Assembly: GCF_021395205.1 (NCBI RefSeq)
Contig: NZ_JAJVCS010000001.1
Coordinates: 372,001 to 436,000, forward strand
Direction of reading: 5' to 3'
Length of the DNA: 64,000 nt
Source: Polynucleobacter sp. IMCC 30228
GTDB lineage: Bacteria; Pseudomonadota; Gammaproteobacteria; Burkholderiales; Burkholderiaceae
The translations under genes and the position numbers were made by a program. Below are positions 1 through 64,000 of the stretch, one piece after another (within the stretch, counting starts at the first letter, position 1; the number at the start of each line of letters is the position of its first letter). The notes under the pieces are model-generated. The model had not been told where the DNA came from. It was given only the letters and a program-made list of their open reading frames with translations, and searched no databases.

Positions 1-290
1 ATCTGGCTTTTTATGTAAATCAAGGCTATGGATTAATAGCCACTTATCTTGTTTTAGTAAATGCGTTGGTTCATATTTTGGCCGGATTCGTTCTACGCTC
101 CTACAACCCTGGGCTTATTACCGCAATTGTTTTATTCATGCCCTTGGGCTTTTATACAATTTATCGGGAAAATGCGCATAGTGATGACGCCTTTCAATAT
201 TTTGGAATTACTATAGCCATATTGATACATGTGAGCATAATCTGGCATCTACTAAGAAGACGAAAACAACTCACCAAGAATTTTAAATAA
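1..290 (+). CDS. HXXEE-like integral membrane protein, 5' end outside window
   Basis: The frame is open from base 3 back to the window edge, so this is the C-terminal part of a gene starting upstream; the TTG at 66 is internal. The visible ~95 residues hold about three hydrophobic segments and a short basic tail (RRRKQ). The pattern NALVH followed by YNPG resembles the second conserved block I recall for the HXXEE family of small bacterial membrane proteins; the HXXEE motif itself would lie outside the window. Function unknown. Family assignment is tentative because only the C-terminal part is visible. Confidence 0.6.
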   Translation, partial: LAFYVNQGYGLIATYLVLVNALVHILAGFVLRSYNPGLITAIVLFMPLGFYTIYRENAHSDDAFQYFGITIAILIHVSIIWHLLRRRKQLTKNFK

Positions 291-481
291 GGCTAGAGTC
301 AGGCATTCTCGTTCCTGATCGATGCTGCGCCAAGACCAGAAGCATTAAATCACTTGAATTTGTGGGCTAGCTAAGCATAATAAATAACAAGATGAAATAT
401 CGCCAAAATGAAAATAAGTCAGCATATAGAGTAAATTAATAGTCATCGGTCAATAAAGTCAACTGCCTTGCTTTCCCGTAA

Positions 482-979
482 ATGCGAAAACTACTACCCA
501 AATTAATTATTGCCAGGCTCATTTTGGTATTTAGCATCACCATGCCCGGACCGGCAATGGCAATTGAGATTGGTCAAACATTGCCCTTACAAAAAATTCA
601 AACCTTAGACGGGACCTATTTTGAAGTTCCCAAAAATAATACCAAAAACACCTTAATTCAATTGTGGGCATCATGGTGTCCATTTTGCCAACGTCAAAAC
701 ACCTACTTAGAAAACTTTACTAAACGAATACCTCCTGGGTCAATGCATATTATTACTATTTCAATTGATAAAACGCCAGTAATTGCCAAGGAATATATGC
801 GCAAACACCGCTATACCTTTTCGGCGGCAATGATGACGCCAGAACTAAGCCAAGCCATTGGGAAAATTCGCGGAGTGCCGGTATTGTTAATCCTAGATTC
901 TAAAAATAAGCTAATTTATAAAGAAATTGGCGAAGTTTTTGAAGAGGATTTTGCTGAATTAAGTAAATATGCGAAATGA
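482..979 (+). CDS. TlpA/ResA-like periplasmic thioredoxin-fold protein
   Basis: 165 residues. An N-terminal signal segment (residues 1-27, hydrophobic, ending PAMA) directs export. The thioredoxin fold follows, with the redox motif WASWCPFC near residues 60-67 and the cis-proline motif GVPVLLILD in the C-terminal half. TlpA/ResA proteins reduce or protect thiols in the periplasm, often in cytochrome c or copper-site assembly; no cytochrome maturation gene is next to it, so the substrate cannot be named. The ATG at 482 has no obvious Shine-Dalgarno sequence. About 190 bases upstream (291-481) hold nothing I recognise. Confidence 0.85.
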   Translation: MRKLLPKLIIARLILVFSITMPGPAMAIEIGQTLPLQKIQTLDGTYFEVPKNNTKNTLIQLWASWCPFCQRQNTYLENFTKRIPPGSMHIITISIDKTPVIAKEYMRKHRYTFSAAMMTPELSQAIGKIRGVPVLLILDSKNKLIYKEIGEVFEEDFAELSKYAK

Positions 980-1093
980 TGCGGCTAATATAATACTTTT
1001 AGGCAAACCAAGCGCATTGTAGTATAGTAATTGCTCAGCATTACACTGAATCCCCCCAAGAATTTAAATTACTAATTTTAAGAAAGTTTATTT

Positions 1094-1402
1094 ATGTCAC
1101 ATGTTGGTCACATTTCACTAAAATCAAAGCCAGGTTCATTTACAAAAGTCTGCGAACGCTATCATCAATTTGCAGAACAAGTAATGGCGCATCATCCCGA
1201 TTTGCATGACGTCATTATTATGGGCAATCAAGCACAAAATAATATTGAAGGTTTTGGTATTTGGGAAAATGCCGCTGATGCAGCTTCACTAGAAGATACC
1301 GCTGACTTTGCGGCCTTCTTAAATGATGTTCAAGCTGACTTAGCAGAGCCCGTTCAAAGAAATGATTTATTGGTTTTTTATCGGATGAAGCCAAAAGCGT
1401 AA
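1094..1402 (+). CDS. Small ABM/ferredoxin-like fold protein, function unknown
   Basis: 102 residues, no signal peptide or membrane segment. The pattern of an N-terminal strand (HISLKSKPG), a helix (residues about 18-35), a strand (DVIIMGNQ), a strand with aromatic residues (IEGFGIWEN), a second helix containing FAAFL, and a C-terminal strand (DLLVFYRM) is what antibiotic-biosynthesis-monooxygenase-like (dimeric alpha-beta barrel) proteins look like. That fold covers monooxygenases, haem-degrading enzymes and many uncharacterised proteins. I cannot name a substrate. It precedes the peroxiredoxin at 1450 on the same strand by 47 bases. Confidence 0.6.
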   Translation: MSHVGHISLKSKPGSFTKVCERYHQFAEQVMAHHPDLHDVIIMGNQAQNNIEGFGIWENAADAASLEDTADFAAFLNDVQADLAEPVQRNDLLVFYRMKPKA

Positions 1403-1449
1403 TTTGAGGGAATATTTCAATATCGAACTATAGTCAACTTCCCCCCGAT

Positions 1450-1980
1450 TTGCCGATACCTCAAGATGATGGCGCTAGCCGTCATTTAACAGGAATGCGG
1501 CTGCCAGCCGTCACATTAAGTGCAACGAATGGTGAGTCGATTACGCTAGACGATAGCGAAGGCAGGTTAGTTATTTATTGCTACCCAATGACAGGGCAAC
1601 CCAATGTTGCCCTGCCAGATGGCTGGGATCAAATTCCAGGAGCAAGGGGTTGTACCCCGCAAAGTTGTTCATATAGAGATCATTACCAGGAACTTAAAGC
1701 GCTTGGCGCAAAAGTAATTGGGCTTAGCGTGCAAACCCCAGAATATCAAAAAGAAATGGCTGAAAGGCTGCATCTTCCTTTTCCGATTGTGAGTGATGAG
1801 AACTATCAATTTCAAAAAGCATTAAACATGCCGACCTTTGTAGCCGCAGGAATGACCCTTTTAAAGCGTGTAACTTTGATTGCTAATCATGGCGTAATAG
1901 AAGCGGTCCACTATCCCATATTTCCAAGTGATAGCGATGCAGCTTGGGTAATTAGCTATTTAAGGCGGCAACTTGCATAA
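1450..1980 (+). CDS. Peroxiredoxin (Bcp/AhpC-TSA family)
   Basis: 176 residues, cytoplasmic. It reduces hydroperoxides through a peroxidatic cysteine. The segment GARGCTPQSCSYRDHY matches the Bcp-type active site (GCT...CSFRD): the first Cys is the likely peroxidatic residue and the Cys four positions on (CTPQSC) the likely resolving one. The upstream part, usually a plain YPxxxTPG loop, carries an insert of about 15 residues (YPMTGQPNVALPDGWDQIPG), seen in a subset of the family. There is no ATG near the N-terminus; TTG at 1450 is the most plausible start, the next ATG (1495) would cut conserved sequence. Its stop overlaps the start of the next gene by one base, so the two are translationally coupled. 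Confidence 0.8.
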   Translation: MPIPQDDGASRHLTGMRLPAVTLSATNGESITLDDSEGRLVIYCYPMTGQPNVALPDGWDQIPGARGCTPQSCSYRDHYQELKALGAKVIGLSVQTPEYQKEMAERLHLPFPIVSDENYQFQKALNMPTFVAAGMTLLKRVTLIANHGVIEAVHYPIFPSDSDAAWVISYLRRQLA

Positions 1981-3116
1981 TGCAAATTCATGAGCTGACC
2001 ACACCTGCTGCATTAGTAAATACAGCGCGGATGTCACGCAATATTCAAGCGATGCAGCAACGCATGAATACACTAGGCGTTGCCTTTAGGCCGCATGTAA
2101 AAACCACTAAATGTATTGATATCGCTCATGCTCAAATAGCTGCTGGGGCCAAAGGAATAACCGTCTCTACCCTTAAAGAGGCAGAGCAATTTTTTGCTGC
2201 TGGTATCAGCGATATTGTGTATGCGGTAGGCATGGTTGCGCCTAAGCTGAAGCAAGCAGCTTCACTTATACAGCAGGGGTGTGCACTAAAAATTATTGCT
2301 GATAGTGCTGAGTCTGCCGCTGCAATTATTGCTTACTCAAGGGCCCACTCTATTTCCTTTGAAGTTTGGATTGAAATTGATACAGATGGGCATCGTTCTG
2401 GCATTAATCCGCAGAGCGATGAATTACTGAGCATTGGCCATATATTGAATCAGCAAGAAAATACCTTAGGCGGTGTAATGACCCATGCTGGCTCAAGCTA
2501 TGATCTTCATACCCCAGAAGCCCTGCAAATCCTTGCTGAGCAAGAACGTAGCTTGTGTGTGCACGCAGCAACTCGACTACGTGCTGCTGGCCTACCCTGC
2601 CCAAATGTGAGTATTGGCTCCACTCCAACTGCACTATCAGCAGTGCAGCTCGAGGGTGTAACTGAAGTACGAGCGGGAGTATATGTTTTTTTTGATTTAG
2701 TCATGTCTAACGTAGGCGTTTGTTCGTTAGACGACATTGCACTTAGTATTTTAACTACCGTGATTGGTCATCAGGCTGATAAAGGCTGGGCAATTGTAGA
2801 TGCAGGCTGGATGGCAATGAGTCGTGATCGAGGAACGCAAAAACAGGCTAACGATTATGGCTATGGGCAAATTTGTGATGTAAACGGTAAGGTAATTGAG
2901 GGTTATCAACTCATTGCCGCAAATCAAGAGCATGGCATCCTCAGTCAAGTAAAGGGAGACAGCAATCAAACGATCGCCACTCGTTTTCCAGTGGGCTCAC
3001 AATTACGCATTTTGCCTAATCATGCATGTGCAACTGGAGCACAATTTCCGACTTACTATCCAATTAATGATGAGCAGGTTATTGGCCCAGCATGGCAGCG
3101 TTTTTATGGATGGTAA
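1980..3116 (+). CDS. PLP-dependent D-threonine aldolase / D-serine dehydratase-like protein
   Basis: 378 residues. Alanine-racemase-type N-terminal barrel with the PLP lysine in RPHVKTTK (near residue 42), then the second domain with NHACATG near the C-terminus, the His-x-Cys metal pair of D-threonine aldolases and eukaryotic-type D-serine dehydratases. Members cleave or dehydrate beta-hydroxy-D-amino acids with PLP and a divalent metal. RidA lies 6 bases downstream: RidA removes 2-aminoacrylate-type enamines, so the pair suggests a dehydratase rather than an aldolase (inference). The start ATG overlaps the peroxiredoxin stop (TAATG). Exact substrate unknown. Confidence 0.8.
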   Translation: MQIHELTTPAALVNTARMSRNIQAMQQRMNTLGVAFRPHVKTTKCIDIAHAQIAAGAKGITVSTLKEAEQFFAAGISDIVYAVGMVAPKLKQAASLIQQGCALKIIADSAESAAAIIAYSRAHSISFEVWIEIDTDGHRSGINPQSDELLSIGHILNQQENTLGGVMTHAGSSYDLHTPEALQILAEQERSLCVHAATRLRAAGLPCPNVSIGSTPTALSAVQLEGVTEVRAGVYVFFDLVMSNVGVCSLDDIALSILTTVIGHQADKGWAIVDAGWMAMSRDRGTQKQANDYGYGQICDVNGKVIEGYQLIAANQEHGILSQVKGDSNQTIATRFPVGSQLRILPNHACATGAQFPTYYPINDEQVIGPAWQRFYGW

Positions 3117-3122
3117 TTGCTA

Positions 3123-3509
3123 ATGGCCAAGATAAAGTATTGCAATCCTAAAACGATGGCGCCTCCTGGTGGGCATTACAGCCACGTTGTCGTTGCCAAT
3201 GGTAGCGCTTATATTTCGGGCCAGCTACCGATTACAGCGGCAGGCAAGCAATTGAATGCCGCTAGCTTTGAGGAACAAGCCAATCAAGTGCTTGCCAACC
3301 TGCAGGCCGCACTCGAAGCCGCTGGTACCAGTATCTCCAAGCTAGTTCAGGTGCGGGTTTATATCACTAATATGAGTAATTGGCCTCTCTTTAATACTAT
3401 TTATGCTAATTGGGCAGGCACAGCATTGCCAGCGCGAGCTGTAATTCCCGTATCTGAACTGCATTATGGTTTTCTGCTGGAGATCGAAGCATTAGCTTTG
3501 GTTGAATAA
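3123..3509 (+). CDS. RidA family enamine/imine deaminase
   Basis: 128 residues from ATG 3123; an in-frame TTG at 3117 would add two residues. RidA/YjgF proteins hydrolyse reactive enamines and imines released by PLP enzymes. The family pattern is present: AYISGQLP early, VQVRVYITNM in the middle, the substrate-binding arginine in PARAVIPVSEL and the terminal LLEIEALA. It directly follows the D-amino-acid PLP enzyme, which would be the obvious source of its substrate. An imperfect hairpin follows the stop codon and may end the peroxiredoxin-PLP enzyme-RidA transcript. Confidence 0.85.
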   Translation: MAKIKYCNPKTMAPPGGHYSHVVVANGSAYISGQLPITAAGKQLNAASFEEQANQVLANLQAALEAAGTSISKLVQVRVYITNMSNWPLFNTIYANWAGTALPARAVIPVSELHYGFLLEIEALALVE

Positions 3510-3539
3510 CAGCTTCAGCCCAAATAAAGGTTGCAGCTG
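3510..3539 (+). terminator. Imperfect hairpin after ridA
   Basis: An 11-base stem (3510-3520 with 3529-3539) has one mismatch and one G-U pair around an 8-base AT-rich loop, beginning right after the RidA stop. No T-run follows, so an intrinsic terminator is only a possibility; it could equally stabilise the 3' end of the message. Confidence 0.3.
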
Positions 3540-3562
3540 TAATAATGACAGAATAAATTGAC

Positions 3563-5467
3563 GTGAATAGATTAGTGAATCCTCAAGCCCATCCGCTGTT
3601 TTATCAAGCCATCATGGCATTAGAAAATGGCAACCTCATTGGTGCAGAATCGTTATTGCAGCAATTTATCCGTGCGCAACCTAAAAATAGCGCTGCCCTG
3701 CATTTAATGGGAGTAGTGTGTGGTTTAGCAAAAAGACATGCAGAAGCAATTCAGTATTTTAGAAAAGCAGTTAAGCTTACCCCGAACGATAGTGAACTAC
3801 ATTACAACTTAGCCAAAGCCCTTTCCGACTCCCAACATGATCGCGAGGCATTACAACACCATCAGACAGCAACTCGCTTGGCGCCTGATAACGTGAATGC
3901 ATGGGTTAATTATGGAAAATGCCTAGATCATTTGGGCAAAAGTAACGAGGCTTTAACTTGCTACGAGAAAGCAATTTCGATTCAACCTAGTTTTATCCAG
4001 CCTTGGTTTAATAAGGGCAAGACATTAAGTGAATTAGGACAATATCAAGAGGCGCTAGCAGCTTATACCCAAGCGTACCAAATCAATCCCCAAGAAAATT
4101 TCTTGCTCGGAATTTTACTGCACCACAAAATGTTAATTTGCGAATGGACGGGGTTAGATGAGTTATATAGCAACATTCATGCAGGACTAATTGCTGGAAA
4201 TAAAGTTGCCGAGCCATTTGGATTAATGGCCTTTACAGAATCAGAACACGATTTGCAGCTATGTGCCGAAATATTTGCAGCCGATTTTTATCCCGCCCAG
4301 ACAATAATTGCAGAAAACATAAAAAAAGAACCTAAGTCAAAAATTCGCATTGGCTACTTGTGTGGAGAATTTAGAGAGCAGGCCACATCAATTTTAATGA
4401 CAGGCCTCTATGAAAATCATAATCCAGAACAGTTTGAAATTATTGCCTTTGATAATGGTGTTGCCGACAGTAGCGAAATTCGTGCGCGCCTAGAAAAAGC
4501 ATTTGATCAACTAATTGATATTCGCACGTTACCAGACTTAGAGGCGGCGCAATTAATCAAACAAATGGAGATTGATATTTTAGTCAACCTAAATGGCTAC
4601 TTTGGCAAAGGGCGGCAAGGCATTTTTGCGTACAAACCTAGTCCCATACAAGTCAATTTTTTAGGTTTTCCAGGAACTCTCGGGGCTCGCTATATTGACT
4701 ATCTCATCGCCGATCCAGTCGTAATACCTCCCAGTAGCAAGCAATTTTATGATGAGAAAATCGCTTACCTCCCCAACTCTTACCAAGTTAATGATGCTAA
4801 ACGCGTAATTGCTAACCGCGAGTTTTCACGAACTGAATTAGGCTTGCCAGCATCCGGATTTGTCTATTGTTGCTTTAATAATAATTACAAAATTACCCCA
4901 GAAATATTTACGGCGTGGATGAATATTTTGCGCGCAGTAAAGGGTAGCGTTTTATGGCTGCTGGCCGATAATTTAGTGGCAAAAGAAAATCTATGTAATG
5001 CAGCCAAGACGCAGGGAATCGACCCAACACGCCTTATTTTTGCGAATCGCTTACCCCTTGCAGAGCATCTTGCTCGTCATCAGCAAGCGGATTTATTTTT
5101 AGATACTTCACCTTGCAATGCTCACACTACAGCTAGTGATGCCTTATGGGCTGGTTTACCGTTGTTGACAAAGCAAGGTACAACCTTCCCGGGGAGGGTA
5201 TCAGCCAGTCTTTTGCAGGCCGTGGGTTTGCCAGAGTTAATTGCAGAAAACCAAATCAGATACGAAGCTTTAGCCATTGAGTATGGCAATAATCCTGAAA
5301 AAATCCTGAAAATAAAACAAAAATTATTAGCAAATAAAATAAACTTACCATTATTTAATACTGAATTATTTACTGAACACCTCGAAGGTGTCTTTTATAA
5401 AATGATCGAGCGCGCGCGAGCTAATTTAAGCCCAGCTGATATAGAGACAACCCAAGCAAGCCCATGA
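3563..5467 (+). CDS. TPR protein with O-GlcNAc transferase-like (GT41) catalytic domain
   Basis: 634 residues from a GTG start. About five TPR repeats cover residues 10-200 (for example PNDSELHYNLAKAL, PDNVNAWVNYGKCL). A GT41 catalytic region follows from residue 262: IRIGYLCGEF, VNLNGY, PSPIQVNFLGFPGT, FNNNYKITPE with the nucleotide-binding Lys, and CNAHTTASDALWAG. These align well with human OGT as I remember it. Where OGT has the active-site His (FGNHPTS) this protein has Gln273 (FREQATS). Likely a cytoplasmic protein glycosyltransferase; sugar and target unknown. No flagellin or adhesin gene is in view. Its end overlaps the next glycosyltransferase by four bases. Confidence 0.88.
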   Translation: MNRLVNPQAHPLFYQAIMALENGNLIGAESLLQQFIRAQPKNSAALHLMGVVCGLAKRHAEAIQYFRKAVKLTPNDSELHYNLAKALSDSQHDREALQHHQTATRLAPDNVNAWVNYGKCLDHLGKSNEALTCYEKAISIQPSFIQPWFNKGKTLSELGQYQEALAAYTQAYQINPQENFLLGILLHHKMLICEWTGLDELYSNIHAGLIAGNKVAEPFGLMAFTESEHDLQLCAEIFAADFYPAQTIIAENIKKEPKSKIRIGYLCGEFREQATSILMTGLYENHNPEQFEIIAFDNGVADSSEIRARLEKAFDQLIDIRTLPDLEAAQLIKQMEIDILVNLNGYFGKGRQGIFAYKPSPIQVNFLGFPGTLGARYIDYLIADPVVIPPSSKQFYDEKIAYLPNSYQVNDAKRVIANREFSRTELGLPASGFVYCCFNNNYKITPEIFTAWMNILRAVKGSVLWLLADNLVAKENLCNAAKTQGIDPTRLIFANRLPLAEHLARHQQADLFLDTSPCNAHTTASDALWAGLPLLTKQGTTFPGRVSASLLQAVGLPELIAENQIRYEALAIEYGNNPEKILKIKQKLLANKINLPLFNTELFTEHLEGVFYKMIERARANLSPADIETTQASP

Positions 5468-6516
5468 AAATTTTATCTTTAACCCACAGCTACGGTGCCG
5501 ATGGTGCAGCCATAATGTTAAATAAAACTATTCATTATTGGGTTAATGAATTAGGTTGGACAGTAGCTGCCGCAGTGAATGACGCAATGGAAGTGTTATA
5601 TCAAGCAGATTTTAAAAAAAATGGCATTCAGCCAGTTAAAAATGTCGACCTTAAGAATTATGATGTTGTCCTCATTAATACCTTATTGGATGCGCCACAA
5701 ATCGACCGACTAAATGCTAGTATTCCAGTTGTCCTTTGGGTTCATGAAGGTGAAACCTGGCTTGACAATTCAACCATGACCGCGGGTGACTTAACCCGAC
5801 TTTTTGCAAAATTTAACTTAATTATTTTTCAAACTGATTGGCAACGGCTGGAAGTGTTTCGTAGCTTTATTTACCGCTTAGAAAAAAATAGAGTTGCGGT
5901 AATACCGAATGGTATTACACCTTCTTATTTGGCGGCAACAGAAATACAGTACCCTATAAAGGATTCTACATTTCGAGTCGTCAATGTAGGCTCGGTATAT
6001 GCAAGAAAACGACAAGCAGATTTGGCTAGCGTAATTGAAAAGATGGCCCAAGACACTTCAATTATTTGTAAGTTCATTGGCGATTTACAGCATGCTCATA
6101 CATTTGGCCCAGAATTTACACATTACATCAACCAAAAACTACCGTGCCATGAGTGGGTTGGCATTATTCCCCATGAACAAATTAATGCCGAGTTAGCGCA
6201 GGCTAATTTATTTTGTTTTCCATCTGGAGATGAAAGCTTTCCATTGGCGCCACTCGAGGCAGCGAATCTCAAAATTCCCGTTGTTATGGCAGACTTAGCC
6301 CCCTATAGGCAGATTGGTTGGAAACACGAAGTGAATTGTTTGCTTTACCCAGTAGGCAACTTGGCTGAACTTGAAAAAGCTATCCGCCGAGTGCAGGAAG
6401 ACCCCAAGCTAGCTGCCAAGCTGGCACAGGGCGGCTTTGAGTTAGCCCAATCGCTACCTTTCGATACCTATTTAAAGCAGATCACCAAGGCCATAGAAGC
6501 AATAAAAATAGCCTAA
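5464..6516 (+). CDS. Glycosyltransferase, GT-B fold (GT4-type)
   Basis: 350 residues, cytoplasmic. The N-terminal half starts with LSLTHSYGADGAAIML, the loop that GT4 enzymes use near the acceptor site. The C-terminal Rossmann half shows VNVGSVYARKRQADL, EWVGIIPHEQINAEL, then SGDESFPLAPLEAANLKIPVV with the E-x7-E type donor-binding pattern of GT4 enzymes. ATGA overlap with the OGT-like gene indicates one operon and coordinated amounts of both enzymes; they may act on the same glycoprotein, the second extending or preparing the sugar (inference). Donor not predictable. Confidence 0.8.
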   Translation: MKILSLTHSYGADGAAIMLNKTIHYWVNELGWTVAAAVNDAMEVLYQADFKKNGIQPVKNVDLKNYDVVLINTLLDAPQIDRLNASIPVVLWVHEGETWLDNSTMTAGDLTRLFAKFNLIIFQTDWQRLEVFRSFIYRLEKNRVAVIPNGITPSYLAATEIQYPIKDSTFRVVNVGSVYARKRQADLASVIEKMAQDTSIICKFIGDLQHAHTFGPEFTHYINQKLPCHEWVGIIPHEQINAELAQANLFCFPSGDESFPLAPLEAANLKIPVVMADLAPYRQIGWKHEVNCLLYPVGNLAELEKAIRRVQEDPKLAAKLAQGGFELAQSLPFDTYLKQITKAIEAIKIA

Positions 6517-6538
6517 TTCCTTAAATATAGACAATCTT

Positions 6539-6552
6539 TTGACTTAGATCAA
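6539..6552 (+). promoter_or_regulatory. FNR/ANR/CRP-type operator
   Basis: TTGACTTAGATCAA differs from the FNR/ANR consensus (TTGAT, four bases, ATCAA) at one base. A second overlapping half-site cluster (ATCAATTGATCAA, 6556-6568) follows. If it acts as a class II activator site centred near -41.5, transcription would begin around 6587, with the AT-rich 6572-6579 as a weak -10, and would read into the small gene at 6620. Which regulator binds cannot be decided from sequence. Confidence 0.6.
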
Positions 6553-6619
6553 ATAATCAATTGATCAATAGTAGAAAATACCATTCTTAAGGTAATCAAA
6601 AGGTCGAATGGAGAAGGTC

Positions 6620-6829
6620 ATGATGGGCAAAAATAAATACAGCTTAAGCAGCATAAAAAAAATCTTTAATTTCACTAGTAGTCAAAAAAATGCCGCGCAA
6701 GCGCACAAATTAAACAGGTCAGCAGAATTGAAGACAAGCGTACAGGGTTTAGTTATGCGCAGCTGGTGCGAAAATACAGAAAGCTGTTTAACTGATTGCC
6801 AAGATTACTGCAAAAAAAACGATTCTTAA
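6620..6829 (+). CDS. Small protein with four-cysteine C-terminal tail, unknown
   Basis: 69 residues if translation starts at ATG 6620 (or 68 from the adjacent ATG 6623); the purine-rich GGAGAAGG at 6610-6617 is well placed for either, better than for the in-frame ATG at 6608. The N-terminal two thirds are basic and polar; the tail contains C-x5-C-x3-C-x3-C (WCENTESC, TDC, DYC), a possible metal or Fe-S site or a set of redox thiols. No signal peptide. I do not recognise a family. The FNR-like operator upstream suggests oxygen- or nitrosative-stress-linked expression (inference). Confidence 0.6.
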   Translation: MMGKNKYSLSSIKKIFNFTSSQKNAAQAHKLNRSAELKTSVQGLVMRSWCENTESCLTDCQDYCKKNDS

Positions 6830-6866
6830 TTAGGGCAGCAAGCGGTGTAATAGAATCAATGGCAGG

Positions 6867-7139
6867 ATGATAAATATTGAAGCAATAGGGCACTTTGCCG
6901 CATTTTTAACTACCGCCGCATTTTTAGTGCAAGCGATTAAATCATATCGCACTAAAGACCTGGCGGGAATTTCAATAGGCATGTACGTCATTTTTACCGG
7001 CGGCGTTTCTCTGTGGCTCGTATACGGCATTGCCCTAGAAAATTGGCCATTAATCTTAGCTAATGGCTTTACCTTAACATTTGCGCTTTGTATTTTATTT
7101 ATGAAAATAAAGCAGACGCTTGAGAAAAAGTCGGCTTAA
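6867..7139 (+). CDS. SemiSWEET-type sugar transporter
   Basis: 90 residues, three membrane segments (about 8-22, 38-58, 64-82), the size of a bacterial SemiSWEET, which works as a dimer in the inner membrane to move sugars by facilitated diffusion. Matching features are the loop KSYRTKDLAGIS after helix 1, SLWLVYGIALENWP and the Asn of LANGFTL. The PQ-loop proline, a helix hinge in the family, is Val21 here (LVQ). The gene overlaps the convergent DUF1345 gene by four bases at their 3' ends. Substrate unknown. Confidence 0.75.
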   Translation: MINIEAIGHFAAFLTTAAFLVQAIKSYRTKDLAGISIGMYVIFTGGVSLWLVYGIALENWPLILANGFTLTFALCILFMKIKQTLEKKSA

Positions 7140-7810
7140 ATTAAGTCAGAAGCAATATTAATAGTTAGCGCCAAAATAGTCGTATTGAAAAAAAAGGCCA
7201 AAATACACTGAATCGTACCAATGCGCCGTAATACGCTACTAGAGAAACTAACATCAGCAGTTTGAGCCGACGTGCCAATGATGCAAGAAAAGTATAAAAA
7301 GTCTGCGTAATCAGGCAATGGAGTGCCAGGGAAAATTAAGCCCTCTTGTAACTTGCCATCAGGTTGGGAAAGATAAAAAAAATGAGCATAGTACAAGGCA
7401 AAAATAAATTGAGTAAAGATCCAAGTTGCAAGAATAGTGGAAATCGTTAAAGCAATATGCCATAAACGAGCGTTACCATGAATTTCAGTAATTGAAGCAA
7501 GCTCTACAATAACTGCAGCAATGGCAGTAATGGTTGCAACAACCGTGATGGCTAAGACTAAATACTGCCCTTCATCTTCAACTAAGGCGCGGGCACGTAT
7601 CGAAGTGTGATTTGCACTAAACATTAAATGAATAATGAATAAAACAAAGAGCAAGGCTGATAAATTCCAGCCAATAATATAGCGAGAAATTAGATCTAAG
7701 TTTAGCGAAGGTAGCAAAAAAAAGGCAATAAAAAAACCTGATAAACAAGAAATTATTAAGCGCCATCTAGCTACCATCATGTGTTGTATAGAAATTAGAA
7801 TTGGGAGCAT
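7136..7810 (-). CDS. DUF1345 membrane protein
   Basis: 224 residues with five or so hydrophobic segments and no soluble domain, typical in length and layout of the DUF1345 family: an N-terminal pair of helices, the polar loop RARALVEDEGQYLVL, two central helices, the aromatic stretch FALYYAHFFY and DYADFLYFSCIIGTSAQTADV, and a final helix. The last block (FLYFS, TSAQTADV) is the family hallmark. No function is established for the family. Starts at an ATG, 50 bases from the divergent modA-like gene. Confidence 0.75.
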   Translation of the reverse strand: MLPILISIQHMMVARWRLIISCLSGFFIAFFLLPSLNLDLISRYIIGWNLSALLFVLFIIHLMFSANHTSIRARALVEDEGQYLVLAITVVATITAIAAVIVELASITEIHGNARLWHIALTISTILATWIFTQFIFALYYAHFFYLSQPDGKLQEGLIFPGTPLPDYADFLYFSCIIGTSAQTADVSFSSSVLRRIGTIQCILAFFFNTTILALTINIASDLI

Positions 7811-7860
7811 AGAATGCCGAGGCCAGATAATTTAACTCAGGAGAAGAATATACTTCATTA

Positions 7861-8625
7861 ATGATTAAACCACACACCAAAGTGATAATAGTTTTAATAA
7901 GTTTATTACTTATTAGCAATGTGGCACGCAGCCAAACAACAACTATTGCAGTAGCGGCAAATCTGAAAGAAGCATTTACAAGCATTCTGGCAGCTAACCA
8001 AGCGCTTAAATTAGATCAACTAAAAATTATTTATGGTTCATCAGGACATTTCACCACGCAAATAATGAATGGCGCACCATTTAATTTATTTATATCTGCT
8101 GATGAGCAATATCCACTTGAATTATATAAATTAGGGAAAACAGTCGATCAAGGCAAAATTTATGCCCAGGGCAAAATTGTTCTAATTGCAAACAACTCAT
8201 CAGGAATATCACTGACGGGCGACAGGGAGGGGCTTATAAAAGCCATAAATAAAGCCAATAAAATAGCACTGGCTAAACCAGAGCTTGCGCCGTACGGTAG
8301 GGCTGCAGAGGAGTATTTAAAGGCCATGGGCTTATGGGAATTAGCAAAACCCAAGTTAGTCTTTGCCGATAATGTGGCTTTAGCAGCGATGTTTGTGCTG
8401 ACCGGAGCAGCCGATATGGGTATTACGGCGCTCTCTTTAGCGCAGTCACCAGCGCTTACTAAAGAAACCCATTACCTCGTGATTCATGACAAACTATATG
8501 GGCCAATTAAACAGCGCATGGTATTAATTAAAAATCCAACTCCGCTAGCTCAAGAGGTTTACCAATATTTACAAAGTAAAAAAGCCCAAGAGCTCTTAAT
8601 ACAGTTTGGGTATAAAGCACCTTAA
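7861..8625 (+). CDS. modA: Molybdate-type ABC transporter substrate-binding protein
   Basis: 254 residues with a signal peptide (residues 1-24, ending ARSQ). The type II binding-protein fold shows AVAANLKEAF, YGSSGHFTTQIMNGAPFNLFISAD and PELAPYGRAAEEYL, the pattern of ModA proteins that bind molybdate or tungstate in the periplasm. No modB or modC is adjacent, so it is an orphan here and must use a permease coded elsewhere. TATACT at 7849-7854 lies seven bases before the ATG, and the purine-rich GGAGAAG (7840-7846) is too far upstream for a normal ribosome site, so a leaderless transcript is possible. Confidence 0.85.
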   Translation: MIKPHTKVIIVLISLLLISNVARSQTTTIAVAANLKEAFTSILAANQALKLDQLKIIYGSSGHFTTQIMNGAPFNLFISADEQYPLELYKLGKTVDQGKIYAQGKIVLIANNSSGISLTGDREGLIKAINKANKIALAKPELAPYGRAAEEYLKAMGLWELAKPKLVFADNVALAAMFVLTGAADMGITALSLAQSPALTKETHYLVIHDKLYGPIKQRMVLIKNPTPLAQEVYQYLQSKKAQELLIQFGYKAP

Positions 8626-8664
8626 ACAAATAGCGTTTCAAGAAAGCCGTAATTAAGAGTGGGG

Positions 8665-9228
8665 TTAGTGATGACCTTCAGCATGTGCTGCAATTTTTTC
8701 TGATAGGGCAAATAACACGCCAGTAAATAGAAAAACCACATGCAAGCCAATTTGCCAAGCTAAATCTACTTTATCGGTGGTTTCAATCTCTAAAAATGCA
8801 GCCAAGAGATTGATACCTGAAAGCGCCACAATCGAGCCAATTAACTTGAGTTTTAGGCTGGCAAAATCAACTCCACCCATCCACTTAGGGCGATCAGTGC
8901 TACGTCTTGCAACACCAATAACGGAAACAAAATTTTCATAGCCCGAAAATATAACTAATAGCAATAAGTTTGCTAGCAGGGTTTTATCTACCAGCGAAAG
9001 TACCCCCGTTAAAAATTTCGCTTCAGAGTCTGCCCAAAAGTTAAGTGCAAAATGCTGAAACTCATGGAGAAATTTGATCGCCACTAAAACCAAGGTAAGC
9101 ACCAAAAAAAGATAAAAAATGGAAAGAATCCAGCGACTATTAAAAATAAATTTTTCAATGATGTTTTCAAGTGAAAATGCTGAATCGCTCTCATCGACGA
9201 GAGTATTTTTTTGATTATGGTCTGACAT
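8665..9228 (-). CDS. YqhA family membrane protein (UPF0114)
   Basis: 187 residues with four membrane segments (about 32-52, 78-98, 128-146, 156-174). The opening ENIIEKFIFNSRWILSIFYL and the central LLVIFSGYENFVSV and PKWMGGVDFASLKLKLIGSI are characteristic of the YqhA/UPF0114 family. Cellular role is not established. It is convergent with modA (39 bases apart). The basic to acidic N-terminal tail of about 25 residues is longer than I remember for E. coli YqhA. Confidence 0.8.
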   Translation of the reverse strand: MSDHNQKNTLVDESDSAFSLENIIEKFIFNSRWILSIFYLFLVLTLVLVAIKFLHEFQHFALNFWADSEAKFLTGVLSLVDKTLLANLLLLVIFSGYENFVSVIGVARRSTDRPKWMGGVDFASLKLKLIGSIVALSGINLLAAFLEIETTDKVDLAWQIGLHVVFLFTGVLFALSEKIAAHAEGHH

Positions 9229-9418
9229 TTTTTTCCTTATCGCAATGAACTTAACTACAGATTTAATAAGTATATCGTTCTAATTATAGGCGCAACAGCC
9301 ATTAATAATAATAGGAGTTATGTAATACTACGCAACAAGTTAGCAAATGGCAAATACTAATACGGGCGTATTTATGTAGCTCCATTGGCATTTATCTCAA
9401 GGCTAAAAGGAGAATATT

Positions 9419-9859
9419 TTGGCAAGCGTTAAAAGTTGTTTAGAGCAAAAATCTGGCGTCATTATTTCGGTACAACCAAACGCATCCGTTAGCGAGGCTT
9501 TACAATTAATGCGCAATAACCGAGTACGCGCAGTTCTGGTAATTGAGGGCAAGAGTCTACTAGGCATTGTTTCCCAAGGTGATTGTGCAATTAAAGTTTT
9601 ATTGCCTGAGTTAAATCCAAAAACTACTCAGATTCATGAAATCATGACTAAAAACTTGATTACAGTTAGTCTTAATGATGATTTAGATCATTGCATGGGT
9701 TTGATGGCCTCAAGTAGCATCCGTCATTTGCCTGTTCTGGAGCAGAATCAGGTAGTTGGAGTGGTATCAATTGGCGATATTGTAAAAAATATTATTAGCC
9801 AACAGGGCGATCAAATTAAATATCTTGAAACTTATATCAAAGGTCACGGCGTAGTCTAA
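9419..9859 (+). CDS. Tandem CBS domain protein
   Basis: 146 residues made of two CBS repeats: residues about 10-62 (VSEALQLMRNNRVRAVLVIE, LLGIVSQGDCAIKVL) and 75-130 (IMTKNLITVSLND, CMGLMASSSIRHLPVLE, VVGVVSIGDIVKNII). Such stand-alone pairs bind adenine nucleotides and often modulate partner enzymes or channels. The TTG start is supported by a strong site, AAAAGGAGA at 9405-9413, five bases upstream; there is no better ATG. Partner unknown. It is convergent with the next gene. Confidence 0.88.
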   Translation: MASVKSCLEQKSGVIISVQPNASVSEALQLMRNNRVRAVLVIEGKSLLGIVSQGDCAIKVLLPELNPKTTQIHEIMTKNLITVSLNDDLDHCMGLMASSSIRHLPVLEQNQVVGVVSIGDIVKNIISQQGDQIKYLETYIKGHGVV

Positions 9860-9891
9860 TCATTAAGCACGGCTTTGTCGGCTAGGCCGGA

Positions 9892-10338
9892 CTATTTGGC
9901 TGCTAGTACACAGTTAGGAATTAATAAGGTAGCTGAAGAGACATTGCCCTTGGGAGCTTCATTGATGTGGGGCAGGTCGCAGTCATAAGTTTTGTTGGCG
10001 TATTGTGGCAAACTGTTTGCAGCAAATTTTACTGAACTAATAGCATGAGAAACGCCCACAGGAATTTCATCTTTCTTGAGATCTTCAACATAGTCTTTAA
10101 AAATTCCCGGCTTTAATTTATTTAACTGATTTTTATGCAGCTTATAAAGTTGTGAATCTGGGCCGGCGGGCATAGTAATAGAAATTGCGCCAGCTTTAAT
10201 GCCCTTGCCAGTAGCTGGACTAACCATGCCACACATATTTTCCCCAGCAATAATAAGCGACTGTTGAGATCCGGGGCAGGCAGCAATTGCGCCAAAAGAG
10301 ACCGTTAGTAAAAAGATGCCAAAAAGAGACTTTTTCAT
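9892..10338 (-). CDS. Secreted hypothetical protein
   Basis: 148 residues with a clear Sec signal peptide (MKKSLFGIFLLTVSFGAIAA, cleavage likely just before the first Cys or after AIAA). The mature part has four cysteines (ACPGS, NMCGM, YDCDL, PNCVL) that could form two disulfides in the periplasm, and a Lys-rich middle (LHKNQLNKLKPG). Not a lipoprotein by strict lipobox rules. I do not recognise a family. No neighbour indicates a role. Confidence 0.6.
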   Translation of the reverse strand: MKKSLFGIFLLTVSFGAIAACPGSQQSLIIAGENMCGMVSPATGKGIKAGAISITMPAGPDSQLYKLHKNQLNKLKPGIFKDYVEDLKKDEIPVGVSHAISSVKFAANSLPQYANKTYDCDLPHINEAPKGNVSSATLLIPNCVLAAK

Positions 10339-10537
10339 GTTTAACCTTATTTTGTATTAATTAAATACTAAACCAAATAAATCTAGACTTTGTAAATATT
10401 AAAGCTCACCTCAGTTCATGGAGTTTAATCATGATTTTACTTTGCAGCCAAATTGATGACTTAAGCAGAAACTAAAATTCTTGCCTAAAATAAAAGGCCT
10501 TGCATCAGTATTTAAACTTTTCACTAAACGCACTTAA

Positions 10538-11107
10538 ATGAAACTCATTATCAGCCTTTTCATCGCGTTACTATGGGCAATATGCCCGCCTGCCTTAGCG
10601 CAGAGTTTCGATCATCAGGTCAAAGTGAATGTAAGCAATACTGGGGATTTATTTGAAATTAACGCCAGTTTTAAGACTCCATTAAATAATTGTGACGCTT
10701 ATCGATATTTAACTGATTACGCTGCAGCCAAAAAAATTTCTGGCGTTCTTGAGTCAGAGGTAACACGTAAATCGGATTCAGTGGCCATTGTCAATCGCAC
10801 TATTAGCCAATCAGTTCTATTTTTTTCGATCACTATCAAAACAACTATTGAATACACCGAGTTACCTTATGCAGGCGCAGATTTTAAGCAAATTGCTGGC
10901 GACGCTAAAATGTTTAAAGGCACTTGGCGCATAAAGCCAGAAGATACAGGAACCAATTTTATTTACCGCAGTATTATTGAGCCCAATACTATTGTGCCTA
11001 ATTTTATCATTAGCAGTTATATTAAAAACGACCTTCAGCAGCAATTCCTTGAAATTGCGAAGCATTCGATTACCAATAATTCAAAAACCTATTTAGCTTG
11101 TAACTAG
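10538..11107 (+). CDS. Exported SRPBCC/START-like fold protein
   Basis: 189 residues. A signal peptide (residues 1-22, ending ALAQ) precedes a domain with FEINASFKTPLNNCDAYRYLTDYAAAKKIS, which is how polyketide-cyclase/START-like proteins begin: strand, helix, and the region leading to a ligand cavity. The end forms an amphipathic helix (NDLQQQFLEIAKHS), also typical. Likely a periplasmic ligand-binding or cyclase-like protein; the ligand is unknown. Single gene, flanked by convergent unrelated genes. Confidence 0.6.
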   Translation: MKLIISLFIALLWAICPPALAQSFDHQVKVNVSNTGDLFEINASFKTPLNNCDAYRYLTDYAAAKKISGVLESEVTRKSDSVAIVNRTISQSVLFFSITIKTTIEYTELPYAGADFKQIAGDAKMFKGTWRIKPEDTGTNFIYRSIIEPNTIVPNFIISSYIKNDLQQQFLEIAKHSITNNSKTYLACN

Positions 11108-11126
11108 GTTATCAACAATTTGAAAT

Positions 11127-11417
11127 TTATTCGGTTGCTGGGTTTGGCGCGACTTCTACTACTGGGGCTTCTGCGGCGGGCTGCACAGCCTCAATAGCCG
11201 CGGCAGCACTGGCAGTTTTTGCAGCAGCAGCAAGCGTGGCTGCTGATGGCTTTTGCTTAGCAAGCGCACGAGCCAACTTATTTTTGTCTTTAGGTTTAGT
11301 TGATGATTCAATCAACTTGCTTAATTGCGCGTGATTCAGCGGTCCTAAGCGGGGTTTTCCCGTTTTAGTGAGCATAGAATCATTTTTTCTAGTTCTTTGA
11401 TTTTGTCCAACAGCCAT
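11127..11417 (-). CDS. Basic, Ala/Lys/Pro-rich small protein, unknown
   Basis: 96 residues. The first half is strongly basic (MAVGQNQRTRKNDS, GKPRLGPLNHAQLSKLI, KPKDKNKLARALAKQ), the rest is alanine- and proline-rich low complexity ending in an acidic tail (VVEVAPNPATE). This resembles small nucleic-acid-associated or ribosome-associated proteins, but I recognise no family. The start ATG has GAGGG eight bases upstream on the minus strand, which supports it being real. No membrane segment or signal peptide. Confidence 0.6.
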   Translation of the reverse strand: MAVGQNQRTRKNDSMLTKTGKPRLGPLNHAQLSKLIESSTKPKDKNKLARALAKQKPSAATLAAAAKTASAAAAIEAVQPAAEAPVVEVAPNPATE

Positions 11418-11486
11418 AAAAAAGCCCTCAATAAAATTAGCGATGACTTAAGGAAGGCTAGCTTGGGAAGTTAGGCTTGATTAATT

Positions 11487-11498
11487 CCCCCATGGGGG
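11487..11498. repeat. Perfect 12-bp GC palindrome
   Basis: CCCCCATGGGGG lies in the 146-base gap between the divergent genes at 11417 and 11564. It stands out in an AT-rich spacer and could be an operator or a hairpin, but nothing assigns it. Confidence 0.4.
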
Positions 11499-11563
11499 CA
11501 CAGAATGGTGATCTCAGGCGAGAATAATAGCATTTAGTAGGCCACTTCAAGGAAAATAGACCG

Positions 11564-12250
11564 ATGTATAAATTAATTGCCTTTGATGCCTATGGCACCC
11601 TCTTTGATGTTTACTCGATTAGTCAGCTGGCTGAGTCAATTTACCCCGCTAAGGGCAAGCAACTTACAGAGCTATGGCGCGAACGGCAAATTGAATATAC
11701 CCGCCTAGTCACCATCAGTGACCCTAATCCTGCGGGGAGTCGTTATTACTTATCATTTTGGGAAATTACTGCCCGAGCCTTACGCTATAGTTGCAAGCGC
11801 TTAGGTTTGCTGCTCTCGCAGGCACAGGAAGACCAATTAATGGGTCAGTATGCAAAATTAGCAGCATTTACCGAAAGCACAGAAGTGCTAAAGGGCCTCC
11901 GAGCAGCTGGCATCAGAAGCGCAATCCTGTCGAATGGTAGCAAAGAGATGCTTGCCACTGCTGTTGAAAGTAATCATCTGGCCCCTTATTTAGATCAAAT
12001 TATTTCAGTCGCAGATATCAGGCTGTTTAAAACAGCCCCCCAAACTTACGGACTGTTACTAGATCATTTTCCAGTAGCTAGGCAGGAGGTCTTATTTGTT
12101 TCTAGTAATGCCTGGGATGTGGTGGGCGCTGGCTGGTATGGATTTGACACCTTCTGGGTGAATCGACATGCGCTACCATTTGAAGAAATCGGGCCGCCAC
12201 CAACTTATGAAGCCAGCGGATTAATTGAAATATTAAAAAAAATAGACTGA
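11564..12250 (+). CDS. Haloacid dehalogenase, type II
   Basis: 228 residues, HAD superfamily. The nucleophile motif is FDAYGTLFDV (Asp9), the second motif ILSNGS, then the Lys of RLFKTAPQTYGLLL and VSSNAWDVVGAGWYGFDTFWVNR, which are the signatures of L-2-haloacid dehalogenases. They hydrolyse the halogen from short L-2-halocarboxylic acids, giving D-2-hydroxy acids. Length matches the family. No transporter or regulator for haloacids is adjacent, so the physiological substrate may differ. The start ATG is preceded by an AAGGAAA stretch 9 bases away. Confidence 0.88.
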   Translation: MYKLIAFDAYGTLFDVYSISQLAESIYPAKGKQLTELWRERQIEYTRLVTISDPNPAGSRYYLSFWEITARALRYSCKRLGLLLSQAQEDQLMGQYAKLAAFTESTEVLKGLRAAGIRSAILSNGSKEMLATAVESNHLAPYLDQIISVADIRLFKTAPQTYGLLLDHFPVARQEVLFVSSNAWDVVGAGWYGFDTFWVNRHALPFEEIGPPPTYEASGLIEILKKID

Positions 12251-12303
12251 ATAATATTTTTTATATACTGCACCTATGCTAATCCTACTCGCGAACTTAC
12301 CCC

Positions 12304-12696
12304 TTGTTTGAAACCCTTCACCCGATCATCTTAGTTGCTCTCGGCGGCGCCGTTGGTTCGGTTTGCCGCTACAAGTTAAGTGGCTTTGTGCTTTATCAAA
12401 CAATTAACTGGCGCTTTCCCTTAGGCACTTTCTTAGTCAATGTGATCGGCTGTTTAGCGATTGGAATTTTAGCGGGACTCATTTTAAAATTTGAACTATT
12501 TTCTTCCCAGTCGCGTTTATTTTTAATTACTGGAATCATGGGTGGCTTTACAACTTTTTCAGCTTTTGGACTCGAAACATTTTATTTAATTCGTGAAAAA
12601 GAATTTTTAGTTGCAGGCAGTTATGTGTTGGCTAGCGTAATCGCAGGCTTGCTGGTTTTATCAATTGGTTTTTTACTCGTGCCCAGCCGAAATTAG
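12304..12696 (+). CDS. crcB: Fluoride channel CrcB/Fluc
   Basis: 130 residues, four membrane helices. Family motifs: GGAVGSVCRYKLS, PLGTFLVNVIGCLAIGI with the central Asn, and GIMGGFTTFSAFGLET with the Phe-box and sodium-site region. Dimeric Fluc channels export fluoride from the cytoplasm. The frame has no ATG or GTG; an in-frame stop at 12280 leaves TTG 12304 as the only usable start. I looked for a fluoride riboswitch in the short leader and saw none. The 3' end overlaps a small convergent gene by four bases. Confidence 0.92.
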   Translation: MFETLHPIILVALGGAVGSVCRYKLSGFVLYQTINWRFPLGTFLVNVIGCLAIGILAGLILKFELFSSQSRLFLITGIMGGFTTFSAFGLETFYLIREKEFLVAGSYVLASVIAGLLVLSIGFLLVPSRN

Positions 12697-12851
12697 TCAA
12701 GCTTACCCATTTGATTGGCGATGAGCAATAAGGCAATGGAAACACATCCCAATAAGAAAAAAGCCAGCTGATGCAAGATTGCGGTACCTATTACTGTCAT
12801 TAACACGGTCCAACCAATGGTTAACTTAGCTTTTTTGCTCAATTTCCTCAT
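12693..12851 (-). CDS. Small membrane protein, 52 residues, unknown
   Basis: A short minus-strand reading frame runs from ATG (12851-12849) to TAA (12695-12693). It has a basic start (MRKLSKKAKLTIG) followed by two hydrophobic stretches (GWTVLMTVIGTAIL and LAFFLLGCVSIALLLI) and ends NQMGKLD. The layout is what a real small inner membrane protein looks like: positive cytoplasmic start, one hairpin of helices. GAGG lies about nine bases before the ATG. It overlaps crcB at the 3' end by four bases. No family recognised. Confidence 0.5.
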   Translation of the reverse strand: MRKLSKKAKLTIGWTVLMTVIGTAILHQLAFFLLGCVSIALLLIANQMGKLD

Positions 12852-12978
12852 GCCTTGCCTCGATTAATTAATCTGGTTCCCTTTACAACAATCAACGACC
12901 AATTTTAGCAAAGCCAGCAGGCCTAAGAGCGCACAAGCTAAAATTAAGCAAAATCATCAAAATTAAGGCGGTTACAAA

Positions 12979-13221
12979 ATGAATCAGAAAAAAAATATGA
13001 CAATGAGTTTGGCGCCCATTTTTATTACCCTTGGAATGACTGCTTGTGCCAATATCGTCACTAATGCATCGAACTCAAATCAAGTTACTTTAATTAGTAG
13101 CGGCACTGAATCGATGGAGAAGTTAACGGAGCAAGCCAATGCGTATTGCGTGAAGTACGGCAAAAAAGCGTCTTTTAAAGAAAACGAAAGTCAATTTGTT
13201 AATATTTTTAACTGTAATTAA
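12979..13221 (+). CDS. Small putative lipoprotein
   Basis: 80 residues. A signal-like N-terminus (MNQKKNMTMSLAPIFITLGM) ends in GMTAC, a plausible but not ideal lipobox with Cys23 as the acylation site. The mature part contains two more cysteines (AYCVKYG, IFNC) and resembles small YecR-like or comE-type lipoproteins only in size. KLTEQANAYCVKYGKKA followed by an aromatic/polar end is a layout found in many small outer-membrane lipoproteins of unknown role. No partner is visible. Confidence 0.6.
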   Translation: MNQKKNMTMSLAPIFITLGMTACANIVTNASNSNQVTLISSGTESMEKLTEQANAYCVKYGKKASFKENESQFVNIFNCN

Positions 13222-13277
13222 TTTAAAAAAACAAGATTAAACATTCAGCCTTAAATTGATAAATTGAAGTTTATTGC

Positions 13278-14900
13278 ATGAATGATAAAAAATACGACTA
13301 CATCATAATTGGCGCTGGTAGTGCCGGTTGCTTGCTGGCTAAACGCCTGACGGAAGACCCTACAGTTTCCGTATTACTCGTAGAGGCCGGCAAAAAAGAT
13401 GATTACCTCTGGATTCATATTCCCGTTGGCTATTTATATTGTATTGATAACCCCCGTACCGATTGGCGCTTTCGTACTACTGCCGACCCAGGTTTAAATG
13501 GCCGAAGTTTAATTTATCCACGCGGCAAAGTTTTAGGCGGCTCTTCTTCGATAAACGGCATGATATATATGCGGGGGCAGGCCGCCGATTATGAATCGTG
13601 GGCGCAGGAAACTGGCGAACCAGCTTGGGGCTGGCAGCCAAGCCTAAAGCGATATAAACAATTTGAAGATTACTTTGGCGGCCAAAATACTTGGCATGGG
13701 GTTGGTGGCGAGTGGCGGGTCGAGCGCCAGCGTTTAAATTGGCCGATCTTAGAGATATTTAAGGAGGCAGCGCAAGAGCAGGGCATTCCTGCAAGTGCTG
13801 ACTTCAATCGTGGAGATAATTTTGGCGTGGGCTATTTTGATGTAAATCAAAAGTCTGGCTGGCGCTTGAACGCTGCGCGCGCATTTTTAAAAGATGCTGC
13901 TAGCAGGAAGAATCTTCAGGTCATTACTGAAGCATTGGTACAAAAGCTCATCATCAATTCCTCTACTAAGCGTTGCGAGGGCGTAACGTTTATCAAAGAC
14001 CAGCGCTTGCACAGCGTCGCTTGTGCGCAAGAAGTAATCTTATGTGCAGGCGCTATTGGCAGTGTACAAATTTTAGAGCGCTCGGGTATTGGTGGCGGCA
14101 AACATCTGCAACAATTAGGCATTCCCGTGCAATCCGACTTGCCAGGGGTTGGTGAAAATTTACAAGATCATTTACAGCTGCGATTAATCTATCAGATTAA
14201 GGGTATTGCCACACTGAACACTAAAGCCAATTCGCTGTGGGGAAAAGCGTTGATTGGGTTGGAGTATCTTTTACGGCGCACAGGTCCAATGGCAATGGCA
14301 CCCTCACAACTAGGCGCATTTGCTTATAGTTCAGAGCAACAAAAGCGCCCTAACTTGGAATACCATGTGCAACCTTTATCGCTTGAAAAATTTGGTGAAA
14401 ATTTACATGACTTTAATGCGTTTACTGCCAGCGTTTGTAATTTAAGACCGACTTCTCGGGGCAGCGTACATATTAGCTCAACAGATTGCAATGCAGCGCC
14501 GACAATTATCACTAATTATTTATCTACTCCAGCAGATTGCCAAGTTGCAGTTGAAGCGTTAGCTTTAACCCGTAAAATTATCAGTAGTTCAGCATTTAAA
14601 CCATTTCAACCTAAGGAATATAAACCGGGTATGCAATTTCAAAGTGAGGCTGAGCTAATCGATGCTGCTCGTAATATTGGCACGACAATCTTTCATCCAG
14701 TGGGAACATGCAAGATGGGCGCAAAGGATGATCTACAAGCCGTCCTAGATGCAGAATTACGGGTTAAAGGAATTGACGGATTACGAGTAGCCGATGCTGC
14801 TGCTATGCCATCTATTACCTCGGGTAATACAGCAGCGCCCACGATGATGCTGGCCCAGCGGCTAGCAGAGTTAATTCAGTCAAAGCCATTGAATGGGTAA
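13278..14900 (+). CDS. GMC family oxidoreductase (choline/alcohol dehydrogenase type)
   Basis: 540 residues, FAD flavoprotein. Rossmann motif IIGAGSAGCLLAKRL at residues 9-23, the GMC signature GKVLGGSSSINGMIYMRGQ near 85-105, AGAIGSVQILERSGIG mid-protein, and the C-terminal HPVGTCKMG with the catalytic His region and GNTAAPTMMLAQR. Members oxidise alcohols such as choline, aryl alcohols or polyethylene glycol; the substrate cannot be told. No betaine aldehyde dehydrogenase is next to it. Its stop overlaps the start of an EamA exporter by eight bases, suggesting co-expression. Confidence 0.88.
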   Translation: MNDKKYDYIIIGAGSAGCLLAKRLTEDPTVSVLLVEAGKKDDYLWIHIPVGYLYCIDNPRTDWRFRTTADPGLNGRSLIYPRGKVLGGSSSINGMIYMRGQAADYESWAQETGEPAWGWQPSLKRYKQFEDYFGGQNTWHGVGGEWRVERQRLNWPILEIFKEAAQEQGIPASADFNRGDNFGVGYFDVNQKSGWRLNAARAFLKDAASRKNLQVITEALVQKLIINSSTKRCEGVTFIKDQRLHSVACAQEVILCAGAIGSVQILERSGIGGGKHLQQLGIPVQSDLPGVGENLQDHLQLRLIYQIKGIATLNTKANSLWGKALIGLEYLLRRTGPMAMAPSQLGAFAYSSEQQKRPNLEYHVQPLSLEKFGENLHDFNAFTASVCNLRPTSRGSVHISSTDCNAAPTIITNYLSTPADCQVAVEALALTRKIISSSAFKPFQPKEYKPGMQFQSEAELIDAARNIGTTIFHPVGTCKMGAKDDLQAVLDAELRVKGIDGLRVADAAAMPSITSGNTAAPTMMLAQRLAELIQSKPLNG

Positions 14901-15789
14901 TGAAAAATTACCTACTAGCCACTTTCTTTTAGCTCTCGCAGTAGTGGCCGTTTGGGGCAGTAATTTTGTGGTTATTAAGCTCACACTTTTTACTCTGCCA
15001 CCTTTATTATTCGCCGCCTTACGCTTTGTCTTCGCCTTATTGCCGGCGATCTTTTTTTTACCCAAACCAAAAGTATCCTGGCTAAACTTAGCCGCTTACG
15101 GTTTTTTTATTGGCGTTGGTCAATTTGGCCTCTTATATATTGCTGTTCAAAGCCATATTTCGGCGGGCCTGTCTTCCGTGGTTGTCCAAAGTCAGGCCTT
15201 CTTTACTATTGGCCTAGCCATGTATTTTGCGCGTGAGCAGATTCGTCAATTTCAATTTATTGCTTTATTGGTTTGCCTCATTGGATTAGGCATCATTGCA
15301 AGCCATACTGATCAAGATACTGATTTCTTAGGTTTGGCCTTAGTCTTGCTGGGAGCATTATCTTGGGGCATCGGTAACACGGTTAGCCGTAACGCAGGTA
15401 AAGTCAATATGCTCGCCTATGTAGTGTGGTCGAGTATCTTCAGCGTTATCCCTTTAATTATTCTCTCGCTGATCTTTGAAGGGTGGGATTTAATACAGGC
15501 TAGTTTAGGCGGCCTTAACAGCACCTTATGGGCTGCTATCTTATGGCAGTCTTGGGGCAATACCTTATTTGGGTTTGCCGCTTGGGCGTGGCTTTTAGCC
15601 CGCCATCCAGCCGCAGTTGTTGCGCCCATTTCATTATTAGTTCCCGTTTTAGGAATCGGCTCGGCCGCAATTTTCTTGAGCGAGCCTTTGCCACTTTGGA
15701 AAATTGCCGCCGCTACTTTAGTGATAGCAGGTTTAGGAATTAATATTTATTGGCCAATCATTAGGGCAAGACTTAAAAGCAGCGCCTAA
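14893..15789 (+). CDS. EamA family exporter
   Basis: 298 residues with ten predicted membrane helices in two repeated five-helix halves. The first half begins LAVVAVWGSNFVVIKLTL and the second LVLLGALSWGIGNTVSRN, the paired EamA signature. It is most like the EamA/YdeD branch, which exports cysteine and O-acetylserine in E. coli, but substrate cannot be inferred. The ATG lies inside the last codons of the GMC gene. The gene is convergent with prfC; 27 bases without a clear terminator separate them. Confidence 0.85.
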   Translation: MGNEKLPTSHFLLALAVVAVWGSNFVVIKLTLFTLPPLLFAALRFVFALLPAIFFLPKPKVSWLNLAAYGFFIGVGQFGLLYIAVQSHISAGLSSVVVQSQAFFTIGLAMYFAREQIRQFQFIALLVCLIGLGIIASHTDQDTDFLGLALVLLGALSWGIGNTVSRNAGKVNMLAYVVWSSIFSVIPLIILSLIFEGWDLIQASLGGLNSTLWAAILWQSWGNTLFGFAAWAWLLARHPAAVVAPISLLVPVLGIGSAAIFLSEPLPLWKIAAATLVIAGLGINIYWPIIRARLKSSA

Positions 15790-15816
15790 TTTACAGAATG
15801 CGCATAACTCAACGCC

Positions 15817-17445
15817 TTATCCTGCCAGTGCAGATTGATAAACCAGGCCCGCATGTTCGCGTAAAGCATGAAAACGAATAGACTCCCAGCGTTGTTGGGC
15901 AACATCAAGTTCAGATTTATGCGCCGCTAAAAATACGGGCGCGTTAACGACGTCCTCAGCCATGCGGTGGGAATTTTCTTCAATAAATTTTTTGAGGATA
16001 AGAGGGTCATCTGAACTAACCCAGCGGGCTAAATTAAAGCGAGCAGGCAGTAAGCGCACCTCTGCCCCATATTCACTTTTTAAGCGATGGCTGACAACCT
16101 CAAATTGCAATTGTCCAAAAGCACCCAGTAACATCGGGCCGCCAGCAATGGGACGAAAAACTTGAATTGCACCTTCTTCGCCCAACTGCATTAGACCGAT
16201 ACGCAATTGTTTAGAACGCATTGGATCGGCCGATTCAACCATGCGAAAAATTTCTGGTGCAAAAAAGGGCAGGCCAGTAAATTGCAATTCTTCACCTTCA
16301 CTTAAGCTATCGCCCAAACGCAGTAAGCCGTGGTTAGGCAGTCCAATAATATCGCCCGGAAAGGCCTCATCTAATATATCGCGGCGCTGAGACAAGAAAG
16401 ACAGCGCATTATTGGTGCGGATTTCTTTACCATTACGACAAATTTTTAAACGCATGCCGCGCTTAAAGTGGCCAGAGCAAATGCGCAGAAAAGCGACTCG
16501 GTCGCGGTGCGCAGGATCCATATTGGCTTGAATTTTAAACACCATCGCCGAAAATTTAGGCTCGGCAGGCTCTACTTCGCGTTGCAAAGCCTTGCGCGAG
16601 CCGGGTGCTGGTGCAAGCTCAACTAAAGTATTGAGAATTTCCCGTACGCCAAAATTATTAATTGCTGAACCAAAAAAAACGGGGGATTGTTTGCCAGCTA
16701 AAAAAGCTGCACGATCAAATGCCGGCATCGCATTACGAATTAAATCGACTGCAGCAAGCGCTTCATCTAAATCACTGCCAAGCCGTTTTTTTAATTCAGG
16801 ATCATGAATATCAATAAATGTATTACTGCTTTCGGAAACCCGATCTTCGCCCGCTTTAAATAAACGCATTTTAGATTGGGCAATATCGATCACTCCTGCA
16901 AACGATTTACCCATGCCAACTGGCCAAGTAAACGGTACTACCGCCATACCTAAGGCAGTTTCAATTTCATCCATCAAGTCCAGTGGACTTTTTACTTCTC
17001 GATCCATTTTATTAATAAAGGTTACTAGGGGCGTATTACGCGCCCGACAAACTTCTAATAGCCGTAAGGTTTGTGATTCAACGCCATTCGCAGCGTCAAT
17101 AACCATGAGAGCAGAATCGACTGCTGTTAATACGCGATAGGTATCTTCCGAAAAATCTTGGTGACCAGGTGTATCTAGCAAATTAATAATGCAATCACGA
17201 TATTCCATTTGCATAACAGAGCTGGCTACCGAAATACCGCGTTGCTTTTCAATCTCCATCCAATCGGAAGTTGCGTGCCTGCTGGCTTTGCGGGCTTTAA
17301 CGCTGCCAGCAATCTGAATTGCGCCTGCATACAGCAGCAATTTTTCTGTCAGCGTTGTTTTCCCCGCATCGGGGTGGGAAATAATGGCAAAGCTACGGCG
17401 TCGCTGAACTTCTCCGGCTGTGCTATTGGATGAAAGTGTTTCGAT
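15817..17445 (-). CDS. prfC: Peptide chain release factor 3, start apparently non-canonical
   Basis: RF3 is the GTPase that releases RF1/RF2 from the ribosome after termination. Conserved segments: AIISHPDAGKTTLTEKL (P-loop), RGISVASSVMQMEY (switch I), DTPGHQDF (G3), FINKMDRE (G4), then the elongation-factor-like domains II and III. The first ATG/GTG/TTG of the frame (TTG at 17340) lies after the P-loop, so it cannot be the true start. Upstream codons stay in frame to a TAG at 17452-17454. Between them only ATC at 17443-17445 resembles a start, giving 542 residues (E. coli RF3 has 529) and the N-terminus xETLSSNSTAGEVQRRRSF. A sequence error is the alternative. It has its own promoter. Confidence 0.85.
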   Translation of the reverse strand: METLSSNSTAGEVQRRRSFAIISHPDAGKTTLTEKLLLYAGAIQIAGSVKARKASRHATSDWMEIEKQRGISVASSVMQMEYRDCIINLLDTPGHQDFSEDTYRVLTAVDSALMVIDAANGVESQTLRLLEVCRARNTPLVTFINKMDREVKSPLDLMDEIETALGMAVVPFTWPVGMGKSFAGVIDIAQSKMRLFKAGEDRVSESSNTFIDIHDPELKKRLGSDLDEALAAVDLIRNAMPAFDRAAFLAGKQSPVFFGSAINNFGVREILNTLVELAPAPGSRKALQREVEPAEPKFSAMVFKIQANMDPAHRDRVAFLRICSGHFKRGMRLKICRNGKEIRTNNALSFLSQRRDILDEAFPGDIIGLPNHGLLRLGDSLSEGEELQFTGLPFFAPEIFRMVESADPMRSKQLRIGLMQLGEEGAIQVFRPIAGGPMLLGAFGQLQFEVVSHRLKSEYGAEVRLLPARFNLARWVSSDDPLILKKFIEENSHRMAEDVVNAPVFLAAHKSELDVAQQRWESIRFHALREHAGLVYQSALAG

Positions 17446-17479
17446 GGGGCGCTATCTATGGAATAACAGAACAGCGCTC

Positions 17480-17508
17480 ATTATAAGTGTGAGAGTATAA
17501 GGACAACC
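17480..17508 (-). promoter_or_regulatory. Promoter of prfC
   Basis: On the minus strand TATAAT (17485-17480) is a perfect -10, with GGTTGT at 17-base spacing or TTGTCC at 15-base spacing as a weak -35. Transcription should begin near 17473-17472, about 27 bases before the ATC at 17445. The only upstream ATG (17481-17479) overlaps the -10 and would not be transcribed from here. Confidence 0.6.
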
Positions 17509-17512
17509 GAAA

Positions 17513-18268
17513 TTAAAACCGCTCGCCCGCTTTGAGGTAGCGCCACTGTCCTAAAGGTAGGGGCCCCAAGCTAATTTGCCCAATTCGAATTCGTTTTAAT
17601 CCAACTACCTTCAGATCAACGAGTTCACACATGCGCCGAATTTGCCTTTTACGCCCTTCGCGTAAAACAAAGCGCAATTGATCTTCATTTTGCCAGCTCA
17701 CTTTAGCGCGTTTAAGTAATTGACCATCGAGTGATAAGCCGTGGTTGAGTTGCTCAAGCCCGGCGGCCGATAATTTGCCGGTAACACGCACGAGATATTC
17801 TTTTTCAATTGGGCTATCTTCGCCAATCAGAAGCTTAGCGACACGACCATCTTGGGTTAAAACCAACATGCCAGAAGAATCAATATCAAGACGACCAGCT
17901 GGGGCAAGACCGCGGGTATTAAAGTGTGCATCCCGTTGGGGGTCAAGTGGATTGGCAAAATAATGCTCCGCAGTAATGAGAGCGGCAGCCGGTTCATAAG
18001 CTTGAGCATCATCTAAATGAGAAATATAACCAATTGGCTTATTTAAAATAACAGTGATACGCGCCTCTTGCTGTCGTTGGGCTGCCACCCGAAGCTCGAT
18101 TTTTTGGTGTCGAAATGCGCGCGTCCCAAGTTCCACTACCAACTCACCATCGACTGTCACCAGCCCTTGTTCAATATAGTTATCCGCTTCACGTCGTGAG
18201 CATAATCCCAGCTCAGATAGTAATTTGGAAACCCGAACTTTTTCTGGAGGCGAATTAGCAAGATTCAT
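17513..18268 (-). CDS. rRNA pseudouridine synthase, RsuA/RluF-like
   Basis: 251 residues. An N-terminal S4 RNA-binding domain (VRVSKLLSELGLCSRREADNYIEQG) precedes the catalytic domain with LNKPIGYISH, GRLDIDSSGMLVLTQDG (catalytic Asp in RLD) and REGRKRQIRRMCELVDLKVVGLKRIRIG. The RQIRRMCE block is closest to E. coli RluF, which modifies 23S rRNA U2604, but RluB, RluE or RsuA activity cannot be excluded. Its ATG immediately follows the kinase stop codon with no gap, so the gene is co-transcribed with the kinase and phosphoesterase. Confidence 0.85.
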   Translation of the reverse strand: MNLANSPPEKVRVSKLLSELGLCSRREADNYIEQGLVTVDGELVVELGTRAFRHQKIELRVAAQRQQEARITVILNKPIGYISHLDDAQAYEPAAALITAEHYFANPLDPQRDAHFNTRGLAPAGRLDIDSSGMLVLTQDGRVAKLLIGEDSPIEKEYLVRVTGKLSAAGLEQLNHGLSLDGQLLKRAKVSWQNEDQLRFVLREGRKRQIRRMCELVDLKVVGLKRIRIGQISLGPLPLGQWRYLKAGERF

Positions 18269-19693
18269 TTAGGTGCGCACAATATGAACACTACAGGGCG
18301 ATTCTTCAACAATTTTGGTCATCGCAGTTCGCCATGGCGTAACGAGATTGGGGGCTTTATGAGAGGCGCCAATTAAAATAAGCGAAGCATCATTATCTTT
18401 AGCAAACTCTACTATTCTGCTGGCAGGATCTAAGGCCTCAACGACATGATACGAAATTCGCTCGGGAGGTAACTTTAACGGTTTAGCCCATTCCATTAAT
18501 TGCACTAAATGGCCACGCATAATACCGCTAGCCGTTTCAATTTCTTTATTACCTTCATAAGTTGGGGTTCCTGTAATGGCTGCTAGGCAAATGAGACGAC
18601 TTTCGGGAGCAGCAAAAAGCAGATTTTTTGCTGCGCTTTGCATCCGCTCCAATAAAAGAGCATCACCTTGACGGGTGTCAAGCGCTGCAATAATCAGCGG
18701 TGCATGCTGGATAGCAGTACTTGGTAATGGACAGGGCGAGGGCTCATAGCCTGAGGCTCTAAACCAGCGCTTCATTTTCCCCCAAAGACTGGGAGGCTCA
18801 ATTCGTTCAGCCCTTTCAGTTAATTTAACGGACTCGGGATGCAGTAGCGCTTGGCGCAATTGGACGGCGCTTTGGTAGCGATCGGCAGCCCGAGGCTCTA
18901 TGCAACGCAGCACTACTTCTTGAAGCCAGCGAGGAATTTCTTTGCGCAGCGCCCGCGGTGGTAAGGGCTCCTCCCACATACGGTTTCGCAACCCCCTCAT
19001 GGTTTGGGGATTACCAAAAGGCAATTCCCCAGTTAATAATTCATACAGAATGACGCCAATTGAAAAAATATCACTTCGCCAATCATCACGTACACCCATG
19101 ACTTGTTCTGGCGAAATATAAGGCGCAGAGCCAACGCCTTTGCGCATTTCTTCTGCTAGTAAATCGGGATAACGGGCATGATGTGCCAGGCCAAAATCAA
19201 TTAGGGTTAATTTACCCTTATCATCCAGCAAAATGTTATCGGGTTTTAGGTCGAGATGAATTGCATCCTGGGCATGAATAGATTGCACAGCATTTGCCAG
19301 ATCGACACCAATTTTTATCACTTCAGGAATTGAAAATAATTTTCCAGCTTTGATGGCTTCTTCTAATGCGCGACCAGGAATTTGTTCCATCGCAATATAA
19401 GGTCGAGTAGCCATATTCCCAGCACCCAAAAATTGAGGAATGAAAGGGCTTTTAAGAGAACGAAGAATAGTTAATTCGGTTTCAAAGGCAACCAGACTTT
19501 CAACTGGCTGATCACGCCCTACGCGCGGGATTTTTAACAGAATCGGAAAATCAATCCCCGTTTTTTTTGCTGAGTAGAGACTTGCCATGCCACCACGATG
19601 AAGTTCTTCGCCCAATAAAAACCCATCAACAATTTTGCCTGCTTGAAAAATATCATCAACTGCCTCTATTGCAGGTGTTGTCAGCGCGGTCAT
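18269..19693 (-). CDS. Ser/Thr protein kinase fused to universal stress protein domain
   Basis: 474 residues. Kinase domain at residues about 22-290: glycine-rich loop HRGGMASLY, ATP Lys54, catalytic loop HLDLKPDN (146-153, with Leu for the usual Arg), DFG (166-168), activation segment APYISPEQVMG, and SDIFSIGVILYELLTG. A short linker leads to a C-terminal universal stress protein domain from about 328, ending ILIGASHKAPNLVTPW and SPCSVHIVRT. Loss of the HRD arginine places it with RD-lacking kinases. Cytoplasmic; no membrane segment. It lies three bases after a phosphoesterase gene and directly before the pseudouridine synthase. Substrates unknown. Confidence 0.88.
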   Translation of the reverse strand: MTALTTPAIEAVDDIFQAGKIVDGFLLGEELHRGGMASLYSAKKTGIDFPILLKIPRVGRDQPVESLVAFETELTILRSLKSPFIPQFLGAGNMATRPYIAMEQIPGRALEEAIKAGKLFSIPEVIKIGVDLANAVQSIHAQDAIHLDLKPDNILLDDKGKLTLIDFGLAHHARYPDLLAEEMRKGVGSAPYISPEQVMGVRDDWRSDIFSIGVILYELLTGELPFGNPQTMRGLRNRMWEEPLPPRALRKEIPRWLQEVVLRCIEPRAADRYQSAVQLRQALLHPESVKLTERAERIEPPSLWGKMKRWFRASGYEPSPCPLPSTAIQHAPLIIAALDTRQGDALLLERMQSAAKNLLFAAPESRLICLAAITGTPTYEGNKEIETASGIMRGHLVQLMEWAKPLKLPPERISYHVVEALDPASRIVEFAKDNDASLILIGASHKAPNLVTPWRTAMTKIVEESPCSVHIVRT

Positions 19694-19696
19694 GAA

Positions 19697-20449
19697 TCAT
19701 CTGCCCGTAATCAGTCTGTTGGCCAAATCTTCTGGCAGACCAGCTAAGCGAACTTTTTCGGCGGCACTGTAGTTATCGTATGGCACACGGTGAAAAGTAA
19801 GACTTTCAATTGCAGGCTCAAAAATAGCAAAGCAGGCTTGAGCAATGCCATCGCGTGGCTGACCCAAGGATCCCGCAATACCTACCCAACGGCGATAGCG
19901 CCATACTGGCACCGGATCACTATGTTGAGGTGCAAAGCGCAATAATTTGCCAACGGCAGTTTGGTAAAAAAGTGCTTGCTCATGAACGTGTCCCACAAAG
20001 GTGTAGGGTTTGCCAGAGCTTTCAACACAATTCCAAGCGCTGAGGCTATCGGTAATGTAATTCCACTCTTCTGGATGATGAGCGGAAGCATGAGTAAAAC
20101 AAATTTCTTCCTCATGCAAAATTAAGGGGAGATTTTTTAAGAAATGAATATGCTGGGTAGATAATTGGGACCGAGTCCATTCGATCGCAGTCCAAGCCGA
20201 TTTATTCATACGTTTGCTGTAATCCTCAAAGACGGCGGCATCATGATTACCCAGTACCGCCAAGGCTTTTTTGGCAGCAATGAGATCGCCAATGCGATCT
20301 AGTATGGCAACGGGATCAGCGTTATAGCCGACGAGATCACCCAAAAAGACTATGCGGGTTACGCCAAGCTCGCTCGCGCGAGCCATACAAGCTTCAAAAG
20401 CTTCTAAATTACTGTGTAAGTCAGCAAATAATCCAATGCGCTCGGTCAT
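19697..20449 (-). CDS. Calcineurin-like metallophosphoesterase
   Basis: 250 residues with all metal-binding blocks of the family: FADLHSNLEAFEAC (D-x-H variant with Asn), VFLGDLVGYNADP (GDxVG), LGNHDAAVF (GNHD), CFTHASAHH and FVGHVHEQAL (GHxH). The DLVGYNADP form is typical of the phosphoprotein-phosphatase-like and YfcE-like branch. Placed next to a Ser/Thr kinase gene, a reversing phosphatase role is an attractive inference, but a nucleotide or other diesterase role is equally allowed by the motifs. Starts at ATG, 15 bases after the acyltransferase stop. Confidence 0.85.
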   Translation of the reverse strand: MTERIGLFADLHSNLEAFEACMARASELGVTRIVFLGDLVGYNADPVAILDRIGDLIAAKKALAVLGNHDAAVFEDYSKRMNKSAWTAIEWTRSQLSTQHIHFLKNLPLILHEEEICFTHASAHHPEEWNYITDSLSAWNCVESSGKPYTFVGHVHEQALFYQTAVGKLLRFAPQHSDPVPVWRYRRWVGIAGSLGQPRDGIAQACFAIFEPAIESLTFHRVPYDNYSAAEKVRLAGLPEDLANRLITGR

Positions 20450-20464
20450 CCCTCATGATAAAGC

Positions 20465-21358
20465 CTAATAAAAACTGCTTTCACCATTTGGCCTATTTTT
20501 GAAGCGTTTATGCACCCAATAGTATTCTGCCGGACGCTCACGTACTAGGATTTCGATTTGTTGATTTAAAAAAGCAGTATCCGCATTGATATCGGCACTA
20601 GGAAAGTCAACTAGGGGCTCACGAATTTCACAAAGATAACCCGATTCATCCGCTTTTAAGGTCGTACTCATAATACAAACTTCGGCTTTAGTTACTTGTG
20701 CTAGACGGGAAACAGCCGTAATTGTATTCGTGAGGATGCCAAAAAAGGGTACGAAAGCCGAGTCTTTAAGACCTAAATCAATATCAGGAGCAATAATCAC
20801 AAAATTACCATCGCGTATTTCGCGAATCAACTGAATCATATTGCCCTCGCGTTCAATCGAGTTTCCCCCGAAGCGATTGCGCCAAGTAATAATTTTTTGA
20901 TTAAAGAAGGGGGTTTTCATGCGCTGAAAAAATCCCGAAGTACGTGGCCAATTGCGTTCAGTGGCTAGGGCGCTAATAATAATGCTACCCTCAATGCCGA
21001 CAAAGTGCGGATTGACTAGAATGCGGGGTTTACGGTCCGCTAGATCAACTGCTGTTCGTACTTCTATCATTTTGCTCAATTGCTTTACCGAGCCGCGCCA
21101 AATGATACTGCGCTCTAATAAGCTACGGCCTAATAAGCGCCAATGCGAAATGGCTAAAGAGGCAATAGCTACCGAACTAAGCTCTGGAAAACAGCGTTGT
21201 AAGTTAGCCTTAACAACCCGCTGTCGTTCACTTGGAATATGCGCTGCCAGCCACCCTAAACCATAACCTAGGTGAACTAAGGCCGGATAGGGTAAATAGG
21301 TTAAAGCATTTAAAAGCCCTACTAGCAGATGATTCAGTACAGATTTAAGCCAGCTCAA
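20465..21358 (-). CDS. Lipid A biosynthesis acyltransferase (LpxL/LpxM family), copy 1
   Basis: 297 residues from a TTG start. One N-terminal hydrophobic segment anchors it to the inner membrane. The acyltransferase motif is NPHFVGIEGS (H-x4-E), then RFGGNSIEREGN, VIIAPDIDLGLKDSAFVPFFG and the C-terminal EYYWVHKRFKNRP. Such enzymes add secondary acyl chains to lipid A (Kdo2-lipid IVA). It is a close paralogue of the gene at 42413-43318, by eye over half identical. Which acyl position each uses is not predictable. Confidence 0.88.
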   Translation of the reverse strand: MSWLKSVLNHLLVGLLNALTYLPYPALVHLGYGLGWLAAHIPSERQRVVKANLQRCFPELSSVAIASLAISHWRLLGRSLLERSIIWRGSVKQLSKMIEVRTAVDLADRKPRILVNPHFVGIEGSIIISALATERNWPRTSGFFQRMKTPFFNQKIITWRNRFGGNSIEREGNMIQLIREIRDGNFVIIAPDIDLGLKDSAFVPFFGILTNTITAVSRLAQVTKAEVCIMSTTLKADESGYLCEIREPLVDFPSADINADTAFLNQQIEILVRERPAEYYWVHKRFKNRPNGESSFY

Positions 21359-21439
21359 AACAGCTCCATAAAAGTAATGGCAGAAAATAAATGAAGAGTT
21401 AAAAGAGCAAAGCCTAAAATGGCAGGCCCACGTTTTTTA

Positions 21440-22108
21440 TTATTCGGCTTGATAGCGTGCGAGACTCTTAGCATAGGCAATCGCCAGTTCAGCAGGGTCG
21501 CTAACGGTGATACCTAAATCGTTAATCAGGCCATTTTCTAAGCGGTAAGCCCAGCCATGAATAGTTAAATCTTGTCCACGCGACCAGGCGTCTTGTACGA
21601 TGGTTGTTTCGCACACATGAACAACTTGTTCGATTACATTTAGTTCACATAAGCGATCTTGTTTTTTTGCAGTTGGCACCGCTTCACCTAAATAGCGCTC
21701 ATGCATTTGCCCTACATCTTTTACATGGCGCAACCAATTATCAGCAAGCCCCACGCGTCGCCCACTAAGTGCAGCATGCACACCAGCACAGCCATAATGG
21801 CCAACGACTAAAACATGCTCAACTTTTAGTAAATCAATCGCAAACTGTAAAACCGAGAGGCAATTTAGGTCGGTATGCACCACTACATTAGCTACATTGC
21901 GATGGACAAAGAGCTCGCCTGGAAGAAGATCAACGATCTCGTTAGCAGGTACTCGGCTATCTGAACAGCCAATCCAGAGATACTTAGGAGCTTGCTGATT
22001 AACAAGGCGCTTAAAGAAATTAGGATCTTGTTTAACCCGATTTTCAGCCCATTGGCGATTATTTATAAATAGCTGCTCAAGGGTTTTATCTGAAGTTTTG
22101 GTCGACAT
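21440..22108 (-). CDS. can: Beta-class carbonic anhydrase
   Basis: 222 residues. Zinc ligands and catalytic dyad: IGCSDSRVPANEI (Cys, Asp-Arg), and GHYGCAGVHAAL (His, Cys). The remaining pattern (FVHRNVANVV) is standard for the class. It interconverts carbon dioxide and bicarbonate, supplying carboxylation reactions. The length and the motif match the E. coli Can type. It is the first gene of the minus-strand run, 81 bases upstream of the acyltransferase. The divergent gene at 22160 starts 51 bases away. Confidence 0.94.
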   Translation of the reverse strand: MSTKTSDKTLEQLFINNRQWAENRVKQDPNFFKRLVNQQAPKYLWIGCSDSRVPANEIVDLLPGELFVHRNVANVVVHTDLNCLSVLQFAIDLLKVEHVLVVGHYGCAGVHAALSGRRVGLADNWLRHVKDVGQMHERYLGEAVPTAKKQDRLCELNVIEQVVHVCETTIVQDAWSRGQDLTIHGWAYRLENGLINDLGITVSDPAELAIAYAKSLARYQAE

Positions 22109-22159
22109 AGAGTAAAGTTTAAAGTACTTTTAAATTACCAAGAGAAATGAAAGAAACAC

Positions 22160-22522
22160 ATGTACAAGCTATTTAAATACCTATTTTTGCCCCTCCTGGT
22201 GATAGGGGGCTTGTTGGCTGCCTATACTTGGGCTACCTTGAACTGGAGCTATTCTAGTGGCGAGCGAGCTGGCTATGTTCAAAAATTCTCGAATCGCGGC
22301 TTTATTTGCAAAACCTGGGAAGGTGAATTAGCAATGGTTTCGATGCCCGGAACGATGTCGGAAAAATTCCTTTTTACCGTGCGGAATGATGCAGTAGCGC
22401 AGAAAATTAATGCAAATTTAGGTAAAAAAGTTGCTTTAAAGTACGAACAACACATTGGCTTGCCGACTAGTTGTTTTGGCGAGACCGAATATTTTGTTAC
22501 TGAACTCATTGTACTAGACTAG
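22160..22522 (+). CDS. Conserved small membrane-anchored protein, unknown
   Basis: 120 residues. One N-terminal membrane segment (LFLPLLVIGGLLAAYTWATL, residues 8-27) anchors a soluble domain in the periplasm with GYVQKFSNRGFICKTWEGELAMVSMPGT and VALKYEQHIGLPTSCFGETEYFV. Proteins of this type are widespread in betaproteobacteria and often carry a misleading annotation (6-phosphogluconate dehydrogenase), for which I see no motif. Function unknown. It is followed by hup with about 115 bases between. Confidence 0.6.
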   Translation: MYKLFKYLFLPLLVIGGLLAAYTWATLNWSYSSGERAGYVQKFSNRGFICKTWEGELAMVSMPGTMSEKFLFTVRNDAVAQKINANLGKKVALKYEQHIGLPTSCFGETEYFVTELIVLD

Positions 22523-22636
22523 CCCTCAGGGTCGATCCTATAAGGAATTTTTACGAATTGACTTTATTTTTGTAATAAATTGTGGTTAAAATCCTATTAG
22601 CGCGTTGTGCGCAACCTAATCCACAAGGAGCCTCAC

Positions 22637-22921
22637 TTGAACAAAGCAGAACTAATCGCAGCAATTGCTGACGATGCCGAAATTTCAAAAGCGAAAGCTG
22701 AATTTGCATTAAATTCATCAATTGAAAATATTATTAAAGCAGTTACTAAAGGTGACTCAGTACAGTTAATTGGTTTTGGTACCTTCTCATCTGGTAAGCG
22801 TGCTGCACGCATGGGACGTAACCCAAAAACGGGCGAGCCTTTAAAAATTGCCGCAGCTAAAACTGTTAAGTTTTCTGCTGGTAAAGCCTTTAAAGATTCT
22901 GTTAATAAGCGTAAGAAGTAA
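22637..22921 (+). CDS. HU family DNA-binding protein
   Basis: 94 residues from TTG 22637, which has AAGGAG (22625-22630) six bases upstream; an in-frame GTG at 22607 would add ten residues unlike any HU. The protein starts [19 protein letters not shown] and has the DNA-binding arm [20 protein letters not shown] followed by the C-terminal [18 protein letters not shown] dimers bend and package DNA. A strong intrinsic terminator follows. TTGACT at 22558-22563 may be a -35, but I see no good -10 at the right spacing. Confidence 0.93.
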
Positions 22922-22937
22922 TTCGTTTGTCTACAGC

Positions 22938-22962
22938 AAAGCCCGGCTAGCCGGGCTTTTTT
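22938..22962 (+). terminator. Intrinsic terminator of the HU gene
   Basis: A ten-base GC-rich self-complementary stem (AAAGCCCGGC / GCCGGGCTTT, TA loop) followed by a T run begins 16 bases after the HU stop. It is the clearest factor-independent terminator in the window and, being rich in A before the stem, may also work for the opposite strand, ending the rodA transcript. Confidence 0.92.
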
Positions 22963-23025
22963 ATTGCCATTTGGTTTATCTTCATTAAGCCCAAGCCCAA
23001 TTAATATATGGCTGAAAAGGAAATT

Positions 23026-24168
23026 TTAAGTTTGCACTAAACGGCGATGGCGATGAATGCTCAGCAGAATTCCGGCACCAAATCCAAGGGTTACTAAAGC
23101 AGTGCCACCATAACTAATAAAGGGTAATGGTACGCCAACGACAGGTAGCAAGCCGCTTACCATACCAATATTGACAAATGCATAAGTAAAGAAAATTAAG
23201 GTAATCGAAGCACCCAGCAGTCTGGTAAACAAGGTTGGTGCACTTGCTGAAATAGCCAAGCCGCGTTTAATTAAGGCAAAAAATAAACCCAGTAAAACAA
23301 TATTACCAATTAAGCCAAACTCTTCGGAGTAAACCGCAAAAACAAAATCGGTATGTTTTTCGGGAATAAATTCAAGGTGTGATTGTGTGCCCATAGTCCA
23401 GCCTTTGCCAAAAAGACCGCCTGAGCCGATCGCAATAATTGCTTGAATAGTATGAAAACCTTTGCCAAGAGGATCGCTAGAAGGGTCTAAAAGAGTACAG
23501 ATGCGATGTTTTTGATACTCTTTAACTAGGGGCCAAATCATTTCGGGAGTACAAATGGTATTCCCAAAAATAATAATTAAAATGATACCGATAACGGCCG
23601 CTACGACCACGGGGATAAGCCAGCGCCAGGGAAAGCCCGCCAGAATAATGACATAGAGGCCGGCTGCAAAGACCAATAAAGCAGTACCGAGGTCGGGTTG
23701 TCGGGCAATCAGGAAGACGGGTAAAGCCAATAAACAGCCCGCTATGGCATAGTCCCAGGTTTTCAGTACACCTTCGCGTTTTTGAAAATACCAAGCGAGC
23801 ATAAGGGGCATGGCAATTTTCATAATTTCTGAAGGCTGAATAACCACGCCAAGATTGAGCCAACGCCGCGCCCCTTTTTTAATTAAGCCAAATGCTGCTA
23901 CTGCCAGCAACAGCGCTATGCCGATGCTATAAACCCAGACCGCAGCAACTTCGAGCCATTTCGGTGGAATTCGAGAAACTAGGTACATTAGGATGAAGGC
24001 CAAGAAAAAATTGCGAATTTCATCTTCAATACGTACTGCAGTATTTTGGCTAGCGGATAAAAAGGTAATGAAGCCAATGGTGGCGAGACCTAAAAATATC
24101 AGACCAAGTTGGCGGTCAAAGCCAAAAAAGAATTGGCTAAACCATTTTTTTAAGGCGCCCTTTTCCAT
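23026..24168 (-). CDS. rodA: Rod shape-determining protein RodA
   Basis: 380 residues with about ten membrane segments, SEDS family. Landmarks: FLSASQNTAVRIEDEI, PSEIMKIAMPL, RQPDLGTALLV with the catalytic Asp of the SEDS glycosyltransferase, IAIGSGGLFGKGW, PEKHTDFVFAVYSEEFG and VVGVPLPFISYGGTALVTL. RodA polymerises peptidoglycan strands in the elongasome with PBP2. Its start lies 19 bases inside the 3' end of mrdA, giving tight coupling. Last gene of the mreB-mreC-mreD-mrdA-rodA operon. Confidence 0.96.
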   Translation of the reverse strand: MEKGALKKWFSQFFFGFDRQLGLIFLGLATIGFITFLSASQNTAVRIEDEIRNFFLAFILMYLVSRIPPKWLEVAAVWVYSIGIALLLAVAAFGLIKKGARRWLNLGVVIQPSEIMKIAMPLMLAWYFQKREGVLKTWDYAIAGCLLALPVFLIARQPDLGTALLVFAAGLYVIILAGFPWRWLIPVVVAAVIGIILIIIFGNTICTPEMIWPLVKEYQKHRICTLLDPSSDPLGKGFHTIQAIIAIGSGGLFGKGWTMGTQSHLEFIPEKHTDFVFAVYSEEFGLIGNIVLLGLFFALIKRGLAISASAPTLFTRLLGASITLIFFTYAFVNIGMVSGLLPVVGVPLPFISYGGTALVTLGFGAGILLSIHRHRRLVQT

Positions 24169-26060
24169 TCAGGAACCCCCTTTGGCCATTTGCCTTCAAG
24201 ATAATAATCAAGTGCTTTACGGGCAATTGGGGCTGCGTATTGGGCCCCGAAGCCAGCGTTTTCCACCACCATGGCAATCACGATAGTCGGCTTTTCTGCA
24301 GGTGCAAATGCAATATATAGCGCATGGTCACGTAAATATTCACTGGTTGCAGAATGCTTATATTCTTGTGAATTGAGACTGAATACTTGCGCAGTGCCCG
24401 TTTTTCCCCCAGTTTGGTACGCCGCATCTTTAAAGACGGCGGCAGAGGTTCCAGAGCGGTTTACTTCAACCATGGCCTTTTTAATGACCTCAATATTTTC
24501 TGGCTTGAATTGCAAACGATAACTTTCTTTGGGGGTAGTTAATTCTTTTTGCCGCGTAAAAGGGTCTTCAATCGCCTTAACAAGGTGCGGTTTCATCACA
24601 ACCCCATTATTAGCAATGTTGGCTAGCGCATGCGCCAATTGTAAAATCGTAAAGGTGTTATAGCCTTGACCAATACCCAGAGAAATGGTTTCTCCTTCAT
24701 ACCATTTTTGCTGCTCAGGTTTTTTAAAGTTCGCTTTTTTCCATTGAGTTGAAGGCAAGATGCCCCGATTTTCACCTTCTAAATCGATGCCAGTAATTTG
24801 TCCAAGACCCAAGGGCTTCATAAAGTCATGAATCATGTCGACGCCCATGTCACGCGCCAAAGTATAGTAGTAGGTATCGCAAGAATCAACAATCGATTTT
24901 TGCATATCGACCATGCCATGGCCCCCCTTTTTATCGTCCCTAAAAGTGTGATTGCCAAAATTAAAATAGCCCGGGTCGGAAATTGCATCACTAGGCTTGC
25001 GCTTATTATTTTCAAGCGCTGCTAAAGCCATGAAGGGCTTATAGGTAGAGCCTGGCGGATAAATGCCTTTTAAAGGCCGGTTATAAAGCGGCTTTTGTTT
25101 CGATTCATTTAATTCTTTCCAAGTGACGGAGTCGATGCCCTCAACAAAATCATTGGGGTTGAAATTGGGCTTAGAAACAAAAGCCAAAATATCGCCAGTA
25201 GCGGGCTCAATGGCGACAAAGGCACCGCGAAAGTTGCCATACAGTTCCTCTACTAAATACTGTAATTTAATGTCTACCGAAAGAACAACATTTTTCCCTG
25301 GAGTTGAAGGAAAGCTGGCCAAGGTCCGCACGGGTTTACCACCTGCAGTAATCTCCACTTGATCAATGCCTGGGGTACCTCGCAGCACTGGCTCATAACT
25401 TTGTTCAAGGCCAATTTTGCCGACGTATTGAATGCCAGATAAAAAAGATGCTTGCAGTGCATAAGGATTAATGTCGGGACGCGCAGTTTCTATTTCACTT
25501 AGCATGCGCTCTTTATCGCGTTGCGATACACGACCAATATAACCAATGAGGTGCGAGCCAAGTTCGTTATAAGGGTACTCACGGAAACTGCGCGCCCGAA
25601 TTTCAACCCCAGGAAATTGATAACGATTTGCCATAAAGCGGGCAGTTTCAGCATCAGTTAACATCGAGCGCAAGGGAATGGTGCCCATGTTGCGAGAATC
25701 GTCCAAAGAACGTTTGAAATTTTTACGATCGCGCGGCGTAATTAAAACAATTTTTGCTAAAGAGTCGATTAAGGTATCTATATTTCCTTGAACTTCGCCA
25801 GCATTCACTTCTAAAGTTAGGGCTGAATAGTTACGGCCGATGACAATACCATTGCGATCGATTAGTAAGCCGCGATTAGCTGGTGCCGGCACAATTGCAA
25901 TGCGATTACTTTCAGCTAGGGTAGAGTATTTATGGTGACTAAAAAGCTGCAACCACACTAGTCGAGAGAGTAAAAGTAAAAAACAAAAAGAAACAAATAG
26001 CGTCGCAATGTAGATACGCTCTTGAAAGGAGCCTAAATCGGGTTTTTTAAGCGCGCCCAT
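24150..26060 (-). CDS. mrdA: Penicillin-binding protein 2, peptidoglycan transpeptidase
   Basis: 636 residues. One N-terminal membrane segment (residues 18-38), pedestal domain, then the transpeptidase domain: STYK (nucleophile Ser), SCD motif (VDSCDTYYYTLA) and KTG (GGKTGTAQVF). PBP2 cross-links side-wall peptidoglycan with RodA as its polymerase partner. The opening LFSHHKYSTLAESNRI and NRGLLIDRNGIVIGRN are typical of MrdA. Starts at ATG, ten bases after mreD. Confidence 0.97.
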   Translation of the reverse strand: MGALKKPDLGSFQERIYIATLFVSFCFLLLLSRLVWLQLFSHHKYSTLAESNRIAIVPAPANRGLLIDRNGIVIGRNYSALTLEVNAGEVQGNIDTLIDSLAKIVLITPRDRKNFKRSLDDSRNMGTIPLRSMLTDAETARFMANRYQFPGVEIRARSFREYPYNELGSHLIGYIGRVSQRDKERMLSEIETARPDINPYALQASFLSGIQYVGKIGLEQSYEPVLRGTPGIDQVEITAGGKPVRTLASFPSTPGKNVVLSVDIKLQYLVEELYGNFRGAFVAIEPATGDILAFVSKPNFNPNDFVEGIDSVTWKELNESKQKPLYNRPLKGIYPPGSTYKPFMALAALENNKRKPSDAISDPGYFNFGNHTFRDDKKGGHGMVDMQKSIVDSCDTYYYTLARDMGVDMIHDFMKPLGLGQITGIDLEGENRGILPSTQWKKANFKKPEQQKWYEGETISLGIGQGYNTFTILQLAHALANIANNGVVMKPHLVKAIEDPFTRQKELTTPKESYRLQFKPENIEVIKKAMVEVNRSGTSAAVFKDAAYQTGGKTGTAQVFSLNSQEYKHSATSEYLRDHALYIAFAPAEKPTIVIAMVVENAGFGAQYAAPIARKALDYYLEGKWPKGVPEWKRAP

Positions 26061-26069
26061 ACTTAAAAT

Positions 26070-26597
26070 TTAAAGGGGTCGAGTATGGTCAACATGCAGC
26101 GGGCGACGTTGCGGGGCCAACAGTATGCGGGTGGCAAGCGGCCAAAGTAGTGCCTCAATCAAGGTTTGTAATACTCCGCTAACCATTGCCCACCAATAAA
26201 TCGTGCCGCTTAAGAGCCAATGAATTAGTGGGGGAAAAAGGGCTACTAATAAAAATAAGGGGGTTATATGCAGTGCTTGCGAAACTACTGGCAAGGCAAT
26301 AATGCGGCGGTGCCAAGTCACGGCTAAATATGCCGCTAGGGAATAGCTAAAAGCATGAATTCCTAATACATCAGAATTATGTACGTCCATCAGTAAGCCT
26401 AGCGCAAATGCAGATATAACCCCGATCAGGCGGTGTTGATGAATATTCCAAAAGATGAGTGCAAGCACTAAAAAATCGGGTACCCAAGCGTAGTTGCCCA
26501 GCGGTAAAAGATTGAGTAAAAGAGCGCACAATAAACTGACATAGATAAATCCACGATTTACTGGACGGAGGATGTAGCCGCTTTGAAAGTCGATCAT
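26070..26597 (-). CDS. mreD: Rod shape-determining protein MreD
   Basis: 175 residues, hydrophobic, five or six membrane segments. The family pattern is clear in NLLPLGNYAWVPDFLVLALIFWNIHQHRLIGVISAFALGLLMDVHN (split across helices 1-3; key residues Pro-Asp in WVPDF and Asp-Val in LMDVH). MreD links MreC with the membrane part of the elongasome. ATGA overlap with mreC and ten bases before mrdA. Confidence 0.93.
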   Translation of the reverse strand: MIDFQSGYILRPVNRGFIYVSLLCALLLNLLPLGNYAWVPDFLVLALIFWNIHQHRLIGVISAFALGLLMDVHNSDVLGIHAFSYSLAAYLAVTWHRRIIALPVVSQALHITPLFLLVALFPPLIHWLLSGTIYWWAMVSGVLQTLIEALLWPLATRILLAPQRRPLHVDHTRPL

Positions 26598-27541
26598 TGC
26601 ATGCCTTTGGTGCGGGTTTGACGGCGACCGGGAGCAAAGCCTGCGTTATCACTAGTTTGGCCCGTTGGATTACTAGAGGACTTCTGTAGGGCTGGTTTAG
26701 CATCGCCTTGTGTTTCATACAGCAAGGCCAGTGCATGGCGATAGCGATTGACTGGGGCAATCGGTACACAAAATACATTTGCAGCGTTTTTTTCTAAATT
26801 GCGTTCGATGCGGGTAATCATGGCGACCGCAAACCCAGGAGGATAAGTGCCATCAATTCCCGAGGTTAAGAGAATATCGCCCACCTCTAAATCGCTAGCA
26901 ACTGGTAAATACCGCAGTTCTAAAGGATTACTGCGACCCGTACCAAACACCGCAGCCCGCAAACCGTTGCGCGCCACTTGAACAGGAATAGCAAAATCAC
27001 GATCCTCAAGTAGCGACACCTCAGCTGAGTTTTCATAAATTCGTACAACCTGACCCAAAATACCAGCATCATTTGCAATGGGGTTCCCTGCTTTCAAACC
27101 ATCATTGCTGCCACGATTAATCACGATCCGTTGTGAAATGGGATTTGGGGGATTAAATAAAATTTCAACTGGCAAGGTTTTATAAGTGAGTTGTTTTTGG
27201 AAATTGAGTAGTTGTCGTAAATTTTGATTTTCAGCCAAAAGTAATTCGCCCTGAGTAGCAAGTAATGCTAATTCAGATTGACGTAGCTTCATACTTTGAT
27301 TTTCACGTTCGAGCTCGCTACGGGTAGTAAAGTAATTACTTGTCCAATCAAAAAACAAGCGTGGCGTTAGGCTGACATATTCAAGTGGCCGCAAGAGCCA
27401 ATTGATTTGATTGCGAACCGGATCTAGCGTATTAAAACGGAAGTCCATGATCATCAAGGCTAAGCTAATTGCCAGACAAGCAAGTAGTTTGACGAGGGCT
27501 GAAATACCCTGTTTAAAGAGGGGCGGAGCGCTATGTTGCAA
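26594..27541 (-). CDS. mreC: Rod shape-determining protein MreC
   Basis: 315 residues. A membrane anchor (residues 16-34), a coiled coil (ENQSMKLRQSELALLATQ, up to about 130) and the beta-barrel domains with RGSNDGLKAGNPIANDAGILGQV and GDILLTSGIDGTYPPGFAV. MreC is the periplasmic scaffold that activates PBP2. The frame starts at a TTG (27541); no upstream ATG is available. A Ser/Asn/Gln-rich tail of about 40 residues follows the core. Lies 24 bases downstream of mreB. Confidence 0.94.
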   Translation of the reverse strand: MQHSAPPLFKQGISALVKLLACLAISLALMIMDFRFNTLDPVRNQINWLLRPLEYVSLTPRLFFDWTSNYFTTRSELERENQSMKLRQSELALLATQGELLLAENQNLRQLLNFQKQLTYKTLPVEILFNPPNPISQRIVINRGSNDGLKAGNPIANDAGILGQVVRIYENSAEVSLLEDRDFAIPVQVARNGLRAAVFGTGRSNPLELRYLPVASDLEVGDILLTSGIDGTYPPGFAVAMITRIERNLEKNAANVFCVPIAPVNRYRHALALLYETQGDAKPALQKSSSNPTGQTSDNAGFAPGRRQTRTKGMQ

Positions 27542-27565
27542 GGCTCTGACCGAATAAACGGTTGT

Positions 27566-28633
<1,068 letters not shown>

Positions 28634-28670
28634 TTAATGAAGATAAAGAAGAATGATACCCTAGCGCCCA

Positions 28671-28964
28671 ATGAAACTCGATGAAGTCCAGCGCATTGCG
28701 CACCTTTCTAGGCTCGAATTGAGCGAACCTGAGGCTGAGGCACTTTTGCCCCAGTTACAGGCAATTTTTGCTTTGGTTGCTGAAATGCAAGCAGTGGATA
28801 CCAGCACTTGTGAGCCGCTGGCTCACCCGATTCTTTTTTTACGCGACTTAGCTCAACCGCTTCGTACTGATGAAGTGAGCGAAACCGATCAACGGACGGC
28901 AAATATGCGTTCAGCCCCAGCTCAAAAAGACGGCTATTTTCTCGTGCCGCGAGTGCTTGAATGA
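28671..28964 (+). CDS. gatC: Asp-tRNA(Asn)/Glu-tRNA(Gln) amidotransferase subunit C
   Basis: 97 residues. [28 protein letters not shown] is the standard GatC start and [15 protein letters not shown] the standard end. GatC stabilises GatA with GatB in the enzyme that amidates misacylated Glu-tRNA(Gln) and Asp-tRNA(Asn). Four-base overlap with gatA (ATGA). First gene of gatCAB. Confidence 0.96.
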
Positions 28965-30481
28965 GTTGGCATGTTAGTACAGTGGCCTTGTTATCAAAGG
29001 CTTTAGCGGCTAAGCAGGTATCTAGCCGCGAGTTAACCAGCTATTTTTTAGAGCGCATCGCCAAGGGTAGCCGTTGGAATGCATTTTTAGATGTTAATCC
29101 TGCCTTAAGTTTGGCGCAGGCAGAGGCCGCCGACACCTTACGAGCAAGCGGATTAGGCGGTCCTTTAACGGGCATCCCAGTGGCGCATAAAGATGTTTTT
29201 GTCACTCGGGGCTGGCACTCAACCGCGGGTTCCAAGATGCTCGAAAATTATCAAAGCCCATTTGATGCTGCAGTGGTGGCCCGTCTAGGGATGCCCGATG
29301 AGCAAAATCCTACTGCCGCCGGCATGGTTTGTTTGGGTAAAACCAATATGGATGAGTTTGCAATGGGCTCCTCGAATGAAAACTCGGCTTTTGGCGCGGT
29401 GCTTAATCCATGGAATCCTGCATGCGTAGCAGGAGGTTCATCAGGCGGTTCAGCAGCAGCTGTTGCTGCGGGGCTAACACCGATAGCCACAGGCACCGAT
29501 ACAGGTGGTTCGATTCGTCAGCCCGCAGCACTTTGTGGGTTAACGGGAATTAAGCCAAGCTATGGACGGGTGTCGCGCTACGGCATGATTGCGTACGCAT
29601 CCTCTTTAGACCAAGCGGGCCCCATTGGTAAGAGCGCAGAAGATTGCGCGTGGCTTTTAAGTGCCATGTCATTTCATGATGGACGCGATTCCACTTCATT
29701 AGCCGATTCGGGAGAAGACTATAGCCGTTATTTGAACCAAGGCTGGAGTGAGCCGCAAATTAAAAATGCAACGAAACCGTTAAGTGGTTTGCGCATTGGT
29801 TTGCCTACGGAGTTTTTTGCTGCAGGCTTGGCACCGGAAGTAGCTCAGGCAGTTGAAGCGGGAGCAGAACAGCTAGCAGCCTTGGGCGCCACTTTATGCT
29901 CCGTCACTTTGCCCAAAACAAAATTATCTATCCCTGTTTATTATGTGCTTGCCCCGGCTGAAGCCTCGAGTAATTTAAGTCGTTTTGACGGCGTGCGTTT
30001 TGGCCATCGCACAGCGCAATATTCTGATTTACAAGAGCTGTATAAAAAATCACGTAGCGAAGGTTTTGGCGCAGAAGTGAAGCGGCGCATTTTAATTGGC
30101 AGCTATGTTTTATCCCATGGATACTATGATGCATATTATTTGCAAGCGCAAAAGATACGGCGCATTATTGCCACCGATTTTCAGGCAGCCTTTCAGCACT
30201 GTGATGTCATTTTGGGGCCCGTTGCACCCGATGTGGCATGGCCTTTGGGAGCAAAAACCCAAGACCCCTTGCAAATGTATTTGGCCGATATTTATACCTT
30301 ATCAACCAATCTAGCGGGCTTACCAGCAATGAGTGTGCCTTGTGGCTTTAATCAAAATAACCTCCCCATTGGTATGCAACTGATCGGTAATTATTTTTCC
30401 GAAGCCCGTCTCTTGCAAATTGCCCATCAATATCAGCAGGCTAGTGATTGGCACCTGCGGCAGCCGAGCGAGGTGGCGTAA
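28961..30481 (+). CDS. gatA: Asp-tRNA(Asn)/Glu-tRNA(Gln) amidotransferase subunit A
   Basis: 506 residues, amidase signature family. Catalytic triad: Lys in VAHKDVFVT, cis-Ser in [15 protein letters not shown], nucleophile Ser in [16 protein letters not shown]. GatA frees ammonia from glutamine for the transamidation by GatB. A pair of conserved GatA blocks, [11 protein letters not shown] and [22 protein letters not shown], confirm the subunit rather than another amidase. Its stop shares one base with the gatB start. Confidence 0.97.
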
Positions 30482-31947
30482 TGGAATGGGAGGCGGTCAT
30501 CGGGCTTGAAACGCATACGCAATTAAAAACCCAATCCAAAATTTTTAGTGGCGCGAGCACACATTTTGGTGCGCCTGCAAATACCCAAGCCTGCGCAGTA
30601 GATTTGGCTTTGCCTGGGGTGTTACCCGTCTTAAATCGCCAAGCGGTCGAGCATGCAATTCGCTTTGGTTTAGCCATTGGCGCAACCATCGCGCCCAGCA
30701 GCATTTTTGCCCGCAAAAATTATTTTTATCCCGATTTACCTAAAGGCTATCAAATTAGCCAGTATGAAATTCCTGTTGTGCTGGGTGGTCAAGTAGAAAT
30801 TATTTTTAATGGCGAGAGCAAGTTAATTCAACTAACCCGTGCTCACTTAGAAGAAGACGCTGGTAAATCGGTGCATGAAGATTTTATTGGACCCCATGGC
30901 GAGCCCTCCAGTGGTATCGACTTAAATCGTGCCGGTACGCCTTTACTAGAGATCGTGACCGAACCGGTAATGCGCAGCGCAGCAGAGGCCGTGGCTTACG
31001 CCAAAGCCCTGCACAGTTTAGTTGTTTGGCTTGATGTCTGCGATGGCAATATGCAAGAGGGTTCATTTCGGTGTGATGCCAATGTTTCAGTTAGGCCAAT
31101 GGGTTCGGAGAAATTAGGCACGCGTTGCGAGATTAAAAATCTGAATTCGTTTCGCTTTATGGAAGAGGCGATGAATTATGAAATTCGTCGACAAATTGAA
31201 TTAATCGAAGATGGCGGCGAGGTTAAACAAGAAACCCGTCTGTATGATCCCGATAAAAAAGAAACGCGGAGCATGCGCAGCAAAGAAGACGCTAATGATT
31301 ACCGTTATTTTCCTGATCCTGATTTATTGCCTTTACAAATTGATCAGGCATGGGTTGCAAAAGTACGCGCTGGCATGCCCATCCTGCCAGACGCCGTGCG
31401 CAACCAATGGCAAAAAGAATTCGGCCTTTCTGCCTACGATGCGCAATTGTTATCACAAGATCGGGCGACGGCACAATTATTTAATGCCCTGGTTAGCTTG
31501 GTGGGACAGCCCATGGCAAAGGTCGCCGCCAATTTAGTTACGGGAGAGCTTGCTTCGGCGCTGAATCGCGCTAACCTAGCAGCGAGCGATTCACCGCTTA
31601 GTGCGAACGATTTAGCCCCATTACTCGAGCGCGTGGCTGACGGCACGATTTCAAATAAAATTGCCAAAGATATTTTTACCATTTTGTGGGATGAGGCTAG
31701 CACTGGTCAACGGAGTAGTACGATTGACACCATCATTGATCAGCGTGGCTGGCGACAAATTAGCGATAGTGGTGAGTTAGCGCTTTTAATTGATCAAGTG
31801 TTAACCGACAATGCTAAATTAGTTGCAGAGTTTCGGGCCGGCAAAGAAAAAGCGTTTAATGCATTGGTAGGGCAAATTATGAAGGCTTCTCAAGGCAAGG
31901 CTAATCCCCAACAAGTGAACGATTTATTACGTAAAAAATTAAGTTAG
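30481..31947 (+). CDS. gatB: Asp-tRNA(Asn)/Glu-tRNA(Gln) amidotransferase subunit B
   Basis: 488 residues from ATG 30481 (TAATG with the gatA stop); an in-frame alternative start at 30448 would overlap gatA by 34 bases and add residues not found in the family. [38 protein letters not shown] and [11 protein letters not shown] mark the kinase-like catalytic domain that phosphorylates and amidates the aminoacyl ester. The C-terminal YqeY-like region (residues 350-488) ends in [23 protein letters not shown], which binds tRNA. Confidence 0.97.
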
Positions 31948-31956
31948 GAAGAGGGT

Positions 31957-32631
31957 ATGAGTTCTAGTCATAGCGCAATCGATTCCAAGCAGGCAGAGCA
32001 AGAAGCCCTAGTCGCTGATTGGTTGCGAGCGACCCCCGAATTTTTTGAGCGCTATGCCGATTTGTTAAATGAAATTCGCTTAAAGCATCCCCATGGCGGT
32101 AGCGCTATTTCATTACAAGAGCGGCAGATGTCGATCTTACGCACCCAAAATCAAGAACTGAATCGTCGGCTGGGTGAAATGCTCCATTTTGGTAGCCGCA
32201 ATGATAAAACCCAAAAGGGTTTAGTGGCTTGGTTGTTATTACTCATGCGGGCCAGCACTCGCTTTGAAGTAGAGGCTGCAGTGACCGTTGGTTTAGCCGA
32301 GGTATTTGAGGTTGATGCAGCCTTGATTTTGCCCCCCCAAGCATTTTTTTCACCGTGGCTAGAAAATCCTTTGTGTGGCTCTGCTAAAGAATTGCCCGCT
32401 GTGAGTATTGATTTACTAGCGACCCAAACAGCAATTGACGATCAATGGCAAAGTTTAGTGGCGATTGGTTTGCCCTTGAGCAGTCAGTCAGCGCCTGCAG
32501 TGCTCTTGCTCGCAAGTAAAGATGCCAGCCGCTTTACGGCAGATATGGGGGCTTTTTATTTACGTCAAATTGCTGAGTTAACTGCCGCTGCACTCGATCG
32601 TGTGCGCGCTTATGAGCCTGCCGCCACCTGA
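31957..32631 (+). CDS. DUF484 family protein
   Basis: 224 residues. The pattern VADWLRATPEFFERYADLLNEI, then SLQERQMSILRTQNQELNRRLGEML with a short coiled coil, and a GAF-like C-terminal half (DASRFTADMGAFYLRQIAELTAAAL) is the DUF484 family, which nearly always precedes xerC in gamma- and betaproteobacteria. No activity is known. Its end overlaps the xerC start region by 20 bases, so both are translated from one message. Confidence 0.88.
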   Translation: MSSSHSAIDSKQAEQEALVADWLRATPEFFERYADLLNEIRLKHPHGGSAISLQERQMSILRTQNQELNRRLGEMLHFGSRNDKTQKGLVAWLLLLMRASTRFEVEAAVTVGLAEVFEVDAALILPPQAFFSPWLENPLCGSAKELPAVSIDLLATQTAIDDQWQSLVAIGLPLSSQSAPAVLLLASKDASRFTADMGAFYLRQIAELTAAALDRVRAYEPAAT

Positions 32632-33604
32632 ATTATTACCATTAGCGCAAGCTTACGTGCACGAGTTGCATGTATTACGGCAGCTTTCGCCCCATACGCT
32701 CACGGCTTACCAGCACGATTTAAGGCAATTACAACTGCTTGCCCAGGAGGATGGCAGCGATTTGCTGAGCGCAACTAATGCGCAGGTTCGGCGTTGGGCT
32801 GCGCGCTTACATGCAAAGAATCAATCACCGCGAAGTATTGCGCGAACCTTATCTGCTTGGCGCGGCTGGTTTGATTGGCTAGGTCAGCAAAGCGCAGAAA
32901 AAAAGCGGATTCATAAAATTCAATTATTAACTAACCCAGTTGCCGACGTGAAAGCGCCTAAGCGCAATAAGCCGCTACCCAAGGCGCTGTCTGTAGAGCA
33001 AGCCATTGCCCTAGTGCAGCAAGCCCAGCGCGAAGTTTTAGAAAAAAAGGATTTAGATTCGCTTCGCGATGCCGCTTTAATCGAGTTGTTGTATTCCTCG
33101 GGCTTACGTTTATCAGAACTGCTTGGCATCGATATTTTAATTAGCCGTGACCGTCAGCGCGAGTCTGCAGGCTGGCTAGATTGGGACGCGGCTGAGGTAA
33201 CAGTCTTGGGAAAAGGCGGTAAACGCCGGAGCATCCCCGTAGGCTTGCCTGCCATGACGGCATTACGGGCGTGGCGGAACTTTCTCGAGACAGTAGAGCC
33301 TCAGCCACTTAGCCCAGCTTTATTTATTTCCGCCAAAGGCGAACGTTTAGCCCCGCGCACGGTGCAGGTAAGGCTGCGTACCTTAGCGATCCGTGCAGGT
33401 TTACCAACCCATGTGCACCCCCATATGCTGCGGCATAGCTTTGCTAGCCACGTTTTGCAATCCTCACATGATTTACGCGCAGTGCAAGAAATGTTGGGCC
33501 ATGCCAATATCGCCAGCACCCAAATATATACTGCCCTGGATTTTCAGCATTTAGCGCAGGCCTACGATTTGGCTCATCCCCGCGCTAAACCCAGCAAGGC
33601 GTAA
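32612..33604 (+). CDS. xerC: Tyrosine recombinase XerC
   Basis: 330 residues from ATG 32612 (an in-frame GTG at 32600 is possible). Resolves chromosome dimers at dif together with XerD. The SAM-like N-terminal domain (HVLRQLSPHTLTAYQHDLRQL) is followed by the catalytic residues: Arg in SGLRLSELLG, Lys in LGKGGKRRSIPV, His-x-x-Arg in HPHMLRHSFASHV, His in LGHANIASTQIY and the Tyr nucleophile of that motif. Context (DUF484 upstream) supports XerC over a phage integrase. Confidence 0.95.
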   Translation: MSLPPPELLPLAQAYVHELHVLRQLSPHTLTAYQHDLRQLQLLAQEDGSDLLSATNAQVRRWAARLHAKNQSPRSIARTLSAWRGWFDWLGQQSAEKKRIHKIQLLTNPVADVKAPKRNKPLPKALSVEQAIALVQQAQREVLEKKDLDSLRDAALIELLYSSGLRLSELLGIDILISRDRQRESAGWLDWDAAEVTVLGKGGKRRSIPVGLPAMTALRAWRNFLETVEPQPLSPALFISAKGERLAPRTVQVRLRTLAIRAGLPTHVHPHMLRHSFASHVLQSSHDLRAVQEMLGHANIASTQIYTALDFQHLAQAYDLAHPRAKPSKA

Positions 33605-33649
33605 GATAGCTAGCTTATTATCTTCACCAAGCACTGAAATGGAACTGAT

Positions 33650-34705
33650 ATGGCTTTAATTCCCGTCACAATACTTACTGGATTTTTAGGTAGCGGTAAA
33701 ACGACTTTACTTAAACATATCTTGACCGAACAGCACGGTAAAAAAATTGCTGTTATTGAAAACGAGTTTGGTGAAGAAAATATCGATAACGATATTTTGG
33801 TACAAAGCAGTGAAGAAACGATTGTGCAAATGAGCAATGGTTGTGTTTGCTGTACCATTCGTGGCGATTTAGTTGAGGCCTTAAATCAACTATGGGAACA
33901 ACGCCAGCAGAAAAAAATTCAGTTTGAGCGCGTGGTCATTGAAACAACAGGTGTCGCTAACCCAGGGCCAGTAGCGCAAACTTTTTTTATGGACGATGAT
34001 GTGGCTGAGCATTATGTGCTCGATGCGGTTGTGACCCTAGTCGATGCAAAACATGGTCAACAGCAGTTATCTGAGCATGAAGAGGCCCAGCGGCAAGTGG
34101 GTTTTGCCGACCAAATTTTTATTACCAAAACAGACTTAGTCAGTCCTACTGAAATAGCGAATTTACGTAGTAGGCTCATGCATATGAACCCCCGTGCACC
34201 CATCAAGGCGATTACTCAGGGGGTCGTGCCGCTCAATGAAGTATTGGATTTAAAAGGGTTTAATCTCAATGCCAAACTCGATATTGACCCCCATTTCTTA
34301 GGCGCAGAAGAGCATGATCACGCTGACTGTGGGCATGATCATAGTCATGAGCACGCCGCTCATGATCATTCTGACCATGGGCATCAGCATCATGATCATG
34401 CTGGCCATACCGATCGAATTCAATCATTTGTATTTCGTAGTGAGCGCCCCTTTGATTCTAAAAAGTTAGAAGATTTTTTAGGTGGAATACTTGAGGTTTT
34501 TGGTGAAAAAATGTTGCGTTATAAAGGAGTGCTTTACGTGAAGGGGAGTGCCCGAAAAGTGGTGTTTCAGGGCGTACATCAAATGATGGGCAGTGACTTA
34601 GCTGGGCCTTGGGGTGCCGAACCCAAGCAAACCCGCATGGTCTTTATCGGCATCGATTTACCCAAAGATACATTAATGGCGGGCTTAGAGGGATGTTTGG
34701 TTTAA
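33650..34705 (+). CDS. G3E GTPase, CobW/COG0523 family metallochaperone
   Basis: 351 residues. P-loop GFLGSGKTTLLKHIL near residue 9, the metal-binding CxCC of NGCVCCTIRGDL, the G3E Glu in ENEFGEENIDND, and guanine motif TKTD. A His/Asp-rich stretch of about 35 residues (225-262; for example HDHADCGHDHSHEH) connects to the C-terminal CobW domain (IQSFVFRSERPFD). Such proteins deliver zinc or other metals to target enzymes at low metal supply. The next gene downstream is a zinc-finger-depleted dksA. Confidence 0.9.
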   Translation: MALIPVTILTGFLGSGKTTLLKHILTEQHGKKIAVIENEFGEENIDNDILVQSSEETIVQMSNGCVCCTIRGDLVEALNQLWEQRQQKKIQFERVVIETTGVANPGPVAQTFFMDDDVAEHYVLDAVVTLVDAKHGQQQLSEHEEAQRQVGFADQIFITKTDLVSPTEIANLRSRLMHMNPRAPIKAITQGVVPLNEVLDLKGFNLNAKLDIDPHFLGAEEHDHADCGHDHSHEHAAHDHSDHGHQHHDHAGHTDRIQSFVFRSERPFDSKKLEDFLGGILEVFGEKMLRYKGVLYVKGSARKVVFQGVHQMMGSDLAGPWGAEPKQTRMVFIGIDLPKDTLMAGLEGCLV

Positions 34706-34819
34706 ATTGGCGCAGGGTTCCTTGAGGTACAATCCCGCGCCACAGTCAGATTTAAAGTAAAGACTTAAAACCTTGGCAGAATGGGGCAATAATGCTTCAG
34801 GAATATTGGGAAGAAAAAG

Positions 34820-35362
34820 ATGATCGCAAAAACAGCAAGTAACGCGAAGTTAGCCGAGAAAACCACGGAGAAAGTCAGCGCGACAATGGTCAAAGAAACC
34901 GTGAAGGCCGCAGCAAAGGCGAGCGCAAAACCGTCCTCGAAAGGCGTTACGTTCATGCCTATAACAGAGGCTGAGTTACTACAGATGGGTGATAAAGATT
35001 ATATGAATGCGTCCCAGCTGGAATTTTTTCGCTTAAAACTTGCCACTCTGAAAGAGGATATTTTAAAAAATGCCTCGGAAACAACCGAGCATTTGCGGGA
35101 AAATATTTTGGTGCCCGATCCTGCCGACCGCGCGACGATTGAAGAAGAGCATGCGCTGGAGTTACGTACTCGCGACCGCGAACGTAAACTGTTAAAAAAA
35201 GTTGAGCAAGCTTTGGCACGCATTGAGTCGGGTGATTATGGCTGGTGTGAAGAGACGGGCGAGCCCATTGGCCTGTCACGCTTAATTGCGCGGCCCACAG
35301 CAAACCTATCGCTTGAAGCCCAAGAGCGGCGCGAGCTACGTCAAAAACTGTTCGGTAATTAA
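34820..35362 (+). CDS. dksA: RNA polymerase-binding transcription factor DksA, Cys-depleted type
   Basis: 180 residues. A basic Ala/Lys-rich N-terminal extension (residues 1-45) precedes the core: coiled coil (LKEDILKNASETTEHLREN, DPADRATIEEEHALELRTRDRERK) and the globular domain GDYGWCEETGEPIGLSRLIARPTANLSLEAQERRE. Of the four zinc cysteines of E. coli DksA, only Cys143 remains; the others are Thr146, Ser164 and Ala167. This type needs no structural zinc and is common in betaproteobacteria. With ppGpp it binds the secondary channel of RNA polymerase and resets stable-RNA and amino-acid promoters. The 114-base leader may hold a promoter (TACAAT at 34728). Confidence 0.93.
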   Translation: MIAKTASNAKLAEKTTEKVSATMVKETVKAAAKASAKPSSKGVTFMPITEAELLQMGDKDYMNASQLEFFRLKLATLKEDILKNASETTEHLRENILVPDPADRATIEEEHALELRTRDRERKLLKKVEQALARIESGDYGWCEETGEPIGLSRLIARPTANLSLEAQERRELRQKLFGN

Positions 35363-35403
35363 GTCAAATATAAACTCAGGCAAGCGTAAACTAAAGCTAG
35401 TTA

Positions 35404-36306
35404 ATGACGAAGACTTTACCTACTATAGCCGATATTTCCCCCTTGTTAAAGGCGGAGATTCTGGCCGAAGCTTTGCCCTATATACGCCAATACCATGGCA
35501 AAACAATTGTCATTAAATATGGCGGTAACGCCATGGTTGAGGAGCGCCTTAAAGAAAGTTTTGCGCGCGATGTCATTTTATTGAAATTGGTCGGCATGAA
35601 TCCCGTGGTCGTGCATGGAGGCGGCCCACAAATTGATGAAGCTTTAAAGAAGATTGGCAAGACTGGCACTTTTATTCAGGGCATGCGCGTCACTGATGAA
35701 GAAACCATGGAAGTCGTGGAATGGGTTTTAGGCGGCGAAGTGCAGCAAGATATTGTCATGTTAATCAATCATTATGGCGGTCAAGCGGTAGGCTTAACGG
35801 GTAAAGACGGCGGCTTAATACATGCCCGTAAAATGTTTGTGCCCGATGAATCTAAGCCGGGCGCAACCATCGATCTCGGTTTTGTGGGTGAAATTGAAGC
35901 GATTAATCCAGCAGTAGTGAAGGCTTTACAAGACGACGCCTTCATTCCCGTAATTTCCCCAATTGGCTTTAGCGCAGAAGGACAGGCTTTTAATATCAAT
36001 GCTGATTTAGTGGCAGGCAAGATGGCCGAAATTCTCAAAGCTGAAAAATTAGTGATGATGACCAATACCCATGGCGTAATGGATAAGAGCGGTAAATTAC
36101 TAACCGATTTAACTGCCCGCGAAATCGATAGCCTTTTTGCCGACGGCACCATTTCGGGGGGGATGTTGCCAAAAATTGCTTCAGCACTCGATGCAGCTAA
36201 AAGCGGGGTTAACTCCGTACATATTATTGACGGTCGAATTGAGCACTCGTTGCTGTTAGAAATTTTGACCGAGCAAGCTTTTGGTACCATGATTCGATCA
36301 CGCTAA
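35404..36306 (+). CDS. argB: Acetylglutamate kinase
   Basis: 300 residues, amino acid kinase fold. The nucleotide/phosphate loops are [11 protein letters not shown] and [14 protein letters not shown]; the arginine-sensing C-terminus of the regulated (hexameric) type is suggested by the long N-terminal helix [19 protein letters not shown]. It phosphorylates N-acetylglutamate in arginine synthesis. The gene stands alone from other arg genes here and is followed by slmA with a 18-base gap. Confidence 0.95.
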
Positions 36307-36324
36307 GTTCTGGAAAATTGTTGA

Positions 36325-36987
36325 ATGAGCCCGAGTAGAGAATCCGCCCCCTTTGCAGCAGAATCTCAAGGTGAGAGTCAGGGCTCTGACAAACTGCGTA
36401 AACGGCCGCGACCAGGTGAACGGCGCTTACAAATTTTGCAAGTATTAGCGGAAATGCTGCAACACCCGAAAGGTGAGCGCGTTACGACTGCGGCATTGGC
36501 AGCAAAAATTCAAGTTTCTGAAGCCGCCTTATATCGGCATTTTGCTAGTAAAGCGCAAATGTTTGAGGGGTTGATTGGTTTTATTGAGCAAACTGTATTC
36601 GGGCTAATCAACCAAATTACCCAAAAAGAAGAATCAGGTTTGGCCCAAGTGCGCGGCATTTTGCAAATGCTATTGGCGTTTGCTGAAAAAAATCCAGGGA
36701 TGACCCGTGTGCTGTTGGGCGACGCTCTTTTACAAGAAGATGAGCGCTTACAAGAGCGCATTAGTCAGGTTTTAGACCGCGTTGAGGCATCCCTCAAGCA
36801 ATCTTTGCGGATTGCGCAAACCCAAGGCGGGCAGATAGCCAAATTGGGGCAGGAAGAGATTAGTATTCGTGCCGCCATTCTCATGAGCTATATATTAGGA
36901 CGCTGGCATCGCTTTGCGCGCAGCGGCTTCAAAAAACTACCCACAGAGGCTTCAGAACTTAGCCTGCGTATCTTGCTCTCAGAATGA
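36325..36987 (+). CDS. slmA: Nucleoid occlusion factor SlmA, TetR family
   Basis: 220 residues. A charged N-terminal tail of about 30 residues precedes the TetR helix-turn-helix ([44 protein letters not shown]; key residues ALYRHF) and an all-helical C-terminal domain. Match to Slm[11 protein letters not shown] and [21 protein letters not shown]. SlmA binds chromosomal SBS sites and blocks FtsZ assembly over the nucleoid. The stop overlaps metX by four bases. Confidence 0.85.
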
Positions 36988-38123
36988 GCGAGCTAAACCT
37001 TTCTCGTAATACGATTCATTTTGCCGAGCCTTTGCCGTTGCAAAGCGGTGCAATCTTAGCTAGTTACGATTTAGTGATCGAAACCTATGGCAAATTGAAC
37101 GCCACTAAAAGCAATGCAGTATTAATTTGTCACGCTTTAAATGCCTCGCACCACGTTGCCGGCCCCAATCCAGATGATGCCAGCGATATGGGCTGGTGGG
37201 ACAACATGGTTGGACCAGGTAAGCCAGTCGATACCAACCATTTTTTTGTCATTGGTGTGAATAATTTAGGCTCTTGTTTTGGTTCAACTGGTCCAATGAG
37301 CATCAATCCGGCAACTGGCACTTTTTATGGTGCCGAATTCCCGGTAATTACGGTTGAAGATTGGGTTAATACTCAGGCACGTTTAGCCGATAAATTGGGT
37401 ATTCGGCGTTTTGCTGCCGTGATGGGTGGCAGTCTCGGAGGCATGCAAGCGATTGCCTGGGCAATTCAATTCCCCAAGCGTATTGGGCACTGTATAGCAG
37501 TAGCATCAACCCCCAAGCTATCGGCCCAAAATATTGCCTTTAACGAGGTAGCTAGAAATGCCATTCTTGCCGATCCCGATTTTCATGGTGGCAATTATTA
37601 TGCGCATGGTGTGGTGCCTAAAAGCGGCTTACGTTTAGCGCGTATGGTGGGACATATTACCTATTTATCCGATGACGATATGGCAGAAAAGTTTGGCCGT
37701 GAACTACAACGCCCTGCTGGAGCGCCTGACGAATATCGTTTTAGTTTTGATGTCGAGTTTGAGGTAGAAAGTTATTTACGTCATCAAGGTGAAAAATTTT
37801 CAACTTATTTTGACGCTAATACCTATTTATTAATTACCCGTGCGCTCGATTATTTTGATCCTGCGCGGCGCTCAGGAGGTAGCTTGAGTCGCGCATTGGC
37901 TGAAGTGCAGGCGAAGTTTTTGGTAATTAGTTTTGTTACCGATTGGCGTTTTCCACCCAATCGTAGTCGCGAAATTGTTGAAGCTCTGCTGGTTAATAAA
38001 AGTGCTGTAACGTACGCCGAAATTGATGCCCCGCATGGCCACGATGCTTTTTTATTAGATGATGCGCGTTATCACCAGTTAATTCGGGCCTATTTTCAGA
38101 CCATGGATGAGGCTAGCGTATGA
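36984..38123 (+). CDS. metX: Homoserine O-acyltransferase MetX
   Basis: 379 residues, alpha/beta hydrolase. Nucleophile Ser in [15 protein letters not shown], Asp in FVTDWRFPP and His in [10 protein letters not shown] form the triad. It activates homoserine with acetyl-CoA or succinyl-CoA; the family contains both, so the acyl donor is undecided. ATGA overlaps with both slmA before and metW after. First step of methionine synthesis, linked here with the metK-ahcY-metF cluster further on. Confidence 0.93.
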
Positions 38124-38701
38124 TGCGCGCTGACTTTATTGCGATCGCCAAATGGATTGCCCCGTCTAGCCAAGTACTAGATTTGGGTTGTGGTGACGGT
38201 AGTTTTCTAGAATTTTTACGCCAGCAAAAACCGGTGCAAGCTTATGGTGTCGAAATAGATGATGCGCGGGTTTTAGCCTGCGTGCAAAAAGATATTCATG
38301 TCATTCAGCAAAATCTCGAGGGTGGCCTCGCTTTATTTGGCGATCAGAGTTTTGATACCGTCGTGCTTTCGCAGACACTACAAACTATCCACCAGACCGA
38401 AAAAATCTTGCGCGAGGTAGTGCGGGTAGGGAAAGAATCGATTATCTCATTTCCAAATTTTGGCCATTGGTCACATCGTCTAGCCGTAGGTTTTGGGCAT
38501 ATGCCAGTTTCGAAGAGCCTGCCGTACCAGTGGTACAACACGCCAAACGTGCGCGTTTTAACTGTCGCCGACTTTGAAAAACTCGCTTCCAGTTTGGGTC
38601 TCAAGGTGATTGATCAATGTATTTTGCATGAAGGCAGAGAGGTGACTTTGTTACCCAATCTGTTTGGCAGCTTGGCATTATTTCGTATTCGACGTGCTTA
38701 A
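38120..38701 (+). CDS. metW: MetW, methionine biosynthesis partner of MetX
   Basis: 193 residues, class I methyltransferase fold. Motif I is [15 protein letters not shown], with [17 protein letters not shown] later and [25 protein letters not shown], the MetW signature. In several bacteria MetW is needed with MetX for homoserine acylation. Its end overlaps the ampG start by eight bases if GTG 38694 is used. ATGATG start pair; the first overlaps the metX stop. Confidence 0.93.
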
Positions 38702-40016
38702 TGTAATTCAGTCATGGCTTAAAGATTTTCGGGTTTATCTCGAATGGCCTTGTTTACGAATGCTTTTTTTAGGCTTCTCTGCAGGCTTACCGCTTTTACT
38801 AATATTGGGCACCTTAAGTTTTTGGTTGCGCGAGGCGGGAATTGATCGTAGCACCATTGGCTATTTAACTTGGGTTGGTTTAATTTATGCCTTTAAGTGG
38901 GTTTGGGCGCCGTTAGTCGATCGTCTGCGAATTCCTTTTCTCACTAAATGGTTTGGCCGCAGACGCAGTTGGCTGCTCTTTGCCCAAGCCTTAATTATTT
39001 TAGGTCTACTGGGCATGGCCAGTATTGATCCTAAGGTTGCATTGAATCCCATCGTGTGGTGCGCACTACTTGTGGCATTTGGTTCTGCCACGCAAGATAT
39101 CGCCTTAGATGCATTTCGGATTGAATCGGCCGATAGCAATCATCAGGCGGCCTTGGCAGCCACCTATCAAACTGGCTATAGACTCGCTCTAATCTGGGCC
39201 GGTGCCGGCGTTTTATGGCTGGCAGCGCGGGTCGAGACGGATAGTGGATCTTATGATGTTAGTGCTTGGCAATTTGCTTATCTTTGTATGGCCGCTTCAA
39301 TTAGTGTTGGCGTTATCACCACCTTATTTAGCCAAGAACCAGCGCAAGTTTTGCTACCACAAGCACGTAATGCAAAAGCTTGGCTATACCAAACCTTGAT
39401 TGAGCCCTTTGCTGAATTCATTCAGCGCTATCACTATCAAGCCATCATCATCTTGGCCTTAATTGCGATTTATCGGATCAGCGATGTAGTGATGGGCATT
39501 ATGGCCAACCCCTTTTATGTGGATATGGGCTACACCAAAGATGAGGTTGCTGCCGTGAGCAAGGTCTTTGGCGTCATCATGACCTTGCTTGGTGCTTTTA
39601 TTGGCGGAGTTTTAACTCTGCGCTTTGGCGTGATGCGCATTTTATTTGTGGGTGCTGTGTTATCGGCGGTAAGCAATCTTTTATTTGCTTGGTTAGCAGC
39701 CCAAGGCCATGATTTACAGGGTTTGATTTGGGTCATTTCTGCTGACAATTTAAGTTCTGGAATAGCGAGCGCTGCATTTATTGCTTACTTATCTTCACTA
39801 ACAAACATTCGCTATTCAGCAACACAGTACGCCCTATTTAGTTCAATGATGCTCTTATTGCCCAAATGGTTAGCGGGCTTCTCCGGCGTATTTGTAGATG
39901 CATTTGGTTATCAAGCTTTTTTTATTAGTACAGCCATTATTGGCGCGCCTGTCTTAATTCTGATTTGGTTGACGATGCATTTAAATATTGGGCAGAACAA
40001 AAAAATAGCAGAGTAG
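38694..40016 (+). CDS. ampG: AmpG-like muropeptide permease, MFS
   Basis: 440 residues from GTG 38694; an in-frame TTG at 38664 is possible but lies deep inside metW. Twelve membrane segments. AmpG hallmarks: GFSAGLPLLLILGTLSFWLREAG, TIGYLTWVGLIYAFKWVWAPLVDR and ASIDPKVALNPIVW. AmpG imports GlcNAc-anhydro-muropeptides for cell wall recycling. Gene order metXW-ampG is common in the Burkholderiaceae. Confidence 0.88.
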   Translation: MLNVIQSWLKDFRVYLEWPCLRMLFLGFSAGLPLLLILGTLSFWLREAGIDRSTIGYLTWVGLIYAFKWVWAPLVDRLRIPFLTKWFGRRRSWLLFAQALIILGLLGMASIDPKVALNPIVWCALLVAFGSATQDIALDAFRIESADSNHQAALAATYQTGYRLALIWAGAGVLWLAARVETDSGSYDVSAWQFAYLCMAASISVGVITTLFSQEPAQVLLPQARNAKAWLYQTLIEPFAEFIQRYHYQAIIILALIAIYRISDVVMGIMANPFYVDMGYTKDEVAAVSKVFGVIMTLLGAFIGGVLTLRFGVMRILFVGAVLSAVSNLLFAWLAAQGHDLQGLIWVISADNLSSGIASAAFIAYLSSLTNIRYSATQYALFSSMMLLLPKWLAGFSGVFVDAFGYQAFFISTAIIGAPVLILIWLTMHLNIGQNKKIAE

Positions 40017-40032
40017 TTATTTTTTGATCGCC

Positions 40033-40815
40033 TTAAATAGGCCAGTCATAATCAATGGTCAAGGGCGCATGATCGGAGAAGCGTTCAATTTTGTAAATAC
40101 GCGCCGCCTTTGCTTTAGCAGCAATGCCACCGGTAGCAATTTGGTAGTCGATGCGCCACCCCACGTTTTTGGCATACGCTTGGCCACGATTACTCCACCA
40201 GGTATAGCCGGTATCACTGGCCGCTGGCTCTAGGTGGCGATAAACATCTACATAGCCGACCTGGTCAAACAAATGCGTCAGCCAAGCGCGTTCTTCAGGC
40301 AAAAAGCCTGAATTATTCAGATTACCTTTCCAATTTTTAAGATCAATTTCTTGATGGGCAATATTCACATCACCGCAGAGAATAATTTCACGTCCTGATT
40401 TTTTTAATTGCAGCAGGTGCGGTAGAAATGATTTTAAAAAACGGAATTTTGCCGCTTGTCGCTCAGGTGAGCTAGAACCGGATGGCATATAAACAGAAAT
40501 AATGGATAAATTCTTGAGGCGTATTTCCACATACCGACCTTCCGCATCAAATTCGGCATTACCATAACCATAAAGTACATCTTGGGGTTGATGCCTAGAG
40601 TAAATGCCGCACCCGCTATAGCCCTTCTTTTGGGCATGATGAAAATAGCCAGTCATACCAGTTGGGTTCAAAATTGTCTCGTCTAGATCATCGCGCTGGG
40701 CTTTGAGCTCTTGCAGGCAGACAAAATCAGGCGCTTGGTTTTGCATCCACGGCAAAAAGCCTTTTTTGACGGCAGAACGAATGCCATTGAGATTGGCGGA
40801 AATGATGCGTAACAT
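40033..40815 (-). CDS. xth: Exodeoxyribonuclease III
   Basis: 260 residues, EEP fold. MLRIISANLNGIRSAVKKG, QELKAQRDDL (metal-binding Glu), YSRHQPQDVLYG, CGDVNIAHQEIDL and the catalytic FSDHAPLTIDYD are present. It is an AP endonuclease and 3'-5' exonuclease in base excision repair. Starts at ATG, eight bases from the divergent pyrE, so both promoters overlap the genes or a shared short region. Confidence 0.96.
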   Translation of the reverse strand: MLRIISANLNGIRSAVKKGFLPWMQNQAPDFVCLQELKAQRDDLDETILNPTGMTGYFHHAQKKGYSGCGIYSRHQPQDVLYGYGNAEFDAEGRYVEIRLKNLSIISVYMPSGSSSPERQAAKFRFLKSFLPHLLQLKKSGREIILCGDVNIAHQEIDLKNWKGNLNNSGFLPEERAWLTHLFDQVGYVDVYRHLEPAASDTGYTWWSNRGQAYAKNVGWRIDYQIATGGIAAKAKAARIYKIERFSDHAPLTIDYDWPI

Positions 40816-40823
40816 AGAGGCTT

Positions 40824-41510
40824 ATGAACCCACAAAATAATCAAATACAAAATAATCAACACGACTTTATTCGCTTTGCGCTCGAAGCACGTGTCTTAGC
40901 GTTTGGCGAGTTTAAAACGAAAGCGGGTCGGCTATCACCCTATTTTTTTAATGCCGGAGGATTTAGCAACGGGGTTTTATTAGGCGCTTTGGGTCGGTAT
41001 TACGCCAAGGCTTTATTGGCATCAGGTATTCAGTTTGAAATGCTCTACGGCCCAGCTTATAAGGGCATTACCTTGGCTGCGGCAACCGTCATTGCTCTAG
41101 CTGAGCAGGGGCGCAATATTCCTTTTGCCTATAACCGGAAAGAAACGAAAGATCATGGCGAGGGTGGCACGATGGTGGGAGCTCCAATTCAGGGGCGAGT
41201 GGTGATTGTGGATGACGTTATTTCGGCCGGCACTTCGGTACGCGAATCAGTGAATTTAATTCGTGCTGCTGGGGGCGAGCCTGCCGCAGTCTTAATTGCC
41301 CTTGATCGCATGGAAAAATCGGGTACCGCACTTGATGTAGGCGCTTACTCTGCAGTACAAAGCATTTCACAAGACTTCGGTATCCCCGTCGTTTCTATTG
41401 CTAGCCTGCATGATTTGCTGACTTTTTTAACCGCTTCAGCCGATACGGACTTAAAGCAGTATTTGCCAGCGGTTGAGGCTTACCGCTTAAAGTACGGAAT
41501 TAATGCTTAG
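40824..41510 (+). CDS. pyrE: Orotate phosphoribosyltransferase
   Basis: 228 residues. PRPP-binding motif [16 protein letters not shown] near residue 128, the flexible catalytic loop with [11 protein letters not shown], and the N-terminal [18 protein letters not shown]. Converts orotate and PRPP to orotidine 5'-phosphate in pyrimidine synthesis. Start ATG lies eight bases from xth. Length is typical for the bacterial enzyme. Confidence 0.97.
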
Positions 41511-41519
41511 CAAGTAGCG

Positions 41520-42416
41520 TTAGAGGCTAGTTTCACCTTCAAAAACGGTCATTGCGGGTCCATACATCTCAACCGCTTGAGGCTGACCATCAAGCATGCC
41601 AGGCCAGACTATTTCTAAAATTCCACCTCGAGTTTCAACCCGTACTGGGCTTAGCAGTAAGCCGCGCCGAATGCCAGAAACCACCGCTGCACAAGCGCCA
41701 GTACCGCAGGCAAGTGTTTCGCCCGCACCGCGTTCGTAGACCCGCAAGCGTATGGCATGAGCGTGCAGAATTTGCATGTAGCCAGCATTGACCCGCTGCG
41801 GAAAAGCCGAATTGGCCTCAATCTGCGCACCTTCTGTACCAACCGGGGTGCTCTCAATATCATCGACAACTTGAATGGCATGGGGATTGCCCATCGATAT
41901 GGCGGCGATCCAATCAGCATGTGTGCCAGCATTACGGCTAATGGGTAAGGCATAGAGGGTTTCATGAAACTCTAGTTTGGATGGGAGCCCAGTCGGATTA
42001 AATGGAATAAGCTGGGGCTCAAAGATGGGTGCGCCCATATTGACTTTAACTTGCCCGTCAGCAAGCGCCTCAAGCGTGATGATGGAATGTGCCACCTCGA
42101 CCCGCAGCGGATTCTTAGTAGAAAGTCCTTGCTCGTGAATGTAGCGGATAAAACAACGGGAGCCATTGCCACATTGCTCAACCTCACCACCATCTGCATT
42201 AAAAATCCGATAGCGAAAATCAGCATCCGGAAGCGTGGTTTTTTCAACCAGCAAAATTTGATCTGCACCCACGCCAAGTTGGCGATGGGCTAATTTACGC
42301 CATTGGTCTTTTGTTACCGCACTCAAATCATGGGTGATACCGTTCAGCACAATAAAGTCGTTGCCGGCACCATGCATTTTAGTAAAGCGAATTTTTTGTG
42401 GTGATTGCGTTGTCAT
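41520..42416 (-). CDS. dapF: Diaminopimelate epimerase
   Basis: 298 residues. The two active-site cysteines lie in VEQCGNGSRCFI and ETLACGTGACAAVV. TKMHGAGNDFIVLN opens the protein. Interconverts LL- and meso-diaminopimelate for lysine and peptidoglycan. Its start overlaps the acyltransferase stop by four bases, an unexpected pairing of cell-wall and lipid A functions. Confidence 0.96.
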   Translation of the reverse strand: MTTQSPQKIRFTKMHGAGNDFIVLNGITHDLSAVTKDQWRKLAHRQLGVGADQILLVEKTTLPDADFRYRIFNADGGEVEQCGNGSRCFIRYIHEQGLSTKNPLRVEVAHSIITLEALADGQVKVNMGAPIFEPQLIPFNPTGLPSKLEFHETLYALPISRNAGTHADWIAAISMGNPHAIQVVDDIESTPVGTEGAQIEANSAFPQRVNAGYMQILHAHAIRLRVYERGAGETLACGTGACAAVVSGIRRGLLLSPVRVETRGGILEIVWPGMLDGQPQAVEMYGPAMTVFEGETSL

Positions 42417-43318
42417 TTACTTGAATATAAACCAGGCTCGCCAGGAGGGCGATGTTTAAAGCGTTTATGGATCCAGTAGTATTCAGCGGGATTTTTAATA
42501 ATCTCCTGTTCATAGAGTCGATTGAGGCGCGCAGTATCGGCCACGGGGTCATCACTAGGAAAGCCATCAATGGGCTTGCTGATGGAACAAATATAGCCAC
42601 TTTCATCTGGCTTTAGTGCCGTAATCATTAAACAAACTTCAGCACCAGCCATTTTTGCTAAGCGTGATACGGAAGTAACCGTACTCGTTGGTATTCCAAA
42701 AAAAGGTACAAACACACTGTCTTTAGGCCCCAAGTCAATATCAGGCGCAATAAAAACAAAATTACCAGCTCGAATTTCACGTAATAGATCACGTAAGCGG
42801 TTTTGCCGAGCAATCGATCTGCCGCCAAAACGCTCGCGCCATTGAATAATTTTTTGATTAAAAAAAGGATTTTTCATGTTTTGAAATAAACCAGTCCCTT
42901 TTGGTAGGTCGTGGTCAAGCGCTAGCACGGAGAGCGCTAAGATGCCACCCTCAATGCCAACAAAGTGTGGAGTGATTAATAAGCGAGGTTTACGATCACC
43001 CAATTCAATGGCTGCTTTGATGTCCACCATTGCGCTTATTTGCTTGGGGCTACCCATCCAAATTCGACTGCGCTCGATGACACTTCGTCCCAAGAGGCGC
43101 CAATGAGCTAAAGCTAAGGCATCAATTTGAGCGGGTGAAAGCTGCGGAAAGCATAAGCGCAAATTGGTTTTAACCACATGTTTTCTTTCGCTGGGTAGGC
43201 GCGCTGCCAGCGATCCAAGTGCATAGCCGGTATGCACGGTGAGGGCATAAGGCATCACAGAAAAAAAACGCAAAAGACCAAGGACCAAAAAATGAAGTGT
43301 GGTTTGTAGCCAATGCAT
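42413..43318 (-). CDS. Lipid A biosynthesis acyltransferase (LpxL/LpxM family), copy 2
   Basis: 301 residues, ATG start. N-terminal hydrophobic anchor, then TPHFVGIEGG (H-x4-E acyltransferase motif), RFGGRSIARQNR, VFIAPDIDLGPKDSVFVPFFG and EYYWIHKRFKHRPPGE. It closely resembles copy 1 at 20465-21358 along the whole length, so one arose by duplication. Adds a secondary acyl chain to lipid A. Between dapF and copy 3 in one operon (12 bases to the next). Confidence 0.88.
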   Translation of the reverse strand: MHWLQTTLHFLVLGLLRFFSVMPYALTVHTGYALGSLAARLPSERKHVVKTNLRLCFPQLSPAQIDALALAHWRLLGRSVIERSRIWMGSPKQISAMVDIKAAIELGDRKPRLLITPHFVGIEGGILALSVLALDHDLPKGTGLFQNMKNPFFNQKIIQWRERFGGRSIARQNRLRDLLREIRAGNFVFIAPDIDLGPKDSVFVPFFGIPTSTVTSVSRLAKMAGAEVCLMITALKPDESGYICSISKPIDGFPSDDPVADTARLNRLYEQEIIKNPAEYYWIHKRFKHRPPGEPGLYSSK

Positions 43319-43330
43319 GATGAAATTTTT

Positions 43331-44191
43331 TTACTGAGTTGGGGGCAGTTCTGCGCCACTAGGGTGCTTGAAGCGGTTATAGGCCCAAATATATTGATTG
43401 GGAGCACGGCAGATGATTTTTTCCAAAGCTAAATTTAATTCTGCTGCAGCGAGCGTAGCGTGATCAGAAAATGTAGGTAAGCGTTCTGCATGAATAAGCC
43501 AGCCCTGCCCAAAACCCTTACGTTGCGCAGAAAATAGCACGACCGGAATCTGCTTGCGACCCGCCAGCCGAGCAGGCAAGGTAGTTGTGTAGGCGTAGCG
43601 ACCAAAAAAAGGCGCCCACACACCTTCGCCTCCGCTTGGCACTTGATCTGGCAAAATGCCGATGGCCTCACCACGACTCAAGGCCCTAACCATTTGCCGA
43701 ACACCATGCAGATTGGTCGGTACAAAATGCATATTGGGGTAAGCGCGCCACGATTCAATCACCTTATTCAACCAATCTTGTCTGGCAGGGCGGTACAAAA
43801 TAGTGGCTGGAAAATGGTTTGCCAAAATGCGCGGAATAATTTCAAAACCACCTAAATGGGGACAGAGCATGATGAGGCCATGACCCTCGTCGATCGCTGC
43901 CTCAACTAGACTCCAGTTGCTAACCTCAGCCAAAGCAAGGGCTTTTTTGGGGTTATGCCAGATCCACAGACTGTCGGAAAGCAGCATTCCAGAACCCGGA
44001 ATAGCCTTTAAATATTGGCATTTGAGCTGGCTTGCCGCTAAGGCCTCAGCATAATTAGCCTTAAAAAGGGCGCGATACTTAGCAGAGGCTAGATAAGCAA
44101 CATAGCCCAAAAAGCCACCAAAACCTTGCGCAACTGCTAAAGGCAGGGCAGCCACAATGCGGAGCATGAGGTTAATTAATGGAGAAAGCAT
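43331..44191 (-). CDS. Lipid A biosynthesis acyltransferase (LpxL/HtrB-like), copy 3
   Basis: 286 residues from ATG 44191, chosen because it gives the usual MLSPLINLMLRIV anchor; an in-frame start at 44251 would add 20 residues that do not look like family sequence. H-x4-E is CPHLGGFEII, with ILYRPARQDWLNKVI, GILPDQVPSGGEGVWAPFFG and the C-terminal QYIWAYNRFKHP. It is more distant from copies 1 and 2 than they are from each other. First gene of a minus-strand run ending in dapF. Confidence 0.87.
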   Translation of the reverse strand: MLSPLINLMLRIVAALPLAVAQGFGGFLGYVAYLASAKYRALFKANYAEALAASQLKCQYLKAIPGSGMLLSDSLWIWHNPKKALALAEVSNWSLVEAAIDEGHGLIMLCPHLGGFEIIPRILANHFPATILYRPARQDWLNKVIESWRAYPNMHFVPTNLHGVRQMVRALSRGEAIGILPDQVPSGGEGVWAPFFGRYAYTTTLPARLAGRKQIPVVLFSAQRKGFGQGWLIHAERLPTFSDHATLAAAELNLALEKIICRAPNQYIWAYNRFKHPSGAELPPTQ

Positions 44192-44295
44192 TTGATAATG
44201 ATATTCATAAAGTCCGTACGCAGACAAAATCAGGCTGAACTGCAGACCCATCTACTGGAGGATCAACCCCTTTAGTAAGTAGGCATTTTTTCAGT

Positions 44296-44301
44296 TAAAA
44301 T
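44296..44301 (+). promoter_or_regulatory. Probable -10 of metK
   Basis: TAAAAT (within GTTAAAAT) places transcription start at about 44308, exactly where a self-complementary leader begins. No convincing -35 lies 16-18 bases upstream. Confidence 0.45.
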
Positions 44302-44307
44302 AGCACT

Positions 44308-44363
44308 ATCGCCGAGTTAAGACAACTTGCGGGGCGATTCAAAAATTCTGCTAAAGCGTCGCC
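44308..44363 (+). promoter_or_regulatory. Candidate structured metK leader with two exclusive stems
   Basis: ATCGCC (44308-44313) can pair with GGCGAT (44333-44338), with an inner AGTT/AACT stem; the same GGCGA can instead pair with TCGCC (44359-44363). The two forms exclude each other, as in an attenuator or riboswitch. It does not match the SAM-I or SAM-II consensus as I remember them. The remaining 63 bases before the metK ATG include AAGGAA as the ribosome site. Confidence 0.4.
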
Positions 44364-44426
44364 GTTGTATTTCCGGCACGTCTGTTGTCATTTAAGTCGT
44401 GTTTATTTTTTAATAAGGAAAATGCA

Positions 44427-45593
44427 ATGGCAAACGAATATTTCTTTACCTCAGAGTCAGTTACTGAGGGCCACCCCGATAAAGTTTCTGATCAAATTTC
44501 TGATGCCATCTTAGATGCCATTTTGACCCAAGATCCGACCGCGCGAGTCGCTGCAGAAACACTTTGCAACACGGGTTTAGTGGTGCTTGCGGGTGAAATT
44601 ACCACTCACGCCAATGTCGATTACATTCAAGTTGCGCGGAATACCTTGCGCGAAATTGGCTATGACAATACCGAATATGGTATTGATTACAAGGGCTGCG
44701 CGGTTTTGGTCGCCTACGATAAACAAAGTCCCGACATTGCTCAGGGTGTCAACCATGCGGCCGATGACGGCTTAGATCAAGGCGCTGGCGATCAAGGCTT
44801 AATGTTTGGATATGCCTGTGATGAAACCCCTGAGCTAATGCCTATGCCAATACACTTGGCCCATCGTTTAGTCGAGCGTCAATCGCAATTACGCCGAGAC
44901 GGCCGTTTAAATTGGTTACGCCCCGACGCCAAATCGCAAGTTACTTTACGTTACGTTGATGGCAAGCCAGACTCAATCGACACGGTCGTACTCTCGACGC
45001 AGCATGCTGAGGATATTTCCTTAGAGCGCTTGCGCGAAGGGGTGATTGAAGAAATTATTAAGCCTGTCCTGCCTAAGCATTTAATTAAAGGCGCGATTAA
45101 ATACTTGGTCAATCCGACTGGCCGCTTTGTAATTGGTGGCCCGCAGGGAGATTGCGGCCTGACAGGCCGAAAAATTATTGTAGATACCTACGGTGGCTCA
45201 GCGCCGCACGGCGGTGGCGCATTTTCGGGCAAGGACCCTTCTAAGGTAGATCGCTCAGCAGCCTATGCAGGGCGTTACGTGGCAAAAAATATTGTTGCTG
45301 CAGGGCTAGCGACGCGTTGTCTCATTCAAATTTCGTATGCAATTGGAGTGGCGCACCCCACATCCGTGATGGTGAGCACGTATGGCACCGGCAAAATTGC
45401 CGATGAAAAAATTGCCCAATTGGTAGCTGAGCACTTTGATTTACGTCCTAAAGGGATTGTCAAAATGCTCGATTTATTGCGACCGATTTATCGTAAAACT
45501 GCTGCTTATGGGCATTTTGGGCGCGAAGAGCCCGACTTTACGTGGGAGCAGCGTGATAAAGCTGCCGCTTTGAAAGCCGCAGCAGGAATTTAA
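44427..45593 (+). CDS. metK: S-adenosylmethionine synthetase
   Basis: 388 residues from ATG 44427, with AAGGAA seven bases upstream; an upstream in-frame ATG at 44385 would add 14 residues foreign to the family. Key segments: [54 protein letters not shown] and [21 protein letters not shown]. It makes SAM from methionine and ATP. Forms the methyl cycle with ahcY and metF downstream. An inverted repeat right after the stop separates it from the ahcY leader. Confidence 0.97.
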
Positions 45594-45597
45594 TGTA

Positions 45598-45632
45598 CGC
45601 TTGAAAGTCTGTTCTGATAAGGCTTTCAAGCG
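45598..45632 (+). repeat. 10-bp inverted repeat between metK and the ahcY leader
   Basis: CGCTTGAAAG (45598-45607) and CTTTCAAGCG (45623-45632) form a perfect 10-bp stem with a 15-base loop, five bases after the metK stop. No T-run follows, so it is at best a weak or Rho-assisted terminator, or an mRNA 3'-end stabiliser. Confidence 0.6.
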
Positions 45633-45670
45633 AACTTAGCTGAAGTTATGCAGGAAGCTAAAAAAGTGTT

Positions 45671-45676
45671 TACAAT
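45671..45676 (+). promoter_or_regulatory. Probable -10 of ahcY
   Basis: TACAAT gives a start near 45683, a few bases before the SAH riboswitch aptamer, as expected if the riboswitch belongs to its own ahcY transcript. The -35 region is poor. Confidence 0.5.
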
Positions 45677-45687
45677 TTAACCAGATC

Positions 45688-45775
45688 TTCAAGGAGCGTT
45701 GCAAGGGGCTAATTGAATTGCCTCCCCAGGCTTGAAGAGGGCAGACCTAGTCTGCTTTTGCAACTGCGCTCGCTA
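45688..45775 (+). promoter_or_regulatory. SAH riboswitch upstream of ahcY
   Basis: The aptamer shows the conserved AAGGAGCGTTGCAA at 45691-45704, CCCCAGGCTTGAAGAG at 45724-45739 and TTGCAACTGCGCTCGCT at 45758-45774. P1 joins GAGCG (45694-45698) and TTGCAA to their complements at 45767-45771 and 45758-45763; GGGG (45705-45708) pairs with CCCC (45724-45727); GCAGAC-CTA-GTCTGC (45741-45755) is a further hairpin. SAH riboswitches sense S-adenosylhomocysteine and turn on ahcY. It lies directly upstream of ahcY, the expected target. Confidence 0.9.
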
Positions 45776-45798
45776 ACCCGTGGTCAATGGTTGGCGAG
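45769..45798 (+). promoter_or_regulatory. Alternative stem overlapping riboswitch P1 (possible expression platform)
   Basis: CTCGCTAACC (45769-45778) pairs with GGTTGGCGAG (45789-45798) through ten pairs, one of them U-G, around a 10-base loop. It uses bases of the 3' strand of P1 (45767-45771), so ligand-stabilised P1 and this stem compete. Only three T residues follow. Confidence 0.5.
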
Positions 45799-45840
45799 TT
45801 TACTTGCCCCAGCATTGATCTCTATTTAGCTGGAGCAGGA

Positions 45841-47292
45841 ATGAATACCGTAGCTGATTTCAATTTAAATGATTTTGTCGCAACTCGCTGCGCAATCGCT
45901 GATATTTCCTTAGCAAGTTTTGGCCGTAAAGAAATTGCGATTGCTGAAACCGAAATGCCCGGCTTAATTGCGATTCGTAATGAATTTGCGGCAGGTCAAC
46001 CACTGCGCGGAGCTCGCATTACCGGTTCTTTGCATATGACCATTCAAACCGCTGTGCTCATTGAGACCCTAGAAGCGCTTGGCGCTGAAGTGCAGTGGGC
46101 CTCATGCAATATTTTTTCCACCCAAGACCATGCTGCAGCTGCAATTGCCGCTAATGGCACTCCTGTATTTGCCATTAAGGGCGAATCACTCGAGCAGTAT
46201 TGGGATTACACCCACCGTATTTTTGAGTGGGCTGATGGCGGCTTCACCAATATGATTCTGGATGATGGTGGCGATGCCACCTTGCTGCTACACCTAGGCG
46301 CAAAAGCCGAAAAAGATCAGGCAGTCTTAAACCACCCGACTAGCGAAGAAGAGACTATTTTATTTGCTGCCATTAAACAGAAACTGGCGAGTGACCCAAC
46401 TTGGTACTCAACCCGTTTAGCTAAAGTTGAGGGCGTTACTGAAGAAACAACTACCGGTGTACACCGTTTATATCAAATGTTTGCTAAGGGTGATTTACGT
46501 TTTCCAGCTATTAATGTCAACGACTCGGTCACGAAAAGTAAATTCGATAATTTATACGGTTGCCGTGAGTCTTTAGTTGATGCGATTAAACGCGCTACTG
46601 ACGTGATGATTGCCGGCAAGGTGGCAGTTGTATGCGGTTATGGCGATGTCGGTAAAGGTTCTGCCCAAGCCTTACGAGCATTGTCCGCGCAAGTTTGGGT
46701 AACTGAAGTCGATCCTATTTGCGCCTTACAGGCAGCCATGGAAGGTTATCGGGTTGTGACGATGGACTATGCTGCCGACAAGGCCGATATTTTTGTTTCG
46801 GCAACGGGTAATTACCATGTCATTACCGAAGAACATATGAAGCTCATGAAAGACCAAGCGATTGTTTGTAATATTGGCCACTTTGATAATGAAATCGATA
46901 TTGCCGGCATTGAAAAATATCAGTGGGAAGAAATCAAGCCACAAGTCGATCATGTGATTTTCCCAGCTGCGAATGGTAAGCCAGAAAAGCGCTTAATTAT
47001 TTTGGCTAAAGGGCGTTTAGTTAATTTAGGTTGTGGTACTGGTCACCCTTCTTATGTGATGAGTTCTTCTTTTGCAAACCAAGTGATTGCCCAAATTGAA
47101 TTGTGGGGCGCTGTCGGTACCAAGAAATATCCGATTGGCGTTTATACCTTGCCTAAGCATCTAGATGAAAAGGTCGCCCGTTTACAGCTGAAAAAATTAA
47201 ACGCGCAATTAACTGAACTTTCTGCTCAGCAGGCAACGTATATTGGTGTAAGCAAAGAAGGCCCATATAAGCCTGAAAATTATCGTTATTAA
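45841..47292 (+). CDS. ahcY: Adenosylhomocysteinase
   Basis: 483 residues from ATG 45841, with GGAGCAGGA just upstream; an in-frame start at 45787 lies in the riboswitch tail and is not the family start. NAD-binding motif [17 protein letters not shown], substrate residues in [18 protein letters not shown] and [15 protein letters not shown]-like SATGNYHV, and the C-terminal [10 protein letters not shown]. It hydrolyses SAH to adenosine and homocysteine, relieving methyltransferase inhibition. Controlled by the SAH riboswitch; metF follows 39 bases later. Confidence 0.97.
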
Positions 47293-47331
47293 GCGAGCAA
47301 AACTTCTCAATTTGCAGAACAGGCCAAGATT

Positions 47332-48165
47332 ATGGAACTGAGCGTCGAATTTTTTCCGCCAAAAACAAACGAGGGTGAGGAAAAATTACGGCTCGTACGC
47401 GAGCGTTTAACCGCCGAGCTTAAGCCCGCTTTTTACTCGGTAACTTTTGGCGCTGGCGGTTCGACACAAGCAGGCACTTTAAAAGTTGTCAGTGAAATTC
47501 ACACGGCTGGCCAAATGGTTGCACCTCATTTATCTTGTGTCGGCAGCTCTAAAGAAAACGTTCGAATGATGTTGATGCAATATCGTGATTTAGGCATTCA
47601 TCGCCTCGTCGCCTTGCGTGGCGATCTGCCTTCAGGAATGGGGCAATATGGTGAGTTTCATCATGCCAATGAGTTAGTAGAATTTATACGTGCCGAAACA
47701 GGTGATTGGTTTCATATCGATGTCGCCGCCTATCCTGAAATGCATCCGCAAGCGCGCTCACCAGCCAGCGATGTTGCTTTCTTTGCGCAAAAAATGCAGG
47801 CGGGTGCAAATTCAGCCATAACCCAGTATTTTTTTAATAGCGATGCCTATTTTCGTTTTGTCGATGAGGCTTTTGCGCTAGGTGTGACTCAACCCATTAT
47901 TGCGGGCATCATGCCCATTACCAATAGTAGTCAGTTAATTCGTTTCTCTGATTCTTGTGGCGCAGAGGTACCGCGCTGGATTCGTCTACGGCTTTTATCT
48001 TACGGCGATGATGTTGCATCGATTCGCGCATTTGGTGAGGAGGTCATTACCGATCTCTGCGATCAACTGCTTGTCGCGGGAGCGCCCGGTTTCCATTTTT
48101 ATGCTTTAAACCAGGCAAATGCTATTTTGGCAATTGCCAATAATTTAAGTCTCGGCCAACAATAA
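47332..48165 (+). CDS. metF: Methylenetetrahydrofolate reductase
   Basis: 277 residues. The barrel opens ELSVEFFPPKTNEGEEKL, with FYSVTFGAGGS, HLSCVGSS, ALRGDLPSG and GANSAITQYFFN (FAD and folate binding). Reduces 5,10-methylene-THF to 5-methyl-THF, which methylates homocysteine to methionine. Located with metK and ahcY in one transcription direction, it completes the cycle apart from methionine synthase, which is not in view. Confidence 0.96.
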   Translation: MELSVEFFPPKTNEGEEKLRLVRERLTAELKPAFYSVTFGAGGSTQAGTLKVVSEIHTAGQMVAPHLSCVGSSKENVRMMLMQYRDLGIHRLVALRGDLPSGMGQYGEFHHANELVEFIRAETGDWFHIDVAAYPEMHPQARSPASDVAFFAQKMQAGANSAITQYFFNSDAYFRFVDEAFALGVTQPIIAGIMPITNSSQLIRFSDSCGAEVPRWIRLRLLSYGDDVASIRAFGEEVITDLCDQLLVAGAPGFHFYALNQANAILAIANNLSLGQQ

Positions 48166-48190
48166 TACGTACTCAAGTAAGCCCCAGTAC

Positions 48191-48808
48191 TTATTGGTGC
48201 AGTCCCGATTCGGTGAGCAAATAAGTTAAGGCTTGATCGTGGGCTTGAGGCTTCCATTGAGACGGGCTTAATTCTTGCCAATCGAAGCCAACCCCAATAT
48301 TCATCGTGCTTGGCTTGCGGGTTTTGAGGGCTAGCAGGGTGCGATCAAAGTAGCCGCCGCCATAGCCAAGACGCCAATAACGTGAGTGACCATTTTCTTG
48401 TGATCGCGACCATCCTACAACGGGCAGAAGAATGCAATCGGGATCTATTTTCGGGCGCTCTAGGTTGTGGGGGTTAGGCTCGAGAATGCCAAAATTATTT
48501 TTAATCAATGCATCGCCACTGTGCCATTCATAAAAATCAAGTTGCTTATTGGCTAGCCCTAAAGGCAGGGCTAACTTTCGAGAGCTAGCCTGTTGTGCCC
48601 AATGTATTAGGGCAGGACGAAAATCAACCTCATTGCGGATGGGGCTATATAGTGCAATGGATTCAATACCTGCTCCCGGCCCAGCTAGAAATTGATTTAG
48701 CGCCAAAATCAGCCTATCCTTTAAATCAATGTAGTCATTCGCGCGCGTGAAAGCGATACGCTGCCTAAGCAAATCTTTGCGGAGCTCTTGGAAGGGATCA
48801 ATTGTCAT
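48191..48808 (-). CDS. 5-formyltetrahydrofolate cyclo-ligase
   Basis: 205 residues from ATG 48808, chosen because the preceding 27 in-frame residues overlap the neighbouring gene and look unlike the family. LRKDLLRQRIAF, then LYSPIRNEVDF, the substrate loop LPVVGWSR and the phosphate-binding RLGYGGGYFDRTL. It converts 5-formyl-THF to 5,10-methenyl-THF. Convergent with metF, which also uses folates. Confidence 0.9.
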   Translation of the reverse strand: MTIDPFQELRKDLLRQRIAFTRANDYIDLKDRLILALNQFLAGPGAGIESIALYSPIRNEVDFRPALIHWAQQASSRKLALPLGLANKQLDFYEWHSGDALIKNNFGILEPNPHNLERPKIDPDCILLPVVGWSRSQENGHSRYWRLGYGGGYFDRTLLALKTRKPSTMNIGVGFDWQELSPSQWKPQAHDQALTYLLTESGLHQ

Positions 48809-48850
48809 GGTAAACAGTATTATGTTGAAAGAATAGAAAGTCAATTTAAC

Positions 48851-50872
48851 ATGCAGCAATCCAATCGGCTTGTCGACCAGCCAATGCAAGAGTTAGTACT
48901 AAAGCAGAATTCAAGAAAAAAATGGCTACCAGACCTAGTAGCAGGGCTTTTATGCATGGCTTTATTAGGCGTTACCGCTGTCGAAGCGGCAACTAAAAAG
49001 TCTAAGTTACCGCAATCCTATGCCAGCAAAATAAATGCGGATGAGCTAAGTCCGGCTGACAAGGAATTTATTGATTTACGTGAAGCAGCTAAGCGTAATG
49101 ATGTTTTTCGTGCCCAGCAATTGGCTAGTAGTCTCGTCAATTACGAGTTTGACGATTATGTCACCTACTTTAGAATAAAGCCGCAACTTTTTGATGGTGG
49201 CGGCGCTGCCCGGGCCGATACTTCAGCTGACAACCAGGTTAAGGCCTTTTTAAATCAATATCAGGGAACTGCGCTAGCCGATCGGATGCGCAATGACTGG
49301 CTATTGGTTTTGGGGCGTAGAAAAGATTGGAGTAATTTTGATGCTGAGTATGCCAAGTTTGTCTTGGATGACGATACTGCGGTGAAATGCTATGCCCTTC
49401 AATCTCGCTTAGCAAAAGGAGAAAGCGCAGAAAAAGTCAGCATCGAAGCAAAAGCCGTGTTGATTGATCCCCGTTATTTTGGGCAAGCCTGCCAAGAATT
49501 AGTACCGCTCTTAGTGGCAGCGAATGGCCTGAGTATTAGTGAGGCAAAGGCAGTTGGGCGGGCGGCTGCAGAAATGGGTTATGACACGATGTCGCGGCGT
49601 ATTGGCGGAGAAGATCCCATTGCCGAGATAGTGAAGAGTGCGAGCAAAGATCCGCGTAAAACATATAACGACTTTTTGCAAAATAGCAGCCGCTTCAACA
49701 AAGAACATCAAGCCCTTGCCTGGGGTGTTATTGGTCAATTTTTAGCTAAAAAATTAGACCCCAAAGCAGATGATGCGTATCGTGAACAACAAAATTTAGG
49801 TTTTAATGAATTACTTTCAACCGAATCACAAGAATGGAAAGTACGCGCGGCACTGCGCGCCCAAGACTGGGTCTTGGTTAAAGAGGCCATTGAGGGGATG
49901 AATCCGGCAGTGCGCCAGCGAGACCCAGCTTGGACCTATTGGTATGGGCGTGCACTGAAAGCAACGGCCGCCCAAGATCCTAAAATTGAGCAGCGGGCGC
50001 GTGAGCAATTTGAAGCCATTCAAGATCAATTTAATTTCTATGGGCAATTAGCGCGTGAAGAGCTAGGCAAAGGTGCGCATAGCGCCACGGTGCACTCCAA
50101 GATTGCCGAGCAAGATGTCAAGGCATTATCAGAGCGCCGGGGTTTTAATAGGGGTGCGAAGCTTTATGCCATGAATTTACGCTTTGAAGGCAATCGCGAG
50201 TGGAATTGGGAGTTGCGGGGCATGACAGATAAGCAACTCATCGCTGCTGCTGAATACGCCAAACGAGTACAACTGTTTGATCGGGTTGTTAGTTCAGCCG
50301 ATCGAACCAAAATCGACCATGATTTGAGTTTACGTTACCCCATGCCTTTTCGTGATGAGCTAACGCCAATTGCCCGTGAAATCAATTTAAATTTAGCTTG
50401 GGCTTATGGGCTGATCCGACAGGAATCCCGTTTTATCATTAATGCTGCCTCCTCAGTCGGCGCATCTGGACTAATGCAGGTCATGCCAACTACGGCCAAG
50501 TATGTGGCAAAAAAAATTGGCATGAATTCATTTACCACTGAACAATTAAAAGACTCTAATACCAATATGATCTTGGGAAGCAATTATTTAAATATGGTTT
50601 TACTAGACCTCGACGGTTCTTGGGTATTAGCCTCGGCAGCTTATAACGCGGGCCCATCAAGGCCAAAACAATGGCGTGAAAAATTAGAACGACCTGTAGA
50701 GGGGGCGATTTTTATTGAGACGATTCCGTTTAATGAAACGCGTACCTATGTTAAAAATGTCCTAGCCAATGCTAACTATTACACCACGGTGATCTCAGGA
50801 CAAACACCATCTCTTAAGCAACGCCTTGGGGTGATTGCGCCTAAAACTGCAAATCAAAGCGAGTTACCATGA
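48851..50872 (+). CDS. slt: Soluble lytic murein transglycosylase
   Basis: 673 residues from ATG 48851 (an in-frame start at 48788 overlaps the divergent cyclo-ligase gene). Signal peptide (WLPDLVAGLLCMALLGVTAVEA) then a long helical superhelix of about 480 residues, and the C-terminal goose-lysozyme-like domain: YGLIRQESRFIINAAS with catalytic Glu, GLMQVMPTTAKYVAKKIG and LASAAYNAGPSR. It cleaves glycan strands forming 1,6-anhydro ends; AmpG imports the products. ATGA overlap with the next gene. Confidence 0.93.
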   Translation: MQQSNRLVDQPMQELVLKQNSRKKWLPDLVAGLLCMALLGVTAVEAATKKSKLPQSYASKINADELSPADKEFIDLREAAKRNDVFRAQQLASSLVNYEFDDYVTYFRIKPQLFDGGGAARADTSADNQVKAFLNQYQGTALADRMRNDWLLVLGRRKDWSNFDAEYAKFVLDDDTAVKCYALQSRLAKGESAEKVSIEAKAVLIDPRYFGQACQELVPLLVAANGLSISEAKAVGRAAAEMGYDTMSRRIGGEDPIAEIVKSASKDPRKTYNDFLQNSSRFNKEHQALAWGVIGQFLAKKLDPKADDAYREQQNLGFNELLSTESQEWKVRAALRAQDWVLVKEAIEGMNPAVRQRDPAWTYWYGRALKATAAQDPKIEQRAREQFEAIQDQFNFYGQLAREELGKGAHSATVHSKIAEQDVKALSERRGFNRGAKLYAMNLRFEGNREWNWELRGMTDKQLIAAAEYAKRVQLFDRVVSSADRTKIDHDLSLRYPMPFRDELTPIAREINLNLAWAYGLIRQESRFIINAASSVGASGLMQVMPTTAKYVAKKIGMNSFTTEQLKDSNTNMILGSNYLNMVLLDLDGSWVLASAAYNAGPSRPKQWREKLERPVEGAIFIETIPFNETRTYVKNVLANANYYTTVISGQTPSLKQRLGVIAPKTANQSELP

Positions 50873-51780
50873 AATATCAAATTTTATTAATTGGTGGTAA
50901 TGGATTTGTGGGGCGTGTACTCGCTCGTAAACTGCAAACGGCAGGCTATTCAGTCTTATTGCCAACCCGTCATTTAGCTGCCGCGCGCGATCTGCGCTTG
51001 TTACCCAATATTCATCTCCAAGAAGCCGATGTCAATCAAGCCCAAGTAATTCAGGCGCTTTGTTCCCAACTCACTGAACAGGGCGCGGTGATTAATTTAA
51101 TCGGCATGTTGCACGATCGGCCCGCCCAGCCCTACGGCAAGTTTTTTCAGCAGGCGCATGTCGATTTACCCCGCAACATCATTGCCGCAATGAAGGCAAA
51201 TAAGTTAAAACGCTATTTACACATGAGTGCCCTAGGCGCAGATACTAATGGCCCCTCAATGTATCAACGCAGTAAAGGCGATGGTGAAAAATTAGTGAAA
51301 GAAAGTCATTTAGATTGGACTATCTTTCGACCCTCCGTAATTTTTGGGGCAGAGGATCAATTTATTAATCTCTTTGTTAAGCTAACTAAAATTTTTCCGG
51401 TCATTCCCTTAGCCCATTCGACGGCTTTATTTCAACCTGTAAGTGTGGATGATGTCGCCACGGCTTTTATTCAATCGTTACAGCGCCCGCAGACCATTCA
51501 TCAGGTTTTTGATTTAGTCGGCCCAGAAATTTTCTCGATGGCCGACCTAGTTCGATTTGCTGCTCGTAAAGCGGATGCCCCAGGCTGGATTATTCCTCTG
51601 CCAGCGGCAATCGGCTATTTGCAGGCTTTGGCTTTTGAATATGGTCCAGGCCCCACCCTCATGTCGCGCGATAATATTGCCTCAATGCGTTTACCTAATG
51701 TATTACCTAGCAATGGGCGCGATGCCCTCACCCTCGATTTTGGCCTTGCTCGTAAGCGTCTAGAAAGTATGCTGACGTGA
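50869..51780 (+). CDS. NAD(P)-binding protein, complex I NDUFA9-like
   Basis: 303 residues. Rossmann motif [17 protein letters not shown] at residues 5-21, then [29 protein letters not shown], the pattern of the NDUFA9/NmrA-like atypical SDR group. Bacterial members are poorly characterised. It sits between slt and cca with four-base overlaps, a conserved arrangement in betaproteobacteria. Confidence 0.85.
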
Positions 51781-52931
51781 AAATATATGCTGTCGGCGGC
51801 GCCATTCGCGATGCTTTATTAGGCTTGCCAGTGCATGATATTGACTATGTTGTAGTGGGCTCTAGCCCTGCTGAAATGAGTGCTTTGGGGTATCGACCAG
51901 TAGGCAGTGAATTTCCCGTGTTCCTGCATCCGACTACGCAAGCAGAATATGCTTTAGCGCGCACCGAACGTAAAACAGGTCGAGGTTATCAGGGCTTTAC
52001 ATTTCATGCTGAACCCGATGTCAGCTTGGAGGAAGATCTGGGGCGACGTGACTTAACAATTAATGCGATGGCACAAGCGCTGGATAGCGCGGGGCAATTA
52101 AGTGGGCCGATTATTGATCCATATGGCGGCCAAGCCGATTTAGCAGCCCGCATATTGCGCCATGTTTCGCCTGCATTTGCCGAAGATCCTTTACGTTTAT
52201 TACGGCTGGCGCGGTTTGCAGCAGCGCTGCCTAGCTTTGCAATTGCACCAGAAACAATGCAGGTAGCGCAAACCATTGTCCGCTCTGGCGAGTTACAAGA
52301 TTTATCAGCTGAGCGAGTTTGGCAAGAAATATCACGCGGTTTTGGGTCTACTCAGCCCTTACGGATGCTTGAGGTGTTTCAGGCAACGGGGGCAGCGGCA
52401 ATACTGCTGGCTCACGGCACAGAGGAGCAGCTCGCCGATGTGCAGGCCGCAAAAGCCTTAGCAATAGCGCTGAATTTAATTTCGCTCAGTGAAGATAAAG
52501 CCGCCGATGTTTGTGCAGTCGTATTAAGTAATTTATCTGCTGCCGATATTACCCAATGGGCCGAACACGTGCGCATGCCGCATCGAATTCGTGACTATGC
52601 CATTCTTTTTTCTGCTTTACGGAATTTAGTATTGGCAGGCCCGCTGAGCGCACATGGGGTAATGACTTGGTTTAATCGGGCTGATGTCTGGCGCAAACCC
52701 GAACGTACCCATGCACTCTTGCATTTACTGCAACAATTGAATTATCTTACCGAGCCTTTACGATTAGCATTAGAGGCCGCGCAAGCGGTTGACGCTGCAC
52801 AAATTGCGCAGGCGAATACGCGCCTGCAAGACCTCAATACTCAGTCAGTTGGCGCCCAGAACAATCCGGGGGAGGCGATTCGAATCGCCATCGAGGCAGC
52901 TCGCTTAAAGGCTATTGAGCCTTATTGCTAA
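51777..52931 (+). CDS. cca: CCA tRNA nucleotidyltransferase, apparently without HD domain
   Basis: 384 residues, GTG start. Class II nucleotidyltransferase head: [23 protein letters not shown] (D-x-D metal site), [20 protein letters not shown] and [15 protein letters not shown]. Adds or repairs the 3'-CCA of tRNAs. E. coli Cca continues into an HD phosphohydrolase domain (412 residues in all); the region here lacks the His-Asp pair and is shorter, although the later WRKPERT block matches. The phosphatase/2',3'-cyclic phosphodiesterase activities are probably lost. Confidence 0.92.
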
Positions 52932-52950
52932 CTCGCCTTAACTCATTTAA

Positions 52951-54144
52951 CTAGAGGCGATTACGCCCACCCAAACCTGGCAATATCGATAAATCCTCTG
53001 CTAAGGGAAAAAAAGTGCGCAGGTTTTTGGTAAAAGCAAAGACTTTAAAAAGCTCACCCATTTCTGCTTCCGATAATAATTTTTGGAGTGCTTGAGAAAT
53101 GGGTAAAAATTGTTTTGGATTATTTGGATTGCCAGCTTGTAAAGCTAAATCGCTAATGCCCGCCTCCAGCAGAAAACTGGCCTGATTATTTAGATAAAGC
53201 GCATCTGCGCCAGCATCTATTGCTGTGTTACTAACGCCACTCCATTCAACATGGCTAGTTAAATCACATAAACCTGGCAGATAAAAGGGATCAGTAATGC
53301 TATGGTGGCGATGGTGAACCATAAGCGACCCCGCTTGACGCTGCGGGTGATAAAACTCATGAGCCGGAAAGCCATAATCAAAACTTAAAAATAAGCCGGT
53401 TTGTAAGCTGCTAGCGAGCGTGTGAATCCAGGCATTTGCTTGGGGATGAATTTCTGTGGTGTAGTCTTCAGGAAAGTTATCGGTATTTTGTAAGTTTTGG
53501 GGTAGCCAGTCCGTCGGCACCTCTCCACCAGTTGACCACTGCAACTGCTCAGCTACAACACCAACGCCTTGAAAAAACCAGCGACCTTGCTGCAGCTTGA
53601 TGACTTCACAAGATAAAGCATCTAAAACTTCATTCGCTAAGATGATGCCAACAAATGCATTGGGCATTGCTTGTAACCAACCTAGTTCAGTGTGCCAAGC
53701 ATGCTGCTTTTTGGCTTCTGCTAAGCGCGCTTGTTGGCGTTTTGCCAGATCAGGCGAAATTTCCAGAAAGTCATAGTGCGCCAGCGGCGCCCCAAGTTGG
53801 GTGAGCTGCTGCACAAGGGTTTCTGCCAGTTTTCCGCTGCCAGCACCAAACTCTAAAATACGGGTTGGTAAGCCGGCTTGCTGCAGGGCATGCAAGCAGG
53901 GAGCTAAACATGCGGCAATGGTTTGGCCAAATAGGGGTGTTAGTTCGGGAGCGGTAATGAAATCGCCCGCAGGGCCAAATTTAGGCAAACCAGCGCTGTA
54001 ATAGCCATATTCCGGGGTATATAGCACCATTTCCATGTAATTTGAAAATGGAATCCACCCCCCATTTTGGCTAATTTTGGCCTTAATTTTTTGCTGGAGT
54101 AACTGGGTGCGCTCCATTTCTGATCTGCTCAAGGTAATATCCAT
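52951..54144 (-). CDS. SAM-dependent methyltransferase MidA family (DUF185)
   Basis: 397 residues. GGWIPFSNYMEMVLYTPEYGYYS opens the family fold (residues 28-50), FGPAGDFITAPELTPLFGQ follows, then the SAM motif ILEFGAGSGKLA and GIILANEVLDALSCE. Homologous to mitochondrial NDUFAF7, which methylates a complex I subunit; bacterial targets are unproven. Convergent with cca; starts 31 bases from the divergent pteridine reductase gene. Confidence 0.85.
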   Translation of the reverse strand: MDITLSRSEMERTQLLQQKIKAKISQNGGWIPFSNYMEMVLYTPEYGYYSAGLPKFGPAGDFITAPELTPLFGQTIAACLAPCLHALQQAGLPTRILEFGAGSGKLAETLVQQLTQLGAPLAHYDFLEISPDLAKRQQARLAEAKKQHAWHTELGWLQAMPNAFVGIILANEVLDALSCEVIKLQQGRWFFQGVGVVAEQLQWSTGGEVPTDWLPQNLQNTDNFPEDYTTEIHPQANAWIHTLASSLQTGLFLSFDYGFPAHEFYHPQRQAGSLMVHHRHHSITDPFYLPGLCDLTSHVEWSGVSNTAIDAGADALYLNNQASFLLEAGISDLALQAGNPNNPKQFLPISQALQKLLSEAEMGELFKVFAFTKNLRTFFPLAEDLSILPGLGGRNRL

Positions 54145-54175
54145 AACTCACAAGTCTAAGAGAGTTTCAGTTTGC

Positions 54176-55000
54176 ATGAGCATTAGCCCTTCCAACCAAC
54201 ACCCAAATCGGCCCGTATTAATTACCGGTGCCGCTAAACGCTTGGGTCGCGAGATCGCCCTTGAGTTTGCTCGGCAGGGCTGGGATATTGCTTTACATTA
54301 CGGCCATTCGCATGCTGAAGCCCAGGCTACCCAAGCTGAAATTACGTCACTCAACCGTCGTTGCTTAATCTTTCAAGCCGATTTAACCATGGAAGCCGAC
54401 ATACAGCAGTTATTTACGAGCGTTGAGACGGCTTTTGGTCCATTAGCGTGTTTAGTTAACAGCGCCGCTAGCTTTGAATACGATCGGCCCAGTTCGCTTG
54501 AAAATCCTTTGCGAACCCCATTTTTGCTTGACACTATGAAGTTGAATTTAGCAGCGCCCATTTTATTAACCCAGTTAATGTATCTGCAGCAAAAAACCCA
54601 ATCTAGCATTACCAGCAATACAGAGCGCACTTTTATACCGGCCGCTATTCAATTACTTGATCAAAAATTAATCAATCCCAATCCCGATTACTTTTCCTAT
54701 ACGCTTTCAAAATATGCACTACAAGGCGCAATCCAATTATTAGCCTTAGATTTTGCTCCGCAACTGCGTGTTGTCGGTCTAGCTCCTGGTATTACGATGC
54801 CTTCGGGCGACCAAACTCCATTGGGATTTTCTCAGGCACATCAAATGACGCCCTTAGGAAGATCATCAAGTGCGGAAGATATTGGCAAAGCAGCGGTATT
54901 TTTAGCCACCGCTAAAGCGATAACTGGCACTACACTTTACGTTGACGGGGGCCAACATTTATTCCCCTCTACCCGCGATATTATGTTTACCACTCCTTAG
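54176..55000 (+). CDS. folM: SDR oxidoreductase, pteridine reductase (FolM-like)
   Basis: 274 residues from ATG 54176; the longer in-frame version from 54077 overlaps midA. The cofactor motif TGAAKRLGREIALEFA is the pteridine-reductase form, with VNSAASFEYDR, the catalytic YTLSKYALQ and LAPGITMPSG. FolM-type enzymes reduce dihydromonapterin or dihydrofolate. Next to folB (nine bases), which makes the pterin precursor, supporting this over a FabG role. No fatty acid genes are nearby. Confidence 0.8.
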   Translation: MSISPSNQHPNRPVLITGAAKRLGREIALEFARQGWDIALHYGHSHAEAQATQAEITSLNRRCLIFQADLTMEADIQQLFTSVETAFGPLACLVNSAASFEYDRPSSLENPLRTPFLLDTMKLNLAAPILLTQLMYLQQKTQSSITSNTERTFIPAAIQLLDQKLINPNPDYFSYTLSKYALQGAIQLLALDFAPQLRVVGLAPGITMPSGDQTPLGFSQAHQMTPLGRSSSAEDIGKAAVFLATAKAITGTTLYVDGGQHLFPSTRDIMFTTP

Positions 55001-55009
55001 GTCAAATTT

Positions 55010-55405
55010 ATGCAAGTCACTCATCCCCTCCTAAATCTAATGGAGTACCGACGTTTATTTTTAGAAGATTACGAGGTATATATCAACATTGGCGTGCATG
55101 ATCATGAAAAGAAAGCCGAGCAGCGCGTGATTCTCAATGTCGATTTGTATATTCCAATTCAAATCAATACGCCTAAAGAAGATCGCTTAGAGGAAGTCGT
55201 TGATTATGACTTTATGCGGGAAACCATACGCTTACGCACCCAAAAGGGCCATATTCATTTACAAGAAACTTTATGTGACACGATAGCCGATGCGATGCTG
55301 GAGCACCCGAAGGTGGTTGCAGTGCGCATTTCTACTGCAAAGCCCGATGTTTATCCCGACTGCGCTTCGGTGGGGGTTGAAATTTTTCGTATCAAGCCAA
55401 CTTAA
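55010..55405 (+). CDS. folB: Dihydroneopterin aldolase
   Basis: 131 residues. [33 protein letters not shown] carries the active-site Glu and the tunnel fold signature (key residues IGVHDHEK and [10 protein letters not shown]); [17 protein letters not shown] ends it. Cleaves dihydroneopterin to the hydroxymethyl pterin of folate synthesis. Follows the pteridine reductase gene by nine bases. An internal ATG at 55040 ([10 protein letters not shown]) is an equally plausible start. Confidence 0.93.
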
Positions 55406-55425
55406 TAAGTTATAGGCCGAATAAA

Positions 55426-56331
55426 ATGGATGCCCGCAAAGTTGAATTTGAGGAGAATAAGCTAGAAAAGAAATTAACTCGCATGGTTGGCCAAGCGATT
55501 GGTGACTTTAATATGATCAGCCCTGGCGACACGGTAATGGTCTGCGTCTCTGGCGGCAAAGATAGTTACAGCTTACTTGATATTTTGTTGAAGCTCAGAG
55601 AGCGAGCACCAATTCAATTTGACATCATTGCGGTTAACTTAGATCAGAAGCAACCTAATTTTCCGACCGCTACATTACCTAATTATTTGGCTAGCCTACC
55701 TGTCCCATTTCATATTGAGACACAAGACACCTATAGTATTGTGAAGCGTGTGATTCCCGAAGGGAAAACAACCTGTGGCTTGTGTTCGCGTTTGCGGCGT
55801 GGCATCTTATACCGCGTTGCGAGCGAGTTAGGTGCAACTAAAATTGCTCTAGGACATCATCGTGACGACATTTTAGAAACCTTCTTGCTGAATATATTCT
55901 ATGGCGGAAAATTAAAGGCGATGCCGCCTAAATTGCGTTCTGATGACGGTAAACATATTGTGATTCGTCCACTGGCCTATGTGCCAGAGCGCTTACTTGA
56001 GCGTTATGCTGGCGTCATGCAGTTTCCGATTATTCCCTGTGATCTTTGTGGCAGCCAACCCAATTTGCAACGCGGTGCAATGAAGCAAATGTTACGCGAT
56101 TGGGAGAAAAAAAATCCTGGTAGAGTCGAAAATGTGTTTCGCGCACTGCATCAAATTGTGCCTTCGCATTTACTTGATAGCACCGCATTTAACTTTAAAA
56201 ATCTTGAATTAGCCGAAGCGCTAGCAGGCTTCATGCCCGAACGTGATGGGGATAAAGCGTTTGATGAGAGCACTCCAGCACTGCCTACAAATACAAGCGG
56301 CCCCCTAGGCACTTATACTGCAAGCTTATGA
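55426..56331 (+). CDS. ttcA: tRNA 2-thiocytidine biosynthesis protein TtcA
   Basis: 301 residues. PP-loop [18 protein letters not shown] binds [21 protein letters not shown] supplies the CxxC for the Fe-S cluster, and [19 protein letters not shown] the second cysteine region. Thiolates C32 of certain tRNAs. Its end overlaps glmU by four bases, and a short acidic tail (residues 275-301) is variable in the family. Confidence 0.95.
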
Positions 56332-57773
56332 ATATCGTTATTCTGGCAGCCGGACAAGGTCAGCGCATGCGCTCTGCCTTGCCTAAAGTAATGCAAAGAT
56401 TGGCTGGTAAGCCCATGTTGCAGCATGTACTTGAAACTGCCTTGAGTATTAGCCCCAAAACAGCTCCACTGGTAGTCATTGGCCACGGTGCGCCGCTCGT
56501 AAGCCAATTTTTAATGACTTTTGCTGAACAAAATAAAGCCACCTTAAAACTCACCACCAAAATAGATACCGTTTTACAGGCCAAGCAAAATGGAACGGGA
56601 CATGCCTTATTGCAAGCCTTGCCCAAATTAAACCCAGCTGTGCCAACCCTAGTTTTATATGGTGATGTACCTTTAATTAGCCCCTCGACCTTAAAGTGCT
56701 TAATCCAATTGGCCGATGGTGTCGCGGGTCAAGATTCAGCTTTAGCCCTATTGACGCAAGACATGGTAGATCCTCAGGGGTACGGCCGCATTATGCGCAA
56801 TTCTGCAGGTGAAGTAACGGCTATTGTTGAAGAAAAAGACGCCACTCGGCAGCAACGCACAATTCAAGAAATTAATACCGGCATGATGGTGTTGCCAAGC
56901 CAGCATCTAACGCGTTGGCTCAAGGCTTTAAAGGCTAGTAATGCGCAGGGAGAATATTATTTAACCGATGTAATTGCGATGGCCGTTAAAGATGGCGTAC
57001 CGATTCGCACTACCCAGGCCACGAATGTATGGGAAACGCTTGGCGTTAATGATCGCGCTCAACTAGCCGCCTTAGAGCGGATTGCTCAGCAGGAAATTGC
57101 GAGCAATTTATTAAGTAATGGCGTTTCTCTCGCCGATCCTACGCGGCTTGATGTGCGGGGTAAATTAACATGTGGTCAAGATGTCTTCATTGATATTGGC
57201 TGCGTGTTTGAGGGCGACGTTTCCTTAGCAACAGGGGTTCAGGTCGGTCCAAACTGTGTTTTAAGAAATACCCAAGTTGGCAAGCGCGTAGTAATTCAAG
57301 CCTTTAGCCATCTAGATGGGGCAATAATTAGTGATGATTGCAGCATTGGCCCCTACGCACGTTTACGGCCTGGCGCTAATTTAGCTAACGATGTTCATAT
57401 TGGTAATTTTGTCGAAGTAAAAAATAGTCAATTGGGTGCGCACAGTAAAGCTAATCATTTAGCGTATGTGGGTGACGCCACCGTGGGTAAGCGCGTGAAC
57501 ATTGGGGCGGGCACAATTACTTGTAATTATGATGGGGTTAGCAAGCATCAAACCATTATTGAAGATGATGTCTTTATCGGCTCAGATACGCAACTGGTTG
57601 CTCCAGTTAAAGTAGGGCGCGGAGCTACATTAGGTGCGGGCACCACCTTAACTAAAGATGCTCCTGCAAATCAACTGACCGTATCACGCACTAAACAAGT
57701 TTCAGTGCCATGGCAACGTCCAGAAAAAAAAGTACTTGCAAAGAAAAAATTATCAAGCAAGGGAAAAAAATAA
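56328..57773 (+). CDS. glmU: Bifunctional GlmU: GlcN-1-P acetyltransferase / GlcNAc-1-P uridyltransferase
   Basis: 481 residues. Uridyltransferase half: [19 protein letters not shown] (LAAGxGxRM) and [20 protein letters not shown]-terminal left-handed beta helix with repeats such as [21 protein letters not shown] and [19 protein letters not shown] carries the acetyltransferase. Ends in a basic tail ([12 protein letters not shown]). It makes UDP-GlcNAc for peptidoglycan and LPS. The glmS start follows the stop without a gap. Confidence 0.97.
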
Positions 57774-59606
57774 ATGTGCGGCATAGTTGGTGCAGTGTCA
57801 GCACATAATGTCGTTGAAATTCTCATTGAGGGTTTACGCCGCTTAGAGTATCGCGGCTACGACTCTTGTGGGTTTGCCCTGATTAATGCAGCAAACCCCC
57901 TGCATCCAATTGAGCGGGCCCGCACTACTGCGCGCGTTGCCGATTTAGCTGCGCAAGCCAATCAATTTTCAGGCACGCTAGGTATTGCACACACCCGCTG
58001 GGCCACTCATGGTAAGCCAGATACGGAAAACGCGCATCCCCACATTTCACAAAATTTGATTGCGGTAGTGCATAACGGCATTATTGAAAATTATGAAAGC
58101 TTACGCGCTGAATTAATGCAAGCAGGCTACATTTTTACTTCAGAAACTGATACCGAGGTCATTGCCCATTTAATTCACCAAGTTTATGCCGCACAAGTCG
58201 AACGAAATTTAGCTTTGGCAGTACGGTTGGTGTTGCCCCGTTTGTATGGCGCTTATGCGATAGCGGTAATAGCGCAAGACAATCCGCAAACCCTGATTGG
58301 CGCCAGAGCGGGATCGCCCTTGGTTGCAGCATTTGGCCGGCAAGAAAATTTCTTAGCATCAGATGCGCTAGCACTAGCGGGTAAAGCTGAATCGATGCTT
58401 TATTTAGAGGAGGGCGATATTGCTATCGTCACAAGCAGCACCATTCAAATAATAGATCATGACGGGGTAATTTTAACGCGTGAAAGTAAGCCCATGCCAG
58501 CACAGGCTGAGGCCGTTGATTTAGGCCCTTATCGCCATTTCATGCAGAAAGAAATTTTTGAACAACCCCGCGCTATTGCAGATACCTTGGCGAATGTGAG
58601 CAGCTTTGGTCCAGAATTATTTGGCGCTAACCCGCAGCAGTGGTTAGAGTTTGAGCAAATTTTAATTTTGGCTTGTGGCACGAGTTATTATGCCGCCTGT
58701 GTTGGTAAGTATTGGCTTGAAGACTTAGGTGGTATTTCAACGCAAGTTGAAATTGCTAGTGAGTATCGTTATCGAAAAACGGTTTCCAAGCCAAATACCT
58801 TGGTAATCGTGATATCTCAATCGGGGGAAACTGCCGATACGCTCGCTGCTTTACGTCACGCTAAAAGTTTGGGACAGCGTTTTACGTTGGCAATTTGTAA
58901 TGTGGCTAGTAGTGCAATGGTGCGTGAAACACCATGGCATTTTATTACTAAAGCGGGTACTGAAATTGGCGTAGCCTCAACCAAGGCCTTTACCACGCAG
59001 TTAGTGGCGCTGTATATATTAGCTGCCTCTATTGCCAAGCGTGCTGGGGCCTTAAATCCCGAGGCAGAAAAAGACTTACTACGTCGCTTGCGCCGATTGC
59101 CTAAAGCCTTATATGCGGTTTTGGCTCTCGAGCCACAAATCATTGCTTGGAGCGAAGCATTTGCGAAATGTGAAAACGTGCTTTTTTTAGGACGTGGTTT
59201 GTACTATCCCATTGCCCTCGAAGGTGCTCTTAAGTTAAAAGAAATTTCTTATATTCATGCCGAGGCTTATCCTGCTGGTGAGTTAAAGCATGGGCCGTTG
59301 GCGCTAGTAACCGAAAAAATGCCGGTTGTTACGGTTGCGCCCAATGATGCTTTATTGGAAAAATTAAAATCGAATATGCAGGAAGTCAAAGCCCGGGGCG
59401 GGGTGTTGTATGTGTTTACCGACCGCGATACACAAATGAAAAGTAGTGACGGTATTCATGTCATCGGCCTGCCCGAGTACTATGGCGATCTCTCGCCCAT
59501 CTTGCAGGTGGTCCCCCTGCAATTATTGGCTTACCATACTGCTTGTGCGCGGGGTACCGACGTCGATAAACCCCGTAATTTAGCTAAAAGCGTGACGGTG
59601 GAGTAG
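57774..59606 (+). CDS. glmS: Glucosamine-fructose-6-phosphate aminotransferase
   Basis: 610 residues. Cys1 nucleophile in [12 protein letters not shown], glutaminase domain [18 protein letters not shown], then two SIS domains ([35 protein letters not shown]) and the C-terminal [12 protein letters not shown]. Produces glucosamine 6-phosphate from fructose 6-phosphate and glutamine. No glmS ribozyme element can apply, since glmU abuts it; the pair is one operon supplying UDP-GlcNAc precursors. Confidence 0.97.
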
Positions 59607-59661
59607 TTCATTTAATCCCTTTAAGAATCAGGGGAAAATGCACATTTGTGTTTAAATAAGC

Positions 59662-61314
59662 TTGGTGAATATTTTGTTTAGCCCCCCCTCTATTGGCCCT
59701 CATAATCAAGTTCGCTATTTAGCGCGCCTGCTATTAGCAGTATCTCTGCTAGGTATTTTGGCTGCCTGTGCGGTGGGGCCCGACTTTAAGCAACCCGATG
59801 CGCCTAAAGTGGGCACGTTAACTGAAAAGCCTCTTCCTGCTAAATTAGCAACGACCCCAGATGTTCCGGGTGGTAGCGAGCAAACTTTAGTTGAAAGTAA
59901 AGACATCCCGGCAAAGTGGTGGGAGCTATTTAAATCCCCCGAGTTAGATGTATTAATTCGCAAAGCCCTAGAGCAAAACCCAAACTTAGCTGCAGCTGAT
60001 GCCGCCTTGCGCGCAGCAAAAGAAAATGTTAGCGCTCAAATTGGCGGTCAGTATTTTCCTAAAATTGGTGGCAATGCAAGTGCCACTCGCGAACAATTGC
60101 CGTATGCGGTGTATGGACTGCCGCGCGGGGATCCCATTTATGATCTCTACAACACCACAGTGAATATTAGTTATGTGCCTGACTTTTTTGGCCGGGCGCG
60201 CAGAACAGTAGAAAATGCTCGTGCTCAAGCTGAGATTAGTCAATACCAACTTGAGGGCGCATACCTGAATTTAACGTCGAATTTAGTAACTGCTGCAGTA
60301 CGCGAGGCTCAATTGCGTGCGCAATACCAAGCTACTAAAGAAATTTTAGAAGCACAAACTTATTTTGCTAATATTATTAAACAGCAACTCGAAATTGGCA
60401 GCGTATCTAAAGTAGACCTCACTTCTCAGCTGGCTTTAGTGGCAAGCTCGCAGGCAGAATTATTGGTGTATGAAAAAAATGTTGCTTTTGCGCGTAATCA
60501 ACTCGCTGCTTTAACGGGCGAATTTCCGGGAAGTGCAGTTATTAAAGGTTTTAATTTAAGTGATTTGCATCTACCAGACCAGCTACCACTGTCATTGCCT
60601 TCAAGTTTAGTGCGTCAACGCCCCGATATACTTGCCGCTGAGTCGGTAATGAAATCAACCAACGCTTTAGTTGGCGTAGCCACTGCCAACTTGCTGCCAC
60701 AAATTACTTTGAGTGGCGCTGAGGGTAGCGCAGCCTTAACCACCGGCGCTTTATTTGGGCCCACTGCTGCGCTTTGGTCCATTGCTGGCGGATTATTTCA
60801 GCCACTCTTTCAGGGCGGCCAATTATTAGCGCAGCGCCGCGGTGCCATGGCCAATTATGAGCAAGCCGTATTTCAATATCAAGCCGCAGTGATCACTGCC
60901 TTTCAGCAGGTTGCGGATGCGCTCCAGGCTTTAGATGCTGATGCAAAGGCTTTAACTGCTGCTACCGATACTGAACGCTATGCCAAAGAAACACTCAATT
61001 TGGTACAACATCAATATCGTCTTGGAACCGCTAGTTATTTGCAGGTGCTGTACTACCAAACCCAATATCAAAATGCCAAAATTCGCTCTTTGCAAGCGCA
61101 AGCACTCCGTTTTTCTGATACCGCAGCTTTATTTACAGCATTGGGCGGGGGCTGGTGGAATCGAGAAGGACCTGCTTATCAAGCTAAAACAATTGCTAGT
61201 AGCGAGAGTGCCCTAGGCGCGTCTGTCGAAGGTACTCCCACAGCCACTTCGGCAGCCTCTCCACTTACTTCGGCTGAGTTACCCATTGCAAATGCCAACC
61301 TGATCGTTAAATAA
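59662..61314 (+). CDS. Outer membrane efflux lipoprotein, NodT/OprM family
   Basis: 550 residues. Signal with lipobox LLGILAACAVGPDF (acylated Cys near residue 36). TolC-fold duplicated domains: WWELFKSPELDVLIRKALEQNPNLAAADAAL, IGGNASATREQLPY, YVPDFFGRARRTVENARAQAE, and RLGTASYLQVLYYQTQYQNAKI. The TTG at 59662, GTG 59665 or TTG 59674 are all possible starts. A Ser/Ala/Thr-rich tail of about 45 residues is extra. Outer membrane channel for the adaptor and pump that follow; channel-first order differs from the usual adaptor-pump-channel order. Confidence 0.92.
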   Translation: MVNILFSPPSIGPHNQVRYLARLLLAVSLLGILAACAVGPDFKQPDAPKVGTLTEKPLPAKLATTPDVPGGSEQTLVESKDIPAKWWELFKSPELDVLIRKALEQNPNLAAADAALRAAKENVSAQIGGQYFPKIGGNASATREQLPYAVYGLPRGDPIYDLYNTTVNISYVPDFFGRARRTVENARAQAEISQYQLEGAYLNLTSNLVTAAVREAQLRAQYQATKEILEAQTYFANIIKQQLEIGSVSKVDLTSQLALVASSQAELLVYEKNVAFARNQLAALTGEFPGSAVIKGFNLSDLHLPDQLPLSLPSSLVRQRPDILAAESVMKSTNALVGVATANLLPQITLSGAEGSAALTTGALFGPTAALWSIAGGLFQPLFQGGQLLAQRRGAMANYEQAVFQYQAAVITAFQQVADALQALDADAKALTAATDTERYAKETLNLVQHQYRLGTASYLQVLYYQTQYQNAKIRSLQAQALRFSDTAALFTALGGGWWNREGPAYQAKTIASSESALGASVEGTPTATSAASPLTSAELPIANANLIVK

Positions 61315-62633
61315 TGAAGCTTCTTGAAACCCTTAAAACTAAAGTACGGCTGTTACTAAAGACTTGGCAAGTGCGCGAAAAATTGTATCTCTTGTGGATC
61401 AAAATAAAAAATACCTATGCGCGTATAGCTCAGAAACTGCGCCCCTATCAGCGCTTTAAAAATACGCGTGCCTATGCCAAATTAATGGCGATGACAGAAA
61501 TGCGCCGCCGCATGACGGTGATGTTGGTGGGTGTTTTTTTACTGCTGGGGTTAATTTTTGTCTTTAATCAGACTAAAACGATGCTAATTAAGCATTTTAT
61601 TTCCAGTGCAGGTTTGCCGCCTGCCGCTGTTTCTACTACGGTTGTTCAATACGAGGAGTGGCAACCCATGCTAAGTAGTGTGGGTAATATGCGCGCCTAT
61701 CGCGGGGTTGAATTGAGCACAGGAGTAGAGGGCTTAGTCGAGCAGGTGCCGGTGAAGTCGGGCATGGATGTGAAAGAAGGTAGCTTGTTAATCAAGTTAG
61801 TCGATGCTGCTGAAGTAGCCCAATTGCAATCATTAAGGGCCCAAGCTGAATTAGCTAAAGTGATTAATGAGCGCGATAAACAGCAATTGGCAATTCAGGC
61901 TATCAGTAAAAATGTTTTTGATACCAGCGCAGCCGACGCGAAGTCAAAACGGGCACTGGTACAGCAACAAGAGGCACTAATTGTTAAAAAGAATTTAAAG
62001 GCCCCTTTTAGCGGCCGCGTTGGAATTGTGACGCTGAACCCAGGACAGTACGTTGGCGCTAGTGAGAAGTTAATGACCTTACAAACGATTGACCCGATAT
62101 TTGTTGACTTTACTTTGCCACAAAGCGCAGTTAGTACTATTGCGGTTGGCCAATCGATTGCGCTATCGACTGATGCATATAAAGGTATTGCATTTGCTGG
62201 AAAAATTACAGCAATTAGTCCTAAGGTCGATTTAAATACGCGCAATATTCAAATTGAAGCCTTGTTAGCTAATCCGGATAAGAAAATTTTGCCGGGCATG
62301 TTTGCTAATGTAAATATTAATTTAGGCGATAAAGTCAAACTACTTACTTTGCCTTTAACCGCTGTAAGCTATAACCCTTATGGCTCTACTGTATTTATAG
62401 CCAAGAAAACTGAGCGCCTTGGAAAAGATGGCCAGCCCGTGATTGAAGCCCAGCAAGTATTTGTCACAACTGGCTCAACTCGGGGTGATCAGGTCGCGAT
62501 TACCAAGGGTATAGAGGCGGGAGCTACCATTGTCACTAGCGGCCAACTAAAATTAAAAAACGGCACGCCTTTAATCATTAATAATAAAGTACTCCCCGCC
62601 AATTCTCCTAATCCAAAGCCTCAGGAAAATTAG
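61314..62633 (+). CDS. RND efflux periplasmic adaptor with long N-terminal extension
   Basis: 439 residues. A basic cytoplasmic N-terminus of about 65 residues (KTKVRLLLK, WIKIKNTYARIAQKL) precedes the membrane segment (MLVGVFLLLGLIFVF). Then the adaptor core: lipoyl half VEGLVEQVPVKSGMDVKEG, hairpin, APFSGRVGIVTLNPGQYV, and the barrel and membrane-proximal parts ISPKVDLNTRNIQIEALLANP. TAATG overlap with the channel gene supports the upstream start; ATG 61485 would remove the extension. Couples the pump at 62683 to the outer channel. Confidence 0.9.
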   Translation: MKLLETLKTKVRLLLKTWQVREKLYLLWIKIKNTYARIAQKLRPYQRFKNTRAYAKLMAMTEMRRRMTVMLVGVFLLLGLIFVFNQTKTMLIKHFISSAGLPPAAVSTTVVQYEEWQPMLSSVGNMRAYRGVELSTGVEGLVEQVPVKSGMDVKEGSLLIKLVDAAEVAQLQSLRAQAELAKVINERDKQQLAIQAISKNVFDTSAADAKSKRALVQQQEALIVKKNLKAPFSGRVGIVTLNPGQYVGASEKLMTLQTIDPIFVDFTLPQSAVSTIAVGQSIALSTDAYKGIAFAGKITAISPKVDLNTRNIQIEALLANPDKKILPGMFANVNINLGDKVKLLTLPLTAVSYNPYGSTVFIAKKTERLGKDGQPVIEAQQVFVTTGSTRGDQVAITKGIEAGATIVTSGQLKLKNGTPLIINNKVLPANSPNPKPQEN

Positions 62634-62682
62634 TGTTGATGAATGCAATTAGTCATTATTGTCTACGCTGGTGGCTAGCGTG

Positions 62683-64000
62683 ATGAATTGGACCGATCTC
62701 TTCATTCGCCGGCCCGTTCTATCGGTGGTGGTAAGTAGCCTGATTTTAATTTTTGGTTTGAAGGCTGTAACGACTTTGCCAGTTAATCAGTTCCCGCAAA
62801 CCCAAAATGCGGTTGTTACCATCACTACGGCATATTTTGGAGCAGATCCAGAAACCATTGCAGGATTTATTACTCAACCGCTTGAATCAGCTATTGCTCA
62901 GGCGCAGGGTATTGATTATTTATCCTCAGCCAGCATCAGCGGCATCTCTACCATTACCGCAACCTTGCGGCTCAATTACGACTCCAATAAAGCCTTAACT
63001 CAAATTAATACTCAAATTGCCTCAGTGCGTAATCAATTACCACCGCAGGCACAACAACCTGTTTTAACAGTGCAATTGGGGCAATCAACTGCCGCCTTAT
63101 ATATGGGTTTTTATAGCGATGACATACCCAACAACAGTATTACGGATTATTTATTGCGGGTTGTCAAACCGAAACTCGATTCCATTGCTGGCGTGCAAAA
63201 CGCTGAAATTTTAGGTGGTCGGAAGTTTGCCTTAAGGGCTTGGTTAGACGCTGATCGGATGGCCGGTTTAGGAGTTGGGCCAGATGATGTATATAACGCT
63301 CTAGCGGCCAATAACTATTTATCTGCCGTTGGCAGCACAAAAGGCTCGATGGTTGCGGTTGACTTAGTTGCGGGTACCGATTTACATAATTTAGCTGAAT
63401 TTCGTAAGCTCATCATTAAACGTAATGGCGTAGACCTAGTTTATTTAGATCAAGTTGCCAATGTCAGCTTAGGTTCTGAAGATTACAACACCAATGTGGC
63501 TTTTAGTGGTAAAAAATCAGTCTTCATTGGAATCAAAGTCGCGCCAGAGGCCAATTTATTAGATGTGGCTGCACGAATTCAAGCAGCCTTCCCACCTATT
63601 CAAAAACAATTGCCTACTGGCTTGACCGGCAAAATTGTGTACGACTCTACTGCCTTTATTAATACCTCAATTGATGAAGTTATTAAAACATTAGTCGAGG
63701 CATTAGTCATCGTAACGGCAGTGATTTATTTATTTTTAGGTAGTTTTCGGGCAGTTTTGGTACCCCTTATTGCTATGCCGCTGTCCTTAATCGGCGCATT
63801 TTTTATGATGCAAGTATTGGGCTATTCGATTAATTTATTAACCCTCTTAGCCTTAGTTTTGGCGATCGGCTTGGTCGTTGACGACGCTATTATTGTGGTC
63901 GAAAACGTCGATCGCCATATGAAAGAAGGTAAATCGCCACTCGAGGCAGCATTGATTGCAGCAAGAGAATTGGGCAATCCCATTTTAGCCATGACCATTG
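62683..64000 (+). CDS. RND multidrug efflux pump (AcrB/MexB type), 3' truncated by window
   Basis: The frame is open from ATG 62683 (GTG 62680 adjacent) to the last base. About 440 residues are visible: TM1 with FIRRPVLSVVVSSLILIFG, the porter part VNQFPQTQNAVVTITTAYFGAD, YDSNKALTQINTQIASV, GLGVGPDDVYNAL, then the membrane block LFLGSFRAVLVPLIAMPLSLIG and VVDDAIIVVENVDRHM, which includes the family Asp pair of TM4 (VVDD). Proton-driven tripartite export; substrates cannot be inferred. The rest lies beyond the window. Confidence 0.93.
   Translation, partial: MNWTDLFIRRPVLSVVVSSLILIFGLKAVTTLPVNQFPQTQNAVVTITTAYFGADPETIAGFITQPLESAIAQAQGIDYLSSASISGISTITATLRLNYDSNKALTQINTQIASVRNQLPPQAQQPVLTVQLGQSTAALYMGFYSDDIPNNSITDYLLRVVKPKLDSIAGVQNAEILGGRKFALRAWLDADRMAGLGVGPDDVYNALAANNYLSAVGSTKGSMVAVDLVAGTDLHNLAEFRKLIIKRNGVDLVYLDQVANVSLGSEDYNTNVAFSGKKSVFIGIKVAPEANLLDVAARIQAAFPPIQKQLPTGLTGKIVYDSTAFINTSIDEVIKTLVEALVIVTAVIYLFLGSFRAVLVPLIAMPLSLIGAFFMMQVLGYSINLLTLLALVLAIGLVVDDAIIVVENVDRHMKEGKSPLEAALIAARELGNPILAMTI

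Follow-up and report, generated by a model that had tools for sequence, protein, structure and literature searches.

How does translation begin on a gene whose reading frame offers none of the usual start codons? The question arises at prfC, the gene for peptide chain release factor 3 (RF3), on the minus strand of a 64,000-nucleotide stretch of the genome of Polynucleobacter sp. IMCC 30228 (hereafter, the window). A first-pass annotation, made from the letters of the window alone, had proposed that an ATC codon serves as the start. We weigh this proposal against prfC genes from across the genus and against known rare start codons. Our main reading, to which we give a probability of roughly 0.7, is that prfC is translated from AUC at 17445 and that this codon acts as a weak, IF3-sensitive start limiting RF3.

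A release factor frame and its first codons

The RF3 reading frame occupies 15817-17451 of the window, and the codons that follow its upstream TAG are CGC CCC ATC GAA ACA CTT TCA TCC AAT AGC ACA GCC GGA GAA GTT CAG CGA CGC CGT AGC TTT GCC ATT ATT TCC CAC CCC GAT GCG GGG AAA. Between the TAG and the P-loop this frame contains no ATG, GTG or TTG. The earliest canonical codon is a TTG at 17340, within the GTPase domain. Reading the minus strand bore out the first-pass annotation on this absence and on the normal length of a product begun at the ATC, and placed the TATAAT, as well as an ATG overlapping it, where they had been reported (Table 1).

The identity of the gene is clear. Its product scores 691.8 bits against the NCBIfam model TIGR00503 (cut-off 466.95), and carries the GTPase, EF-G domain 2-like and RF3_C domains that together with the curated model define release factor 3 (PF00009, PF22042 and PF16658). 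No other gene in the 2.38 Mb genome passes the RF3 cut-off. A late first canonical codon (after codon 25) is found in four of the 66 long frames of the window (overlap below 30%), and prfC is the sole recognised gene among them to lack a usable canonical start. Of the rest, one is an acyltransferase for which a TTG is a plausible start, and two have no Pfam match.

The upstream neighbour is a pseudouridine synthase. Translational coupling to this gene was considered and set aside as unlikely, since the synthase stop sits beyond the -10 box. Further upstream lie an apparent fusion of a Ser/Thr kinase with a universal-stress-like domain (18269-19693, judged by eye from the translation) and, adjoining it, a phosphoesterase-like gene (19697-20449).

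Table 1. Features of the prfC locus in window coordinates.
Feature	Position	Strand	Basis
prfC, peptide chain release factor 3, 542 residues if begun at ATC	15817..17445, stop codon included	-	RF3 model match, Pfam domains
P-loop HPDAGKT, required in any functional product	17356..17376	-	window sequence
C-ATC-GA block	17441..17446	-	preceding C in 133/133 core genomes, following GA in 132/133
ATC, proposed start codon	17443..17445	-	same codon at the homologous place in all 133 core genomes
5' leader of about 27 nt, inferred, without Shine-Dalgarno match	17446..17472	-	position deduced from the -10 box
In-frame TAG upstream of ATC	17452..17454	-	window sequence
ATG (17481-17479) on the -10 box, with short frame closing at the TAG	17452..17481	-	window sequence
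Perfect TATAAT, -10 box	17480..17485	-	29-38 nt before ATC in 133/133 core genomes
Pseudouridine synthase (TIGR00093 subfamily), upstream neighbour, ending before the -10 box	17513..18268	-	model match

Start codons across Polynucleobacter

The prfC 5' end could be resolved in 169 of 186 Polynucleobacter genomes. At the start place, 133 of them (the core) read ATC, a sister group of 10 reads ATT or ATC, 14 read ATG, 11 have a divergent prfC with ATG, and one reads ACC. The first 101 genomes gave 75 with ATC, 4 in the ATT/ATC group, 7 with ATG and 11 with the divergent ATG type; the family search added 4 with ATC, and 68 further genomes supplied 54 with ATC, 6 in the ATT/ATC group, 7 with ATG and the single ACC. 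The grouping of the 158 non-divergent genomes was repeated in a second pass. One genome (L107, the same as G298) is counted once in the totals, yet also stands in the 80-row set, the 35-gene set and the trees used below. The 17 genomes outside the 169 comprise two with weak matches only (G028 and G052, best E values 1.4e-21 and 5.1e-44), two with partial matches (G053, G074), nine without a match to the pattern (G236, G243, G246, G255, G274, G278, G301, G303, G308) and four in which the match fell beyond the matches listed (G306, G307, G309, G310). G052, which is 100% complete in 3 contigs, has no RF3-grade match, and its prfC locus seems to be missing since the pseudouridine synthase neighbour is matched only at 34% identity.

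Judged from these genome sequences, most members of this freshwater genus appear to retain a rare AUC start on prfC. The comparison of 5' ends with related strains, which the first-pass annotation had suggested as a check, gives its ATC strong support: in addition to the ATC genomes and the ATT/ATC group, the only other codon in a core-type gene belongs to a decayed prfC. This is G245 (a single-contig assembly), which reads ACC. A tblastn search recovers its prfC (L297, L353) only as fragments spread over three reading frames: a pair of long fragments with 72 and 75% identity, plus a short fragment with 92%. Frame-shifted copies, either real or due to assembly errors, were also seen late in the gene in G280 of the ATG group (L361) and near the P-loop in G023 of the ATC group (L081).

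The strict retention of the codon is telling because isoleucine codons elsewhere in the gene vary. When 35 full-length core genes are compared, every one of the 23 invariant isoleucine columns uses more than one codon (ATT 608, ATC 179, ATA 18), as do all but one of the 405 invariant columns other than methionine and tryptophan. At the start place, zero synonymous ATT or ATA occur among the 133 core genomes. The ATC therefore behaves as a start and not as an ordinary isoleucine codon. The same evidence bears on the proposal that the true start is an ATT two codons upstream (AGA ATT ACC ATC GAT), with ATC as the third codon. That ATT is present in 111 of the 133 core genomes, where it could also be used, and the decayed prfC of G245 retains it while having lost the ATC. 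Against this, an ordinary third codon would vary synonymously, which the ATC never does, and the other 22 core genomes have a different codon in place of the ATT. This codon is CGC in six of them, namely the window and the five genomes nearest to it, ACA in another six, those around P. meluiroseus, and TTT, AAT, ATC, ACC or CAT in the remaining ten. We consider initiation at the upstream ATT in most core genomes very improbable.

Canonical alternatives are equally scarce beyond the window. In 127 of the 133 core genomes the stretch between the -10 box and the P-loop is free of in-frame ATG, GTG and TTG codons; the six that do carry one show it at four different offsets (two TTG at +39, an ATG and a TTG at -24, a TTG at -30 and a TTG at -33). 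The core genes thus combine the two features of genes with AUU, AUC or AUA starts, namely no canonical start that gives a full-length product and a conserved AUH codon. In the outgroup, by comparison, an in-frame canonical codon precedes the P-loop in all 95 genes (76, plus 19 from the same family), a count of presence only.

Could the frame be entered in some other way, by an upstream frameshift, by readthrough of the TAG or from an ATG hidden by a sequencing error? In the window genome and in one of its five nearest relatives (L334), an ATG, in-frame or nearby, does overlap the -10 box and precede the TAG. However, it is missing in the other four (L009, L010, L011, L291), and where present it would lie no later than the probable 5' end of the mRNA. 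Moreover, the upstream stop varies in place and kind between genomes, and in 75 of 80 core rows the putative leader has no ATG, GTG or TTG in any frame. Sequencing error, which the first-pass annotation had itself listed as a threat to its reading, is excluded by the same missing start in 133 genomes. Taken together, these routes of entry are extremely improbable, and we take it as very likely that translation of prfC begins at AUC.

The sister group is less clear-cut. At one place its ten genomes have ATT (6) or ATC (4); the codon shifts between these two and never to ATG. An in-frame GTG or TTG nearby in seven of the ten counts against a rare start there. These canonical codons were tried as a conserved start and rejected, since their place varies: in codons upstream of the GTPase motif, a GTG lies at 11 (L082) and a TTG at 10 (L084, L284, L330, L331) or at 25 (L085, L305), and L294, L307 and L352 have none. 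L284 also has in-frame canonical codons farther upstream, including an ATG that overlaps its -10 box.

How the rare start arose depends on the tree. The divergent RF3, with an ATG start and 57-58% identity to that of the window, occurs in 11 Polynucleobacter genomes (L095-L105, with full genes L252-L255). In the RF3 tree this type (4 of the 11 included) groups with Oxalobacteraceae, far from other Polynucleobacter, and is apparently a foreign replacement. At the base of the genus is a polytomy from which the window's clade, the other ATC genes, the ATG group and the ATT/ATC group all branch, and a single clade of all AUH prfC genes is not rejected (p-AU 0.41). In the first RF3 tree the ATG group and the ATT/ATC group came out together (support 88/82), an arrangement that would need either a reversal or two origins. 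The 14 genomes with ATG belong to the vertical lineage, so the rare start is dispensable.

The leader and its ribosome-binding signals

The first-pass annotation had placed the mRNA start near 17473, giving a 27-base leader. The perfect -10 box on which this rests stands, in the window as in every core genome. The rest of the promoter does not come into view: a sigma-70 scan of the window returned no full promoter, no -35 box stands out in the core leaders, and the mRNA 5' end is deduced from the -10 box.

Ribosome-binding signals were gauged from the duplex formed with an anti-Shine-Dalgarno sequence. In the 133 core leaders the longest Shine-Dalgarno match is 0 nt in 48, 3 nt in 84 and 4 nt in 1, with a mean duplex of -0.92 kcal/mol. 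Matches in the ATT/ATC sister group span 3-6 nt (duplex -6.52), and the 27 window genes used for comparison, whose starts were simply their first canonical codons, average -2.78. The 14 ATG prfC genes have no Shine-Dalgarno match either (duplex -1.15), so its absence is unrelated to the rare start. Folding of the region around the start (-28 to +32) in 20 core genes gave a mean of -2.5 kcal/mol and nothing striking. In most of the 80 core rows the positions -12 to -1 before the ATC hold a strongly conserved element, CGCAGAATTACC, which contains no Shine-Dalgarno sequence and may be a separate ribosome-binding element.

These leaders raise a counterpoint to our reading. An AUC start without a Shine-Dalgarno sequence should be extremely weak, which is hard to square with useful amounts of RF3. 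An initiator tRNA that reads AUC was looked for and rejected: the genome has only one close match to the initiator of E. coli, and its anticodon is CAT, although a very divergent initiator would escape such a search.

A rare start as a possible brake on RF3

If AUC is the start, the mRNA would begin just downstream of the conserved TATAAT, with a short leader that lacks a Shine-Dalgarno sequence. There, fMet-tRNA (anticodon CAU) would initiate at AUC despite the third-position mismatch, and the rare codon would keep prfC weakly translated and IF3-sensitive, as infC is. IF3 is described as discriminating against AUU, AUC and AUA in the review PMC4611024. Going by the known behaviour of genes with such starts, high discrimination by IF3 would give low synthesis of RF3 and low discrimination would give more. 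We infer this control of prfC by IF3 from work in E. coli.

The gene infC is the closest parallel, and a closer one than the first-pass annotation had claimed. Both are translation-factor genes with a start of the AUH class that IF3 selects against, AUU in the infC of E. coli. In Polynucleobacter, infC itself has ATC (31) or ATA (9) at its conserved start place in all 40 loci read. Five codons on, many of these genes have an in-frame TTG but several have TCG or another codon, so the TTG is not a conserved infC start. All nine ATA genes are in genomes with the divergent prfC; the remaining two of those 11 genomes have no infC match. Outside the genus (12 loci) the same place also reads ATC or ATA, and L221 has, by eye, an ATG two codons before its ATA. 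The parallel has two limits. Unlike infC, prfC encodes RF3 and not IF3, so any effect of IF3 on it would be cross-control. In addition, Polynucleobacter infC leaders carry a Shine-Dalgarno sequence before the rare start (mean duplex -5.85 in the 47 of 52 infC loci recognised by the script), whereas the core prfC leaders do not and so lack an infC-type initiation region.

Other rare starts offer looser comparisons. As of 2007, infC and pcnB are cited in PMC1780047 as the two E. coli genes shown to use AUU; at pcnB, as we propose for prfC, the rare start limits translation. The same passages describe a translational GTPase that needs an AUU start for its full-length frame, much like prfC, but it is a different GTPase and is named for two single species, while the prfC codon is kept, mostly, across a genus. 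A rare prfC start was absent from the matches listed in our literature search, in which subscription journals are thinly covered. The pcnB product, for its part, is not a translation factor.

Whether the start regulates RF3 or merely sets its amount is a separate matter. The AUC may simply fix a constant low level of RF3, with no regulation, for which we see rather less than an even chance. The core leaders without a Shine-Dalgarno sequence fit such a constant level, as does the apparent dispensability of RF3 in relatives (decayed in G245, without an RF3-grade match in G052). Yet many other changes could lower RF3, and still the ATC is strictly kept and the sister group avoids ATG, a pattern that selection for one particular weak level would produce as well. 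In our view the retention of so odd a start suggests that little or controlled synthesis of RF3 is useful to the cell, and regulation of prfC is plausible.

Feedback by RF3 on its own start would be a further, more speculative step. Here, more RF3 would lead to more abortion on prfC mRNA, which would add to the AUC reading and not oppose it. The passages of PMC10192219 and PMC10140155 that treat the factor report that RF3 speeds up RF2-mediated release when the ribosome has miscoded and, with RRF/EF-G, favours the drop-off of short peptidyl-tRNAs, and that deleting prfC in E. coli lowers this drop-off. A ribosome fresh from initiation at AUC has a P-site mismatch as well as a chain that is still very short, which is the type of complex RF3 acts on; RF3 might in this way damp its own production. 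The third-position mismatch is conserved in 143 genomes. There is also a precedent in the same genome, where prfB, which encodes RF2, has the CTTTGA site of RF2 autocontrol. On the other side, the drop-off results in those passages concern peptidyl-tRNAs of elongation and not fMet-tRNA at a start (PMC10192219, PMC10140155), and quality control is not set off by every third-position mismatch: a U-U pair does so and a G-U pair does not, with the passages of PMC10140155 silent on C-C. A literature search on RF3 autoregulation found no paper. We therefore regard autogenous control as a tentative addition that is unlikely to hold. More doubtful still is its specific form, in which RF3 would sense its own level with the AUC mismatch as the sensor and, together with RF2 or RRF/EF-G, would abort ribosomes that have just started.

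The programmed frameshift of prfB is translation-level autocontrol of a release-factor gene. It differs from what we propose for prfC in that prfB senses RF2 at an internal UGA, while in prfC the unusual feature is the rare start and the gene contains no stop of that kind. At L282, prfB (2509-2593, minus strand) keeps the frameshift context GGGGGTATCTTTGAC.

For genome annotation, lists of start codons limited to ATG, GTG and TTG truncate a core translation gene here, as the TTG at 17340 removes the P-loop. For the biology of these bacteria, the AUC reading would make feedback by RF3 directly testable. If such feedback were true, a mismatched start codon would serve as the sensor for a factor of termination and quality control, much as with IF3 at infC and with RF2 at prfB. 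If the AUC reading itself is true, the rare start of prfC, together with the start of the same class on infC, would link the fidelity of initiation to a factor that acts in termination and quality control.
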